57,232 nucleotides of DNA, taken from assembly GCA_019695265.1 (NCBI GenBank), contig JAIBAJ010000009.1, positions 1 to 57,232 on the forward strand, in the 5' to 3' direction. Position 1 is the stretch's first letter. Each line of letters begins with the position of its first letter. Under the pieces are notes generated by a model, which saw only the letters and a program-made list of their open reading frames with translations, searched no databases and was not told the DNA's origin. Shown piece by piece: positions 1-57,232 of the stretch. Origin of the DNA: Bacteroidia bacterium (GTDB taxonomy: Bacteria > Bacteroidota > Bacteroidia > JAIBAJ01). The position numbers were made by a program, and so were the translations under genes.

Positions 1-1596
1 GCCAATGGAGTAGGATATTCCTCCTATCCGAATAACCTGGTTGAGCGATTTGTAGAAGAGAGTTGGGAAAATGGAATCGATATTTTTAGGATTTTTGATT
101 CGCTTAATTGGATAAAGGGAATTGCACCTTGTATCGAATTTGTTAGAAATAAAACCGGAGGAATTGCCGAAGGCGCACTTTGTTATACCGGTGATATTTT
201 GGATAAGAGTCGAACCAAGTATAGCTTGGAGTACTACCTTCAATTGGCCAAGGATATTGAAAATGCCGGAGCACATATTTTGGCTATTAAGGATATGGCC
301 GGTTTGCTTAAACCTTATGCTGCAACTATATTAGTTGAAGCATTAAAGGATACAGTTAAAATTCCTATTCATCTTCATACACACGACACCTCCAGCTTGC
401 AACCCGCCACCTATCTCAAGGCAATTGAGGCCGGTGTTGATGTAGTAGATGTGGCCCTTGGAGGACTTTCCGGATTAACCTCTCAGCCCAATTTTAATTC
501 CATGGTGGAAATGATGCGTTTCCATGAACGAGAAAATCCAATCGATATTCATTCGCTCAACCAATTCTCGAATTACTTCGAGGTGGTTCGTGAACATTAT
601 TACCCTTTTGAAAGTGGCTTAAAAGCAAGTACTGCTGAGGTGTTTCAACATGAAATACCGGGTGGGCAGTATACCAACTTACGCCCACAGGCAGAAGCTT
701 TGGGATTGGGTGATAAGTTTGAATTAATTAAATCTACCTTCAAGGAGGTGAATGAATTGTTTGGAGACATTGTAAAAGTAACTCCCAGTTCCAAAGTAGT
801 TGGAGATATGGCACAATACCTTGTTTCAAATAATTATACCGTCCAGGATGTTTTAGAACGAGGCGATACCATTTCCTTCCCCGAAAGTGTTGTTTCGTTT
901 TTTAAAGGAGAAATTGGCCAACCTGTTGGAGGATTTCCTAAGGAGTTGCAAAAAATTATTCTCAAAGACAAGGAGCCGTTAACTGTTCATCCGAATGAAG
1001 TTATACCACCCATTGATTTGGATAGCGATTTTGAGGAGTTTAAACTAAAATTTGATTCTGGACTTGAGTTTACCGATTACCTGTCCTATAAAATGTTCCC
1101 AAAAGTTTTTGAGGAATATTATCGATTTAAAAAGGAATTTGGAGACGTAAGCATTATACCGACGAAATGTTTCTTTTATGGTTTGAATAACCGACAGGAA
1201 ACCAGCATTGAAATTAAGCAGGGAATGAGTATTTTGCTTCGGTACATGAGTGTTAGCGAGCCGGATGAACATGGAATGCGAAACGTTTATTACAGGCTAA
1301 ATGGACAAACCAGAAGTGTTGAAATTTTGGATCGAAGTTTAAAGGTTACCAAGCACGAAAATGCCAAGGCCGATAAGAATAATCCCGAACATGTCGGGGC
1401 TCCATTGCAAGGATTGCTGAGTAAAATTTTTGTAAAGCGTGGTCAAAGTGTTCAAAAAAACGAGCCTTTGTTTGTCATAGAGGCCATGAAAATGGAAACT
1501 ACCATTACCGCTCCAACTTATGTTACCATCAAGGATTTGCATCTTCCTGAAGGTAGCCTGGTGAATGCCGATGATTTAATAATGAGTGTTATTTAG
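1..1596 (+). CDS. pyc: Pyruvate carboxylase, C-terminal part (5' end outside window)
   Basis: The frame is open from the first base and gives 531 codons before TAG. The visible part is the carboxyltransferase domain (FRIFDSLN near residue 35, KDMAG near 97, HLHTHDT near 122) followed by a conserved linker and a C-terminal biotinyl carrier domain. The biotinylation motif EAMKMET places the acceptor Lys at about in-window residue 497. The enzyme makes oxaloacetate from pyruvate, bicarbonate and ATP in the cytoplasm to refill the TCA cycle. The order carboxyltransferase then biotin carrier on one chain fits the single-chain form rather than the two-subunit form, but the biotin carboxylase part lies outside, so a split PycB subunit cannot be fully excluded. 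Confidence 0.93.
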   Translation, partial: ANGVGYSSYPNNLVERFVEESWENGIDIFRIFDSLNWIKGIAPCIEFVRNKTGGIAEGALCYTGDILDKSRTKYSLEYYLQLAKDIENAGAHILAIKDMAGLLKPYAATILVEALKDTVKIPIHLHTHDTSSLQPATYLKAIEAGVDVVDVALGGLSGLTSQPNFNSMVEMMRFHERENPIDIHSLNQFSNYFEVVREHYYPFESGLKASTAEVFQHEIPGGQYTNLRPQAEALGLGDKFELIKSTFKEVNELFGDIVKVTPSSKVVGDMAQYLVSNNYTVQDVLERGDTISFPESVVSFFKGEIGQPVGGFPKELQKIILKDKEPLTVHPNEVIPPIDLDSDFEEFKLKFDSGLEFTDYLSYKMFPKVFEEYYRFKKEFGDVSIIPTKCFFYGLNNRQETSIEIKQGMSILLRYMSVSEPDEHGMRNVYYRLNGQTRSVEILDRSLKVTKHENAKADKNNPEHVGAPLQGLLSKIFVKRGQSVQKNEPLFVIEAMKMETTITAPTYVTIKDLHLPEGSLVNADDLIMSVI

Positions 1597-2152
1597 GTTG
1601 CTTATATCGAAGTTAATTGGTTAGAAATAAAGGGATTGGGTTAGAGTACTGAAAAATAAATTATCAAGCGAATAATTTAAATTAAAATACCTAGTATGCG
1701 GGCCCCCTCCGCCAAAAAACATTTTGCAAAATTCAAAACCACTTGCATGGCGTTCGGGTCACGCTATCGGCTGTAGTCCTCGTCCCCCTAGGCTATCGCC
1801 GTAGTGGTCCTGTGGGCTACTTGCCTCTATCGTTGCCCGAGGTGCAACCTCAACTTGTACTTTCTAATCCAAATTTTCGCTGTATCTATTAGCAAATGCA
1901 GGTTTGTAAAAGTCCAATTATTCTTCGGAATAGTTTGCCTAAACAATCTTTTTTTCGACACCGGCCACTGTGATAATAAAATTGTTTTGGACTAGTATTC
2001 AAATTGCATTGAAATAATTGTTCTTGGAAAAGGGAATAGTCCAAACCTGGGCATAACTGCTTTTCAGATTATGGCCTCATACCATCTGCATTTTTGATCT
2101 ATTCAGCAAACCTATGCAAAGGGAGATAATGGAAAAAGAGGAGATGAGATCC
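1597..2152. other. Intergenic region between convergent genes, contains repeat copy A
   Basis: No credible gene is present. Repeat copy A fills 1698-1853. The flanks (1597-1697 and 1854-2152) are AT-rich and show no hairpin terminator, tRNA or further repeat that I could recognise. Confidence 0.6.
1698..1853 (-). repeat. Structured intergenic repeat family 1, copy A
   Basis: Read on the minus strand it begins GAGGTTGCACCTC, which can itself form a small GAGG/CCTC hairpin. Then come CGGGC, A, ACG, ATAGA, GGC, AA, GTAG, a variable arm, CTAC, A, GCC, GATAG, CGT, GACC, a second arm with CGCCA/TGGCG at its base, and the closing GCCCG. CGGGC pairs with GCCCG and encloses everything. Its variable arm is nearly the same as that of copy D, including a GGC-GATA-GCC tip (GGC-GTTA-GCC in D). 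It lies between the convergent genes pyc and the ABC exporter. Confidence 0.85.
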
Positions 2153-4006
2153 CTATAAACCTTGCATTTCAATCATCTTACGGTATAAGCCGTTGGCTTC
2201 CATCAATTCCAGGTGATTACCTTCTTCAACTATTTGACCTTCATTCAAAACCAAAATTTTAGTGGCATGTTGCACTGTAGAAAGTCGATGAGCAATAATT
2301 AAGGCAGTTCTACCGGTCAGCATGGTTCCAAGAGCCTCTTGTACCAATCTTTCACTTTCGGTGTCTAAAGCTGAGGTAGCTTCATCCATAACTAAAATGG
2401 GAGGATTATTCAATACAGCTCTGGCAATACAAACCCGTTGCCGTTGTCCTCCGGATAATTTATTTCCATTATCACCAATTCCTGTATTGAACTTGTCGGG
2501 AAATTGATCTATAAATTCGAACGCATTGGCAACTTTGGCGGCATCTTCAACTGCCTTTTCACTGGCTTCCGGGTTTCCGAGAGCAATGTTGTTACGAATA
2601 GAATCGTTGAATAGAATACTATGTTGAGGAACCAAGGCTATTAATTGCCTTAAACTGGATTGTTGGATGGAAGAAATTTCGATACCATCCATTGTAATAG
2701 AACCTGAATCTACATCATAAAATCGGCATAGGAGATTGGTAATGCTGGATTTTCCGGCTCCGGAAGGACCGACCAAAGCAACAACTTCCCCTTTTTTTAT
2801 TGTAAATGAAATTCCTTTAAGAACCTCCGAATTGGAGTAGGAAAAACGTACATTTTGGAAGGCAATTTCTTTTTCAAAATGATCCAGGGTAAGAGCATCG
2901 GGAGCATCTTGTATGGTTTCTTTGGCATTTAATACCATGTTAATTCGCTCGGCAGATGCAATTCCTTTCTGAATGTAGTAAATGGATGAGGAAAAAGCCT
3001 TTGCCGGAGTAATTATCTGAGAAAAGATGGCTATGTAAGCAATAAAGGAAGCCGCAGAAAGACCGGGACTAATTTTCCCTGCCATGGTGTCCAGTACCAT
3101 TTTACCACCAAACCAAATAAGTGCGGCTAAGACAACAGCTCCCAAAAATTCACTAAGTGGAGAGGCTAAATCACGTTTTCTTATGATTCGGTTGCTTAGT
3201 TTACGAAGTGAAAAGTTTAGTTTTTTGAATTTTCCTAAAAAGAGTTCGCCGGCAAAGAAAGCTTTGATTATTTGGATTCCACCCAAGGTTTCTTCGGTTA
3301 AAGCCATCATTTCTCCTGTTGAGTTTTGAAGATCGACTGAGTTTTTCCTCAGGCTTTTACCAATTTGACCAATTATTAATCCCGAAATTGGCAAAAGAAT
3401 TAAAGCGAAAAGGGTTAATTGGGGGCTAAGAATTAATAGGCTTGTTAAGAAAACCAGGATGGAGAAAGGCTCTCTGAAAACTACTTCCAGTGAATTTAGG
3501 ATGGCCCATTCAACTTCCTGCACATCTCCGCTAATTCTGGCCATGATATCTCCTTTTCGTTCATCGCTATAATATGAAATCGGTAATGCCAGAATTTTCT
3601 TAAAAATACGTTCTCTTAAATCATGAATAATACCATTTCGAAGAGGAGCAATAAAGTACATGGCCAAGTATCTGGTTAGGTTCTTCAGGAAGAAAATGCC
3701 AACAATCATGCACACAATGACCATTAATCCTTTGGCTCTGCCATCCTCTGAAACCATGCCGTTTTCATCAGCAATAAAACCACTAATAAAATAGGAAAAC
3801 CATTGTTCAATTCCTTCTGCATTTAGTTTGAAATCAGGCCTAACCAGAACAGGCTTTTGGGTGTTAAAAAGTAAACCTAGAAAGGGAATGACCATCCCAA
3901 GCGAAAAAAGACTAAACAGGATAGAAAAGAAATTGAAAACCAAGTTTAGCAAAGCATAACGAAGGTATTTCTTCGCTAGGAATAAAATGCTTAAAAATGA
4001 TTTCAA
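2153..4006 (-). CDS. ABC exporter, fused membrane and ATPase domains (MsbA-like)
   Basis: The 617-aa half-transporter has six predicted membrane segments in residues 1-330 and a C-terminal nucleotide-binding domain. Walker A GPSGAGKSS lies near 413-421, the signature LSGGQRQR at 517-524, Walker B ILVMDEA near 537-543 and the switch His (AHRLST) near 573. The arrangement is that of MsbA or multidrug/lipid exporters working as homodimers in the inner membrane. Substrate cannot be read from the sequence; lipid A core flipping and drug export are both possible. The gene starts with ATG and has its own promoter in the 54-bp gap after the upstream amylase gene. Confidence 0.9.
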   Translation of the reverse strand: MKSFLSILFLAKKYLRYALLNLVFNFFSILFSLFSLGMVIPFLGLLFNTQKPVLVRPDFKLNAEGIEQWFSYFISGFIADENGMVSEDGRAKGLMVIVCMIVGIFFLKNLTRYLAMYFIAPLRNGIIHDLRERIFKKILALPISYYSDERKGDIMARISGDVQEVEWAILNSLEVVFREPFSILVFLTSLLILSPQLTLFALILLPISGLIIGQIGKSLRKNSVDLQNSTGEMMALTEETLGGIQIIKAFFAGELFLGKFKKLNFSLRKLSNRIIRKRDLASPLSEFLGAVVLAALIWFGGKMVLDTMAGKISPGLSAASFIAYIAIFSQIITPAKAFSSSIYYIQKGIASAERINMVLNAKETIQDAPDALTLDHFEKEIAFQNVRFSYSNSEVLKGISFTIKKGEVVALVGPSGAGKSSITNLLCRFYDVDSGSITMDGIEISSIQQSSLRQLIALVPQHSILFNDSIRNNIALGNPEASEKAVEDAAKVANAFEFIDQFPDKFNTGIGDNGNKLSGGQRQRVCIARAVLNNPPILVMDEATSALDTESERLVQEALGTMLTGRTALIIAHRLSTVQHATKILVLNEGQIVEEGNHLELMEANGLYRKMIEMQGL

Positions 4007-4023
4007 AGCCTTGGTTTAAGCCG

Positions 4024-4054
4024 CAAAGGTAGACAATAGAGTTTCCAATGCCAA
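4024..4054 (-). promoter_or_regulatory. Bacteroidota-type promoter for the ABC exporter
   Basis: On the minus strand TAccTTTG occupies 4031-4024, preceded by TTG at 4054-4052 with a 20-base spacer. This matches the phylum consensus TTG-N17-23-TAnnTTTG. Transcription would begin about seven bases downstream, close to the ATG at 4006. Confidence 0.7.
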
Positions 4055-4060
4055 ACCCTG

Positions 4061-6436
4061 TTATTCCAGGTTAATAATTTCAAAGGAATAGGGTTTCAAT
4101 TGAACTTCAAAAACTCTTTGAATTTTAGTAGTTTTAGATTTGAAATTGACAACCGGAAATTTATGGTTATACCTTGCGGGCACCTGGAACGAAATGTTCT
4201 GAACGGTGTTTGATTTATTAAAAGCAACAATGCTTGCTTTGCCAAAATAGCTGCGTAGATAAACCAAAACCTGATCACTAACCTGCAAAGGTTGATATTC
4301 GCCATAAATAAGTTCGATGTTTTCTTGTCTTAAGTGGGCTAAGGTTTTAACGGTTGATTTTACTTTGGATTCGAATGGAGAGAGCTGATCAAATTTCATG
4401 AATCGGCGGTTATCCGGATCTCCTGCACCCGGCATCCCAATTTCATCACCGTAATACATTACCGGAATGCCGGGAATGGTAAATACCATTGCTTCCAATT
4501 GCATTAATTTATAATAACCTAAAGTATCCAGCACTTCAATTTTCCGACTCCATCCGGCCTCTTTTTCGTCTTCATTTAAGCTTAACCCTTTGCCTGCATA
4601 ACTGATGAATCTAGCCAAGTCATGGTTTCCGGTAATATTTGCCATTAGGTGATGGTAGCCGTAATATTCAAAAGAGGATTTTAAACTAGCATTTAATTTG
4701 GAAAAGCTTTCCTTTTCATCCAAAAATACAGAGCGGGCATCGAAATACAGGTTAAAATCAAATTGTCCATCCATTTCTCCGGAATTAATATAGTTGTTAA
4801 TTAATTCACGGCTTCCAAATGTTTCTCCAACCTGGTATAGGTGTTTGCCCGATGGATTAGTTTCCTTTTTTATTTTTTGAGATAGAGCGCGCCAAAATTC
4901 TTCATGGATATGTTTGGTGGCATCGTGCCTGAAACCATCTACCCCAAAATTCTTTACCCAATACATAGCCGTATCGCTCATTGCCTCAATTACTTCCGGG
5001 TTGGAATAGTCCAAATCAGGTAAAAAAGTGTCGAACCAGGTAGTTAATCTTTGTTCATCCCAAATTCGGATATTTTTTCTGCCGTCTTTAAGTACTAGGG
5101 GTGTTAGCCAATTCGGATGCAACTTATTGATAGGATGTTCCTGATGAACATGGTTAGCCACATAGTCCATAACAACCCTCATGTTTTGTTGATGGGCCAT
5201 TGCAATCAGGTTTCGGAACAAGGAGTCATTTCCAAAACGATGATCGATTTTTTTCAAACTAATTGGCCAGTAGCCATGATATCCGGAGAACTTCCTGTGA
5301 GGTGCAGGATACTCTACAAATCCTGTTTCCGGATTCTGAAATATGGGTGAAATCCAAATGGTATTGAATCCTAAGTCCTGAAAATAGCCATTTTTAATTT
5401 CCTCGATAATACCGGCCATATCTCCACCCTGGTAATTGGATTTAAAATCAATTTCTTTATCTATCACCGGTTTATCATTGGATTTATCTCCATTTCTAAA
5501 CCTATCCACCAATAGGAAGTACATAATTTGAGTTTCAGGTCTATCCTTTCCTGCTTCCTGAAAGGTTTGGACTACCTTACCTTCCTGAAGCGGTATTAAT
5601 AAGTCATTGGCTTCGGATTGGCCATTGCAGGCAAAAACACGAATATAGGAATGCTGAACTTTTTTTGCAATTCCAGGGATTTTAATGGAAAGTTCACCAT
5701 CCGAAACAGTAACAAATGATTTACCAAGTAAGTGGTTTTGCCAAAACACAAAAAATTTGGTAGGGTTGTTGGAAAAACCAATTTTCAGAGATTTGTCTGA
5801 GCTTGATTTGGTAAAAAGCTGGGGTGGTGCAACTGGAGAAGTTTTTACATCCAGTACAGAATTATATCCTCCAATTCCATTCGATGCAGAGTCTTTATTG
5901 GAAGGGTCATTCATCCATTTTCCATCCACCACCAATTTGTATTGGTATCGTCCGGGATTTAAATATAATTTCGTAAACCAACGTCCTTCTTCAAACAAAA
6001 GTGAATTTTCTGCCGGATTCCAAGAGTTGATGTCCCCGGCAATTTGAACATGTTTGGGTTTGGAACCTCGATGTACAAAACTAATGTGAGTAGGGATTTT
6101 ATGTGATTTCCTAAGCAGAATATCGTAGTTTCCTTGAGCTGTCCAAATGGTCATAACTGATTGAATGGGCACTTGGTCAGGAAGGTAACTTAATTGGAGT
6201 GTTCCATTTATTGGATTGAAAACCTTTTTGAATAGTTTGTCAACACTAATACTGTCTATTACCTTAGTTTCCGGGATAAAATCGCTTAAAAACAAGGTGG
6301 TACTGTCTTTTCCTAATGTTACCGGAATGGCACATTCAGTGAGTAAGGGTTTTTCAGGAAACTGGTCGCCATTTTGGCAAGATGAAAGAAAATATAAGAC
6401 AAATAGTATTGCGGAAATTAATCTAAACTGTTGCAT
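4061..6436 (-). CDS. GH13 alpha-amylase family lipoprotein with N-terminal carbohydrate-binding region
   Basis: The 791-aa protein starts with a short hydrophobic leader ending in a lipobox (FLSSC, Cys near residue 20), so it is probably lipid-anchored at the outer membrane or surface. Residues about 115-180 resemble the early-set glycogen-binding (CBM48-like) fold, with VQIAGDINSWNP and YQYKLVVDGKW. The TIM barrel starts near 300 (YFLLVDRFRNGD). The GH13 motifs are present: DYVANHV, GFRHDATKH (nucleophile Asp), VGETFG (acid/base Glu) and ITGNHD (third Asp). It should cut alpha-1,4-glucans or related maltodextrins. No SusC/SusD pair is next to it. A perfect 16-bp palindrome lies 33 bp upstream of the start. 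Confidence 0.88.
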   Translation of the reverse strand: MQQFRLISAILFVLYFLSSCQNGDQFPEKPLLTECAIPVTLGKDSTTLFLSDFIPETKVIDSISVDKLFKKVFNPINGTLQLSYLPDQVPIQSVMTIWTAQGNYDILLRKSHKIPTHISFVHRGSKPKHVQIAGDINSWNPAENSLLFEEGRWFTKLYLNPGRYQYKLVVDGKWMNDPSNKDSASNGIGGYNSVLDVKTSPVAPPQLFTKSSSDKSLKIGFSNNPTKFFVFWQNHLLGKSFVTVSDGELSIKIPGIAKKVQHSYIRVFACNGQSEANDLLIPLQEGKVVQTFQEAGKDRPETQIMYFLLVDRFRNGDKSNDKPVIDKEIDFKSNYQGGDMAGIIEEIKNGYFQDLGFNTIWISPIFQNPETGFVEYPAPHRKFSGYHGYWPISLKKIDHRFGNDSLFRNLIAMAHQQNMRVVMDYVANHVHQEHPINKLHPNWLTPLVLKDGRKNIRIWDEQRLTTWFDTFLPDLDYSNPEVIEAMSDTAMYWVKNFGVDGFRHDATKHIHEEFWRALSQKIKKETNPSGKHLYQVGETFGSRELINNYINSGEMDGQFDFNLYFDARSVFLDEKESFSKLNASLKSSFEYYGYHHLMANITGNHDLARFISYAGKGLSLNEDEKEAGWSRKIEVLDTLGYYKLMQLEAMVFTIPGIPVMYYGDEIGMPGAGDPDNRRFMKFDQLSPFESKVKSTVKTLAHLRQENIELIYGEYQPLQVSDQVLVYLRSYFGKASIVAFNKSNTVQNISFQVPARYNHKFPVVNFKSKTTKIQRVFEVQLKPYSFEIINLE

Positions 6437-6749
6437 TACAAGGAATTTGATGGTCGAAGGTGTTGGGATTTTATTCGAATAAAAGGTAAAGGAATAAAAA
6501 TATTTTCAATGTAGACAGCTAGACTACTTTCATCCTAAAAAATAATTTAGAATTTTTTGGAGGAATGAGGATTATTATGAAATCGTTTAATTTTAGTAAG
6601 TTATTGCTGATTTCTTGGGCAATGAATTTGGGATTGCATTTGTGTTTGTTCGTTTCAAATCAAAAGAATTAATATTTGTTTAAAAAAAGGGAAATCCTCG
6701 CTGGTTTTTTATATCGGTATTGTCTATTTTGGCCTTCAATTTATTCCCA
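6437..6749. other. Divergent intergenic region with a perfect palindrome
   Basis: This AT-rich gap separates the divergent amylase gene and surface lipoprotein gene. The only structure I see is the 16-bp palindrome at 6469-6484. No clear TAnnTTTG element was found for either gene. Confidence 0.5.
6469..6484. promoter_or_regulatory. Perfect 16-bp palindrome, candidate operator
   Basis: TTTTATTCGAATAAAA reads identically on both strands and lies 33 bp upstream of the GH13 lipoprotein ATG (minus strand) in a divergent promoter region. The position suits a dimeric regulator site. No regulator gene is adjacent, so this is inference from symmetry and position only. Confidence 0.35.
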
Positions 6750-8372
6750 ATGAAAAATTATAGACTAAGACAAATTGGATTATTAGTTTCTTTAGGAGCC
6801 GGGCTATTCACCTTGAACTCTTGTTACAAGGATTATTTCGAAACAGACAAATATACCTTATCGAGCTATGAGCCAGATTTGGCGGCACCTATAGTTCATT
6901 CGAAAATGACTATCGGAGATATTTTACCGGAACAATTGGGGACTTTTCTCAATGTGGCAAACGATAATTTTGTTACACTGATTTATTCAAGTTCCAATGA
7001 AAGTCGCGCCATGGGTGAATACATCCTTTTTCCTAACCAGGTTTTTAATCAGAGCCTGGTATTGAGTGCAAGCGATGCCAATCAAATCAATGGTGGAAGT
7101 TCGGCATCGATTAATGCGTTAGGAACTGCAACGATGATTACTAATGGCGAGCAATTTACAGCAGCCAGTTTAACCGGAGGAACCATGGAGGTTAACATTA
7201 CATCAGACGTACCTGCCAGTGGCACCATAACTGTTACTTGGCCTTTGGTTTTAAAGAATGGAAACCCATTAACCCGAACCATTACGATTAACTATACCGG
7301 AGGCTTACCTGTTGTTGGATCAGCTTCCATTGATATGAGTGGCTATACGGTCGATCTTTCTCCAAACGTATCTGATTTCAATGCTTTGAATTATACCTAT
7401 ACCGCTACTTTGGCAGGTGGTTCTGCCGCTTCTGCCGGACAATCGGTATTGGTTAGTGCGGCAATGAATAATGTGGTTTATGACCGGATATCAGGCAATT
7501 TGGGACCTAAATTAATTGATATTGATCCTGATACCACCTTCATTCAATTGTTTAACAATGCCTCCTTGCCTGATTTAGGGGTTTTTGATATTTTAGAACC
7601 TACGCTAAAGGTTTCTGTTAGCCATGATATGGTAATTGCTTCCCAAGGGCAGGTGGCTCAATTACTAGGATATAAATTTAATAATCAACCTGTCATTTTT
7701 AATGCTCCAACCTTAACCGGTGGGCCTTTGGTGGTTAGTTCCAGCCCGGTTTTAGGGCAAATGGTTACAAGTTCGTATACCGCTGATTATACAAATTCAA
7801 CCCTTAAAAACCTAGTAGAACAAAAGGCTCCTAAGTTGATAACTGATTTAGACGTAACCATTAACCCTACAGGTGGCGCGGCACTGAATGAAGTAATGGC
7901 AACCAGCAAATTTAAGGTAGACAAAGAACTTCAATTGCCGCTGCGAGGTTTGGCTTTTAATTTCTTTGTTCAAGATACTGCCGAGTTTTCACTTGGAAAT
8001 ATCACCGAAAGCATTCAGGAAGCTTTGTTTAGAATAGCTACCATTAATAGCTTTCCGGTAGATGGTAGAATGCAGCTTTATTTTGTGGATGAAAGCTATG
8101 TCATAATTGATTCTTTAATCACCAATGTTAATGATAAAGTAATAGTTTCTGCTCCTATCAATAATGATGGTAAATCCATAGGTACTTCAACAAAAACAGT
8201 AGATGTTTTAATGGATGAAACCAGGATCAACCGCCTCAAGGACAGCAAAAATGTGATTATCCGTTCTTACATTGCTTCAGCCAATGATGGTGCCCAAAAC
8301 GTAAAGATTTATTCCGATAACTATATAGATATCAAGTTAGGAATGCGAGTAACTTTAAAATTGGAGAACTAA
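6750..8372 (+). CDS. Putative surface lipoprotein, function unknown
   Basis: The ATG at 6750 is preferred over an in-frame TTG at 6720, because it gives a clean lipoprotein signal: a basic start (MKNYRLRQ), a hydrophobic stretch and the lipobox LNSC. The mature protein (about 515 aa) is rich in Thr, Ser, Asn and beta-strand patterns and has no Cys cluster or recognisable catalytic motif. It is probably exported and membrane-anchored. Only 19 bp separate it from the DUF5723/OmpA gene on the same strand, so the two are probably one transcript and may act together at the outer membrane. I do not recognise the family. Confidence 0.75.
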   Translation: MKNYRLRQIGLLVSLGAGLFTLNSCYKDYFETDKYTLSSYEPDLAAPIVHSKMTIGDILPEQLGTFLNVANDNFVTLIYSSSNESRAMGEYILFPNQVFNQSLVLSASDANQINGGSSASINALGTATMITNGEQFTAASLTGGTMEVNITSDVPASGTITVTWPLVLKNGNPLTRTITINYTGGLPVVGSASIDMSGYTVDLSPNVSDFNALNYTYTATLAGGSAASAGQSVLVSAAMNNVVYDRISGNLGPKLIDIDPDTTFIQLFNNASLPDLGVFDILEPTLKVSVSHDMVIASQGQVAQLLGYKFNNQPVIFNAPTLTGGPLVVSSSPVLGQMVTSSYTADYTNSTLKNLVEQKAPKLITDLDVTINPTGGAALNEVMATSKFKVDKELQLPLRGLAFNFFVQDTAEFSLGNITESIQEALFRIATINSFPVDGRMQLYFVDESYVIIDSLITNVNDKVIVSAPINNDGKSIGTSTKTVDVLMDETRINRLKDSKNVIIRSYIASANDGAQNVKIYSDNYIDIKLGMRVTLKLEN

Positions 8373-8391
8373 ACGCTTAAAACTTGATCAA

Positions 8392-10752
8392 ATGAAAAAA
8401 ATTAGTTTACTATTCATCCTTGTTTCAGTTTTAGGAATTCCATTCGCTAAGGCTCAGCAAGATTTTATTGTCAATTCTTTATCCATTATTCCTCAAAGCA
8501 ATTACAATAATCCTGGTATGTTCAAACCAATGGGTGGTTATGTTGGTTTGCCCGTTATGTCGTCGGTTTATGCCAATTTTAATAACAGTGGTTTTAAGTA
8601 CAAGGATTTGTTTTTAAAACCAGGTGGTGCATACGGTGATTCCTTGTTACTCAATTTGGATGTACCCATTAAAAACATGGGAAAGCATGATCGAATCAAC
8701 CTGAATTTGGCCATCGACCTATTTAACCTGGGTTTTAAAATTAAGAGGAATTATTTTATGCTAAGCGTTCGTGAAGTGGTAAATGCCAGGTTTAGTTATT
8801 CCCAGAATTTTTTCAAGTTTCTTTATAAAGGAAATGGGGCTTTTCTTGGTCAAACTGCTGATTTGTCTGATTTAGCTGTCAATCTTTCTCATTACAGAGA
8901 ATATGGATTAGGATATTCCCGCGAGGTGAACGATAAACTTAGCCTGGGTATACGTTTGAAATACCTGTATGGTATGGAGAATATTTATACCGCAAAAAAC
9001 AATTCATCTCTTTACACTGATGCGAACTCTTTCGATATTACTGCTCAATCTGATGTGTTAGTGCATACCAGCGGATTAACTAAATTTGATACCATCACGA
9101 ATGATATACCGGAGTATTTGTTCGGAAGGGATAATTTTGGTTGGGGAATTGATTTGGGCGGCGAATACAAAATTAATGAGAAGTTTAGCGTTTCGGCAAG
9201 TGTGTTAGATATTGGTCGACTCTACTGGAGAGATGCCGTGAATAAAAGTTATTCTGTTAATAGGGCGAGCTTTCAGTTTCAAGGGATGGATTTGGCCTAT
9301 TATGTTAATCATGATAAGGATCTTCTCCAAGTATTAGGAGATTCCTTAAAAGATGTTTTTGAAGTAAAGGAGTCACAGCAGAACTACTCAAGCCCACTGA
9401 ATACTCGCTTTTATGTGAATGGAAACTATTTGCCTTTTAAAAATACTACTGTCGGAGTTTCTTTTTTGGGCGAAGTGGGAAAGAACTACTTCAATCCTAA
9501 CGCTTCTTTATCCATTTCTCAGCGTCTGGGCAATTTGTTTCATGTTTCTGCTAACTGGAGTTATATGAATCGTAGTGCTTCCAATGTTGGATTTGGTTTC
9601 GCTTTTCAGGTTATAGGTATTCAGTTATATGCTGCTGCTGATAATGTTTTGGCAGCTATTTGGCCTCAATCTGCAAAGAATATTCACGCTCATGTTGGTT
9701 TGAATGTGCTGATTGATTACCGTAAGGATAGGAAAACGAAATCGAAAGATGCTGCTGAAGAACCTAAAAAGGGAAAAAAATCCAAGGATAAGGATGCCGA
9801 TGGTATTGAGGATAAAGAAGACAAATGTCCGGATGTGCCAGGATATTTGAAGTTTAATGGTTGTCCTGATAAAGATCAAGATGGAGTTCAAGACAGCGAA
9901 GACCAATGTCCAGATTCTGCCGGAGTTATAGAAAATAAAGGTTGCCCATGGCCAGATTCCGATAAAGACGGTTTGATTGATCGTGAAGATTCCTGTGTAA
10001 ATGATGCCGGACCACTTGAAAATAAAGGTTGTCCTTGGCCTGATACCGACAAAGATGGTGTAGATGACAATACCGATCAATGTAAAGACATTCCGGGTCC
10101 TGCGGCTAACAATGGCTGTCCTTATGGCGATTCTGACAAGGATGGAATCAACGATGATAAGGATAAATGTCCTTACACACCCGGACCAATCGATAATGGT
10201 GGTTGTCCGTTTGGAGATAAAGATGGTGATGGCACCAAGGATAATTTGGATAATTGTCCTGATAATCCGGGTCCAATGGCTAATTCCGGCTGTCCATACG
10301 GTGATGAAGACGGCGATGGTGTTAAAGATGATGTAGATCAATGCCCTAAAACGCCCGGAGTTCCTGAAAACCAAGGTTGCCCAAAAATTGAGGAGAAAAA
10401 TCAGGCCATTTTGGATTTGGCGTTTAAAAATTTGGAGTTCAAATCAGGAACTGCCATCATTTCAACCGAGTCGTTTTTCTCCCTCTATAAATTGGCCGAT
10501 TTGATGAAGAAGGAGGAAAAATACAAATTGTTAATTTCCGGTCATACCGACAATGTAGGTAATGATGCAACCAATATGGAATTAAGCAGAAAAAGAGCCG
10601 AAGCTGTGAAAACTTTCCTAATTGGGCAGGGGGTTCAAGCCGATCGTTTAAAAGCGGAATGGTTTGGAAAAACTAAGCCAATTGCCGACAATGCTACTCC
10701 AGAAGGAAGAGACCGCAACAGAAGGGTAGAAATGAAAGTTGTATTTGAATAG
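8392..10752 (+). CDS. DUF5723 beta-barrel protein with TSP3 repeats and OmpA C-terminus
   Basis: Signal peptide (MKKISLLFILVSVLG...AKAQ) then a region of about 440 aa matching the DUF5723 pattern (NNPGMFKP, YVGLPVMSSVY, HYREYGLGYSREVNDKLSLG), probably a beta-barrel. Residues about 468-665 hold seven calcium-binding thrombospondin type 3 units of the form DKDGDGxxDxxDxCPxxPG...NxGCP. The C-terminal about 110 aa is an OmpA-like peptidoglycan-binding domain (ISGHTDN, LSRKRAEAVKTFL, GRDRNRRVEM). The protein should sit in the outer membrane and anchor it to the cell wall through a stiff periplasmic stalk. The repeats make the coding strand locally repetitive at 9795-10385. It follows the lipoprotein gene by 19 bp and is followed by a terminator. 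Confidence 0.87.
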   Translation: MKKISLLFILVSVLGIPFAKAQQDFIVNSLSIIPQSNYNNPGMFKPMGGYVGLPVMSSVYANFNNSGFKYKDLFLKPGGAYGDSLLLNLDVPIKNMGKHDRINLNLAIDLFNLGFKIKRNYFMLSVREVVNARFSYSQNFFKFLYKGNGAFLGQTADLSDLAVNLSHYREYGLGYSREVNDKLSLGIRLKYLYGMENIYTAKNNSSLYTDANSFDITAQSDVLVHTSGLTKFDTITNDIPEYLFGRDNFGWGIDLGGEYKINEKFSVSASVLDIGRLYWRDAVNKSYSVNRASFQFQGMDLAYYVNHDKDLLQVLGDSLKDVFEVKESQQNYSSPLNTRFYVNGNYLPFKNTTVGVSFLGEVGKNYFNPNASLSISQRLGNLFHVSANWSYMNRSASNVGFGFAFQVIGIQLYAAADNVLAAIWPQSAKNIHAHVGLNVLIDYRKDRKTKSKDAAEEPKKGKKSKDKDADGIEDKEDKCPDVPGYLKFNGCPDKDQDGVQDSEDQCPDSAGVIENKGCPWPDSDKDGLIDREDSCVNDAGPLENKGCPWPDTDKDGVDDNTDQCKDIPGPAANNGCPYGDSDKDGINDDKDKCPYTPGPIDNGGCPFGDKDGDGTKDNLDNCPDNPGPMANSGCPYGDEDGDGVKDDVDQCPKTPGVPENQGCPKIEEKNQAILDLAFKNLEFKSGTAIISTESFFSLYKLADLMKKEEKYKLLISGHTDNVGNDATNMELSRKRAEAVKTFLIGQGVQADRLKAEWFGKTKPIADNATPEGRDRNRRVEMKVVFE

Positions 10753-10767
10753 GTTTGATTTTTTAGA

Positions 10768-10806
10768 AACGGCCCAAATTTGCTAAAAGCTTGGGCCGTT
10801 TATTAT
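10768..10806 (+). terminator. Terminator of the OmpA-like gene
   Basis: A 10-bp perfect stem AACGGCCCAA / TTGGGCCGTT closes a 13-nt loop, followed by a weak T/A-rich tail. It begins 16 bp after the stop codon of the OmpA-like gene. Confidence 0.7.
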
Positions 10807-10888
10807 TGATTTTTTAGCCTATTTTATTCTTAATGTTGGTTTTGAGCCGGCTATCTTCGGCCTATTCTAAATCCCGAAATTATTATTT

Positions 10889-11042
10889 GAACCCAGATTA
10901 TGCATAAGAAATGCATAAACTAGTTAAGAATTTGTAAATCAATTTGTTGTCTAAATGATGACAACTTCTATCCCGAAATGCTTCGGGAGGGTAAACCCAA
11001 CTAAATCAAATAGTTCGGATTTGGAATCCATCTATTGATTAA
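10889..11042 (+). repeat. Repeat family 2, copy a
   Basis: Begins AACCCAGATTA and ends CTATTGATTAA. It shares long near-identical blocks with 47453-47602: GAAATGCATAAAC, ATTTGTAAATCAATTTGTT, AACTAAATCAA and AGTTCGGATTTGGAATCC. Internal small hairpins include CCCGAA/TTCGGG and AACTA/TAGTT. The distal GGGTT end seen in the other two copies is missing here, where the tandem hairpins begin. Confidence 0.75.
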
Positions 11043-11123
11043 TACCGAATGGACATTATGTTTAGTCCAATTTTATGTATTAATTTTATTTGAAAAAATT
11101 GGCCTAACATTCTGTATCCTCGG
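11043..11123 (+). repeat. Family 3 hairpin unit 1
   Basis: An 81-bp unit from TACCGAATGGACA to GTATCCTCGG that is itself an imperfect inverted repeat of about 30-bp arms (AGTCCAATTTT near the tip on one arm, AAAATTGGCCT on the other). It is repeated almost exactly as unit 2, six bases further on. Confidence 0.75.
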
Positions 11124-11129
11124 CATTTA

Positions 11130-11209
11130 TACCGAATGGACAAAATGTATAGTCCAATTTTATGCTTAAATTTTCTTGAAAAAATCGGACTAACATTCTG
11201 TATCCTCGG
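11130..11209 (+). repeat. Family 3 hairpin unit 2
   Basis: Second tandem unit, closely similar to unit 1. In this unit AGTCCAATTTT faces AAAATCGGACT across the hairpin, and the terminal TACCGA faces TCGGTA, so pairing is better than in unit 1 at both the base and the tip. Confidence 0.75.
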
Positions 11210-11213
11210 TACT

Positions 11214-11267
11214 TACCAATCTAAATTTATAAATTGCCTTTGGACTATTTATAAATTAAAATTGGTA
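11214..11267. repeat. 54-bp inverted repeat
   Basis: Arms 11214-11234 and 11247-11267 match at 19 of 21 positions when one is reverse-complemented (TACCAAT...AATTTATAAAT / ATTTATAAATT...ATTGGTA) around a 12-nt loop. It is AT-rich and lies between the family 3 hairpins and family 1 copy B. It has no terminator-like T tract. Confidence 0.7.
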
Positions 11268-11377
11268 TAATTTGGGTAGAAGTGAAGTAGGGTTTAAGGA
11301 ATGCCCATTCTTGTTCTTGATTTAGTCGTTTATTGTCTTTCTTTAGTTTCCAAAGTTAGGATTGGAATGCAAAAATT

Positions 11378-11585
11378 GGGGTTTGCACCTCGGGCAACGA
11401 TAGAGGCAAGTAGCTCCAAGACATTCTTCGGGTAACAACTCAAAAATTTAAGTTAGCAATAACCCGAGTTACAAAAAAGAAGTTGGTAGGTCCCGGTCTT
11501 GGACTACAGCCGATAGCGTGACCTTTTTGCCATTGGCTAAGCTTTGTTTTTGTGCAGTATTGTTGTTGGCAAAAAGGGGCCCGCC
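11378..11585 (+). repeat. Structured intergenic repeat family 1, copy B (long arm)
   Basis: Starts GGGGTTTGCACCTCGGGC and ends GGGGCCCGCC, at 208 bp the longest copy. The conserved core is intact. The variable arm begins with a perfect TCCAAGAC/GTCTTGGA stem next to GTAG/CTAC and then carries extra sequence with its own TCGGGT/ACCCGA hairpin, as if lengthened internally. The second arm is CCTTTTTGCCA/TGGCAAAAAGG. It lies between the convergent OmpA-like and LOG-family genes. Confidence 0.88.
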
Positions 11586-11591
11586 TAAAAG

Positions 11592-11622
11592 AAAAAAAAA
11601 TGCCGACTTAGAGGGCCGGCAT
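11592..11622 (-). terminator. Rho-independent terminator of the LOG-family gene
   Basis: On the minus strand a stem ATGCCG.. / ..CGGCAT with a short loop is followed at once by nine T residues. It lies 18 bp beyond the stop codon of the LOG-family gene. Confidence 0.85.
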
Positions 11623-11640
11623 CTGATAAATTGAAAAGAG

Positions 11641-12351
11641 TTAAAAATTGGGTTTTAGGCCGTATTTATTGTAGAATTTCACAATATGTTCAACTGCTTC
11701 ATCGGGAGTATCCACCACTTGGATAAGGTCCAAATCCTTATCGGAGATGTAACTATGTTCGATTAACATTTGCTGTTTTACCCATTTCCAAAGACCATCC
11801 CAATAGGCATGGCCGACCAAAACGATGGGGAAACGGGCAATTTTTCCGGTTTGAATAAGAGTTATGGCTTCAAAAAGTTCATCCAAAGTTCCGAAACCGC
11901 CCGGCAAAACGATAAAACCTTGGGCATATTTAATAAACATTACCTTGCGCACAAAGAAATAGTCGAACATCAGCATTTTATCATGGTCAATATAGGGATT
12001 GGCGAATTGTTCGAAAGGTAATTCAATGTTTAGTCCAACCGATTTTCCACCACCACGTTTGGCACCTTTATTGGCAGCTTCCATGATTCCTGGGCCTCCG
12101 CCAGTGATTACTCCGTATCCTTGTTGGGTAATTTTATAGGCAATTTCTTCGGCTAAGGCATAGTGAGGCGAACTGGGTTTAGTTCGGGCGCTTCCGAAAA
12201 TACTTACACAAGGTCCAATTTTTGCTAGTTTTTCAAAGCCTTCAACGAATTCGGCCATCACCTTAAATATCTGCCAAGAATCGTTGGTTTTTATTTCTGT
12301 CCAGTCTTTATTTTCAAAAGCTTTAATGATTTTTTCGTCCTCGTTTGTCAT
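11641..12351 (-). CDS. LOG-family protein (TIGR00730), probable nucleotide 5'-monophosphate phosphoribohydrolase
   Basis: At 236 aa this has the Rossmann-like lysine decarboxylase-like fold with both diagnostic motifs: GGGPGIMEAANKGA near residue 83 and PGGFGTLDELFE near 150. Members cleave the N-glycosidic bond of nucleoside monophosphates, including cytokinin riboside monophosphates; older databases call them lysine decarboxylases, which is incorrect. The N-terminal 50 aa are polar. It begins 14 bp after the GT39 gene and shares its transcript, ending at a clear terminator. The physiological substrate cannot be read from the sequence. Confidence 0.87.
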   Translation of the reverse strand: MTNEDEKIIKAFENKDWTEIKTNDSWQIFKVMAEFVEGFEKLAKIGPCVSIFGSARTKPSSPHYALAEEIAYKITQQGYGVITGGGPGIMEAANKGAKRGGGKSVGLNIELPFEQFANPYIDHDKMLMFDYFFVRKVMFIKYAQGFIVLPGGFGTLDELFEAITLIQTGKIARFPIVLVGHAYWDGLWKWVKQQMLIEHSYISDKDLDLIQVVDTPDEAVEHIVKFYNKYGLKPNF

Positions 12352-12365
12352 TCTTTTAAATGTGT

Positions 12366-13958
12366 TTAATGTTGAATTTCAATCAAATATCGATTTTCCA
12401 AAACTTCTTGCCGGGTGGAAGGGTTTAGGAATTTCCAGTTTAATAAGGAAGTGGAAAAGTGAGAAAATTTTTGAATTTGAATCGGTTTACTACCATACTT
12501 TATTAACTGAGCCAAACTTGAATCGTTGACCAATACTTTGAAACGTCCTTTATGCAATAAAAGTTCATTTGTTTTTAAAGAAAGGATATTTTTATTGGAA
12601 TAAAATTCGGCGTTGTAGTATGTTACATTTCGAGTAAATACCGGGTAGGGGTAATTTTTTAGGGCCAAACCCATTTGTTTTCCCCCATCATATTCAGAAA
12701 TAGCAGGAAAGAAATTCAGGTGAAGGAGTCCGATAGATATGGATATTATCAAACCGGTTGGAAGGACAATGGATTCGATTGGTGTAGAATAACGAAAGAA
12801 AGGAATTGTGATCAAAAGCAGGAATATAGCCGGTAGAATTCGGAATTCAGGTTGGTAAACAGGAAAAAGATAAAGGTTTATGAAGAGGGTTAATACAAGA
12901 ATTGCCAATAGTAGTATGAATTGAAAAGGAATTAGCAGACGTGGTAAGATAAGGGTTTTTTGAAGATAGTGGGCTGTAAGTAAAGAGGAAAAAGGTAAAA
13001 TAACATTGATGTAATGAGGTAATTTGTAATGAGAAAAGGATAGCACTACAAGAGGAATTATGAAACCGGCACCAATGGGAATTATGCTGGATTGGAGTGA
13101 TCTAAAGCGGTTTTTGAATTGGGAAAACAGGAAGGAAAGAAAAAGGATGGAATTTGGCAAAAATGCCCACAGGAAGGTATGAAAAAAGAAAAATGGATCT
13201 GTGTCGTTTTTCCATTGATTTTGTCCGGTAATTCTACCAAAGCTTTGTTCCCAAAAGTAGAACTGCAACCCATGGATTCCATATTGTTGGTAGAGTCCGA
13301 TACACATAGGAAGCAAGGCCAAGGAAAGGAGAGCCAAACCTGCTATAAGTTTAAGGGAAATAAGTTTTCCAAAGGAACGGGTAGCAAGGCATTGAGTGGA
13401 AAGTACGATTGCCGGAATCATTAATCCGATGGGACCTTTTGCTAACATAGCAATGGAAATACCAAGAGTTGAACCTAGAAGGTTAAGCCAGGAACCCGAT
13501 TGGTGAAATTCGAGGATTTGCCAAACAGCCAAGCAAATTCCGCTGCAAAGAATGGCATCTGTTCTTACATCCTGATTCATCAGGAAAACTGCGAGGGAGG
13601 AGGCGTAAAGGAGGGCAGCAATTTTACCGGTTTCGTAATTAAATAGAAACCTTCCAATACGAAAAACTGCATAAAAGCTTAGGAATGTCAGGAGTACAGA
13701 TGGTAATTTGAATGCGAATTCGGATAGACCGAAGAGGTAGAAAGATAGAGCCGAAAGCCAGAATAGAAGGGGAGGTTTATCCAAATAATCTAATCCATGT
13801 TTTTGGATGATGGTAAAATGGTGGGTTTGGAGCATTTCTCGGCTAATGCAAGCGTATTCAGCTTCATCTACCTCAAGCAGGGGCGTAAACAAGCCTAGGC
13901 CATAGACTAGGAGTACTATCAGCCAAACCAAGTGCCATTTATAGGAAGCAAGCTGCAT
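12366..13958 (-). CDS. GT39/ArnT-like integral membrane glycosyltransferase
   Basis: The ATG at 13958 (MQLASYKWHLVW) is chosen over a TTG at 13979 that overlaps the terminator of the preceding gene. The protein of about 530 aa has roughly a dozen hydrophobic segments. The first periplasmic loop holds the acidic motif VDEAEYACISREML, and KPPLLFWL follows, as in dolichol-phosphate-mannose mannosyltransferase and ArnT-type (PMT_2) enzymes that use polyprenyl-phosphate sugars. The acceptor could be lipid A or an exported glycan or protein; neither can be chosen from sequence. The C-terminal 110 aa form a soluble region. Confidence 0.82.
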   Translation of the reverse strand: MQLASYKWHLVWLIVLLVYGLGLFTPLLEVDEAEYACISREMLQTHHFTIIQKHGLDYLDKPPLLFWLSALSFYLFGLSEFAFKLPSVLLTFLSFYAVFRIGRFLFNYETGKIAALLYASSLAVFLMNQDVRTDAILCSGICLAVWQILEFHQSGSWLNLLGSTLGISIAMLAKGPIGLMIPAIVLSTQCLATRSFGKLISLKLIAGLALLSLALLPMCIGLYQQYGIHGLQFYFWEQSFGRITGQNQWKNDTDPFFFFHTFLWAFLPNSILFLSFLFSQFKNRFRSLQSSIIPIGAGFIIPLVVLSFSHYKLPHYINVILPFSSLLTAHYLQKTLILPRLLIPFQFILLLAILVLTLFINLYLFPVYQPEFRILPAIFLLLITIPFFRYSTPIESIVLPTGLIISISIGLLHLNFFPAISEYDGGKQMGLALKNYPYPVFTRNVTYYNAEFYSNKNILSLKTNELLLHKGRFKVLVNDSSLAQLIKYGSKPIQIQKFSHFSTSLLNWKFLNPSTRQEVLENRYLIEIQH

Positions 13959-13977
13959 ACCGGAAGGGGATAAGAAC

Positions 13978-14006
13978 AAAAAAGCCTCCGAGTTGGAGGC
14001 TTTTTT
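13978..14006 (-). terminator. Terminator of the yjjG-nif3-zinc ribbon operon
   Basis: Stem GCCTCC / GGAGGC with a five-base loop, flanked by A and T tracts on either side, so it can act in both directions. It sits directly after the stop codon of the zinc-ribbon gene and before the GT39 start. Confidence 0.85.
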
Positions 14007-14023
14007 GTTAAGAATACAAGGTT

Positions 14024-14872
14024 TTAAACGATGGCTTCAACGGGAGCATCGGATGTTTCAATTTCCGGGTCAACCAAAACTCGGCCACAGTATTCGCAAA
14101 CGATAATTTTTTTACGAGTACGAATGTCAAGTTGGCGTTGAGGTGGGATTTGGTTAAAGCAACCTCCACAAGCATCTCTTTGAACTGTTACGACAGCTAA
14201 ACCATTGCGGGCATTGCTTCGCAGACGTTTGTAAGCATATTGCAAACGTGGTTCGATGATGGCATAAGCGGCTTCGCTGGATTCCAATAATTTATTTTCT
14301 TCCTTTTGGGTTTCAGCAATGATATCATCCAATTCAGCTTTTTTAGCTTTAAGGTCTGTTTTGCGTTCTTCCAAATCGGATTTAGCCTTGTCGATCAAGA
14401 TGTTTTTCTGTTCGATTTGAGCTTTAAATTCTTTAATTTTTTTCTCAGCCAATTGCATTTCAAGGCCTTGGAATTCGATTTCTTTGGAAAGAGAGTCGTA
14501 TTCCCGGTTGTTTCTAACCTTACCTTGTTGCTCTTCGTATTTTTTAATTAGTGCAAGAGCATCTTTAATTTGGTTTTTCTTGTTAACGATTTGGTCTTCC
14601 AGGGCATTAACTTCCTCGGTGAAGTTGTTAATACGAGTTTCCAAACCTACAACTTCGTCTTCCAAATCTTGAACTTCCAATGGGAGTTCACCACGGATGG
14701 TGCGGATTCTGTCAATTTCGGAATCTATAGCTTGTAAGCGGAAAAGGGCACGAAGTTTTGCTTCGATGGTAACGTCTTTTTTGCCTTCGTTGGAAGCTAC
14801 CGCTTTGGTCGTTGTTTCTTCGCTTGCACTTCCTTGTGCAGCTTTGGTATCAGAAGCCTTTGTTTTGGCCAT
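14024..14872 (-). CDS. Coiled-coil protein with C-terminal C4 zinc ribbon
   Basis: The 282-aa protein has a low-complexity Ala/Thr/Lys start (1-35), a long antiparallel coiled-coil hairpin (about 40-205) and a C-terminal treble of CGGC and CEYC pairs (about 232-260), which would bind one zinc. This is the CT398/YacP-neighbour type of DUF164 family, found widely in bacteria with no settled function; nucleic-acid or ribosome-associated roles have been suggested for the fold. It is the last gene of an operon with the Nif3-like gene (2-bp gap) and the YjjG-like gene, and is followed by a terminator. Confidence 0.83.
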   Translation of the reverse strand: MAKTKASDTKAAQGSASEETTTKAVASNEGKKDVTIEAKLRALFRLQAIDSEIDRIRTIRGELPLEVQDLEDEVVGLETRINNFTEEVNALEDQIVNKKNQIKDALALIKKYEEQQGKVRNNREYDSLSKEIEFQGLEMQLAEKKIKEFKAQIEQKNILIDKAKSDLEERKTDLKAKKAELDDIIAETQKEENKLLESSEAAYAIIEPRLQYAYKRLRSNARNGLAVVTVQRDACGGCFNQIPPQRQLDIRTRKKIIVCEYCGRVLVDPEIETSDAPVEAIV

Positions 14873-14874
14873 TT

Positions 14875-15969
14875 TCAGAAATAATTTACCGGATTAGTAT
14901 TTATGCTTGATAAAAGGGGTGCAAATGTACGGAATTTTTTCATTAGAAAATCCCTTAACAATTCTTTCGTGAATTGTTCGCTTTCATAATGGCCAACATC
15001 GGCAATGGTGATGCGGTTTTCAGCATCAAAAAAATCGTGGTATTTAAAATCTGCAGTGACAAAAAAATCGCATTTTTCTCGAATTGCGTCCTTTAAAAGG
15101 AAGCTTCCGGAACCACCGCAAAGGGCAATTTTCTTTACTTTTTTTCCGAGCAAGGCTGTATGTTTAATGCAATTGGCATTCAGTTTGGATTTAAGCAAGC
15201 CTAGAAATTCCATTTCAGTAATTTCTTCAGGCAGTTCCCCAACCATTCCGGAGCCAATGCTTTGATTTTGATTCTCCAAAGTATACAGGTCGTAAGCGAT
15301 TTCTTCGTAAGGATGTGTGGTTTGCAAGGTTTTAATCATCCTTTCCTGAAGGGGGAAAGGGAAAATAACCTCTATTTTTACTTCCTGCTCCAAGTGGATT
15401 TGGTTAAGTTCACCAACAAAAGGTTTTGCCTGATTGTTGGCTCTAAAAGTTCCAATTCCCTTGGTGTTAAAACTGCATTGGTCGTAATTTCCAATATTTC
15501 CTGCTCCTGCCTCATTTAAGGCCAATCTCACCTTTTCGCTGTGGCTTTCAGGACAAAATACGGCCAGTTTTCTTAAGGTATTTGTTTTTGGACTAAGAAT
15601 ATAGGAATTGGAAAGTCCGAGGATTTGGGCAATTTTCTGATTAACTCCCGAATAGATATTGTCTAAGTTAGTATGAATAGCGTAGATGGCAATATTGTTT
15701 TGTATGGCTTTGATAACGGTTCGTTCGATGTAGTTTTTTCCGTTAATTTTTTTCAAGCCTTTGAAAATAATTGGATGATGAGCAATAATGAGGTTGCAAC
15801 CTGTTTGAATGGCCTCATCAACAATTGCTTCGGTACTGTCGAGGCAAATGAGGGCATTGCTAAGTTCTGTTTCCGGGTTGCCAATAATTAAGCCACTGTT
15901 GTCATAGCTTTCCTGGTAGGCTAGTGGGGCTTCTTCTTCCAAAACTCGGATGATATCTGCTATTTTCAT
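14875..15969 (-). CDS. Nif3-like dinuclear metal-centre protein
   Basis: At 364 aa this is the long form of the Nif3/YbgI family (GTP cyclohydrolase I type 2 superfamily), with an inserted PII-like domain in the middle. Metal-ligand motifs are visible: IIAHHPIIFKG near 62-72, HTNLDN near 97, and DVGHYESEQF near 330. Members form hexameric toroids with two metals per subunit; a hydrolase role is likely but the cellular substrate is unsettled. It starts 9 bp after the YjjG-like gene and ends 2 bp before the zinc-ribbon gene, a pairing common in Bacteroidota. Confidence 0.88.
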   Translation of the reverse strand: MKIADIIRVLEEEAPLAYQESYDNSGLIIGNPETELSNALICLDSTEAIVDEAIQTGCNLIIAHHPIIFKGLKKINGKNYIERTVIKAIQNNIAIYAIHTNLDNIYSGVNQKIAQILGLSNSYILSPKTNTLRKLAVFCPESHSEKVRLALNEAGAGNIGNYDQCSFNTKGIGTFRANNQAKPFVGELNQIHLEQEVKIEVIFPFPLQERMIKTLQTTHPYEEIAYDLYTLENQNQSIGSGMVGELPEEITEMEFLGLLKSKLNANCIKHTALLGKKVKKIALCGGSGSFLLKDAIREKCDFFVTADFKYHDFFDAENRITIADVGHYESEQFTKELLRDFLMKKFRTFAPLLSSINTNPVNYF

Positions 15970-15978
15970 TTGCTAACT

Positions 15979-16674
15979 TTATAAAATGTTTTGAAGTTCT
16001 TGTAAGTTCCTTATTTCATGGGTTATTTCCACACTGTGTTTAATGCCTTCCGGATTAAAATAAACCTGACTAATTCCCACTTGTTTGGCTCCAATGATAT
16101 CCAATTCTAAACTATCGCCAATCATAAGCGACTCATTTCGTTTAGCACCTGTTTCATGAAGTGCAAAGGCGAAAATACGAGGGTCAGGTTTTTTACATTG
16201 GGCTTTTTCTGAGGTAATGATGTGTGAAAGGTAAGGTTTTAGGCCGGAGTTTTCTAATTTGATATGTTGAACTTCTTCAAATCCATTAGTAATGATGTGG
16301 ATTTGATAGTGAGGTGCTAAATATTCTAAGGTGGAAAGGGCATTGGGTAATAGATTTGTTTTTTTGGGGCTTATTTCTACATAGGTATACCCAATTTGTT
16401 CAGAAAGCCTCGGATCAAATATTTGGAACAGTTGTAAGGTTTGAGAAAAACGAATGGTACGAAGACTATCTTTATGAATGAGTCCTTTTCGGTAATCATC
16501 CCAAAGCCGGTGGTTAATATGTTTGTAATTTTCAAAAAATGCCTCAAAGTTGATTACTCCAAGTTCTTCAAGTTTAAAATGAGTATAGATCTCCAACAAA
16601 GCTTCACGGCTATTTCGGTCTAGGTCCCACAAGGTTCGGTCTAGGTCGAAGAAAAGGTGTTTATATGTTTTCAA
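15979..16674 (-). CDS. HAD-family YjjG-like pyrimidine nucleotidase
   Basis: HAD hydrolase with motif I FFDLDRTLWDLD (nucleophile Asp in DLD), helical cap, motif II ITNG, and motif IV MIGDSLELDIIGA. The match is to the YjjG/TIGR02254 group of nucleotidases that remove phosphate from non-canonical pyrimidine nucleotides. The reading frame extends back to GTG at 16749, but that codon lies on the promoter of rpmE2. I therefore choose the TTG at 16674, which gives a normal length of 231 aa beginning five residues before motif I. The start is uncertain. It is first in an operon with the Nif3-like and zinc-ribbon genes. Confidence 0.8.
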   Translation of the reverse strand: MKTYKHLFFDLDRTLWDLDRNSREALLEIYTHFKLEELGVINFEAFFENYKHINHRLWDDYRKGLIHKDSLRTIRFSQTLQLFQIFDPRLSEQIGYTYVEISPKKTNLLPNALSTLEYLAPHYQIHIITNGFEEVQHIKLENSGLKPYLSHIITSEKAQCKKPDPRIFAFALHETGAKRNESLMIGDSLELDIIGAKQVGISQVYFNPEGIKHSVEITHEIRNLQELQNIL

Positions 16675-16717
16675 GGAAGAATTTTTCAATTTTCTGCAAA
16701 TTTGTTCAATAATCTGT

Positions 16718-16746
16718 TTGTAGAAATAAAAATTAGTGTACTTTTG
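16718..16746 (+). promoter_or_regulatory. Promoter of rpmE2
   Basis: TTG at 16718-16720, an 18-base spacer and TActTTTG at 16739-16746, followed by C. Transcription would begin around 16753, 15 bases ahead of the rpmE2 ATG. Confidence 0.82.
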
Positions 16747-16767
16747 CACCCCTGATTTTTAGAAAAG

Positions 16768-17031
16768 ATGAAACAAGGTACCCACCCGGAGAACTATCGC
16801 TTTGTGGTTTTCAAAGATATGTCAAACGAATATTCGTTCTTAAGCCGTTCATGTGCTGAAACCAAAGAAACCATTGTTTGGGAAGACGGAAACGAATATC
16901 CGGTAATCAAATTAGAGATTTCTGATAAGTCTCACCCATATTATACAGGTAAAATGAAATTGGTTGATACGGCTGGTCGTGTTGATAAATTCCGTTCCAG
17001 ATACCAAAAGCATTTGGATACTAAAAAATAA
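16768..17031 (+). CDS. rpmE2: 50S ribosomal protein L31, type B
   Basis: The 87-aa protein begins [17 protein letters not shown] and contains SHPYYTGKM and [11 protein letters not shown], typical of L31. It has the type B length and lacks the CxxC zinc motif of type A. In this phylum it is usually the only L31. It is a single-gene unit with a good promoter and a strong terminator. Confidence 0.96.
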
Positions 17032-17054
17032 GAAACTGAAAGGTTTAGTAATCG

Positions 17055-17086
17055 AAAATGCCACCCCGAAAGAGGTGGCATTTTTC
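17055..17086 (+). terminator. Terminator of rpmE2
   Basis: Stem AAATGCCACC / GGTGGCATTT around a short loop, followed by T residues, 24 bp after the stop codon. The A tract on the 5' side means it may also stop minus-strand transcription. Confidence 0.88.
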
Positions 17087-17395
17087 GTTATTGACTATTC
17101 CTTTTAGTAAGTTGGAAATGCAGAAAACTCCTTAGGAGTAATTGTACAAGGTTTTCTCTAAATCATTCTCAATTACTTGCTGCTCATTTTTAAAATGATT
17201 GTTTTTCCTTAGTCAGATTTTCAGAGTCGGCTATGTTTACTTCTGTTCACGAGGTATCCCATTGTATCTAATAAAATAGTTTTGGGCTATTTCTCAAATA
17301 ACATGGAAATAACCTTAAACCTTTTCTTTATATCCTGTGAAAGCCACCTACCGTTTTCTGTGGAGAATTTTGGGTAAAAAGGAAAACTCCTTTTG
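17087..17395. other. Intergenic region with nothing recognised
   Basis: AT-rich gap between the convergent rpmE2 and alpha-glucosidase genes. The only structure is a weak AAATAG/CTATTT hairpin near 17275. No family 1 repeat is present, unlike the other large convergent gaps. Confidence 0.5.
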
Positions 17396-19066
17396 TTAAT
17401 CTTCCTTCCAAATTGCAGCTTCATAAGGTCTTAACAGGTTTCGTTCCTTTTGAAAATGATGTGTTAATGAATAAATTTTTCCTGTTTCAGGCCATTTTAC
17501 TTTGCTTGCCTTTCCTCTAAAGTTATAAAGTAGTATGATGGTTTTTCCTTTCCAGTTCCTGGTAATTTGCAATACCTTTCGTTTCCATTTTATCTCTTGA
17601 ATTTGCCCCAATGCCAGAATAGGATTTTCTTTCCTTAACCTAATTAAACTTCGGTATTGATTTAATAGTGAAAATTGATCTAAGGTTTCGCTTTCAACAT
17701 TGATGGTTTGGTAGTCTCCATTTACCGGTAGCCAGGGTGATTTATTGGTTGTAAAGCCGGCATTCGGTGAACTATCCCATTGCATAGGGGTTCTACATTC
17801 GTCCCTATTCATGCTTTCGCCACTCCATTTGGCTAGGGTATTTGCCAAACGACCGTATTTTTTGGGAATTGGGTCGAGGGATGACTTAAATGGAATTTGA
17901 GCTTGTTTCATTCCAAGTTCCTCTCCATAATATAGAAAGGGAATTCCACGTTGGGTTAGCTGTAAACTCGCAATTAGTTTCATTTTGTCGATTCTGTTAC
18001 CCATTCGGCTGATGAATCGCTTTTTGTCGTGGTTGCTGAGTACCCAGGTAGGAAAGAGTGGGTTTTGAAAGTTGGAATCCAATTCTTGGATTAATTTACC
18101 CCACTTGCTGGCTTTGAAAGGAGTATGCAAGGATTTAAATAGAAAAACAGAAGTTAAACCACTGTCGTTTCCGCAAAACTGTTTAATTAAATTCGCCTTT
18201 CCAAACACCTCTCCAACTGCATATTTGGGCTCTGTATATGAATTCATCACCTGCCTTAATTCTCTGGCAAATTGAATGCTTCCGGTCTGATTTTGTGTGT
18301 ATAGGTTTTTTTGAAAAAAGCCATTTGTATTCTCTTCCGATGGCACCATTTTCAAGGAACCGGGGTTGTTACGAAAAAGTGAATCTTCATAAATACAATT
18401 GAAAATATCGAGTCTGAATCCATCGACTCCCTTTTCTAACCAAAACCTGGCAGTTTGGAGCATTTCTGACTTGGTTTCCGGATTGTAATAGTTTAAATCA
18501 GGCTGAAATGGCAAAAAACTTGCCCAATACCAACTTTCAGTCTTGGGAGAATAATTCCAACCACTTCCACCTGTCATTGATTTCCAGTTGTTTGGTTTCA
18601 TTTTTCCTTTCTTCCATATATACCAATTTCGCTTTGGATTATTTTCAGATGAAGCCGATTCAATGAACCATGGATGTTGGTCGCTGGTGTGGTTCATTAC
18701 TAAATCAAGCAAAATCCTCATGCCGCGCCGATGTACCTCTTGAATCAATTCCTGGCAATCTTCCATAGTTCCATAATCAGCCGAAATCGCCTTGAAATTG
18801 CTAATGTCATATCCGAAATCTGCCTGGGGACTAGAAAAGAAAGGGGAAACCCAAATAGTTTCAATCCCAAGGTCTTTTAAATAATCTAGTTTGGAAATAA
18901 TGCCTTTTATATCTCCAATTCCATCTCCGTTGCTGTCATAAAAGCTTCGCGGATAAATTTGGTAAACAGTGGTAGTTTTGTACCAAGGTTCCTGTCCATG
19001 AACCCAGGTAGTGGCCAAAATAATCACCGCAATAAGTAATCCAGGTTTTTTACATTTTTTCCACAT
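17396..19066 (-). CDS. GH13 alpha-glucosidase, exported
   Basis: The 556-aa protein has a signal peptide (LLIAVIILATTWVHG) and starts the barrel at once with YKTTTVYQIYPRSFYDSNGD, as in oligo-1,6-glucosidase and alpha-glucosidase subfamilies. Catalytic motifs are DLVMNHTSDQ, GFRLDIFN (nucleophile Asp), VGEVFG (acid/base Glu) and VLSNHDKKR (third Asp). It should release glucose from short alpha-glucans in the periplasm. Its ATG lies 17 bp inside the 3' end of the upstream sensor kinase gene in another frame, so translation is probably coupled. No Cys lipobox is present, so it is likely soluble. Confidence 0.9.
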   Translation of the reverse strand: MWKKCKKPGLLIAVIILATTWVHGQEPWYKTTTVYQIYPRSFYDSNGDGIGDIKGIISKLDYLKDLGIETIWVSPFFSSPQADFGYDISNFKAISADYGTMEDCQELIQEVHRRGMRILLDLVMNHTSDQHPWFIESASSENNPKRNWYIWKKGKMKPNNWKSMTGGSGWNYSPKTESWYWASFLPFQPDLNYYNPETKSEMLQTARFWLEKGVDGFRLDIFNCIYEDSLFRNNPGSLKMVPSEENTNGFFQKNLYTQNQTGSIQFARELRQVMNSYTEPKYAVGEVFGKANLIKQFCGNDSGLTSVFLFKSLHTPFKASKWGKLIQELDSNFQNPLFPTWVLSNHDKKRFISRMGNRIDKMKLIASLQLTQRGIPFLYYGEELGMKQAQIPFKSSLDPIPKKYGRLANTLAKWSGESMNRDECRTPMQWDSSPNAGFTTNKSPWLPVNGDYQTINVESETLDQFSLLNQYRSLIRLRKENPILALGQIQEIKWKRKVLQITRNWKGKTIILLYNFRGKASKVKWPETGKIYSLTHHFQKERNLLRPYEAAIWKED

Positions 19067-20930
19067 TTAAAATAAATTCAGTTTTTGTGCCTTTTTCATT
19101 ACTGGATATGGTAAATCTTCCTTCCATTTCTTTCATTCGGTAGGCCATGTTTTTTAATCCATTCCCTTTTTTCTTTTCATTCACATCAAAGCCCTTTCCA
19201 TTGTCCTGAACCCATAACCAAATTTGGAACGCTTCTACTCTTAATCCAATTTCGATAAAAGTTGCCTCGCTGTATTTGATGGCATTATTTACTGATTCCT
19301 TCGCCACTAACAGGAGGTTTCTTCTTTGCTGGTTTAATAAGCTTATATCGGGTATTTCGGAAGGGAAGTTAAATTGATAATCCATTTCCGATACCTCTAA
19401 TAAATTTCCAAGTTCTTCTCTTAAATAAATAACTAATTGTTCCAGGGTTTTGGTCTCGGGATCCATACTCCAGATAATTTCTTTCATACTTCCTGCCAGT
19501 TTTCGACCGGTATTTGCAATTTCTTGTAATTCCCCCAATTGGCCATTTTGCTTCCTTGCATTTTCACTCAGAAGGGTAATAAGGGTTAATCCGGCACCAA
19601 AATCATCATGCAGTTCTTTACTTATTCGTCTTCTTTCTCTATCCTGGGTGTCTAAAATTTGTTGATTTATTTGTTTTTGTTGTTCCAAATAGGATAGTAG
19701 TATTTTTTCTTTCTCTTGTTTATAAAGGTAGAATTGCCGGGTAATACCGGCTGTCATTAATACAATTTCAACCATAATTCCCATGGTCATAAAGGAACCG
19801 GATGAAATGGGTAAATTGATATATCCACTGTGTCTGCCAATAACCATAACTGAAGCAGCCATGCTGGTTACGACCGCAAAAAAATAAAATAAAACTACAG
19901 TGTTTTTTCGAATGGATATTACCAATAAATAAATGGATAAAACCAAAATAAACAGGAAGTTGAAGATAAAATGTACCTGCATGTAGCTCGACATAAACCT
20001 TGGTTCCAGGTTGTTAACCCATGGCAAAAGTGGTAGAATGCCCGCCAAAATAACAACCATAGAAAGGATATATAGAATTCGTCGTACCAGTCCCTTGGGG
20101 TCGTAAACTTTACAAAATTCCATACAGGTAGCCATAAAAAAGCCAAGTGCGATTACACTTACCGGTGGACCCGTCTTGGTAGCCCATACCGGATGGTTGG
20201 GATATAAATACTGAAAGAAATAGCCTTCTGTCGCTCCTAACCAAACCAAAACAGATAAGGAGTAAAGACTATAAAAAATAAACAAGGGATTATAGGAATT
20301 AAAATAAAAGAATATTCCAAAAAAAATGGTTAATATCAAAATACCTGAAACAAATCCGGTAAGCAGATAAGCTGATTGAAGACTTTTGTATAAACCATTG
20401 GCCTCCAATAAGGTAATTGGCAATTGCAAGGTGCTGCCTTTATGCAGAATGTGAACAAAAAACTCGGAGCTTTCTCCTGACTCTAACTCGAATGGATAAA
20501 CAAAAAGATTGGAATACACCGGTCGATTCGAAAATGGGTAATAGTCGCCCATTACCAAAGTATCCTTGACTAAAGTATCGTTTATCCTGTAAACTACCAA
20601 CTGATTAAGTCTTGGATTTTCAAACTGAATAAACAAGGTTTGTTTTCCAACCTTGTTCATTATTTTAAAATGAATCCAGTAATTCTCCTTGCTAATTCCT
20701 AAGTTGAGGTCGGATAAGGTGTTTTGCTTAAATTTTCCTGACCGAAAGAGTTGTTTGGCTTGTTGGAATTGAATAGCGGTATCACCCTCTCCTAAATAAT
20801 GAATTGCTCCAAATCCTATAGCCGTTTTTTCTTGTCCTTGGTATTCAATCGGTTGGGCTAGGGCAATACATGGAAACAGCCAAACTATGAACACAAATGG
20901 AATCCATAGTTTGGCTGGTGGTTGATGCAT
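19050..20930 (-). CDS. 7TM-DISM sensor histidine kinase (HisKA_3 type)
   Basis: After a signal peptide, residues about 30-180 form a periplasmic 7TMR-DISM extracellular domain, followed by seven membrane helices (about 185-400). A short coiled coil leads to a HisKA_3 dimerisation domain (RERRRISKELHDDFGAGL; phospho-acceptor His near 441) and an HATPase_c domain (KESVNNAIKYSE, DNGKGFD, GNGLKNM). This is the NarX/DesK class that normally feeds a LuxR-type regulator, but none is encoded in the window. The extracellular domain class is thought to bind carbohydrates or similar ligands, which suits the overlapping alpha-glucosidase gene downstream. Confidence 0.9.
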   Translation of the reverse strand: MHQPPAKLWIPFVFIVWLFPCIALAQPIEYQGQEKTAIGFGAIHYLGEGDTAIQFQQAKQLFRSGKFKQNTLSDLNLGISKENYWIHFKIMNKVGKQTLFIQFENPRLNQLVVYRINDTLVKDTLVMGDYYPFSNRPVYSNLFVYPFELESGESSEFFVHILHKGSTLQLPITLLEANGLYKSLQSAYLLTGFVSGILILTIFFGIFFYFNSYNPLFIFYSLYSLSVLVWLGATEGYFFQYLYPNHPVWATKTGPPVSVIALGFFMATCMEFCKVYDPKGLVRRILYILSMVVILAGILPLLPWVNNLEPRFMSSYMQVHFIFNFLFILVLSIYLLVISIRKNTVVLFYFFAVVTSMAASVMVIGRHSGYINLPISSGSFMTMGIMVEIVLMTAGITRQFYLYKQEKEKILLSYLEQQKQINQQILDTQDRERRRISKELHDDFGAGLTLITLLSENARKQNGQLGELQEIANTGRKLAGSMKEIIWSMDPETKTLEQLVIYLREELGNLLEVSEMDYQFNFPSEIPDISLLNQQRRNLLLVAKESVNNAIKYSEATFIEIGLRVEAFQIWLWVQDNGKGFDVNEKKKGNGLKNMAYRMKEMEGRFTISSNEKGTKTEFILNVEKM

Positions 20931-21009
20931 TAGCTCTTACTTATTTATGCCTGCAAGTAAGATAATTTTTGGGTGTTTTGATAGGGTTGGTTATAATTTT
21001 CACTTGTTG

Positions 21010-22311
21010 CTATTCTTTTACCAGTTTGGTGGTAAAAAGGATGGTGTTATTTTTAATAAAATCAGCCATGTAAATGCCTGTTGCTAAGGCATCTAAGTTG
21101 AATTTTCCTTGGCTAATCTCTGTCCGGGTAATTAATTTCCCGCTAAGATCCTTTATTAGTACTAATTCCGGAGTGAGTAAGGATTGAATGGTGAAATTTC
21201 CGGCTCCGGGGTTGGGAAATACCAAAGTTTCAGGATGAAATTCGTTCAATCCATTCGATAGTCCGTAAAGATAAATGTCGCTTACATTGCATTGCATTGC
21301 CAATTTCCCTTGATGCATGCCAAACTTTACTCCATTTATTGCTGCCGGAGAAGAGGACGGAAGTCCATCCGTTTTAAAACTAATTTGATCTATTCCGCTT
21401 GCAGTACCAATTACGTCAACCACCGATCCTTCTTGGTTGTTTTGTAAGGCAAAGTATACGGTTTGGCCATTTGCATAACCGGCAGTAACTTGTTGCAATT
21501 GTCCATTGTTGTTATTGCCTAACAAGGCAGTTGCAGCATTTGCCTGATTCCAGGTGAGTCCGTTGTCGTCTGTGTAATTTATTCCATGTTGTGTTAAGTT
21601 ATTCCATTGTCCGTAACTGTATATGCGTCCATTGCTTTGATCTAAAATGAATCCGCTAACTACGGTTGAATAATCATTCCCCATGGATGGAACCCGAGCC
21701 TCCCAAGTTTGTCCTTCATTGGTTGAAACATACAAGGTGTGTATGCCGGTGTTATCATAGGCAATAAAGCTACCATTGTAATAAACCAAAGGGTCTGAAC
21801 CTCCATTCAAGGCGGTTGGAACATCTATTTTAGCCCAATCCATACTGGTATTCAAATCTTTGTAATAGTAACCAGCGCTTCCCATGTTTAGAATAATAAT
21901 ATGGTCAAACAATTGAATTCCATAAGCTAATGTAACAACTCCTTGTCCGCTTTGAGGTAGGCCAACGGTGTCTAAAATATAGGTCGAGCCTCCGTCGATT
22001 GTGTAATAAACCATGGAGTAGGCCAAGTTGTGTATGGTAGTTAAGTATAGTTTGTTTCCTGTGCTTTGCATAAATCGGGGTGAGCCGGTTATGCCTGTTA
22101 CCGTTATTTCTGTCCAGGAACTTTGGTCGGAATTAAGTTTGTTCAAAGTGGCTGTAAATCCATTAAAAACAGTTGAATACAGTTCGCCTTGGTGCGATTC
22201 CATTCCGGTTATAGCCAAATAGGTTACATTCGTGAGGTTAGTCGGCTGCCAGCTTTGGGACATTCCGCGCAGGCTTATCAAACAAAGGAGTAGGAGTAAT
22301 GATTTCTTCAT
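21010..22311 (-). CDS. Secreted protein with T9SS type A sorting domain
   Basis: The 433-aa protein has a signal peptide (KSLLLLLCLISLRG). The body of about 330 aa has repeated Ser/Asp/Gly-Thr motifs such as SGQGV, TDDNGLTWNQ and STNEGQTWEAR, which are BNR or sialidase-type Asp-box units and imply a beta-propeller. The last about 75 aa are a Por-type sorting domain: VFPNPGAGNFTI, LIKDLSGK, LDALATGIYMADF. It should be secreted through the type IX system and attached to the surface or released. Substrate binding or enzyme activity cannot be inferred. It lies 79 bp upstream of the sensor kinase gene on the same strand. Confidence 0.85.
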   Translation of the reverse strand: MKKSLLLLLCLISLRGMSQSWQPTNLTNVTYLAITGMESHQGELYSTVFNGFTATLNKLNSDQSSWTEITVTGITGSPRFMQSTGNKLYLTTIHNLAYSMVYYTIDGGSTYILDTVGLPQSGQGVVTLAYGIQLFDHIIILNMGSAGYYYKDLNTSMDWAKIDVPTALNGGSDPLVYYNGSFIAYDNTGIHTLYVSTNEGQTWEARVPSMGNDYSTVVSGFILDQSNGRIYSYGQWNNLTQHGINYTDDNGLTWNQANAATALLGNNNNGQLQQVTAGYANGQTVYFALQNNQEGSVVDVIGTASGIDQISFKTDGLPSSSPAAINGVKFGMHQGKLAMQCNVSDIYLYGLSNGLNEFHPETLVFPNPGAGNFTIQSLLTPELVLIKDLSGKLITRTEISQGKFNLDALATGIYMADFIKNNTILFTTKLVKE

Positions 22312-22469
22312 GTTTAATTAATTATACGAAGTACAGGATATTTCATTGATGAATTTGTCTAGGTTTTAATTTTTATTACCAATAGTTTATTTAGATGTTT
22401 GTTTGTCAGTGTTTTATGGTGTTTTTTGGTGTTGTTTTCTCTTTTTTATTGCTTGATTTTTTTGTATTT

Positions 22470-22620
22470 GGGGGCCCCATTCGCCACAATCAATTTTGCT
22501 TGCCCCGGAATAGTTGAAGGCGAATGGCCGGGCTTTCGGCTGTAGTCTTAGCCTCCTTCGCTAAGGCGAAAGGAGGCTAAGAGCTACTTGCCTCTATCCC
22601 TGGCCCGGCGAAACCCCAAC
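22470..22620 (-). repeat. Structured intergenic repeat family 1, copy C
   Basis: On the minus strand it begins GGGGTTTCGCCGGGC. The inner stem is GGG/CCC where copies A, B, D, E and F have ACG/CGT. The variable arm is an almost perfect hairpin of 16 bp (TCTTAGCC... / ...GGCTAAGA, one bulged base, CTTA tip). The second arm is CCATTCGCC/GGCGAATGG and the closing stem GGGC/GCCC. It is the only copy placed between divergent genes. Confidence 0.87.
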
Positions 22621-22720
22621 CTATACAATTTTGTCCAATCAGTTTGTTTGGCTTTAGCAATAAGGTTGGTTTGGTGGTGGTTTATTTGGATAGGTTTTAA
22701 ATTTTTAAGTAGTGTGGAAT

Positions 22721-22755
22721 TTGTAAAAAAGATAAATCCAACTTACTTACATTTG
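22721..22755 (+). promoter_or_regulatory. Probable promoter of the arginine decarboxylase-like gene
   Basis: TAcaTTTG at 22748-22755 followed by C, with TTG at 22721-22723. The 24-base spacer is one longer than the usual limit. Transcription would start about 30 bases before the ATG. Confidence 0.55.
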
Positions 22756-22792
22756 CAAAAATTCTCTAATCTAACTAATTCGGATTTACAAA

Positions 22793-24187
22793 ATGGAAGG
22801 TAATAAGTATTACGATTTGATATCTCAAACATTTGAATTCCCTCAAGAGGGTTTTGAAGTTATTGATAATGAACTGCATTTCAATGGTATCAATTTGATG
22901 GATATTATTGAGCAATATGGTACTCCTTTAAAAATCAGTTACCTTCCCCGGATTTCTCAACAAATACAAAAGGCAAAGCGTATGTTTAATGTTGCTTTTG
23001 CTAAAACAGATTATAAGGGTAATTATACCTATTGCTATTGTACCAAGAGTTCTCATTTCTCCTTTATTATGGAAGAGGTTTTGGAAAATGGTGCTCAGCT
23101 TGAAACATCTTCGGCCTACGATATTCAAATTATTAGGGCTTTGCACGAAACCAATAAAATTGATAAAAAGCTAACCATCGTTTGCAATGGCTTTAAAAGG
23201 GACGTGTACCAGGAATATATTTTGGAGTTGATAAATGATGGTTTCGAAAATGTAATTCCTGTACTCGACAATATGGAGGAATTGGAGTATTATAAAAATC
23301 ACCTTACGAAACGAACCAAGTTGGGAATTCGAATAGCATCTGAGGAGGAACCTAAATTTGAGTTTTACACCTCTAGATTGGGTATTCGATACAAGGAAAT
23401 TGTGGATTTCTACAAAAATGAGATTCATGAAAATCCCAAGTTTGAATTGAAAATGCTTCACTTTTTTATTAATACCGGAATTAAGGACAGCATTTATTAT
23501 TGGAGTGAATTGAAAAAGTGCTTGGATGTTTACTGTCAGTTAAAGAAGATTTGCCCTGAATTGGATAGTTTAAATATTGGTGGTGGAATGCCAATTAAAA
23601 CCTCCTTAAACTTTGAGTACGATTATGAATACATGATTGAGGCTATTGTTAGCAGAATTAAGCAGGTTTGTGAGGAAAACGATGTGCCTGAACCCAATAT
23701 TTTTACTGAATTTGGTTCCTATACTGTTGGAGAAAGTGGTGCTACTTTGTATTCTGTTCTAGGACAAAAATTGCAAAACGATAGTGAATTGTGGTATATG
23801 ATTGATAGTTCATTCATTACCACTTTGCCTGATACCTGGGGGATTTCCCAACGATTTATACTCTTAGCTATTAATAATTGGGATAAGGACTATCAAAGGG
23901 TTAACCTAGGTGGAATTACCTGTGATAGTCAGGATTATTATAATTCCGAAGCGCATTTAAATCAAGTGTTTCTTCCAAAAGCAGATAAAGAATCACCACA
24001 ATATTTAGGATTCTTTCATACCGGCGCTTACCAGGAAAGTTTGGGTGGATATGGAGGAATTCAACATTGCCTGGTACCTGCACCAAAACATGTTTTAATT
24101 GATTTGGATGAAAATGATGAGGTAGTAACCCGATTGTTTGCCAAGGAACAGAGTTTTAAAAGCATGCTGAAAATCCTGGGTTACTAA
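22793..24187 (+). CDS. PLP-dependent fold III decarboxylase, probable arginine decarboxylase
   Basis: The 464-aa protein belongs to the alanine racemase-fold amino acid decarboxylases. The PLP lysine motif is YCYCTKSSHFSF near residue 80, and GGGMPIKTS near 262 and EFGSYTVGESG near 305 form the PLP phosphate and substrate regions. The sequence is the Bacteroidota type usually labelled arginine decarboxylase (SpeA function, agmatine for polyamine synthesis). It is shorter than the 630-aa SpeA of Proteobacteria. Diaminopimelate or carboxynorspermidine decarboxylase activity is a less likely alternative. It is a single gene between repeat copies C and D. Confidence 0.75.
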   Translation: MEGNKYYDLISQTFEFPQEGFEVIDNELHFNGINLMDIIEQYGTPLKISYLPRISQQIQKAKRMFNVAFAKTDYKGNYTYCYCTKSSHFSFIMEEVLENGAQLETSSAYDIQIIRALHETNKIDKKLTIVCNGFKRDVYQEYILELINDGFENVIPVLDNMEELEYYKNHLTKRTKLGIRIASEEEPKFEFYTSRLGIRYKEIVDFYKNEIHENPKFELKMLHFFINTGIKDSIYYWSELKKCLDVYCQLKKICPELDSLNIGGGMPIKTSLNFEYDYEYMIEAIVSRIKQVCEENDVPEPNIFTEFGSYTVGESGATLYSVLGQKLQNDSELWYMIDSSFITTLPDTWGISQRFILLAINNWDKDYQRVNLGGITCDSQDYYNSEAHLNQVFLPKADKESPQYLGFFHTGAYQESLGGYGGIQHCLVPAPKHVLIDLDENDEVVTRLFAKEQSFKSMLKILGY

Positions 24188-24234
24188 GGTATAAAGGAAG
24201 GTGTTTGGAGCAGAAAACCCTTGATTATTCATAA

Positions 24235-24329
24235 AACCCAAATTAATCAATAGGAGGATTCCTAATCCGAACTACTTGATTTAGTAGGGTTTACCCCGAG
24301 TTAAGATTTTCTAATGGTTAATTTGGGTT
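24235..24329 (-). repeat. Repeat family 2, copy b (short form with inverted ends)
   Basis: 95 bp with terminal inverted repeats AACCCAAATTAAYCAWTAG (three mismatches at most). The minus strand carries the shared block CGGGGTAAACCC, CTAAATCAAGTAGTTCGGAT and AATCCTC found in copies a and c, but lacks their first half. The ends and size resemble a miniature inverted-repeat element. Confidence 0.72.
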
Positions 24330-24357
24330 AAATTTTCTTTCCAGGTGGAGGTAGGTA

Positions 24358-24513
24358 GGGGTTGCACCTCGGGCAACGATTGAGGCAGGTAGCCCACAGG
24401 ACACCGACGGCGTTAGCCTAGGGGGACGAGGACTACAGCCGAAAGCGTGACCCGAACGCCATTAACTTGCAGATGGATGTTGCAGGAAATGGTGTTGGCG
24501 GAGGGGGCCCGCC
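24358..24513 (+). repeat. Structured intergenic repeat family 1, copy D
   Basis: Starts GGGGTTGCACCTCGGGC and ends GGGGGCCCGCC. The internal loop is ATTGA/GAAAG instead of ATAGA/GATAG, so an A.T pair has become T.A while the neighbouring G.A/A.G pair is kept. The variable arm is very close to copy A. The second arm pairs CGCCA/TGGCG at its base. Confidence 0.86.
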
Positions 24514-24641
24514 AAAAATTAAACATACATTTATGTTGGATGATTCTCTTACAGGGATTGCCAGAAGAAATTTGATTTAAATATTTTTTGATTTTCTGTG
24601 CAAGGTTGAGCAATAGTTTTACTTTAGGTGCTCATTTAAAT

Positions 24642-25928
24642 ATGGCAGCACCTTTACCTCATTCCTCAGTTTTAAATTCCGATTCAACCAAGTATGGATC
24701 GGCATTGATAAGTCTCACAACCTTGTTTTTTATGTGGGGCTTCCTAACTTCCTTTAACGATATTCTTATCCCTCATTTAAAGTCTGTTTTTAGTTTGGGA
24801 TACGGACAAGTGATGTTGGTTCAATCTTCATTTTTTATTGCCTATTTTTTGGTTTCTATTCCGGCAGGTGTTCTTGTGAGTAGGTATGGATATCGCAAAG
24901 GCATACTCACCGGATTGTTGCTGGCCTCTGCAGGTGCTTTTTTATTTTTTCCGGCCGCTGAAATGGTTTCATTTTCTATGTTTTTGCTAGCATTGTTTGT
25001 ATTAGCATCCGGAATAACAGTTTTGCAGGTTTCTGCTAATCCTTATGTTTCAATCCTTGGTCCACCTGAAACAGCCTCGAGTAGGTTGAACCTTTCACAG
25101 GCACTGAATTCCTTAGGTCATACTATGGGACCGATGGTTGGGGCATTTCTTATACTGGGTCATGATGTTTTAACTGCGGAGCAAATTAAGACCCTATTAC
25201 CGGAGCAGTTGCAGCAGTACAAGACCGAACAGGTTGATTTAGTTAAATTACCATATATTGGCTTAGCTGTTTCTTTGTTTTTGTTAATGTTGGTAATGGC
25301 TAAGGTTAAATTGCCTCAAACGCTAATTCAGGAAACATCCAATTGGGTTTCTTGGAAGAACACTCTCCGAAACAAAGGGTTGTTATTGGCTTCCTTGGCT
25401 ATTTTCCTGTATGTTGGAGCAGAGGTTTCGATTGGAAGTTTTTTAGTTAATTTCTTTTCTCAGAAAGAAATAGGAGGTTTGAGCGAAAAGGAAGCAGGAA
25501 AGTTGGTGTCGTATTATTGGGGAGCGGCTATGGCAGGAAGGTTTTTAGGGTCTTACCTTATGCGTACATTTAATCCTCGTACACTATTATCCTGGGCGTC
25601 TACCGGCTCAGGTTTGTTGGTTTTGGCAACTGTTTTCGGGTCAGGGGAAATGGCCATGTATACCATTTTATCGGTAGGTTTATTTAATTCCATCATGTTT
25701 CCTACCATTTTTACCATTGGCATTAAGGGTTTAGGAGTGCTAACCGGACAGGGTAGTTCCATATTGGTTATGTGCATTGTTGGAGGTGGTATTATTCCGC
25801 TTATTCAAGGCAATATGGCTGACTTTTGGGGAATACAAACGTCCTTTCTGCTTCCGTTGGTTTGCTATGCCTATATTCTATGGTTTGCAAAAAGATCTGA
25901 TACAAAAACCGATGTTCTAGCCGAATGA
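24642..25928 (+). CDS. MFS sugar permease, FucP-type
   Basis: The ATG at 24642 is preferred because the 18 codons before it are polar and precede the usual start. The protein of about 428 aa has 12 membrane segments. It begins with LTTLFFMWGFLTSFNDILIPHLK, the signature of the FHS family of sugar:H+ symporters (fucose, glucose/galactose, N-acetylglucosamine), and has RLNLSQALNSLGHTMGP near 155. Its stop codon overlaps the ATG of the GH125 gene by 4 bp, so it is part of a mannoside-degrading operon and a mannose-type hexose is the likely cargo. That assignment is by context. Confidence 0.85.
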   Translation: MAAPLPHSSVLNSDSTKYGSALISLTTLFFMWGFLTSFNDILIPHLKSVFSLGYGQVMLVQSSFFIAYFLVSIPAGVLVSRYGYRKGILTGLLLASAGAFLFFPAAEMVSFSMFLLALFVLASGITVLQVSANPYVSILGPPETASSRLNLSQALNSLGHTMGPMVGAFLILGHDVLTAEQIKTLLPEQLQQYKTEQVDLVKLPYIGLAVSLFLLMLVMAKVKLPQTLIQETSNWVSWKNTLRNKGLLLASLAIFLYVGAEVSIGSFLVNFFSQKEIGGLSEKEAGKLVSYYWGAAMAGRFLGSYLMRTFNPRTLLSWASTGSGLLVLATVFGSGEMAMYTILSVGLFNSIMFPTIFTIGIKGLGVLTGQGSSILVMCIVGGGIIPLIQGNMADFWGIQTSFLLPLVCYAYILWFAKRSDTKTDVLAE

Positions 25929-27355
25929 GCCTAACTCGCAGACACATAATAAAAACAATGGGAATAGTGGGTGGTGGATTGGCTGGAGGCATGGTTCCTT
26001 CGATAAGCCTATTGGCGGGAAGAGATTTTGTTTCCAAACGACCACTGGTAAAAAAGTTCCGATCGGTTGCTGTTGAAGCCCTTTTGAAGGAAATAGCCTC
26101 TTTTTTGCCGGATAAAGAGCTTGCCTGGCTATTTGAGAATTGTTTTCCCAATACCTTAGATACAACGGTTGATTTTTCGATGAAGAATGGAGAGCCTGAT
26201 ACTTTTGTGATAACGGGAGATATAAATGCCATGTGGTTGAGAGATAGTTCGGCTCAGGTTTGGCCTTATCTTTCTTTGGTAAATCAGGATCCGGATTTGA
26301 AACTTTTGCTGAAAGGGGTAATAAACAGACAAGCAAAATGTATATTGATAGATCCGTATGCCAATGCATTTAACAAGGGTAAATCCGGATTTGGTTGGAA
26401 AACCGACCTTACCGAGATGAAACCGGAATTGCATGAACGTAAGTGGGAAATAGATTCTTTGTGTTACCCGGTCCGATTGGCTTATGGTTATTGGAAGTCT
26501 ACCGGTGATGGCACCGTGCTACAAGGGAATTGGAAAAAAGCAGCATTATTAATTTTGCAAACTTTTAGTGAACAGCAGCGAAAATCGGGAAAAGGCCCAT
26601 ACCATTTTCAAAGGAGAACCGAAACCCCAACTGATACAGTTCCACTATCAGGTTATGGAAATCCAACCCGAAAGGTAGGTTTAATACATTCCATGTTTAG
26701 GCCCAGTGACGATGCATGTTTATATCCTTTTTTGGTGCCGGCAAATTTGTTTGCAGTACAAAGCTTAATCCAATTGAGTGAGATTGCCGATGAAATTTGG
26801 TTAGACAAGGAATTGAAAATGCGTTTTTTGAGTTTAGCTAAAGAAGTACAGGATGCTATTGAGCAACATGCAATTGTAATTCACCCTGATTTTGGTAAAG
26901 TGTATGCCTACGAAGTGGATGGTTTTGGAAACTATTTATTAATGGATGATGCCAATGTGCCTTCTTTGCTTTCACTGCCTTATTTGGGAGCTGTAGATCA
27001 TCAAAATGAGGTATATCAAAACACTCGGAAAATGGTTTTAAGTTCGTCTAATCCTTACTTTTTCGAAGGAACAAAAGCCAAGGGAATTGGAGGTCCACAT
27101 GTAGGGTTGGAAATGATTTGGCCCCTTTCATTGATTATTCAAGGATTAACTACATCGAATGATTTGGAGTTAAATTACTGTATTGCTTCGTTAAAGGCTA
27201 CTCATGCAGGTACCGGATTTATGCATGAATCCTTTCATATGAATGCGCCGGAGAGGTATACCCGCTCTTGGTTTGCCTGGGCCAATACTTTGTTTGGAGA
27301 ATTAATATATCGAGTTTATAAAGAAAATCCGACTATGCTTCAAAAACAATTTTAA
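25925..27355 (+). CDS. GH125 exo-alpha-1,6-mannosidase, exported
   Basis: The 476-aa protein has an N-terminus TRRHIIKTMGIVGGGLAGG that looks like a twin-arginine or Sec signal, so it is probably periplasmic. GH125 marks include GDINAMWLRDSSAQVWPY (98-115, holding the catalytic acid Asp), FRPSDDACLYPFLVPAN and the C-terminal HESFHMNAPERYTRSWFAWAN. Family members remove terminal alpha-1,6-linked mannose by inversion without metal. The start overlaps the transporter stop by 4 bp, and the GH92 gene follows after 1 bp. Confidence 0.9.
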   Translation: MSLTRRHIIKTMGIVGGGLAGGMVPSISLLAGRDFVSKRPLVKKFRSVAVEALLKEIASFLPDKELAWLFENCFPNTLDTTVDFSMKNGEPDTFVITGDINAMWLRDSSAQVWPYLSLVNQDPDLKLLLKGVINRQAKCILIDPYANAFNKGKSGFGWKTDLTEMKPELHERKWEIDSLCYPVRLAYGYWKSTGDGTVLQGNWKKAALLILQTFSEQQRKSGKGPYHFQRRTETPTDTVPLSGYGNPTRKVGLIHSMFRPSDDACLYPFLVPANLFAVQSLIQLSEIADEIWLDKELKMRFLSLAKEVQDAIEQHAIVIHPDFGKVYAYEVDGFGNYLLMDDANVPSLLSLPYLGAVDHQNEVYQNTRKMVLSSSNPYFFEGTKAKGIGGPHVGLEMIWPLSLIIQGLTTSNDLELNYCIASLKATHAGTGFMHESFHMNAPERYTRSWFAWANTLFGELIYRVYKENPTMLQKQF

Positions 27356-27356
27356 C

Positions 27357-29507
27357 ATGAAAAAAATATTCCTTTTAATGCTTTTGCCATTGGGTTTGTT
27401 AGCCCAAAAATCGGCTGTGGATTACGTTAACCCGATGATTGGAACTGCGGACCATGGGCATACCTATCCGGGAGCAACCACCCCTTTTGGAATGGTGCAG
27501 GTTAGTCCTGAAAATGGAAAACGTGGTTGGGATTGGTGTTCAGGCTATCATTATAGTTCGGAAAAATTGGTGGGATTTTCGAACCTACACCTTAGTGGAA
27601 CAGGTTGTGCTGACTTGGGTGATATTTTACTCATGCCCGGAGTAGGAATAGCAAAAGGAAAGGCAGGGAACTATTTTTCTACCTTCCAACACATCACAGA
27701 ACAAGCGAGTGCAGGGTATTATTCAGTGTTTTTGGAAGAAAGTAAAGTTAAAGTTGAGTTAACTTCTACAAATAGAGTGGGGGTACAACGGTATTATTTC
27801 CCAAATACCGATAAAGCCGATGTGATAATTAATTTGGGTTATGGTAATGATGACCATACCACAGAAACCTTTATTCAGGTAGAAGGAGCTAATCGGGTTT
27901 CGGGATATCGATATTCGAAAGGTTGGGCTGATAAGCAAAAGGTGTTTTTTGTTGCCGAGTTTTCCGAGGCATTTACTTCAAATTCACTTCGTCATGGAGG
28001 AAAAGCCAAAGGGAAGAATGGATTGGCAGTGTTCCGTTTTAACGCAAAAGACGGTGTGCCATTGGAGGTGAAGGTAGGGGTTTCCTGTGTCAGTATAGAA
28101 GGAGCAGAAAGAAATTTAAAGGCGGAAAGTGCCGGAAAATCCTTTGATCAAATTCTAGAGGAGTCTAGGGCAATGTGGCAAAAAGAGCTTGGTGTTATCT
28201 CGGTTACTTCCTTAACGGAGGCGGATAAAACAACCTTTTACACAGCCTTGTACCATACTTTCTTAGCACCAACTTTGTATGGAGATGTTGACGGGAAATA
28301 CCGCGGTCCGGACGGACAGGTGCATCAAAGCGATTTTACAAATTACTGTACTTTTTCTTTGTGGGATACTTTTCGTGCTGAACACCCCTTGTTGACCATA
28401 GTTCAGCCCAAGCGAGTTCCGGATTTAATTAATTCCTTGCTTAATTTTCAGAATCAAGGAGGCTTATTGCCGGTGTGGACTTTGCAAGGCTGTGAAACCA
28501 ATTGTATGATTGGTTATCACAGTGTGCCGGTAATTGTTGATGCCTATTTAAAAGGATTTAAGGGTTTCGATGTTCTCCAAGCCTATGAAGCCGCTAAAAA
28601 GAGTGCATTATCCGGGAAGCGGGGTTTAAAATTTTTGGATTCAGGAAATTCCTCCGATTATATTCCATGCGATAGAGAAGGTGAAAGTGTTTCAAAGGCC
28701 TTAGAGTATGCCTTTGATGATTGGTGTATAGCTCAAATGGCTTCCAAACTAGGGAAGAAAGAGGATGAACTTTTTTTTACCAATAGGGCTGGATTGTACA
28801 AGAATTATTGGGATTCCGGCACCGGATTTATGCGTGGGAAAACAAGCTTGGGTACTTGGGTTTGGCCATTTAATCCTATGCATGCAACCAATTTACAACA
28901 TGAATATACCGAAGGTAATGCCTGGCAATATTCTTGGTTTGTTCCCCACGATGTGGAGGGTCTAGTCAAGTTGATGGGTGGTAAAGAACGGTTTGTAAAT
29001 CGCTTGGATAGTTTGTTTACCCTCAAACTTGAGTTAGGTCCGGGTGCCCCCCCGGATGTTTCCGGGTTAATTGGTCTTTATGCACATGGGAATGAACCTT
29101 CCCATCATATTTCCTATTTATATGCGGCGGTAGGTTATCCGTCAAAAACCCATGAAATGGTTCGTAAAATCATGCGTACTTTGTACAATGATTCCAATTC
29201 AGGCTTATGTGGTAATGAGGATTGTGGACAAATGTCGGCATGGTATGTTTTTTCTTCCCTTGGATTTTATCCTTTAAACCCTTCTGACGGAAAGTATTAT
29301 TTGGGAAGTCCTTTGGTTAAGGAAGCTACTTTGAATTTAGAAAACGGAAAGACTTTTACCATTAAGGCCCAAAATCAAAGTGAAGAAAATAGGTATGTGA
29401 AAAGTGTTACACTCAATGGAATACCTGTTGCACTTCCTTATATAACTAACGAGGAATTGCTTAATGGTGGGGTTCTGGAGTTTAGCATGACTAATAGACC
29501 CGAATAA
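27357..29507 (+). CDS. GH92 alpha-mannosidase, exported
   Basis: The 716-aa protein has a signal peptide (KKIFLLMLLPLGLLAQ) followed directly by the GH92 start DYVNPMIGTADHGHTYPGA. TTPFGMVQVSP, a beta-sandwich and an (alpha/alpha)6 barrel follow. Catalytic-domain motifs GNEPSHHISYLY and GNEDCGQMSAWYVFSSLGFYP are present. GH92 enzymes are calcium-dependent inverting exo-mannosidases, most often alpha-1,2. Together with GH125 and the sugar symporter this makes a compact pathway: trimming of mannan or high-mannose N-glycan and import of mannose. No SusC/SusD genes are present here. Confidence 0.93.
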   Translation: MKKIFLLMLLPLGLLAQKSAVDYVNPMIGTADHGHTYPGATTPFGMVQVSPENGKRGWDWCSGYHYSSEKLVGFSNLHLSGTGCADLGDILLMPGVGIAKGKAGNYFSTFQHITEQASAGYYSVFLEESKVKVELTSTNRVGVQRYYFPNTDKADVIINLGYGNDDHTTETFIQVEGANRVSGYRYSKGWADKQKVFFVAEFSEAFTSNSLRHGGKAKGKNGLAVFRFNAKDGVPLEVKVGVSCVSIEGAERNLKAESAGKSFDQILEESRAMWQKELGVISVTSLTEADKTTFYTALYHTFLAPTLYGDVDGKYRGPDGQVHQSDFTNYCTFSLWDTFRAEHPLLTIVQPKRVPDLINSLLNFQNQGGLLPVWTLQGCETNCMIGYHSVPVIVDAYLKGFKGFDVLQAYEAAKKSALSGKRGLKFLDSGNSSDYIPCDREGESVSKALEYAFDDWCIAQMASKLGKKEDELFFTNRAGLYKNYWDSGTGFMRGKTSLGTWVWPFNPMHATNLQHEYTEGNAWQYSWFVPHDVEGLVKLMGGKERFVNRLDSLFTLKLELGPGAPPDVSGLIGLYAHGNEPSHHISYLYAAVGYPSKTHEMVRKIMRTLYNDSNSGLCGNEDCGQMSAWYVFSSLGFYPLNPSDGKYYLGSPLVKEATLNLENGKTFTIKAQNQSEENRYVKSVTLNGIPVALPYITNEELLNGGVLEFSMTNRPE

Positions 29508-29581
29508 ACTGTTGAAACAAATAAACAAAGGTTATTAATTGAAAAGATAAACTTCTTAGGATTGCAAATTAGAACAAGCCA

Positions 29582-31030
29582 ATGGAAAACAGAAAGTTAG
29601 GATTATCAACAGCCATTTTTATGGTAATGGGAACCATGATTGGATCAGGTATTTTTATAGTTAGTGCTGATATATCCAGAGTATTAGGAAATCCTTTGCT
29701 ATTGCTATTGGTTTGGGTAGTAACGGGTGGCTTAACCTTAATTGCAGCGAATTGTTTTAGTGAATTTGCAGGGATGTTTCCTCAGTCAGGTGGGCAGTAC
29801 CAATTTCTGAAGGAGGCGTTTAATCCCTTGTTGGCTTTTCTATATGGTTGGTCATTGTTTTTAGTTATTCAATCTGGAGCTATTGCAGCCGTTGCAGTTG
29901 CCTTTGCAAAATTTGCTGCTGTTTTGTTTCCATTTTTTAGTCCCGACAATATACTCTTGGATTGGGGAAGTTTTAAAATTAGTGCCGCTCAGCTATTGGC
30001 TATTTTTTCCATTTTTATTATCACTTTTATTAATACCAGGGGTGTTCACTATGGAGGTTGGGTACAATCAGTATTAACTGTAATAAAGGCCTCTACCTTA
30101 CTTTTTGTGATAATTACTTCCATTTTTTTGTTTTCAAATGCTGATTCTATTCACCTAAATTTCAATGACTTTTTTAGCCTGGATAAGCGAACCTTCGCAG
30201 ATGGAGCTTGGGTTTCAGAATCTTGGACAATTACAGCATTAATATCAGCGATGGGTGTAGCAATGGTTGGAAGTTTGTTTTCAAGTGATGCATGGAGTAA
30301 TGTTACATTTATTGCTAATGAAATTGAAAATCCGAAAAAAAATGTTCCGAGAGCATTGGTTTTGGGTGTATTTGGAGTTGTTATGTTGTATTTATTAGCC
30401 AATGTGGGATATTTGTTTGTTTTGCCTTTGTGGGGTAATCCGGAAGGTGGGAATATTTTGGAAAAGGGAATACAACATGTTCAGGATGATAGGGTGGCAA
30501 CCGGAGTTATGTCTTTAATTTTTGGACCTATTGGCGCTTCCATGATGGCTGTATTAATAATGATTTCAACCTTTGGCGCTAATAATGGGATGCTTCTTGC
30601 CGCCAGCAGGGTCTATCAAACAATGGCTCAGGATGGATTGTTCTTCAAAAATATGGCAGTTTTGAACAAGAACCATGTACCCGAAATTTCATTGTGGATC
30701 CAATTTGCCTGGTGTTCCATCCTCTGTCTATCAGGAAAATATGGGGATTTACTCGATTATGTCATGTTTGTGGTTGTGATTTTTTACATTTTAACTATTG
30801 TTGGTTTATTTATTCTTAGGAAAAAGTCGCCTAACCTAAATCGTCCTATCAAGGCATTTGGATACCCTTTTTTACCTATTGTGTATATTTTGGCTATGAG
30901 TGGATTTGTTGTTAACTTACTTTTGCAAAAACCAAACTTTACAGTACCGGGTCTGGCAATTGTTCTCTGTGGAATTCCAATCTATTATTTATGGAGAAAA
31001 ATCAATGACAATTCCAATCCGGCAGTTTAG
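29582..31030 (+). CDS. APC-family amino acid permease
   Basis: The 482-aa protein has about 12 membrane segments and the APC signature near the start (GTMIGSGIFIVSADI) and in the first third (ANCFSEFAGMFPQSGGQYQFLKEAF). It should import or exchange an amino acid across the inner membrane. The substrate cannot be assigned; the sequence is broadly like LAT or serine/threonine exchanger types. It starts 74 bp after the GH92 gene and ends 18 bp before dihydroorotase on the same strand. Confidence 0.87.
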   Translation: MENRKLGLSTAIFMVMGTMIGSGIFIVSADISRVLGNPLLLLLVWVVTGGLTLIAANCFSEFAGMFPQSGGQYQFLKEAFNPLLAFLYGWSLFLVIQSGAIAAVAVAFAKFAAVLFPFFSPDNILLDWGSFKISAAQLLAIFSIFIITFINTRGVHYGGWVQSVLTVIKASTLLFVIITSIFLFSNADSIHLNFNDFFSLDKRTFADGAWVSESWTITALISAMGVAMVGSLFSSDAWSNVTFIANEIENPKKNVPRALVLGVFGVVMLYLLANVGYLFVLPLWGNPEGGNILEKGIQHVQDDRVATGVMSLIFGPIGASMMAVLIMISTFGANNGMLLAASRVYQTMAQDGLFFKNMAVLNKNHVPEISLWIQFAWCSILCLSGKYGDLLDYVMFVVVIFYILTIVGLFILRKKSPNLNRPIKAFGYPFLPIVYILAMSGFVVNLLLQKPNFTVPGLAIVLCGIPIYYLWRKINDNSNPAV

Positions 31031-31048
31031 ATACCTGACTTACCTGCC

Positions 31049-32380
31049 ATGACCTATATTCTAAGAAATGCACTACTAATTAATGAAGGGAAGCGATTTT
31101 ATTCCGATGTATTAATTCACAAAGGTAAAATTGAGAAAATTGCATCTTTCATTGATATCCCATTCAATTACATTGAGTTTAATGCCGAAGGAAAGTTGCT
31201 TTTGCCCGGATTAATAGATGATCAGGTACACTTCAGAGAACCGGGATTAACACACAAAGGAGATTTGTTTACTGAAAGTAGAGCTGCTGTTGCTGGAGGT
31301 ATTACATCTTATATGGAAATGCCCAATACAGTTCCCGGGGCTTTAAGTCAAGACTTGTTGGAACAAAAGTATGAACGTGCTGCTCAAGTTTCACTAGCCA
31401 ATTATTCATTTTACATGGGGACTTCCAATGACAATTTGGAAGAGATTTTAAAAACAAATCCTCAAACAGTTTGTGGTGTAAAAATATTTATGGGAAGTAG
31501 CACCGGTAATATGCTGGTAGATAATAGTTCAACCATTGAAAAAATCTTCTCCGAGGTCGATATGTTGATTGCAACCCATTGTGAAGATGATAAGATAATA
31601 AAAGGTAATCTGGATAAAATAAAAGCCGTACTAGGTGAGGATATTTCCCCGAATTATCATCCAATAATTCGAAATACAGAAGGATGCTACGCTTCCTCTT
31701 CAATGGCAGTAGCCCTTGCTAAAAAGCATGGAACCCGGTTGCATGTTTTGCATATTTCTTCAGCAAAAGAATTGGATTTATTTGAATCCATTCCTTTGGA
31801 GAAGAAGAAGATTACAGCGGAAGCTTGCGTGCACCATTTATGGTTTAGTGCGGATGATTATTCTGAAAAGGGAAATTTTATCAAATGGAACCCATCCATT
31901 AAATTCAACGAGGATAGGGAAGCTATACGAAAGGCCGTAAAGGATGGAAGAATAGATGTTTTGGCAACTGACCATGCCCCACATACTATCGAGGAAAAAA
32001 TGCAAGGGTATTTAAAAGCCCCATCGGGCGGACCCTTGGTACAACATGCTTTAGTTGCTTTGTTGGAATTAGAAAAACAAGGTGTTTTCGATTTAGAAAC
32101 CATTGTTCAGAAATATTGTCATAATGTTGCTCAACTATTTCAGATTAAGGATCGTGGATATATTCGGGAAGGATATTGGGCCGATTTGGTATTAGTTAAC
32201 CACCACCAACCCTGGCTGGTTAGTAAAGAGAACTTATTGTATAAATGTGGATGGTCTCCTTTTGAAGGACAGGAATTTAGTTCGGCTGTTGAAAAGACTT
32301 TTGTGAATGGGAAATTAGCCTATTACAATGGTAAAATCAATGAAGTTGGCATGGGGATGAGATTAGAATTCAATAGATAG
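31049..32380 (+). CDS. pyrC: Dihydroorotase
   Basis: The 443-aa amidohydrolase cyclises carbamoyl aspartate to dihydroorotate in pyrimidine synthesis. The catalytic residues are visible: GLIDDQVHFREPG (53-66), GVKIFMGSST with the carboxylated Lys, IATHCEDD, LHVLHISSA, and the catalytic Asp in LATDHAPHT. The first His of the usual HxH metal motif is Gln (DQVH), which I recall as normal for the Bacteroidota dihydroorotase type. It follows the permease gene by 18 bp. A degenerate second copy lies at 41845-43083, so this one is probably the active enzyme. Confidence 0.9.
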   Translation: MTYILRNALLINEGKRFYSDVLIHKGKIEKIASFIDIPFNYIEFNAEGKLLLPGLIDDQVHFREPGLTHKGDLFTESRAAVAGGITSYMEMPNTVPGALSQDLLEQKYERAAQVSLANYSFYMGTSNDNLEEILKTNPQTVCGVKIFMGSSTGNMLVDNSSTIEKIFSEVDMLIATHCEDDKIIKGNLDKIKAVLGEDISPNYHPIIRNTEGCYASSSMAVALAKKHGTRLHVLHISSAKELDLFESIPLEKKKITAEACVHHLWFSADDYSEKGNFIKWNPSIKFNEDREAIRKAVKDGRIDVLATDHAPHTIEEKMQGYLKAPSGGPLVQHALVALLELEKQGVFDLETIVQKYCHNVAQLFQIKDRGYIREGYWADLVLVNHHQPWLVSKENLLYKCGWSPFEGQEFSSAVEKTFVNGKLAYYNGKINEVGMGMRLEFNR

Positions 32381-32933
32381 GGTCCATAGAAATTGGTAGT
32401 TGGGAGGTAGGTAGCGAATTTTTGAAAATGATCCCTTTTGTTGCGGTTTAAACTAAAAACTGCAATAGAATTCTATTACGGCTTTCAACTACGTCAAATA
32501 CAAGTATTCCAGAACAATTTTTGACTTCAAACTAGTTCATTATTTTTTCTCTACAAAATTAAGCTGAAACCCCTTTCTTTATTGTATTTGAAAGCCTGAT
32601 CACGATTTCTATTGCAGAATTAAGGTTTAATAGATACAAGGACAGGTTGAGATAAGCATATCAGTATGAGGTTGCGCCTCGGGCAACGATAGAGGCAAGT
32701 AGCTCCAAGCCAACGCAGCGTTTAGCGGAGTGGGCTTGGACTACAGCCGAAAGCGTGACCCGAACGCCCATGCAAGCATTATGGGGTTTAGCAAAAGTAG
32801 AGTAGGGCGAAGGGGGCCCGCATACTAAGAATAATAAAAATAAGTCAAAAGGGCAGGATGGACTTTCTCTGATTACCCAAAAAAGGGAAAAGCTGTTTTG
32901 TTCTTTACAGACAGAATTTATCGGGAAAATGGT
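32381..32933. other. Convergent intergenic region with repeat copy E
   Basis: Contains family 1 copy E at 32668-32821. I see nothing recognisable in 32381-32667 or 32822-32933; the plus-strand reading frame at 32898-33200 is antisense to a better gene. Confidence 0.6.
32668..32821 (+). repeat. Structured intergenic repeat family 1, copy E
   Basis: Starts GAGGTTGCGCCTCGGGC (GAGG/CCTC hairpin) and ends GGGGGCCCGC. The variable arm starts TCCAAGCC/GGCTTGGA; copy B has TCCAAGAC/GTCTTGGA, so a C.G pair is swapped for A.T. The second arm is CGCCC/GGGCG. The flanking bases AGTAT and ATACT could lengthen the closing stem. It lies between convergent genes. Confidence 0.88.
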
Positions 32934-33566
32934 TTAGCTATAACGGACGTAGGTATGTCTGATTTTTCTAGGTTTTTCCTTGTTAAGGCCAAGCAGAAAT
33001 ATGCGTTCGAAGCCTGGCACTATTTGGTCAATTGGTGTAGCGATTCCGTTTCTGTCGTACATATTATCGGAAATAAAGAAGCAATTATAGCTATTGGCAC
33101 CGATAACACTTTGGTATTTAGGAATGACATTTTCCGTAATTTTTCGACCTTTTATACCAAGCCATTTTACCCCATCGTCGTAACTTTCACCTCGACTTAG
33201 AGCAAAATTGGCAGCACGAATTCCCCTTCCATTCCAGAAGGATAGAACCCCATTTTCGATTACAAGGCGTTTTATAATAATAGCGAAAAGAAGGTCAATA
33301 CTGGATTTGTGAGGGCCTTTATTATTGGCTCTAACCTTTAATTGTCGAGCGCAATACAAAACTTCTTTGGTTGAAATGTTAGTGGTAAAACCATCACGGA
33401 GCGTAATTCTGGATTGATACTTGCCGATGGATTCAATTTGAACAATTTCTTCGAGGGTATAAATATTTAAAAGTGCTTTTATGGTAGCTAAGGCAACACA
33501 GTTTTCGGTTGTATCGAGATAAAATGAAGCAATATATTTTTTAATTGAAAGAGGTTTAGTTTTCAT
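32934..33566 (-). CDS. Hypothetical protein of 210 aa
   Basis: I do not recognise this protein. It has no signal peptide or membrane segment. A conspicuous ENCVALATIKALL segment lies near residue 17, a basic stretch near 75-90, and an Asn/Tyr-rich segment (NSYNCFFISDNMYDRNG) near 158. The ATG at 33566 is preceded at 33588-33597 by a TAccTTTTGG element that could be its promoter (minus strand, TTG 21 bases upstream). It is transcribed divergently from the XRE-like regulator at 33706, so the two may form a regulated pair. Base composition resembles the neighbours. Confidence 0.7.
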   Translation of the reverse strand: MKTKPLSIKKYIASFYLDTTENCVALATIKALLNIYTLEEIVQIESIGKYQSRITLRDGFTTNISTKEVLYCARQLKVRANNKGPHKSSIDLLFAIIIKRLVIENGVLSFWNGRGIRAANFALSRGESYDDGVKWLGIKGRKITENVIPKYQSVIGANSYNCFFISDNMYDRNGIATPIDQIVPGFERIFLLGLNKEKPRKIRHTYVRYS

Positions 33567-33705
33567 TTTAAGGTTTTGAAAGGATTGCCAAAAGGTAAAT
33601 TTAATGAATGGATCACTACAATAAGATTAAAAATATACAAAAAATATACAAAAGAGTTTAAATAATGTAAAACAATTGTTGGTTTTTTATCTAAACCTTT
33701 GTTTT

Positions 33706-34083
33706 GTGAGATTTCCACATAGAGGGCAGATACTAAAAGAAACTTTAAATGCTTTTGGTTTAAAAACAAATGCAGTTGCAAAAGCTGTTGGAGTTAACAG
33801 GGTAACTTTATATACCTGGTTTAAAGATCCGGAATTAGGCATAGACAAAATTAGGAGAATTAGTCATAGTTTGAAAATTGATCTTAGTCAAAGTTTCCCT
33901 GAATTTCTAGTTGTAAATGATCCTTCCAATTCAAGTTTGTATTCCAATTCAGTAGAAAAAGTTCAACCTGATTTTGAACGTCAATTATTGGATCTTTACA
34001 AAAGATATACTCTTTTGTTGGAAGAACACCAAGAGTTGATAAGGAAGCACAATAGTTTGCTGGAAAAATTGAAAGGAAATTAA
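33706..34083 (+). CDS. Small XRE-like helix-turn-helix protein with coiled-coil tail
   Basis: The GTG at 33706 gives 125 aa and is preferred over TTG at 33676, which lies in the likely promoter. Residues about 5-60 form a helix-turn-helix (HRGQILKETLNAFGL, AVAKAVGVNRVTLYTWF) of the type that binds operator DNA. After a Ser-rich linker the C-terminal 40 aa (FERQLLDLYKRYTLLLEEHQELIRKH) are heptad-like, suggesting dimerisation. It is divergent from the 210-aa unknown gene and could regulate the shared 140-bp promoter region. Its stop overlaps that of the convergent sigma factor gene by 4 bp. Confidence 0.72.
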   Translation: MRFPHRGQILKETLNAFGLKTNAVAKAVGVNRVTLYTWFKDPELGIDKIRRISHSLKIDLSQSFPEFLVVNDPSNSSLYSNSVEKVQPDFERQLLDLYKRYTLLLEEHQELIRKHNSLLEKLKGN

Positions 34084-34685
34084 ATTTTCCCTTCTGTATT
34101 TTTCATCATGTTATATAAAAACTCTCTTGCTCGGAAAAGTTGAGCTTTCACTGTACCAAGGGGTAAATCCAGTTGTTGAGCAATTTCTTCGTAGGAGAGT
34201 TCTTTATAGTAGCGTAATTCGACCAAATTTCGGTATCTGGGCTTTAATTTGTCAACTACGGCCCGCATGTGTTTAACCTTTTGTTTTTTAATTAGCCATT
34301 CCTCCGGGTCTAATGTTGCGGATTTTACTTCCACTGTAATTTCGCTTCCGTCGCCACCTTCAATAGGTTTGTCCAACGAGTAAATTTGCATTTTTTTTCT
34401 TCGTATAAAGTCAATGCAATTGTTAGTAGCAATTTTGAACAGCCAAGTACTGAAGGCATAATTAGGTGCATATTGGTGCAACTTATTAAAAGCCTTGCCA
34501 AATGCTTCAATAGTTAAATCATCTGCATCGTCCTTGTTGTTGACCATTTTAAGCAGCATGAAATAAACAGAATCTCTGTAACGATCCATCAATTCTGCAT
34601 AGGCTTTTTGATCACCATCAGTTAATGCTTGCTGAACCAACTTGTAGTCGTATTCGGCTTTAGAGGAGAGGTTTCCTACTTCCAT
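34080..34685 (-). CDS. ECF-type RNA polymerase sigma factor
   Basis: The 201-aa protein has sigma-70 region 2 (DRYRDSVYFMLLKMVNNKDDADDLTIEAFGKAFNKL, FSTWLFKIATNNCIDFIRR) and region 4 (LKPRYRNLVELRYYKELSYEEIAQQL, GTVKAQLFRAREFL), with no region 1 or 3, as in ECF factors. It redirects RNA polymerase to a limited gene set. No anti-sigma gene is adjacent. It overlaps the 3' end of the upstream GT2 gene by 10 bp, so the two are co-transcribed, and translation of the sigma factor may depend on that of the GT2 gene. Confidence 0.92.
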   Translation of the reverse strand: MEVGNLSSKAEYDYKLVQQALTDGDQKAYAELMDRYRDSVYFMLLKMVNNKDDADDLTIEAFGKAFNKLHQYAPNYAFSTWLFKIATNNCIDFIRRKKMQIYSLDKPIEGGDGSEITVEVKSATLDPEEWLIKKQKVKHMRAVVDKLKPRYRNLVELRYYKELSYEEIAQQLDLPLGTVKAQLFRAREFLYNMMKNTEGKI

Positions 34686-35809
34686 TGAGGTTCTTTTGCA
34701 AAAAGGTTAGTAACCGAGAAAAACAGATTAAAAAATACCATCAACAACTCAAGTATTGGCGAAAGTAATAATAAATCTTTTTCTCCTATCCATTTAGATA
34801 TTTTCCACCAAATAATCCATTGAATAAGCATTTTCACACCAAGAATGATTAATAGCCATTGCCAATTATATTGAAGAGCAAACAAGGCAAGTAAGCAAAT
34901 CCAAGAAAAAAATTGTGCAGAAAAAAACCATCCTAGCCAGAATTTATGGCTTGCTTTGTATAATCCACCTGTTGTTAAATGTCTTCTTTTTTGTCTAACC
35001 CATGCTGTCCAAGACGCCTTTGGTGCTGAGATTGTATGACTTTCTTTTCTTATTTCGATGACCGTATTTTGATTTGTTGCCACCTCGTTTACGAATAAAT
35101 CATCATCTCCACTTCGGATATGGTTGTGGCTTCCAAATCCTTTGTTTCTAAAAAAGATTGTTCGGCGATAACTCAGGTTTCTTCCAACTCCCATGTATGG
35201 CATACCCAACAAGGCAAAGGAAAAATACTGCATCGCAATTTGAAAAGTATCAAATCGAATGAGTTTATTTAATAGGCCGGGTCTTTTTTCATAGGCTCCA
35301 TATCCTAAAACCAATTCAACTTTATCCGAATAATTGCTTTGCATACCGGCAAGCCATTTGTTGCTTAAAGGTTTGCAATCTGCATCCGTAAAAAGTAAGA
35401 GTTCGTATTTTGCTCCTTTTATTCCTAATGTTTGAGCGAATTTTTTTCCGGATAAAATAATTTCTTCCTCATCCAAATTGATGACTTTGAAATTGGCATG
35501 TTCCTTGGCAAAATCCTTTAAAAAAAGCAAGGATTCATCATAACTATGATCATTCACTACGATTACCTCAAATTCCGGATAATCTTGAGCCATAATTAAT
35601 GGAAGGTTCTGTTGTAAATTTTCTAATTCATTTTTAGCACAAATAATAATAGAAACCGGTTGAACCTTATTTAATGTTTTAGGAGGTTGGTAGAATGCAA
35701 GTCGGGAAAAAACAAAGAGGTAATAGCCCCAGTATATCAACAGGGATAATAACAATAAAATAAAAAGTACGATACCAACTACTCCGGCCTGATCAATTTG
35801 AAACTCCAT
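34676..35809 (-). CDS. Membrane-anchored family 2 glycosyltransferase
   Basis: The 377-aa protein has an N-terminal membrane helix (about 10-35), a GT-A domain (PVSIIICAKNELENLQQNLP near 52, VVNDHSYDES, FTDADCKPLS with the metal-binding DxD-type motif near 143, GDDDLFVNEV and RQKRRHLTTGG with the QxxRW-like motif) and C-terminal membrane helices. This layout is that of processive or lipid-linked GT2 enzymes acting at the inner membrane. The product cannot be told. It lies directly upstream of and overlaps the ECF sigma factor gene. Confidence 0.86.
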   Translation of the reverse strand: MEFQIDQAGVVGIVLFILLLLSLLIYWGYYLFVFSRLAFYQPPKTLNKVQPVSIIICAKNELENLQQNLPLIMAQDYPEFEVIVVNDHSYDESLLFLKDFAKEHANFKVINLDEEEIILSGKKFAQTLGIKGAKYELLLFTDADCKPLSNKWLAGMQSNYSDKVELVLGYGAYEKRPGLLNKLIRFDTFQIAMQYFSFALLGMPYMGVGRNLSYRRTIFFRNKGFGSHNHIRSGDDDLFVNEVATNQNTVIEIRKESHTISAPKASWTAWVRQKRRHLTTGGLYKASHKFWLGWFFSAQFFSWICLLALFALQYNWQWLLIILGVKMLIQWIIWWKISKWIGEKDLLLLSPILELLMVFFNLFFSVTNLFAKEPQWK

Positions 35810-35866
35810 TTATGCTCTTTTCGCTAAACAATTAGCAAAAATATCCGCACGGCCTCTGTCAAAGTT

Positions 35867-35874
35867 TACCTTTG
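35867..35874 (+). promoter_or_regulatory. -7 element ahead of tgt
   Basis: TAccTTTG at 35867-35874. The TTG within it is in frame with tgt and could be mistaken for the start; the ATG at 35890 lies downstream. No good TTG -33 element was found. Confidence 0.55.
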
Positions 35875-35889
35875 TCCGATTTTATACAC

Positions 35890-37026
35890 ATGGGGTTAAA
35901 TTTTAGCATTAAAGCCATAGACAAGCATTCCCAAGCTAGAAGGGGTGAGTTATTGACAGGTCACGGTACCATACAAACGCCAATTTTCATGCCGGTTGGA
36001 ACCGCAGGAACCGTTAAAGCAGTTCACCAACGTGAACTATATTCTGATATTAATGCCGAAATTATTTTAGGAAATACCTATCATTTATACTTACGACCGG
36101 GAACGGAAATATTAAAAAAGGCCGGGGGATTGCATCAGTTTAACGGTTGGCATCGACCCATCTTAACCGATAGTGGGGGGTATCAGGTTTATTCGCTTGC
36201 CAATAATCGGAAAATTACCGAGGAAGGTGTTAAGTTCAAATCCCATATTGATGGCAGTAATCATTTTTTTAGTCCGGAAGGTGTTATGGATATCGAAAGA
36301 GCTATTGGAGCTGATATTATCATGGCTTTCGATGAATGTACACCTTATCCATGTGAGTTTTCTTATGCTAAAAAGAGTATGGAATTGACCCATCGTTGGT
36401 TAGATCGTTGCATTAGTCGGGTGCAAGAAACTCAACCATTGTATGGATACGAACAATTTCTTTTTCCTATAGTTCAAGGTAGTACTTACCATGAATTAAG
36501 GAAACAATCAGCCGAATACATAGCTTCTAAAGGCGCAGAAGGAAATGCTATTGGTGGTTTAAGTGTTGGCGAACCAGCCCACATGATGTATGAAACAGTG
36601 CAATTGGTGAATGAAATTTTGCCAAAGGATAAACCCAGGTATTTAATGGGAGTTGGTACTCCTGCAAATATTCTCGAAAATATAGCCTTAGGGGTTGATA
36701 TGTTTGATTGTGTGATGCCAACCCGAAATGCAAGAAACGGTATGATTTTTACCTGGCAGGGTAAAATCAATATCCGAAATGAAAAGTGGAAAGACTGCTT
36801 TGAACCAATTGATCCACAAGGCTCAGCTTGGGTAGATCAAAATTATAGTAAGGCATACCTACGTCACCTATTTTATTCCGGTGAAATGTTAGGCCCCATG
36901 ATGGCCTCTGTTCATAACCTAACTTTCTACCTGGATTTGGTTCGAACCGCCCGAACCAAAATAGAAGAAGGGGTGTTTATGGAATGGAAAAATTCCGTTA
37001 TAAACGATCTGGACAGGAAGCTTTAA
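35890..37026 (+). CDS. tgt: tRNA-guanine(34) transglycosylase
   Basis: With the ATG at 35890 it is 378 aa, the normal bacterial length. It exchanges guanine 34 for the queuine precursor preQ1 in tRNAs with GUN anticodons. Catalytic motifs are LTDSGGYQVYSL (general Asp), AFDECTPYP, GGLSVGEP, and GVDMFDCVMPTRNARNG with the nucleophile Asp. The three zinc-binding Cys of the usual CxCxxC site are absent: the aligned segment DPQGSAWVD (about 308-316) has Gly, Ala and Asp instead, while the following His (about 342) is kept. The stop codon abuts the convergent acyl-CoA dehydrogenase gene with no spacer. Confidence 0.93.
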   Translation: MGLNFSIKAIDKHSQARRGELLTGHGTIQTPIFMPVGTAGTVKAVHQRELYSDINAEIILGNTYHLYLRPGTEILKKAGGLHQFNGWHRPILTDSGGYQVYSLANNRKITEEGVKFKSHIDGSNHFFSPEGVMDIERAIGADIIMAFDECTPYPCEFSYAKKSMELTHRWLDRCISRVQETQPLYGYEQFLFPIVQGSTYHELRKQSAEYIASKGAEGNAIGGLSVGEPAHMMYETVQLVNEILPKDKPRYLMGVGTPANILENIALGVDMFDCVMPTRNARNGMIFTWQGKINIRNEKWKDCFEPIDPQGSAWVDQNYSKAYLRHLFYSGEMLGPMMASVHNLTFYLDLVRTARTKIEEGVFMEWKNSVINDLDRKL

Positions 37027-38820
37027 TTAAAATTTGCCTTTCTGAATATAAAAGTCCGCAATATCCCTTCGCAATGCTTTTGGGTTGATAGGATACGACT
37101 TGAGTAAGCCGGAAACCAGTTTGTGCATATACCATTTGGTAAAGCCATCTGCATAGCTATCGATGGCGTTTTTTGCAGCTAGTTTAGCATTTTCAAGTGC
37201 ATCATACAAAAACAACTGAGCCATTTTGGTTTTAATTTCCAATTCTTTTGCCTCTATTCCTCCTTTCGATTTTAATTTAGAAACTCTTAAAAAGGCTGAT
37301 TCAGTTAAGAAAGCCATAGCTAAGATATCGGATAGATTCATCACAATTTCTTGTTCTTCTACCAGTTTGGATTTTAATTTGCCTCCGGCTGAACCGGTAA
37401 TTACCATAAATACGGTTTTTAGGTTATTAACCAGTTCCATTTCTTTTCCTAAATATCCTCCACCTGAAAATGGATTCCAATTGTTAAGAATATTAGCCGG
37501 TACTGATTTCATGGCAGCTTTCATGTCCAATTCTTTGGTTTGAAAACCTCGTTTGTAAAATTCAGCCAAGGATAGCATTCTGTTAATTTCATTAGTGCCT
37601 TCGTAAATTTTGGTAATCCTGGCATCTCTGTAGGCCATTTCAACCCCGGTTTCCATGGAATATCCCATGCCACCGAATATTTGAATCGATTCATCGGCTG
37701 CATTACACATCGCTTCTGAACCATGGATTTTTAAAATTGCACATTCAATAGCATACTCCCGCATGGCATTGATTTTAGCCTCATTTCCCGAACTGCCGGA
37801 ATCTAGTAATTCCTTATGCTTTTTGTCTACGTCGGCTCCAACACGATATACACCTGATTCTAAAACAAAGGCTGTGGTGGCCATTTTTCCAATTTTTTGT
37901 TTCATAGCTCCAAAACTGGAAATTGGAACCCCAAATTGGATGCGTTGGTTGGCATAATCAATAACCTTTTCCATTCCAAATTTAATTCCTCCAACTCCTC
38001 CTGCAGCAATTTTAACCCTACCACTGTTCAAGATATTTAAGGCCATGTTGAAGCCTTTTCCCCTTTCCCCAAGCAGGTTTTCTTTGGGAACTGGACAATT
38101 ATTGAAAAACAATTGGACGGTGGAAGAAGCTTTAATTCCCATCTTTTTTTCTTCTTTTCCAATATCAATTCCTCCAAAGTTTTTCTCTACAATAAAGGCA
38201 CTGAGTTTGTCATCGGTATCTATTTTGGCAAAAACAATAAATACATCGGCAAATCCTCCGTTGGTAATCCACATTTTTTGACCGTTCAATAGGTAATGGG
38301 TTCCTTCAGAATTTAATACTGCCTTGGTTTTCCCACTGTTAGCATCTGAACCGGCACTTGGCTCTGTTAAACAGTATGAACAGGCCAATTCTCCTGTAGC
38401 TATTCCGGGTAAATATTTGGCTTTTTGTTCCTCATTTCCATACCATACAATAGGTAAACTCCCAATGGAGGTTTGACATCCAATAGTAGTTGCAAAGGAA
38501 AATCCCAACGATAATGCTTCTGTGTATAATAAACCGGTATTAAAATCCAATCCCATGCCACCGTATTGCTCATCGATAGAAACGCCACATAGACCTACTT
38601 CAGAAGCTTTTCTGAAAATTTCCAATACTTTTTCACGATCTTTTTCAGCATCTAAAGTGGCTACCTTCTCTAATCCCATTCCATGAACTTCCCTTAACAT
38701 AAAATCCTTCACTAAATCGAATACCATTTTTTGCTCTTCCGAAAATTCTTCAGCAATAAAAACATCCGATGGATTGGAATTTTTTAAAAGAAATGAGCCT
38801 CCTACTAAATTTGATGACAT
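37027..38820 (-). CDS. Acyl-CoA dehydrogenase family protein
   Basis: The 597-aa protein is longer than the usual 380-400 aa acyl-CoA dehydrogenases and has a C-terminal extension of about 170 aa, as in very-long-chain or ACAD9-type enzymes. FAD and substrate motifs include CLTEPSAGSDANSGKTKA and WITNGGFADVFIVFAK. The C-terminal helical domain contains IQIFGGMGYSMETGVEMAYRDARI and the catalytic-Glu segment KIYEGTNEINRM. It should catalyse the first oxidation of fatty acyl-CoA beta-oxidation, passing electrons to ETF. Chain length preference is inferred from length only. Confidence 0.9.
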   Translation of the reverse strand: MSSNLVGGSFLLKNSNPSDVFIAEEFSEEQKMVFDLVKDFMLREVHGMGLEKVATLDAEKDREKVLEIFRKASEVGLCGVSIDEQYGGMGLDFNTGLLYTEALSLGFSFATTIGCQTSIGSLPIVWYGNEEQKAKYLPGIATGELACSYCLTEPSAGSDANSGKTKAVLNSEGTHYLLNGQKMWITNGGFADVFIVFAKIDTDDKLSAFIVEKNFGGIDIGKEEKKMGIKASSTVQLFFNNCPVPKENLLGERGKGFNMALNILNSGRVKIAAGGVGGIKFGMEKVIDYANQRIQFGVPISSFGAMKQKIGKMATTAFVLESGVYRVGADVDKKHKELLDSGSSGNEAKINAMREYAIECAILKIHGSEAMCNAADESIQIFGGMGYSMETGVEMAYRDARITKIYEGTNEINRMLSLAEFYKRGFQTKELDMKAAMKSVPANILNNWNPFSGGGYLGKEMELVNNLKTVFMVITGSAGGKLKSKLVEEQEIVMNLSDILAMAFLTESAFLRVSKLKSKGGIEAKELEIKTKMAQLFLYDALENAKLAAKNAIDSYADGFTKWYMHKLVSGLLKSYPINPKALRRDIADFYIQKGKF

Positions 38821-38849
38821 AGTTTAAAATTTGGGTTGCAATTTTAACT

Positions 38850-38896
38850 AAAAAAGCTTGGAAATCATGGATTACACATGATTTCCAAGCTTTTTT
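38850..38896 (-). terminator. Strong terminator of the TPR-like protein gene
   Basis: A stem of about 18 bp (AAAAAGCTTGGAAATCATG / CATGATTTCCAAGCTTTTT) with a 7-nt loop and T tracts on both sides. It follows the stop codon of the gene at 38913-39683 by about 17 bp and lies 30 bp upstream of the acyl-CoA dehydrogenase start. Confidence 0.88.
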
Positions 38897-38912
38897 AATG
38901 TAATTTGTAAAT

Positions 38913-39683
38913 TTAGCTGTTTAACTTGACCAAAATCTTCTTGGCTTCTTCCTGGAATGCTTTATCTTCCAGCATCAATTCTTTACGGCAAGGAAGATTG
39001 ACTACTGCATTAAAATAAATCTTTGCACGCTCCTTTTGCCCCATTTCTAACAAAGTTTCTCCATAATAAAAGTTATTTCCGTGGTCCTTTGGAAAATACC
39101 TAAGCGATTTCTCAACCAATTTCACCCCTACCTTATCATTAGGCCAGGTTATCATAAAGGGAATATAGGGTGCCTTAATGTTCAATAATCCCAAAATTTT
39201 GAAACCGGATGCACAATTATACATAGAATCCAGCTTAATTAATTCTTCGGTATGGCCTTTCATTTTAGCTAATAAGCCATCTTTGGCGCATTTCATAATT
39301 CCATTTGTTTCTCCCCAAAATCCCATGCCGGTAATGTACTCGAACCGAATGGCTGCAGAACTTGGATAAACTCTTACCAAGTATTCTCCTAATGCCTTGG
39401 TTTTCTCAAAACGCATCCGTTTCTTTTCTATATCAGTTTCCACAAAACGGGCAATGTAATTATGACAACGCATCAAATACAAACCTGAAATCTCCCTTTC
39501 TTCTCCTCGATTGTATTGTTTTTGAAAATAATCCAATGCTTTGTAAATGAAGTCTGGCCTGGCATGAAGTCCGTTCGCCCCTTCTGCCCTTCGCTCATAC
39601 CAAGCTATGCCTTCGGCTCTATTTTCTGCTGAAAATGAGCTAAATAGCAAAATTGCAAACAAGGAAAATGATAGCAATCGCAT
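38913..39683 (-). CDS. Exported TPR-like protein, possibly TatT-like
   Basis: The 256-aa protein has a signal peptide (RLLSFSLFAILLFSSFSA). The rest is helical with paired Tyr/Leu helices typical of tetratricopeptide-like repeats, ending in NNFYYGETLLEMGQKERAKIYFNAVVNLP. The overall pattern resembles the periplasmic TatT component described for some TRAP transporters, but no TRAP permease genes are nearby, so that name is not justified. It probably acts as a periplasmic scaffold. It is divergent from the BatA-type gene and has its own strong terminator. Confidence 0.75.
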   Translation of the reverse strand: MRLLSFSLFAILLFSSFSAENRAEGIAWYERRAEGANGLHARPDFIYKALDYFQKQYNRGEEREISGLYLMRCHNYIARFVETDIEKKRMRFEKTKALGEYLVRVYPSSAAIRFEYITGMGFWGETNGIMKCAKDGLLAKMKGHTEELIKLDSMYNCASGFKILGLLNIKAPYIPFMITWPNDKVGVKLVEKSLRYFPKDHGNNFYYGETLLEMGQKERAKIYFNAVVNLPCRKELMLEDKAFQEEAKKILVKLNS

Positions 39684-39789
39684 AGCTTTTTTTTGCTAAG
39701 AAACGATTCTTTTTGAATCTAGATACATCTTGTTGATTTTTTTTAAGAACATTTCATCAAAAACTTCTTCTGCCTATCGTTTGGATCGA

Positions 39790-39797
39790 TACCTTTG
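39790..39797 (+). promoter_or_regulatory. -7 element ahead of the BatA-type gene
   Basis: TAccTTTG at 39790-39797, whose TTG is in frame with the downstream gene. The ATG lies seven bases further on at 39804, giving a very short or absent leader. No clear -33 TTG at proper distance was seen. Confidence 0.55.
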
Positions 39798-39803
39798 TCT
39801 CTC

Positions 39804-41834
39804 ATGAGTTTCGTTTATCCTGCATTCCTAGCGGCTCTAATATCCATAGCGATTCCCATTGTTATTCACCTGTTTAATTTCCGTCGGTTTAAAACAGTTT
39901 ACTTTCCGGATGTCAGCTTTTTAAAACAAATTCAAGTTGAAAAGCAAACTCAGAATCGACTCAAACATCTTCTTGTTCTATTAAGCCGAATCCTGGCCAT
40001 TGTGTGCCTGGTCCTTGCTTTTGCTCTTCCCTTTTTTAAAAATGACTCTAACCCGGTCGGTGATAATTTGAAATCTGTAAGCATTTTTGTCGATAACTCC
40101 TTTAGTATGGAGCAAGTTGATGAAAACGGTACGCTATTGGAAGCAGCCTTGCTGAGAGCCAATGAACTTGTTAAAGCCTATGGCCCCGCCGATAAGTTTC
40201 AAATTATTACAAACGACCTGGAGGCAAAACATCAACACCTGCTGAACAAAATGGAAATTCAAAAGGAGTTGGAACTTATTAAATCTTCCCCGGCTTCCCA
40301 AGGTCTGCATAAAATATTGCAACGTCAAGATCAAGCACTGCAAGAGGGAGGTTCCATTAATAAGGATATTTATATTCTCTCGGATTTTCAAAATCACATG
40401 ATTGATAATCCTTTAAAAGGTGTTGATAGCAGTGCCCGGGTTTTTTTGGTTCCTCTTCAGGCTAATCCCGCTTCCAATGTTTATTTGGATAGTTGTTGGT
40501 TCGCTTCCCCAATTCAGCAGCTTGGGTCAGAAGCTGAACTCAAAATTCGTTTGGTAAATAATAGCAAGGAAAACAGAGAAGCTATTCCGGTAAAACTGAC
40601 ACTTAATGGTGTGCAAAAAGCTTTAACCACCATTTCCATCGGCCCCAATCAATCGGTCAATTCTTCCCTGAAATTTAAAGTTGATAAACCTGGCTTCTTT
40701 CAGGCTGTATTGCAAATTTCCGATTATCCCGTGGTTTATGATGATGCTTTTTTCTTCTCCTTTTCGGTGGCAAGTAAAATTAAGGTGCTTTGTGTTTATG
40801 AATCAAATGAGCCAAAATCAATTGCCTCTCTCTTTAACTCCGATCCCGGTTTTATTTATCAATCCCAAAATATTGGCTCTATTAAATTCGATGAACTGAA
40901 AACCTTTGATTTGGTAATTCTTTATCAACTTAAACAATTAAGTAGTGGTTTAGCTCAAGAAGTAGGTAACTTTGTTAAGATGGGGCATTCAGCCTTATTA
41001 ATTCCTGCTGCTACCATTGATTTCCCCAGTTACAATTCCTTTCTTTCCGAAAATCAGCTTCCCGGTTTTATTGCTGCCGATTCAAGCTTGGCTAAAGTGA
41101 AATCAATCGAATTCCAAGCTCCTATTTATAAACAGGTTTTTACTACCAAAGAATCGAATGTGGATTTGCCCATGGTAAAAAAGCATTTTACTACTTCGGG
41201 AAATGGATCGGTAGAAAAACTTCTGCAACTTAATAATGGAGATGGTTTCTTGATGAAATCCGGAAAATCTAATTTTTACTTGCTTAGTTCCCCTCTAGAC
41301 GAAAAAGCTACCAATTTTACAAAACATGCGCTTTTTGTTCCAACCTTGTATAATATTGCATTGTTCAGTGTTCAGCAAATGGAATTGTATCAGGAAATAG
41401 CTGAAAATAACCACTTCGAAATTAAAACGCCTGAATCTAAATCAGAAACATCCGTGAAGGTTACCAATGGCAAAGGATTTGAATTTATTCCTGAACAAAC
41501 TTTGGAGTCGAATAGCTTGGGTATCAACTTGCATGGCCAGGTAAAAGTGGCCGGAAATTACTGGATTATGAATGGAGCCGACACTTTGGGTAGTTTGGCC
41601 CTCAATTATCCCAGACACGAAAGTGATTTAAGGTTCTTAGAAGGAAGTAAACTTACTCAATGGATCGAAGAAGCCGGTATTAAAAATGTCGAATTGTTTC
41701 AACCCAATACTCATAATCTGAGCAATTCTGTCGCCAATATGCGTCAAGGAAGCAAGCTATGGAGAATTTTTCTCATGCTGGCCTTGGGGTTTTTATTGGT
41801 CGAAGTTGCTTTGTTACGTTTTTGGAAAACCTAA
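39804..41834 (+). CDS. BatA-domain membrane protein
   Basis: From the ATG at 39804 the protein is 676 aa. The N-terminus is the BatA/aerotolerance N-terminal domain (FVYPAFLAALISIAIPIVIHLFNFRRFKTVYFP) with two membrane helices. A von Willebrand-type region follows (VSIFVDNSFSMEQVDENG near 100, with a MIDAS-like DNSFS) plus beta-rich periplasmic domains. A C-terminal membrane helix (LWRIFLMLALGFLLVEVALLRF) closes it. Related Bat proteins occur in Bacteroidota stress operons; the exact role is not known. It is followed after 10 bp by a dihydroorotase-like gene, a pairing I believe is frequent in this phylum. Confidence 0.85.
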   Translation: MSFVYPAFLAALISIAIPIVIHLFNFRRFKTVYFPDVSFLKQIQVEKQTQNRLKHLLVLLSRILAIVCLVLAFALPFFKNDSNPVGDNLKSVSIFVDNSFSMEQVDENGTLLEAALLRANELVKAYGPADKFQIITNDLEAKHQHLLNKMEIQKELELIKSSPASQGLHKILQRQDQALQEGGSINKDIYILSDFQNHMIDNPLKGVDSSARVFLVPLQANPASNVYLDSCWFASPIQQLGSEAELKIRLVNNSKENREAIPVKLTLNGVQKALTTISIGPNQSVNSSLKFKVDKPGFFQAVLQISDYPVVYDDAFFFSFSVASKIKVLCVYESNEPKSIASLFNSDPGFIYQSQNIGSIKFDELKTFDLVILYQLKQLSSGLAQEVGNFVKMGHSALLIPAATIDFPSYNSFLSENQLPGFIAADSSLAKVKSIEFQAPIYKQVFTTKESNVDLPMVKKHFTTSGNGSVEKLLQLNNGDGFLMKSGKSNFYLLSSPLDEKATNFTKHALFVPTLYNIALFSVQQMELYQEIAENNHFEIKTPESKSETSVKVTNGKGFEFIPEQTLESNSLGINLHGQVKVAGNYWIMNGADTLGSLALNYPRHESDLRFLEGSKLTQWIEEAGIKNVELFQPNTHNLSNSVANMRQGSKLWRIFLMLALGFLLVEVALLRFWKT

Positions 41835-41844
41835 GCTCTAATCC

Positions 41845-43083
41845 ATGAAATCCCTTTACAAAAACCTTCATGTAATTGACCCCCAATCTCCTTTCCATGG
41901 TGAAACCGTAGACCTGGTGGTAGAGAATGGAACCATTTCTGAAATTGGCTCAAACTTAGGTGAACAAGGTGTTTCTTTTCAGAAAAAAGCCTACATTTCG
42001 CCGGGTTTCTTCGATTTACATACTCATTTTGGCGAACCGGGTTTCGAAACTAATGAAACCATTGACTCGGGTAGCAAAGCTGCCTTGAAAGGTGGTTTTA
42101 CCGGAGTTTGCCTAATGCCCGATACCAACCCTGCACTCGATAATCGCCAAAGTATTGAGTTTGTAACTAGCAGAATCAAGCATTCCGGATTGGCTATTTA
42201 TCCTGCAGGTGCTTTAACCCAACACCGCAATGGAAAGGATTTAGCCGAATTGTTCGATATGCAACTCGGAGGGGCTGTTGCTTTTACCGATCATAAACGT
42301 AGCATCGCTGATCCCGGACTTATGCAACGCGCCTTGCTCTATGCCAAAGGAATCAATGCCTTGGTAATGAGTTTTCCCGATACCAAAGAAATTAGTGGCT
42401 CCGGTTTGTTAAATGAAGGCGTGGTTAGTACCAAATTGGGTATGAAAGGTATTCCAAATATTTCCGAGTTTCTGGCTGTTACCCGCGACATTGCTTTGTG
42501 CGAATACCTTGGAACCCGGGTGCATTTTTCTTGCATAAGCACTGCCGAAGCTATTGATGCAATTCGAAACGCTAAAAGGAAAGGACTTCCAATTACCTGC
42601 GACGTTTCTGCACATCACCTCTATTTTACCGATGAAGATTTGTTGGATTTCAATTCCAATTTAAAACTAAAACCTCCTGTTCGAACTGAGTCCAATCGTC
42701 AGGCATTGATACAGGCCTTGCTTGATGGCACCATTGATGCCATTTGCAGCGATCACCGCCCCGAAAGTATCGAGGCCAAAGATGTGGAGTTCGATTATGC
42801 CGCTTACGGTGCTATTGGCTTGGAAAGTTTTTGGGGTGAACTGGGTGTGGCCCTTGGTAATAAACTGGATTTGAGTAAGTTAATTGAATTGGTTTCTATT
42901 CGACCTCGACAAATATTAAATCTCACGATTCCTCAAATTGCGGTTGGAGCTGAGGCTTCATTTGTTATTTACGAAACGGAAACAGAATACCTTTTCTCGG
43001 CTGCTGATATTGTTTCTAAGTCGCAAAATTCGCCTGTTTTAGGTCGAACATTAAAAGGGAAGGTGCTCGAAACCATCGTCTGA
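41845..43083 (+). CDS. Dihydroorotase-like protein with altered active site
   Basis: The 412-aa protein has the class I dihydroorotase fold and keeps the metal motif DLHTH (His59, His61) and Asp303 (CSDHRPES). Other expected residues have changed: the substrate Arg of HxREPG is Gly (HFGEPG), the third His ligand position reads SFPD, the fourth reads HFSC with Cys230 in place of His, and the final His of DHAPH is Glu307. It is therefore probably not a normal dihydroorotase. It could be a structural partner for aspartate carbamoyltransferase, as known for PyrC-like pseudoenzymes, or act on another substrate. It is co-transcribed with the BatA-type gene. Confidence 0.82.
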   Translation: MKSLYKNLHVIDPQSPFHGETVDLVVENGTISEIGSNLGEQGVSFQKKAYISPGFFDLHTHFGEPGFETNETIDSGSKAALKGGFTGVCLMPDTNPALDNRQSIEFVTSRIKHSGLAIYPAGALTQHRNGKDLAELFDMQLGGAVAFTDHKRSIADPGLMQRALLYAKGINALVMSFPDTKEISGSGLLNEGVVSTKLGMKGIPNISEFLAVTRDIALCEYLGTRVHFSCISTAEAIDAIRNAKRKGLPITCDVSAHHLYFTDEDLLDFNSNLKLKPPVRTESNRQALIQALLDGTIDAICSDHRPESIEAKDVEFDYAAYGAIGLESFWGELGVALGNKLDLSKLIELVSIRPRQILNLTIPQIAVGAEASFVIYETETEYLFSAADIVSKSQNSPVLGRTLKGKVLETIV

Positions 43084-43110
43084 TTGGTAGTTTATTTTCT
43101 TGATTTTTAT

Positions 43111-43261
43111 GCGGGCCCCTTTTCGCCCTCTGATTTTCTGCAAAACCTAAGCTTGGTAGAAGGCGAAAAGGTCACGCTATCGCCCATAGTCTTCGGTCAG
43201 CTCCGTTAACACTGCGCTGGCCTTCGAGCTATTTGGCTCTATCGTTGCCCGACCGAACCCC
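43111..43261 (-). repeat. Structured intergenic repeat family 1, copy F
   Basis: The most informative copy. On the minus strand the conserved GGC...GCC stem is replaced by GCC...GGC, and GTAG...CTAC by ATAG...CTAT, all paired changes. The outer CGGGC/GCCCG and inner ACG/CGT stems, ATAGA/GATAG loop and GACC are kept. The second arm is a perfect 10-bp CCTTTTCGCC/GGCGAAAAGG. The variable arm has GG-C-CAGC/GCTG-A-CC pairing above a symmetrical GAA/GAA loop. Confidence 0.88.
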
Positions 43262-43353
43262 AAAGTTTATAAGAATTTCAAAAATTAGCGGTAATCAAAG
43301 TTGCTAATTTGGTATGAAATTCTATTAATTGTAAGGATTTTGCAGGAATGTTT

Positions 43354-43503
43354 GGGGTTGCAGTCCGGGTAGGGATAGAGGCAAGTAGCCCACAGGCACC
43401 CGCGGCGCTAGCTAAGGGTGGCGAGGACTACAGCCGATAGCCCGACCATTCGCCTTGCCATCATTCAGGATAGCACTTTGTTCGGTGGCGAATGGGACCC
43501 GCC
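43354..43503 (+). repeat. Structured intergenic repeat family 1, copy G
   Basis: Starts GGGGTTGCAGTCCGGGT. The outer stem is CGGGT (43366-43370) with ACCCG (43497-43501), against CGGGC/GCCCG elsewhere. The inner stem is GGG (43372-43374) with CCC (43441-43443). GGC 43380-43382 pairs with GCC 43433-43435, and GTAG 43385-43388 with CTAC 43428-43431. The second arm CCATTCGCC 43446-43454 pairs with GGCGAATGG 43487-43495. Confidence 0.89.
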
Positions 43504-43517
43504 AAACAACAAAAAAA

Positions 43518-44354
43518 TTAATCTAAAACAAAAATGAAAGTCATGGTACCATGTTGTTCTTTGGTACCGTCAAAGCTTGGGTTAAACTTGGTTGCAAATG
43601 CAGCCTGACGGGCTTTTGCGTATAAAATTGGACTTGCAGTTGTACTACCTCTGGCGCCAGGTTCTGCCCGCACCACATCGCCCAATTCATTAACAATAAT
43701 TTCTACCACCACTTTGCCTTGGTCTTGAGAATCATCAAATACGGTAGGTTTTTTAACCAAGGAGCGGCCTTTTAAATTGTACCGTATTCCTTTTCCAACG
43801 CCAACTCCCGGGCCACCGCCACTACCTCCATTTCCATCGGTAAGCGGGTTCCCATCCGGACTACCTTCATTACCGGCCTGACCGCTATTTCCATCTCCAC
43901 CACCAGAATTTTTGGTACGCGACCTGAATTTATTCAAGGCATTCATTAATTCATTGCTGGGTTGAGGCTGAGGTTTGACTTGTTCAATAGGGGCATCCGG
44001 TTTTTTAACCGATTCTTTGGCGTCAGGTTTAGCGTTGAGGGCTACAGACTCTTCTGCTTCGGAGGTGAGGATATTTTCAGCTTTATTTGGGCTTGATTGC
44101 GTGTTTGGACTTGGGTTTTGAGGAACAGGTGAAGGATCTGAGATATTGCCCATTTGGTCGTTTTCCACATTTCCGGTACCTTCAATAAAATTACCGAAAT
44201 TAACTTCGATACCCGGGGCAGGACTATCTGGATAGGGAGGATTAGGAGTTTTGATAGTCAGAAGAATAAAAATCAGAAAAATGAGGGCGTGAAAAACCAA
44301 GGTAATTACCATGCCCCAAATCCTTGAACTATTGTCTTTTTCTGCAGTAATCAT
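43518..44354 (-). CDS. TonB-like energy transducer
   Basis: The 278-aa protein has one N-terminal membrane anchor (WGMVITLVFHALIFLIFILL), a long Pro/Asn/Ser/Gly-rich periplasmic linker (about 40-190), and a TonB-like C-terminal domain (GKVVVEIIVNELGDVVRAEPG, ARQAAFATKFNPSFDG, GTMTFIFVLD). It should link the ExbB-ExbD proton channel to outer-membrane receptors. It is the last gene of the exbB-exbD-tonB operon, 12 bp after exbD. The glycine-rich segment GGSGGGPGVGVGKG is typical of the Bacteroidota version. Confidence 0.85.
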   Translation of the reverse strand: MITAEKDNSSRIWGMVITLVFHALIFLIFILLTIKTPNPPYPDSPAPGIEVNFGNFIEGTGNVENDQMGNISDPSPVPQNPSPNTQSSPNKAENILTSEAEESVALNAKPDAKESVKKPDAPIEQVKPQPQPSNELMNALNKFRSRTKNSGGGDGNSGQAGNEGSPDGNPLTDGNGGSGGGPGVGVGKGIRYNLKGRSLVKKPTVFDDSQDQGKVVVEIIVNELGDVVRAEPGARGSTTASPILYAKARQAAFATKFNPSFDGTKEQHGTMTFIFVLD

Positions 44355-44366
44355 CCGAGGTTGAAT

Positions 44367-44768
44367 TTACCCATTAGGTGATTTGGTTGCTAAAATCATT
44401 TTAACATTGAGGCGGTGACCAATTTGTAATACATCAACCACATCCTGAATGCTTAGTGTATTGTCGAATCGAAGCACTACGGTTGGGTCCTGGGTTCGAT
44501 CTACTTCGGTTTTTATGGCAATTTCTAATTCTTCGAAAGCGACAGGAACATTGTTAATGTAATAATGATGGTCTTTATCAACACTAACAGTAATTTGTTG
44601 TTTGTTCATTGTTTGACTTTGTTTACTATTGGGCAAAGTCAATTTTATGACGGATGGATTTACCAAGGTGCTGATAATGAGGAAGAATAAGAGTAGAAAG
44701 AACATAATGTCATTCAAACTCGAAGTTGCAACCTCGGCGGTGTGAAATCTTTTTTTGCGAAGATCCAT
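44367..44768 (-). CDS. ExbD/TolR-family biopolymer transport protein
   Basis: The 133-aa protein has a single N-terminal membrane helix (LNDIMFFLLLFFLIISTL) in which Asp near residue 20 is the conserved proton-carrying residue, and a periplasmic ExbD domain ending VVDVLQIGHRLNVKMILATK. It forms the proton-motive-force-driven motor with the ExbB-like protein encoded 8 bp upstream. ExbD and TolR cannot be told apart by sequence alone; the adjacent TonB-like gene favours ExbD. Confidence 0.9.
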   Translation of the reverse strand: MDLRKKRFHTAEVATSSLNDIMFFLLLFFLIISTLVNPSVIKLTLPNSKQSQTMNKQQITVSVDKDHHYYINNVPVAFEELEIAIKTEVDRTQDPTVVLRFDNTLSIQDVVDVLQIGHRLNVKMILATKSPNG

Positions 44769-44776
44769 GATTAAGG

Positions 44777-45484
44777 TTATTTGCCGGGTTCGTTAAGGAT
44801 ATCAAGGAAATTTAGAACAGCCAACTCCATGGCATTGATTCGTTTTTCGAGAAGTGCGTTCAACCAGTGAAAGCATATGAAAGCCAACACACCAACAATT
44901 AAACCTCCGGCGCTTGTGACCATTTTTTCATATAAACCTCCTGCAATTAATCCGATGGAAATGTTATCGGCCAGAGAAATGTTGTAGAAGATTTTAATAA
45001 CACCCAGAATGGTTCCGATAAAACCAAACATGGGCGCCACACCGGCAACGATAGAAAGTACGTTGATACCTCTTTCCAATTTGTAAACTTCTTGTTTTCC
45101 GGCAGATTCCATAGCGTTTTCGATTTCTTCAACCGGGCGCCCGATACGTGAAATACCTTTTTCAAGTACTATCGCTACCGGACTTCCATTGGAACGGCAA
45201 TAGTTTCTGGCCCCTTGCAAATCACCTTTTAGGATCATATCGCGTAGGGTGTTAAGTAAATTGGAGTCTTTATTTTTTGCCTTTATTAGAACCAATAGTC
45301 GTTCAACCAGGATAAAAACGGTAATAACGGATAGAATGGCAATAGGAATCATTATAATTCCCCCTTTGAGTATCATTTCCCAAAGCGAAAGGCTGGTTTC
45401 GGTTGGAACAGCAGCAGCTGGAATACTAGGAGTTGGAAGTGAATCTTGCACTTGGGCAAGCAGGGTCAGGACTGAATTCATCAT
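44777..45484 (-). CDS. MotA/TolQ/ExbB-family proton channel protein
   Basis: The 235-aa protein has three membrane helices (about 38-60, 140-165, 185-205). The family core includes GGIIMIPIAILSVITVFILVERLL, a long cytoplasmic loop, VAGVAPMFGFIGTILGVI and AGGLIVGVLAFICFHWL. The N-terminus of about 35 aa is Pro/Thr-rich and could be periplasmic. It is the first gene of the exbB-exbD-tonB operon. A -7-like promoter was not clearly found in the 190-bp gap upstream. Confidence 0.9.
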   Translation of the reverse strand: MMNSVLTLLAQVQDSLPTPSIPAAAVPTETSLSLWEMILKGGIIMIPIAILSVITVFILVERLLVLIKAKNKDSNLLNTLRDMILKGDLQGARNYCRSNGSPVAIVLEKGISRIGRPVEEIENAMESAGKQEVYKLERGINVLSIVAGVAPMFGFIGTILGVIKIFYNISLADNISIGLIAGGLYEKMVTSAGGLIVGVLAFICFHWLNALLEKRINAMELAVLNFLDILNEPGK

Positions 45485-45677
45485 AGTTGTTTCGATCTGA
45501 ATGTAAAGTAAAGGTGTCCTCTACGAACTAACGCAAATCACCTTTGCTTATTGCGAAGGTAGTTTGCTTGGTTGTGAAGGATTGGGAATGAAGCTTGTAC
45601 TTTTAAACAGGCAAATGTTGGAATAGGGTTGGGCGAAAGTGCGGGAAATAGGGGTATACTAAAAACAGGGTAAAGCT

Positions 45678-46433
45678 TTAAAAGCTCCAATCAGCCATGG
45701 CTTTTCGCTTTTGTCGTAGGAATTTTTTGTGTTTCCGGTTTTCTTGATATTCTAACTTAAGTTGTTTGACCACCTTGGGTTTAAAAATGCTTCGGTATAA
45801 TCCACCAAGAAAAAGTTTAACTCGGATGGCATAGTAGGGGGAGTTTAAAACCTTTTTAATGGCAGGTTCTTTGGTGAAAACGTGGCTATAACCAATACCG
45901 GCACCAATACCCAGCCAGTGAAAAATTCGATAATGTGCGTTAATTCCGGCGGAGGTAAAAAGGAGATTGGAGGTAACTCTTCGACCTTTGATTTCTTTGG
46001 ATAAGGTATTGGTATCAATTTTCCCTTGGCCTAATCCCAGATTAAATGGAAAACTCACTTCCCAGCGGAAGTCTTCATAGGCAACATATTCAAAAAATGG
46101 GCCCATGTAGGTTAGTTTTAATTGTTGTTGAACGGTATCTTTTTCTCTGAAAATCACATCCAGTGGACGAACTTTACCTAGAAAAAAGAAGGAATATCCA
46201 AATCGATAGCGGTGATATAATTCGATACCGACCTTGATCCCATCTATTTTAGTGGAAGGTTTGGCAAGAAATAAATTACGGTCATCAAAACCTGCCACTA
46301 AATCAAACCAAGGTTTCTTTTTTAGAAAAAGGCTATCTTTTTTAATATCCCAAGTGAGGGTGTCTACCTTAAATGTTTGACTCAAAAGTTGGAAACATGC
46401 TAGGCAAAGCAACAAGGTGATAAAAGTTTTCAT
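45678..46433 (-). CDS. Exported beta-rich protein, probable outer-membrane barrel
   Basis: The 251-aa protein has a signal peptide (KTFITLLLCLACFQLLSQ) and alternating aromatic/polar strands, for example RYRFGYSFFFLGKV, WEVSFPFNLGLGQGK and IGAGIGYSHVF. These suggest an 8- to 12-strand outer-membrane beta-barrel. It ends with a basic tail (ENRKHKKFLRQKRKAMADWSF). I do not recognise the family. Its ATG overlaps the stop of prmC by 4 bp, so it is translated from the prmC transcript. Confidence 0.72.
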   Translation of the reverse strand: MKTFITLLLCLACFQLLSQTFKVDTLTWDIKKDSLFLKKKPWFDLVAGFDDRNLFLAKPSTKIDGIKVGIELYHRYRFGYSFFFLGKVRPLDVIFREKDTVQQQLKLTYMGPFFEYVAYEDFRWEVSFPFNLGLGQGKIDTNTLSKEIKGRRVTSNLLFTSAGINAHYRIFHWLGIGAGIGYSHVFTKEPAIKKVLNSPYYAIRVKLFLGGLYRSIFKPKVVKQLKLEYQENRKHKKFLRQKRKAMADWSF

Positions 46434-47305
46434 GTTGCCGAGATGAACCTTTCTTTTCCGGATAGGTCAACATGGGAAAGTGTTTTCCTTCCGGATGTTT
46501 CACGGATGATTTGTTGAGTTTCTTCTCCGAGTTTCGAATTGATTTCTAGCCATGCCTGTCCGGTTGGAGCCAGGTGATGTTTCATGAAATTTCCAATGGC
46601 ATTATAAAATACTACAGGATCTCGATCCGGAACAAACAGCGCACTATGAGGCTCATGGTCTAATACATTGGCATCCATTTCCAATTTTTCCTTTTCCATT
46701 ATATAAGGTGGGTTAGAAACCACCAAATCAAAAACCATGGACTCCTCTAATTGAAATTGGTTTAAAAGGTCTTGACGGATATATTCTACCTGCAGCCCCA
46801 ATTTTAAGGAATTTTGTCGGGCTACCTTCAGCGCATCCGGACAAATATCCAATCCAAAAACGTTTGCATCAGGGAATATTTTCTTTAGCGATAAAGCGAT
46901 ACAACCGCTTCCTGTGCATAAATCAATAATCTGTTTGGGAGCTGTTTTATTTTGATAATTTTCTCGGATAAGTTCAATTAATTCTTCGGTTTCCGGTCTA
47001 GGAATTAATACAGAAGAGTTTACTTGCAGGATTAATCCATAAAATTCAGTTTCCTCAACAATGTATTGCCAGGGGATTTGTTTCTTTAATTTTCGAATCA
47101 CTTTTTGAACCACCAGAATTTCAGACTCAGAAAGTCGTTTGGTAGGTTCAGAAGCAAGCTGAATGGGAGTAATTCCAAAAAAATGTTTCAGCAAAAGCCG
47201 AAATAATAACTGTAAAGTTTCGGTCTGGTAATATTCATTCAGCTCTTGGAAAAAGTAGAGCTTAATTCTATCCAGCCGATTGCTGGGAGGCAAAGGCGCA
47301 ATCAC
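46430..47305 (-). CDS. prmC: Release factor glutamine methyltransferase
   Basis: The 291-aa protein methylates the GGQ glutamine of peptide chain release factors. An N-terminal helical domain (about 1-90) is followed by the Rossmann SAM domain with VLIPRPETEELIE, DLCTGSGCIALSL (SAM-binding), GLDICPDALKVA and the diagnostic SNPPYI. The longest frame starts at GTG 47305, but the promoter at 47310-47337 would begin transcription near that codon, so a start a few codons later is possible. It overlaps the barrel protein gene by 4 bp. Confidence 0.92.
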   Translation of the reverse strand: MIAPLPPSNRLDRIKLYFFQELNEYYQTETLQLLFRLLLKHFFGITPIQLASEPTKRLSESEILVVQKVIRKLKKQIPWQYIVEETEFYGLILQVNSSVLIPRPETEELIELIRENYQNKTAPKQIIDLCTGSGCIALSLKKIFPDANVFGLDICPDALKVARQNSLKLGLQVEYIRQDLLNQFQLEESMVFDLVVSNPPYIMEKEKLEMDANVLDHEPHSALFVPDRDPVVFYNAIGNFMKHHLAPTGQAWLEINSKLGEETQQIIRETSGRKTLSHVDLSGKERFISAT

Positions 47306-47309
47306 ATGG

Positions 47310-47337
47310 CAAAAGTAAATATTAAATTAAAAATCAA
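47310..47337 (-). promoter_or_regulatory. Promoter of prmC
   Basis: On the minus strand TTG at 47337-47335, a 17-base spacer and TActTTTG at 47317-47310. This is one of the best consensus matches in the window. Confidence 0.8.
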
Positions 47338-47452
47338 ACACATGGAGTTTCTTTGCTGAAGGAATTTTGGCACATAGGAGGAAATTTCCTTTTTATTTAA
47401 AAGAGGGATTGAATAGGAAGTTAATTCAAGGTAAAGCAGTATTTTTCTGTTG

Positions 47453-47602
47453 AACCCAGATTACGAATTAGAAATGCATAAACGAGTTAAGGATTTGTAA
47501 ATCAATTTGTTTGTTCAAATTGATAACAACTTCTTACTCGGGGTAAGCCCAACTAAATCAAGAAGTTCGGATTTGGAATCCTCTTATTGATTAAATTGGG
47601 TT
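47453..47602 (+). repeat. Repeat family 2, copy c (full length)
   Basis: 150 bp from AACCCAGATTACG to TTAAATTGGGTT, whose ends are imperfect inverted repeats (AACCCA / TGGGTT plus several further bases). It matches copy a along its length and copy b in its second half. Confidence 0.77.
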
Positions 47603-47627
47603 GAAATGGGATTTTTATCCTTGTAAT

Positions 47628-48791
47628 TTATGAAATAACCTGCACCCCATTTGATAATTGAGGAAGATAAAATTCAGCCTGGTAACCTGTTGCCAATGCA
47701 TAGTTTTTAGCAATAAATTCTTGGAATTGGTTCAGTTTGGATGGTTCTATTAAGGCTAAGGCACAACCGCCAAATCCTCCTCCCATCATTCGGGCACCAA
47801 GGCAAAAATCCATAGAAATTGCTAATTCAACTAAGGTGTCCATTTCCTTTCCACTTACTTCATAATCTGCTTTTAAGGAAAGGTGGGATTGGGTTAAAAG
47901 TTTTCCAAATTGTATCCAGTTTTTTTCACGTAAGGCTGAGGCACTTTTCAGAACCCTTTGATTTTCAGTTATTACATGCCTGGCTCGTTTACGTATGGTT
48001 TCATTTTCCAATAAAGCTAAATCGTTTAATTCTGCGGAGGCCAGGTTTAAGATGTTTTTTTTATGTTGGATTCCGGCCAGAGCCAATTCACTTTCAGCTC
48101 TTCGCTCATTGTACTTGCTTTCAACGAGTTTCCTAGGCTTACATGAATTAATTACTACCAACTGGTACTGATCCAGTTGAACCGGGATTTCAATACAATC
48201 TAATTTTTGGCAATCCAATTGTAAGGCAGTATTTTCTTTTCCGTTGGCAACTGCAAATTGGTCCATGATACCACAATTCATTCCAACAAATCCGTTTTCA
48301 GCCGATTGTCCCCAAAGAGCCAAGCGGGTTCGGTTTATTTCTATTTGGTTAAAATGACAAACCATATAACACACCAAAACTTCAAGAGATGCAGAAGAAG
48401 ATAATCCGGAGCCGCGTGGAATATCACCCATAAATACCATATCCAAACCTACCAATGGTGCTTGTGTAGCATGGTAAACTTCTAAGATTGAACCTGCTAC
48501 ATAGGCAGACCAAGAGCCTGCTAATCGGGTTGAAAGTTCTTTCTCATTGATTTGAAATTCTATGGGTTCATCCGGTAAATTGCAGGAAAATATTCTAAAC
48601 TTATTGAGGTTGTTGGGTTTAGCCATCGCATAGGTGCCAAGTGAAATGGCAGCCGGAAGTACCCAGCCACCGTTGTAGTCGATGTGATCACCCATTAAGT
48701 TTATTCGACCGGGACAAAAAAAGGAGTTTCCCGCTAATCCAAACTGTTGTTGGAAGGTAGAGAAGATTTTTTCTAGAACCGACTTATTCAT
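47628..48791 (-). CDS. galK: Galactokinase
   Basis: The 387-aa GHMP kinase phosphorylates galactose at C1 for the Leloir pathway. The galactokinase signature PGRINLMGDHIDYNGG is at 27-42 (E. coli has GEH, here GDH), the ATP-binding motif GDIPRGSGLSSSASLEV near 120, and the C-terminal MMGGGFGGCALAL near 345. Its ATG overlaps the end of pbpC by 8 bp, so it is translated from the same transcript. No galT, galM or galactose transporter is present in the window, so the pathway context is missing here. Confidence 0.92.
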   Translation of the reverse strand: MNKSVLEKIFSTFQQQFGLAGNSFFCPGRINLMGDHIDYNGGWVLPAAISLGTYAMAKPNNLNKFRIFSCNLPDEPIEFQINEKELSTRLAGSWSAYVAGSILEVYHATQAPLVGLDMVFMGDIPRGSGLSSSASLEVLVCYMVCHFNQIEINRTRLALWGQSAENGFVGMNCGIMDQFAVANGKENTALQLDCQKLDCIEIPVQLDQYQLVVINSCKPRKLVESKYNERRAESELALAGIQHKKNILNLASAELNDLALLENETIRKRARHVITENQRVLKSASALREKNWIQFGKLLTQSHLSLKADYEVSGKEMDTLVELAISMDFCLGARMMGGGFGGCALALIEPSKLNQFQEFIAKNYALATGYQAEFYLPQLSNGVQVIS

Positions 48792-51144
48792 TATTCGCCT
48801 TCTTAATTATTTCGAATGCAATGGTATGACTTTCTCCTAAGTGGTCGGTTACGTTTAATCGATGTTTACCCGGTTCCGGATTAATTTGGATTTCATGTAG
48901 GGTAGTGGTGGTGGTAATAAATTCTCCATCCAAGGACCAATAAACACTTGCATTTTCTTGTTTGTGAGTGGCTCTGCAAATAATTCCAAGCTGAATGTTT
49001 TCATGGTTTCGAGGTATAAAAATTTTGGCATTGGGAGTTGGGTAAACTAAGCCCAATTGGGTATCTACATCTTTGGGATCGCAACCTGGTTTAAAAGGAG
49101 GTAAGGATTTGAATCCCGGGTTTTTTGCCTTAAAATACCATTCTTCAACAGGATTAAGTACAAAATAGACTTCTTTTTCCATTTCAGAAACCTGATAGCA
49201 ATCCCCTGTAACTCGATGTAACTTTTCTTTATCCAAAAACTGCATTTTATGATAGGAACAGATTTGGATGTGATTGCTATTTTTCTGAACCCATTCAATT
49301 TGGGTATTCGGGCATAATTCGGAGGGTGGTAATCCACTTTGAGAGCAGAGTCGGACTTGTTTTAACGAGTAGGAGGGAGTTTTAAACCAATTTGATCTTG
49401 GAAGTGAACTGAAAATGTCAAAAAGAAGTGGTGCAGCAGTAGCAATTCCGGTTAATCCGGGTCGGCCTTCGCCATTGGCATTCCCAACCCAAACTCCTAC
49501 GGTATAGGAAGGATTAACACCAATTGCCCATCCATCTCTGAACCCAAAACTGGTACCTGTTTTCCAAGCTACTTTGCTTCCACTTGAAAATTCACGCCAA
49601 GAAGCTTCCAGATCAGGTCTAGCAACTTCCACCATGGCTTCGAGGGTTAACCACGCCACTCCCGGATCAAAGGTGGCATTGTTTTTTTCAAGAATACTTG
49701 ATTCGGGCAGATAGTGTGGAGGGAAAATAGGATTTTTATTGGTAGGAGTAATGGCTCTTGCCATGGAAGCATACATACCGGTAAGTTCCCATAAGTTTCC
49801 TTCAGCACCACCTAAAATAATGGATAATCCGTAGTGTTTGGCATTTTTTGTCAAGGTATGCATACCTAATTTTTTGAGCTGAATATTGAGCTTGTCAGTT
49901 CCGATTTGTTGCAATATCTTAACGGCAGGTATATTAAGGGATCGTCCTAAGGCTCTTTTGGCAGGAACAATTCCATCATAGCTTAGGCTGAAATTTTTTG
50001 GTGAATAACCATGAATGTGCAAGGGGATGTCTTGAACTAAGGTGGAAGGATAAAGAATGCCTTCTTGTAAGGCTAGGGCAAAAAGAAATGGCTTAAGGAT
50101 ACTTCCTGTACTTCTGGGAGCTGCAATAATATCAACATTTTCATGATGTTTTGGATGAAGTGGAGCTTCCACATTTCCAACATAGGCCAAAAGTTCACCG
50201 GTTTGGGTATTAATAACCATGGCAGCCATATTGTGAATTTCATTTTGCCTCCAATATTCATGGTGTTTGGCAATGTGTTGATTGAGTCTTCTTTGAAGGG
50301 GAAGTTCTACTGTTGTGTGAATGGTTTTTCCGGTATGTCCATCTTTTTCAATTCGGAGCATTAAGTGTGGAATTTCTTGAGGAATTGGTTTTGGCGCTCC
50401 GGGAATTGGTTCTAATAAGGATAACTCATAGGTTTGTTTATCAATTTTTTGATCCTTGTAAAGCTGAAGGAGTAAGTTGTTTCTTTTTCGGAGTAGTCTA
50501 TCCTGATTTTTGCCGGGAAAAATGATGGCCGGACTATTGGGTAATACAGCCAATGTGGCCGACTCTGCCCAGGAAAGCAAATCAGAAGGTCGCCCGAAAT
50601 ATCGCCAGGAAGCAGCCTCTAAACCAACTGTATTGCCTCCAAAAGGTGCGTGAGATGCATAAAGGTTTAAAATTTCATCCTTAGAGTATTCAGCCTCCAA
50701 ACGTATGGCTAAATAAAGTTCGATTAATTTTTCCCAATAGGTTCGGGAAGGGTTTTTCCTATGCATTCGAATAACTTGCATTGAAATAGTTGAGCCTCCG
50801 CTGGTTTTTTTACCATGTTTTAAATTTAATCGAATGGCTCTAAACAATGAAATTGGATTAAGCCCGGGGTGGTGGTAGAAATGTCGGTCTTCAAATTCAA
50901 TCAAACAGGTAGAGAATTTAATAGGTATGCTATCTGATTCCGGAAACCGCCATTGGCCATCCAGGGCAATTTTTGCACCAAGAAGTTTTGAGTTTTTCCC
51001 ATATACAACCGTTGAATAGGAATCATCAAACAAGATAGAAGGAAGAGAAATCCAAAATGCTACCAGAAATGCAACCAAAATCAATACTCTTTTCCCCCAT
51101 TTGGAATTAATTCCTGACCATAGGGAGTTGAGGTATTGTTTCAT
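48784..51144 (-). CDS. pbpC: Penicillin-binding protein 1C
   Basis: The 786-aa class A penicillin-binding protein has one N-terminal membrane helix (VLILVAFLVAFWISLPSI). Its GT51 glycosyltransferase domain has EFEDRHFYHHPGLNP with the catalytic Glu, and GGSTISMQVIRM. Its transpeptidase domain has the catalytic Ser motif GSILKP near 345, and KTGTSFGFRDGWAIG near 530. The C-terminal BiPBP_C domain marks the 1C group. It builds peptidoglycan in the periplasm. The usual partner, an alpha-2-macroglobulin-like gene, is absent; galK overlaps its 3' end. Confidence 0.93.
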   Translation of the reverse strand: MKQYLNSLWSGINSKWGKRVLILVAFLVAFWISLPSILFDDSYSTVVYGKNSKLLGAKIALDGQWRFPESDSIPIKFSTCLIEFEDRHFYHHPGLNPISLFRAIRLNLKHGKKTSGGSTISMQVIRMHRKNPSRTYWEKLIELYLAIRLEAEYSKDEILNLYASHAPFGGNTVGLEAASWRYFGRPSDLLSWAESATLAVLPNSPAIIFPGKNQDRLLRKRNNLLLQLYKDQKIDKQTYELSLLEPIPGAPKPIPQEIPHLMLRIEKDGHTGKTIHTTVELPLQRRLNQHIAKHHEYWRQNEIHNMAAMVINTQTGELLAYVGNVEAPLHPKHHENVDIIAAPRSTGSILKPFLFALALQEGILYPSTLVQDIPLHIHGYSPKNFSLSYDGIVPAKRALGRSLNIPAVKILQQIGTDKLNIQLKKLGMHTLTKNAKHYGLSIILGGAEGNLWELTGMYASMARAITPTNKNPIFPPHYLPESSILEKNNATFDPGVAWLTLEAMVEVARPDLEASWREFSSGSKVAWKTGTSFGFRDGWAIGVNPSYTVGVWVGNANGEGRPGLTGIATAAPLLFDIFSSLPRSNWFKTPSYSLKQVRLCSQSGLPPSELCPNTQIEWVQKNSNHIQICSYHKMQFLDKEKLHRVTGDCYQVSEMEKEVYFVLNPVEEWYFKAKNPGFKSLPPFKPGCDPKDVDTQLGLVYPTPNAKIFIPRNHENIQLGIICRATHKQENASVYWSLDGEFITTTTTLHEIQINPEPGKHRLNVTDHLGESHTIAFEIIKKANNE

Positions 51145-51211
51145 ATAGCAAGTTTGGTAGGATAAAAATTTGAAATTTTATTAAATTCAGCAAGATGCAA
51201 AAATAGAGAAC

Positions 51212-51219
51212 TAACTTTG
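51212..51219 (+). promoter_or_regulatory. -7 element ahead of tatA
   Basis: TAacTTTG at 51212-51219 followed by C. The TTG inside it is in frame with tatA, but the likely ATG start is 51238. Confidence 0.55.
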
Positions 51220-51237
51220 CGCAAAATTTATGAAAGC

Positions 51238-51564
51238 ATGGTAATGTTATTTTTAGGTGATGTCGGAGGTGGTGAATTGTTGTTAATCATGTTGGTGGTA
51301 TTGTTGTTTTTTGGATCAAAACAAATTCCTCAGTTAGCTAGAGGTTTGGGCAAGGGGATTCGTGAATTTAAGGATGCCGCGAATGGAATTCAAAGAGAGA
51401 TAGAAAAAAGCATCCATGAGGTTCCAGCACCTGAAGAGAAGGTAGTAGAAAGAATAGAGCCTAAGCCTTTGCAGGAATATATTGAACCTGAAATAGTTGA
51501 AGAAACAAAGGCTGAGTTGCCTGAAATTAAGCCTGCTCCGGGTAGTATAGCTCGGGAAGTTTAA
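51238..51564 (+). CDS. tatA: Twin-arginine translocase subunit TatA/E
   Basis: From the ATG at 51238 the protein is 108 aa: a short membrane helix ([20 protein letters not shown]), the conserved FG hinge, an amphipathic helix ([19 protein letters not shown]) and a charged, Pro/Glu-rich tail. It forms the pore-like component for export of folded proteins with TatC, which is not in the window. An ATG at 51244 is also possible. The stop codon abuts that of the convergent 900-aa protein gene. Confidence 0.9.
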
Positions 51565-54267
51565 TTATTCTTTAGAATAAATTTTTACTTCTTTCTCACC
51601 GTTCGTACTAATCACAATCTTTGGCTTTCCGTCCTTAAACTTCACCGAAAATGGAGTGGATCCTTCCATTGGAAAACCTTCTATAGCCTCGGCTTTGGAA
51701 TCCAAAAGGAATAAATTTCCACCGCTGACAATTCCAATATTTGTTTTAGAGCCATTGCTAATAAGTTGTGGAGGAAATCCTATTACATCTTCCCATTTAT
51801 GATTTCCAATCATTTTCTTTTGTCTGGAATAAATGGTAATTTCATTTAGGTCAACATAGATAAATTCAATAGTTCCGTCTGAATCCAAATCTTTTGCAAG
51901 GAAATAGTGGTTTTGTGTAACAGGTTTAATCTTTATTTTTTCAATCTTTCCATCTCCATTTACATAGATAATTGTTCCATCGGTAGTGGTAAAATACAAT
52001 CCAGGAAATTTGGCATTTTTACCGGAATGGCTGAAAATTCCGTTTGAAGAAGAAAGTTCGAATTTTTCTTTTACCTGAGTTTTTTTCTTCCCTGTTCGTT
52101 CATATAATTTAAGCTTACCTTCAAGATCAAAACTGGCCAAAATGTCTTTATTGTTTGATTGAAAATACTGAAATGGCTCGATTATCTCTTCTTCAACCTT
52201 GGATAATGTCCAACCTTTTACTTGTTTACCTGTTTTGTCCAGGTTATAAGCCTTTTCGTTGGAACAGGCAAATACAAAACGATAATCACCTTTTTTCTCA
52301 TAGTCAAAAACACTAATTCCGGAAGTACATGATGCATCGAGTTTAATAGGGAAATTAGGAAGTAATTCCCCATTTAGGGAAATTCCATAAATGGTATTTT
52401 TGGTGCAAACCAGTAATCCTGGTTTTTCCTGATCCAGGTTTTTTAAAAAATAAATAGGACCTTTTGTTTTTTCCTTAATGTCAAATTTCCATTTGGTGCG
52501 TCCTAAGGTTGAAAGACAATAAAGTTGATGGGCATCGTCTAAAAAAATAAATTCAGTTTCTTCGTTTAAGGGGTTATCAATAATTAATGGTTCAATGGAG
52601 GACGGATTTTCCAGTTGAGCCTTCCAACCTACATTTTCTTCTTGTCCTGAAATGGAATCTGAAGTTTCAGAATTTCCAAAGCTTAAATATCCGGAGGTAT
52701 AGTAACCATCGCCTTGGTTTGCAAACTGAATGGCCATGGCATCAAAGGAGTTCAGGGCATCCAAATAAGGTCCTAAGTTGGGTAGGTAAGTTGGAGAAAA
52801 GAATTGTCTAACTTTTCTTCCCATCGAACTTGGAACTGAGTAAAGATAAATGTTGGAATTTTTTGAAAGGTTTTCATTGAATTTTAGGTAAGAATCCTGG
52901 TTGCCCAATGTTCTGCCTGAAAGGTAACTTGTTATAAAATTTTTAAGGGTAGTGCTGTTATTGGCAAATGCCACAAAAGGTCCAATTACTGTATAATAAT
53001 TGTTGGTAATGGTTCCTATTGGACTTCCAAAAAAGCTTTGAAAAATTCCAGGATTGTTAAGACTCTTAAGACTAAATCCGTTAAATTGTTCATCCAACAA
53101 CCTTAAACCACTTCCTTTTCCGGAGTTAGCTAATTCAGCCAAATTTCTGGATGCAGAGGCAGAATCGTTACAGGTTATTAATAACACGGCATTCTCCTGA
53201 ATAGAAGAATCCCGGTTGTCTAAAATTCCCAGGCATAATTCTCCACCCATCCAGGAAAGAAAATGTTGGGTAATGGAATCGGGTGACTGACTTTTGTGGG
53301 TTGATTGGTAAATCTCTTTTCCAAGGTCTGATAAGGAACTTCCACCATAAAAAAAGAATCCTGAACTTGATTGAGGAAGGTATTTGCATAGCTGGGCCTC
53401 AATTGGTTTTTGTTTGAACTTACTAATGCCTAAATTCGTTCCTTGTGCCCAGGTAAATCCACTGATTAATATAGATTCAGGCTTTAAATTAATGTCTATT
53501 CCGCTCCAAGAGGCAAAGTTTCCGATTCCTAAATAAGATTCCTTTCCGATGGATTCTAAAACCTTTCCAGACCATGGACCGAAGGACTTGTAATTGATAA
53601 ACAAATTAGCATCTGTTTTTTTTCCGGCCACTTTATATGCTTTTGCAAAGGAGGCATCATCTAAAATGCTCTTATTGGAGTTTAATTGCATTAAGGCGTC
53701 TTCCACTGATTTTTGGGAAGTGCTTAAGAGGAAAATACCTTCGGAGGCAGAACAATAATGATTCTCTGATGTTAGACTTGGTGAAAGCTGGTAAATGAGT
53801 TCTTGTTGAAACTGAATTTCCTTAATCTGACCCGGCTTATTAAAAATGGAATACAAAATAGATGAAAGTTCTCCATCCCAAGAAGGATCAGATAAATTGG
53901 CCGATAATAAAATCTCCGAATTGGATGATTCTGTGCCAAAAACAGAAACAATCAATGGGGAATTTTTGAACGCTTCACCAATTTGTTGATTGTTCTTCAA
54001 AAGTGAATCGGCCGACCGACAAAAATCTACCACCTTTTGAAAGGAAGGAATTCCTTGGAATTTTTCAAAATACCTGGTGTCTTTCGATAATCTTGCCCAA
54101 CTTACCTGTGGTTGATGGATTTCAAGAATTAAATTACTCCGAGGAGAAATAGCTGATATACAGGGTTTGGATTGCTCTGAAGATTTTCGTAAGAACATCC
54201 ACAAACCAACCGAAAGTGCCGCTATGACTAGTAATGCGCTAAATATGTAGATACGCTTTAACCCCAA
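51565..54267 (-). CDS. Membrane-anchored protein with C-terminal propeller-like region
   Basis: The 900-aa protein has a single N-terminal membrane helix (IYIFSALLVIAALSVGLWMFL). Residues about 40-560 form a large alpha/beta region with no recognised motif. The C-terminal about 330 aa carry repeated units such as FIFLDDAHQLYCLSTLGRTK, KNTIYGISLNGELLPNFPI and LFLLDSKAEAIEGFPMEG, resembling PQQ or FG-GAP type beta-propeller blades. It is probably periplasmic or surface-exposed. The start is TTG, supported by a TAttTTTG promoter element 24-31 bases upstream and by the correct spacing of the membrane anchor. The function is unknown to me. Confidence 0.78.
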   Translation of the reverse strand: MGLKRIYIFSALLVIAALSVGLWMFLRKSSEQSKPCISAISPRSNLILEIHQPQVSWARLSKDTRYFEKFQGIPSFQKVVDFCRSADSLLKNNQQIGEAFKNSPLIVSVFGTESSNSEILLSANLSDPSWDGELSSILYSIFNKPGQIKEIQFQQELIYQLSPSLTSENHYCSASEGIFLLSTSQKSVEDALMQLNSNKSILDDASFAKAYKVAGKKTDANLFINYKSFGPWSGKVLESIGKESYLGIGNFASWSGIDINLKPESILISGFTWAQGTNLGISKFKQKPIEAQLCKYLPQSSSGFFFYGGSSLSDLGKEIYQSTHKSQSPDSITQHFLSWMGGELCLGILDNRDSSIQENAVLLITCNDSASASRNLAELANSGKGSGLRLLDEQFNGFSLKSLNNPGIFQSFFGSPIGTITNNYYTVIGPFVAFANNSTTLKNFITSYLSGRTLGNQDSYLKFNENLSKNSNIYLYSVPSSMGRKVRQFFSPTYLPNLGPYLDALNSFDAMAIQFANQGDGYYTSGYLSFGNSETSDSISGQEENVGWKAQLENPSSIEPLIIDNPLNEETEFIFLDDAHQLYCLSTLGRTKWKFDIKEKTKGPIYFLKNLDQEKPGLLVCTKNTIYGISLNGELLPNFPIKLDASCTSGISVFDYEKKGDYRFVFACSNEKAYNLDKTGKQVKGWTLSKVEEEIIEPFQYFQSNNKDILASFDLEGKLKLYERTGKKKTQVKEKFELSSSNGIFSHSGKNAKFPGLYFTTTDGTIIYVNGDGKIEKIKIKPVTQNHYFLAKDLDSDGTIEFIYVDLNEITIYSRQKKMIGNHKWEDVIGFPPQLISNGSKTNIGIVSGGNLFLLDSKAEAIEGFPMEGSTPFSVKFKDGKPKIVISTNGEKEVKIYSKE

Positions 54268-54290
54268 TTTTTCTCTCTGTTAGTTCATTA

Positions 54291-54298
54291 CAAAAATA
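54291..54298 (-). promoter_or_regulatory. -7 element for the 900-aa protein gene
   Basis: TAttTTTG on the minus strand, 24 bases before the TTG start codon. No -33 TTG at proper distance was seen. Confidence 0.5.
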
Positions 54299-54589
54299 CG
54301 CTACTACTAAGCCAGACTTATTTTCTAATAAATTTAATTCAACCATGCAATGTTGAAAGCTTAGAGTTTATAATTTTGAGCTCGTTTTTTTTTTAACCCT
54401 GGGAATTTTATTCTTTATCATAAGAGATAGTATTCCTCGATTTTTTTAACCAAGTCCTTGGTTTTATAGCCTCCTTCATTTAGGAGTATGTAAGCTCAAT
54501 GACTCCAATTGATTGAATGGTTAATACTCGGTTCACAGGGTGTTTAATAAAAACGAAAAAAATATCAAATCAGTATACTTAGTGTCATT

Positions 54590-54617
54590 TTGACAATAAG
54601 TATTTCGATTACCTTTG
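54590..54617 (+). promoter_or_regulatory. Promoter of the pnt operon
   Basis: TTG at 54590-54592, a 17-base spacer and TAccTTTG at 54610-54617 followed by C: a full consensus match. Transcription would begin near 54624, 25 bases ahead of the ATG. Confidence 0.83.
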
Positions 54618-54648
54618 CGCCCTCGTTTATGAACAGAAATTATATCCA

Positions 54649-55755
54649 ATGAAGTTAGGAGTACCTAAAGAACGAAAAATTAAAGAAAACCGAGTTGCCC
54701 TCACCCCGGAAGTTGTTAAACAATTGGTTGGAAAAGGCTATGAAATTGTGGTTGAAACAGGAGCAGGTGATAACGCCCACTATTTAGATGCGGATTATAC
54801 CTCTGCCGGTGCCAGTTTGTCCTCCTCTTCCGATGAAATTTATACTTCATCTGACGTTGTTCTTAAGGTGAATGCACCGGAACCAAATGAAGTTGCTAAA
54901 ATGAAAAAAGGGGCAATCCTAGTTTCATTTATGTATGCTCTCACCAGTCCCGATTTGGTTAATGCTTGTGTTCAGGCCGGAATTACTGCCTTTTCTGTTG
55001 ACGCCATTCCGCGTATTTCTCGCGCTCAAAAAATGGATGCTCTTAGTTCTCAGGCCAATCTTGCCGGTTATAAATCAGTCATTCTTGGCGCCGATCATCT
55101 AGGTAAAATTTTCCCGTTGCTTATGACAGCTGCAGGTACCATTAAACCTTCTAAAGTCGTAATTTTTGGAGCAGGTGTAGCCGGACTTCAGGCCATTGCA
55201 ACTGCAAAACGCTTAGGAGCAATTGTAGAGGTAAGCGATATTCGCCCTGAAACCAAAGAGCAGGTTCAATCGCTGGGCGGGAAGTTTATCGAAGTAAAGG
55301 CCGATGAAAGCGTTAAAATGGAAGGTGGTTATGTGAAAGGGGTTTCTGAAGAATTTTTGCAACGCCAAAAGGAATTGGTTTCTAAACATGTGGCCGAAGC
55401 TGATTTGGTTATCACTACAGCCTTAATACCTGGTAGAAAGGCGCCTGTGTTGGTGACTGAATCCATGGTTAAATCAATGAAAAACGGTTCCGTTATTGTT
55501 GATATGGCTGTTGAACAAGGTGGAAATTGCGAGTTAAGTGAATACAATAAAATAGTTGTAAAAAATGGGGTAACCATTATTGGTGAACCCAACCTTCCTG
55601 CTTTATTGCCTTTTAACGCAAGTGATTTGTATGCCAAAAATATCAGTACATTTCTTTTGCATCTAAGTGATAAGGATGGTTTTAAATTTGAAATGGATGA
55701 AGAAATCACCAAAGGGAGTTGCATAGTTAAAGATGGAGTTAAATTAATAGCTTAA
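54649..55755 (+). CDS. pntA: NAD(P) transhydrogenase subunit alpha, part 1 (soluble domain dI)
   Basis: The 368-aa protein is the NAD(H)-binding dI domain of the proton-translocating transhydrogenase: KLGVPKERKIKENRVALTPE at the start, AISRAQKMDALSSQA-like motif (PRISRAQKMDALSSQA near 122), and the Rossmann motif VVIFGAGVAGLQAIATAKRLG near 172. With the next two genes it makes NADPH from NADH using the proton gradient. The alpha chain is split after dI, as in other bacteria with three-gene operons. The resemblance to alanine dehydrogenase is expected from shared ancestry. Confidence 0.94.
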   Translation: MKLGVPKERKIKENRVALTPEVVKQLVGKGYEIVVETGAGDNAHYLDADYTSAGASLSSSSDEIYTSSDVVLKVNAPEPNEVAKMKKGAILVSFMYALTSPDLVNACVQAGITAFSVDAIPRISRAQKMDALSSQANLAGYKSVILGADHLGKIFPLLMTAAGTIKPSKVVIFGAGVAGLQAIATAKRLGAIVEVSDIRPETKEQVQSLGGKFIEVKADESVKMEGGYVKGVSEEFLQRQKELVSKHVAEADLVITTALIPGRKAPVLVTESMVKSMKNGSVIVDMAVEQGGNCELSEYNKIVVKNGVTIIGEPNLPALLPFNASDLYAKNISTFLLHLSDKDGFKFEMDEEITKGSCIVKDGVKLIA

Positions 55756-55760
55756 GTAAA

Positions 55761-56066
55761 ATGGATAGTATTCTAAATTTTTTCTCAATTCATGAAATGA
55801 CGATATACTTCGTTGTTTTGTCTGTATTTGTTGGTGTAGAGGTAATTGGTAGGGTTCCTACGGTTTTACATACGCCACTCATGTCCGGTGCCAATGCTAT
55901 TCATGGTGTTGTTATCGTTGGTGCAATCTATGTGATGTTAAATGTTGACCCTTCCGATTATGTATCCCTGGCACTCGGCTTCCTTGCAGTTTTGTTGGGT
56001 ACCCTCAATGTGGTTGGTGGTTTTGTAGTTACAGACCGTATGTTGGAAATGTTTAAAAAGAAATAA
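55761..56066 (+). CDS. pntA2: NAD(P) transhydrogenase subunit alpha, part 2 (membrane)
   Basis: The 101-aa protein has three membrane helices and the motif RVPTVLHTPLMSGANAIHG, typical of the alpha-2 part of the dII membrane domain. It begins 5 bp after part 1 and precedes pntB by 11 bp, so the three are one operon. Confidence 0.94.
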   Translation: MDSILNFFSIHEMTIYFVVLSVFVGVEVIGRVPTVLHTPLMSGANAIHGVVIVGAIYVMLNVDPSDYVSLALGFLAVLLGTLNVVGGFVVTDRMLEMFKKK

Positions 56067-56077
56067 ACTAAAATACC

Positions 56078-57232
56078 ATGTCTCAAAGTATAATGTCCAT
56101 AGCCTACCTCATTGGTTCAATTACCTTCGTGATGGGGCTAAAAATGATGAGCAATCCAAAAACTGCTCGAAATGGTAATTTGGTTGCTGCCGGCGGTATG
56201 ATTATCGCCATTCTAACTACCATCCTGTTCCATTCAGGTGAAGTTCCCGGTTTTATCTATGGCCTCATTTTGGCGGCCATTGGTATTGGAACCGTAATTG
56301 GTTGGTTAACAGCTAAGAAAGTACAAATGACCAAAATGCCTGAACTGGTTTCCTTGTTTAATGGAATGGGTGGAGCTTGTGCCGCTTTAATAGGTTTAAT
56401 GGAATATCACCATAATATTGGTCAAACTGGTGCCTTGCTTTCCATAGTTGCCGGCTTAATCATAGGTTCTGTTTCCTTTTCCGGCAGCATCATTGCTTTT
56501 TTGAAGCTGAATGGTACCATGAATCAACCCATTCGTTTGCCTCAATACAATATTATCAATACCATAGTAATGGTTGCTGTTTTGGCATTTGGAGCCTGGG
56601 TTGTATATGCCAGTCCGGATAGTCAAATTGTTTTGTTCGCTCTCTTCAGCGCGGCAATTCTTTATGGAATTCTGTTTACCGTTCCTATTGGTGGTGCAGA
56701 TATGCCTGTTGTTATCTCCTTGCTTAACTCTTTCACCGGATTGGCCGCCGCTTTCGGTGGATTCTTATACGATAATAAAATCATGTTAACCGGTGGTATT
56801 TTGGTAGGTTCAGCAGGTACTTTACTAACTTTGGTCATGTGTGAAGCCATGAATCGCCCATTGTTTAATGTAATTTTTGGGGCTTTCGGTGGTGGACAAG
56901 CAGCGGCAGGTTCTAGTTCCGAAAAAGGAAGCATCAAGGATATTAGTGTTTCCGATACAGCAACCCTGATGAATTATTCCAAAAAGGTGGTGATAGTTCC
57001 AGGTTATGGTTTAGCAGTGGCTCAAGCTCAACATGTTATTCATGAATTGGAAACTATTCTCGAAGAACGAGGAGTGGAAGTGAAATATGCCATTCATCCT
57101 GTTGCCGGTCGTATGCCCGGACACATGAATGTTCTACTTGCCGAAAGCAATGTCAGCTATGATAAATTGGTTGAAATGGAAGATATTAATCCTGAATTCA
57201 GTTCTACCGATGTAGTTTTGGTTGTAGGTGCT
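56078..57232 (+). CDS. pntB: NAD(P) transhydrogenase subunit beta (3' end outside window)
   Basis: The frame opens with ATG at 56078 (MSQSIMSIAYLIGSITFVMG) and is still open after 385 codons at the window edge; the complete protein is usually about 465 aa. It has about eight membrane helices, with KMPELVSLFNGMGGACAALIG and PIGGADMPVVISLLNSFTGLAAA. The NADP(H)-binding dIII domain then begins (VVIVPGYGLAVAQAQHVIHE, HPVAGRMPGHMNVLLAE). It supplies the proton path and NADP site. The motif expected next (NPAA) is cut off. Confidence 0.95.
   Translation, partial: MSQSIMSIAYLIGSITFVMGLKMMSNPKTARNGNLVAAGGMIIAILTTILFHSGEVPGFIYGLILAAIGIGTVIGWLTAKKVQMTKMPELVSLFNGMGGACAALIGLMEYHHNIGQTGALLSIVAGLIIGSVSFSGSIIAFLKLNGTMNQPIRLPQYNIINTIVMVAVLAFGAWVVYASPDSQIVLFALFSAAILYGILFTVPIGGADMPVVISLLNSFTGLAAAFGGFLYDNKIMLTGGILVGSAGTLLTLVMCEAMNRPLFNVIFGAFGGGQAAAGSSSEKGSIKDISVSDTATLMNYSKKVVIVPGYGLAVAQAQHVIHELETILEERGVEVKYAIHPVAGRMPGHMNVLLAESNVSYDKLVEMEDINPEFSSTDVVLVVGA

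Follow-up and report, generated by a model that had tools for sequence, protein, structure and literature searches.

Studies on the short interspersed repeats of bacteria provide several systems for comparison. REP, BIME and REPIN sequences, which go with RAYT (TnpA_REP) proteins, are built on hairpins of 20-40 nt with an unpaired 5' GT[AG]G head, and a rayt gene is flanked by two inverted copies. In the Bacteroidota, the RAYT genes of subclass 2.6 are flanked by unusual structures, copies of which are found elsewhere in the genome (PMC6006769). The enterobacterial MITE-like repeats ERIC and RU-1/2/3 are about 100-170 bp long, intergenic and multi-copy. Here, we describe a repeat of the Bacteroidota in which the copies fold as a three-way junction and change their stems in matched pairs.

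The window, meaning the whole stretch of 57,232 nt that was analysed, comes from a 213-contig draft genome of a Bacteroidia bacterium. Sequence and repeat search place one entire element, copy F, at 43110-43252 on the forward strand; the preliminary description had put it at 43111-43261, which overlaps this span but has the wrong boundaries. The fold, derived by RNAalifold and by pair counting on a named structure, consists of a closing stem P1, a hairpin P2 and a long arm P3. P1 joins the element ends in all types, most clearly in genus g45, and the outer boundary of the element is fuzzy in the window genome. In F its strands are CGGGC (43112-43116) and GCCCG (43247-43251), and 98.1% of P1 cells are paired over 54 copies. 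P2 has a variable loop and a stem that differs among copies, for example CCCATTCGCC/GGCGAATGG or CCTTTTCGCC/GGCGAAAAGG; F (43118-43171) has the latter, with CCTTTTCGCC at 43118-43127 pairing with GGCGAAAAGG at 43162-43171. P3 (43174-43245 in F) starts from ACG/CGT, located in F at 43174-43176 and 43243-43245, or from GGG/CCC, found in 18/54 copies. Next come TA/TA, stem B (GGC/GCC) and stem C (GTAGTCC/GGGCTAC); the arm continues with an internal loop, TCG/CTGT, that is conserved, and ends in a free apical hairpin. The arm is mismatched and its internal loops are invariant (...AGTCCTCG...CTGTGGGCT...), the mismatches C/T, TC/TC and T/TT being kept in nearly all copies. Two wobble pairs, T.G and G.T, hardly ever change, and the drawn strand has just 4 A.C cells in 54 copies, which suggests that the drawn strand is the one that folds. 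In many genera the P3 halves are near direct repeats (GGGCTATCCGCTGCAAGTCC and GGGCTTTCCGCTGCTATCCC), and the arm is near two-fold symmetric.

In F, stem B is formed by GCC (43182-43184) and GGC (43235-43237), and stem C by ATAG (43186-43189) and CTAT (43229-43232). The copy reads GCTATC-GCC-C-ATAG...CTAT-TT-GGC-TCTATC, against a family consensus of GCTATC-GGC-T-GTAG...CTAC-TT-GCC-TCTATC. The paired changes reported for these two adjacent stems are real, and both stems are kept fully paired. They amount to one pair in each stem, G-C to A-T in stem C and G-C to C-G in stem B, where the middle pair alone is altered and not two inverted G.C pairs as first described. The surrounding loop bases had also been called unchanged, but C stands in place of T at the single base between the stems, and divergence is also seen in the inner arm (TCT...CTTCGAG vs TCC...CTGTGGG in the consensus).

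Pairing is conserved far beyond F. In 54 copies of the window genome, 94.7% of cells hold a standard pair, compared with 81.5% in shuffles and 37-44% in slid structures. Double-change cells number 145 vs 41 in shuffles, none of the 500 shuffles being as high, and they occur at 15/24 pairs. A census of 104 parsed copies includes about seven mis-registered rows of another length subtype and was drawn in part from similarity hits, so its change frequencies are not unbiased; in it, stem B has 16 two-sided changes that are still paired vs 3 one-sided changes, and stem C has 17 vs 0. The many one-sided, unpaired copies that would speak against selection for pairing are therefore not there. The expectation that GCC/GGC and ATAG/CTAT always occur together did not hold, since 13 parsed copies carry GCC/GGC, seven of them with GTAG, two with GTAC, two with ATAA, one with CTAG and only one with ATAG. 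ATAG/CTAT occurs once among the 104 copies, and the combination seen in F is unique; stems B and C vary independently. The seven copies with GCC/GGC and GTAG/CTAC, together with two that combine GCC/GGC with ATAA/TTAT, represent paired intermediates in the window genome. Because such intermediates exist, the changes in F need not have been simultaneous, contrary to the original proposal. The same description held that GTAG is base-paired here and free to change, and this is borne out by copies with GTAA, GTAC, ATAA, TTAC or CTAG and by most other genomes, where the position reads AAG/CTT. In this element GTAG is one paired segment like any other, not the head of a RAYT-type REP, as had been recognised.

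The fold is also maintained across genera. The covariance model R1 found matches in 101/395 genomes of the class (E<=1e-4) and in 33/296 genomes of a draw from the phylum, two of them outside the class; as a partial negative control, 400 kb of genome G153 gave no match at E<=0.05. In alignment A3, whose 35 distinct rows come mostly from other genera, 94.1% of cells are paired vs 75.1% in shuffled and 28-57% in slid alignments, with 80 double-change cells vs 27 in shuffles. A-T to G-C changes and orientation swaps are seen in several helices, while the invariant T.G pairs persist. Selection for pairing is thus well supported by covariation, both within the window genome and between genera. A strict DNA pattern searched in GTDB r220 matched one named MAG alone, a Chitinophagaceae bacterium. 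In Rfam 15 no family scored above its gathering threshold, a match to MIR7723 lying far below its own. The open-access literature, searched by sequence strings and by topic, gave no description of the element, and the word 'Bacteroidetes' is absent from a stem-loop survey (PMC2267715). Judged from these two sources, the family appears uncatalogued. A blastn search for plasmid or phage carriage, with one Bacteroidota copy as query, found no match. In five genomes from three families (loci L093, L094, L096, L086 and L040), ORFs of a MetH-like cluster adjoin elements, and two of these loci also have a SAM riboswitch; the recurrence of such neighbours is possibly chance.

The repeat is abundant where it occurs. 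An nhmmer search of 433 kb of the window genome (the window plus 20 stretches) found 57 copies, or 1 per 7.6 kb, which extrapolates from this sample to about 500 in 3.83 Mb; the genomes compared with it are of the same class only. Copy number is high but patchy, with tens of copies in genome G381, one match in each of its five congeners and none in the 400 kb of G153. The repeat is about 145 nt long in the window genome, with a family range of about 95-160 nt, and nearly all copies are intergenic. Seven of the 57 lie in the window. The partner of F, a GGG/CCC subtype copy at 43365-43503 on the reverse strand, shares its convergent intergenic region in the orientation -> <-, and an inverted repeat without T-tract (GAATTTC..AAATTAGC / GCTAATTT..GAAATTC, 43270-43330) lies between the two. 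The repeat search placed others at 1697-1840 (+), 11390-11585 (-), 22469-22607 (+, between divergent genes), 24369-24513 (-) and 32679-32822 (-). In the copy at 11390-11585 the apical loop of P3 is longer by about 50 nt, and extra sequence of tens of nt is found there in L079 and L104 as well; the enlarged loop may be a place for cargo or insertions. A second repeat family is present in the window at 10989-11043, 24242-24296 and 47532-47602. At L038:5999-6126, a broken three-arm element runs into an A+T-rich hairpin (ACCAATTTTAATTTATAAA...) that is possibly related.

The core of the element behaves as a unit. In G381, 24 copies picked by their 3' flank alone have cores 99.0% identical vs 83.8% for the flank, and the identical part includes the apical loop, which varies freely between genomes. 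Three different P2 cassettes are attached to one P3 arm in this genome. Among 21 copies of one subtype in the window genome, identity is 90% in P3, 56% in the P2 arm and 33-38% in the flanks. In some orthologous gaps of g45 species, the element keeps its orientation while the subtype has switched and pairing is kept; in one such gap a third species has it in the opposite orientation. The core thus behaves as a module separate from its flanks, and the contrast between the two in G381 indicates that this module either spreads or undergoes homogenisation; taken together, the observations favour modular spreading or conversion of the core. Querying G381 with the joined flanks brought up no flank copy without the element, and no clean empty site with target duplication was seen, the candidate sites being blurred by diverged flanks. 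Four G381 contigs (C44, C22, C54 and C1) begin within or beside copies; the repeat probably breaks draft assemblies.

Several explanations other than a spreading element have to be weighed. Selection in place alone could conserve cores and accounts for the paired positions, but it is insufficient for the identical apical loop of the G381 copies. One form of it is a cis-acting RNA at gene 3' ends, such as a terminator, stabiliser or processing signal, in which the upstream gene's transcript would fold and the fold be selected at each site. Location speaks for it: F starts 26 nt past the stop codon of an amidohydrolase-family gene, facing its partner copy, and in the window genome 20/53 convergent gaps hold a copy vs 21/272 other gaps (odds ratio 7.2, p=1.3e-7), with 24/29 convergent-gap copies starting nearer the upstream gene (p=0.0005). 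However, in genus g45 the elements between co-directional genes favour neither strand (15 vs 13), and convergent gaps are little enriched for copies. The 3'-end location is therefore a feature of the lineage and does not define the element. Since no T-tract follows the full-element hairpins, they are not intrinsic terminators of the GC-rich-hairpin type; one weak 5-bp terminator-like match (43111-43126) is at background level. The genome has ordinary terminators, as a near-perfect bidirectional terminator-like hairpin at 38850-38897 (AAAAAAGCTTGGAAATCATG...CATGATTTCCAAGCTTTTTT) indicates, and element-bearing convergent gaps are not short of them (8/19 vs 4/13, p=0.71). The idea that the element replaces ordinary terminators was rejected, as no difference was seen. 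Homogenisation of cores between loci also argues against selection site by site, and we regard a cis-acting RNA as unlikely.

The best prior candidate for a mobiliser was RAYT subclass 2.6, with the element as an 'atypical' REP spread by that HUH enzyme. The flanking structures and dispersed copies of this subclass (PMC6006769) invite the comparison, and inverted pairs and high copy number are compatible with it. Nevertheless, 17 RAYT-like loci of the SNHVH/YIHxNP type have no element copy within about 2 kb, and the window genome has just two Y1_Tnp genes, both class-1-like, for about 500 copies, making this origin very improbable. A wider regex met copies at L126/L139 and L130 only, loci not classed as RAYT. 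An intact class-1-like TnpA gene of the window genome (L031, G000:C29:10039-13383) has the palindrome ATATGTGACCCCGATGGGGTCG many times on both sides, which from its sequence looks like the gene's own REP-type family. Among 624 neighbouring ORFs, no transposase or recombinase is seen repeatedly next to the element. Integron attC was set aside on inspection, as the ends lack the RYYYAAC...GTTRRRY arrangement. Matched changes could also be written without any selection on the fold, by template switching within the hairpin. Such quasi-palindrome correction makes simultaneous two-sided changes in palindromic DNA. It would, however, erase the mismatched internal loops C/T, TC/TC and T/TT, which are conserved, and it fits poorly with swaps in several helices beside persistent T.G pairs; we give it no more credence than an origin from subclass 2.6.

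Our data lean towards a REP/BIME-like, non-autonomous element that a putative enzyme recognises in its folded, single-stranded form. Enzyme recognition of the folded strand, mobility in trans and any cell function are what we infer. These interspersed elements of the Bacteroidota fold as a three-way junction when single-stranded, and the fold would be the substrate of a trans-acting enzyme on single-stranded DNA (or RNA), either when copies spread or when they overwrite one another. If only fold-keeping variants can propagate, changes such as those in F would come in matched pairs. Between the convergent genes of this lineage, copies have accumulated face to face, like enterobacterial REP/BIME, possibly with a secondary benefit there in 3'-end protection or supercoil handling. 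A bolder and quite tentative version is that these three-way-junction repeats occur phylum-wide and that a putative folded-strand enzyme other than RAYT copies and homogenises them one arm at a time. P2 cassettes would then be interchangeable, and a P3 arm would sweep through every copy in a genome as the flanks go on diverging.

If the element does spread in this way, a phylum whose REP biology is little described would gain a widespread repeat family of elaborate structure, and compensatory evolution within one genome could expose the substrate of a putative mobilising enzyme. The homogenised core beside diverged flanks would make a measurable system for bacterial repeat spread or conversion. 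In addition, the unmasked repeat can mislead structured-RNA discovery and break assemblies.

Compared with known systems, the family is closest to REP, BIME and REPIN sequences, with which it shares extragenic hairpins in high copy (57 in 433 kb), inverted pairs, compensatory changes and no coding capacity. All seven same-gap pairs in the window genome are inverted and face each other, as in inverted REP/BIME doublets. It differs in being a three-way junction of ~95-160 nt, in lacking an unpaired GTAG head and in that no RAYT was found beside it. The structures next to TnpA_REP subclass 2.6 genes belong to the same phylum, also lack the GTAG consensus and have dispersed copies; identity with them is improbable, as the element is absent near the 17 such genes examined. 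ERIC and RU-1/2/3 resemble it in size, intergenic position and copy number, but they belong to an unrelated phylum. In the repeat described here, a junction is closed by the ends, which in some genera read TTTGGGCG...CGCAAA; its core evolves apart from its flanks, and no autonomous parent was found among the neighbouring ORFs.
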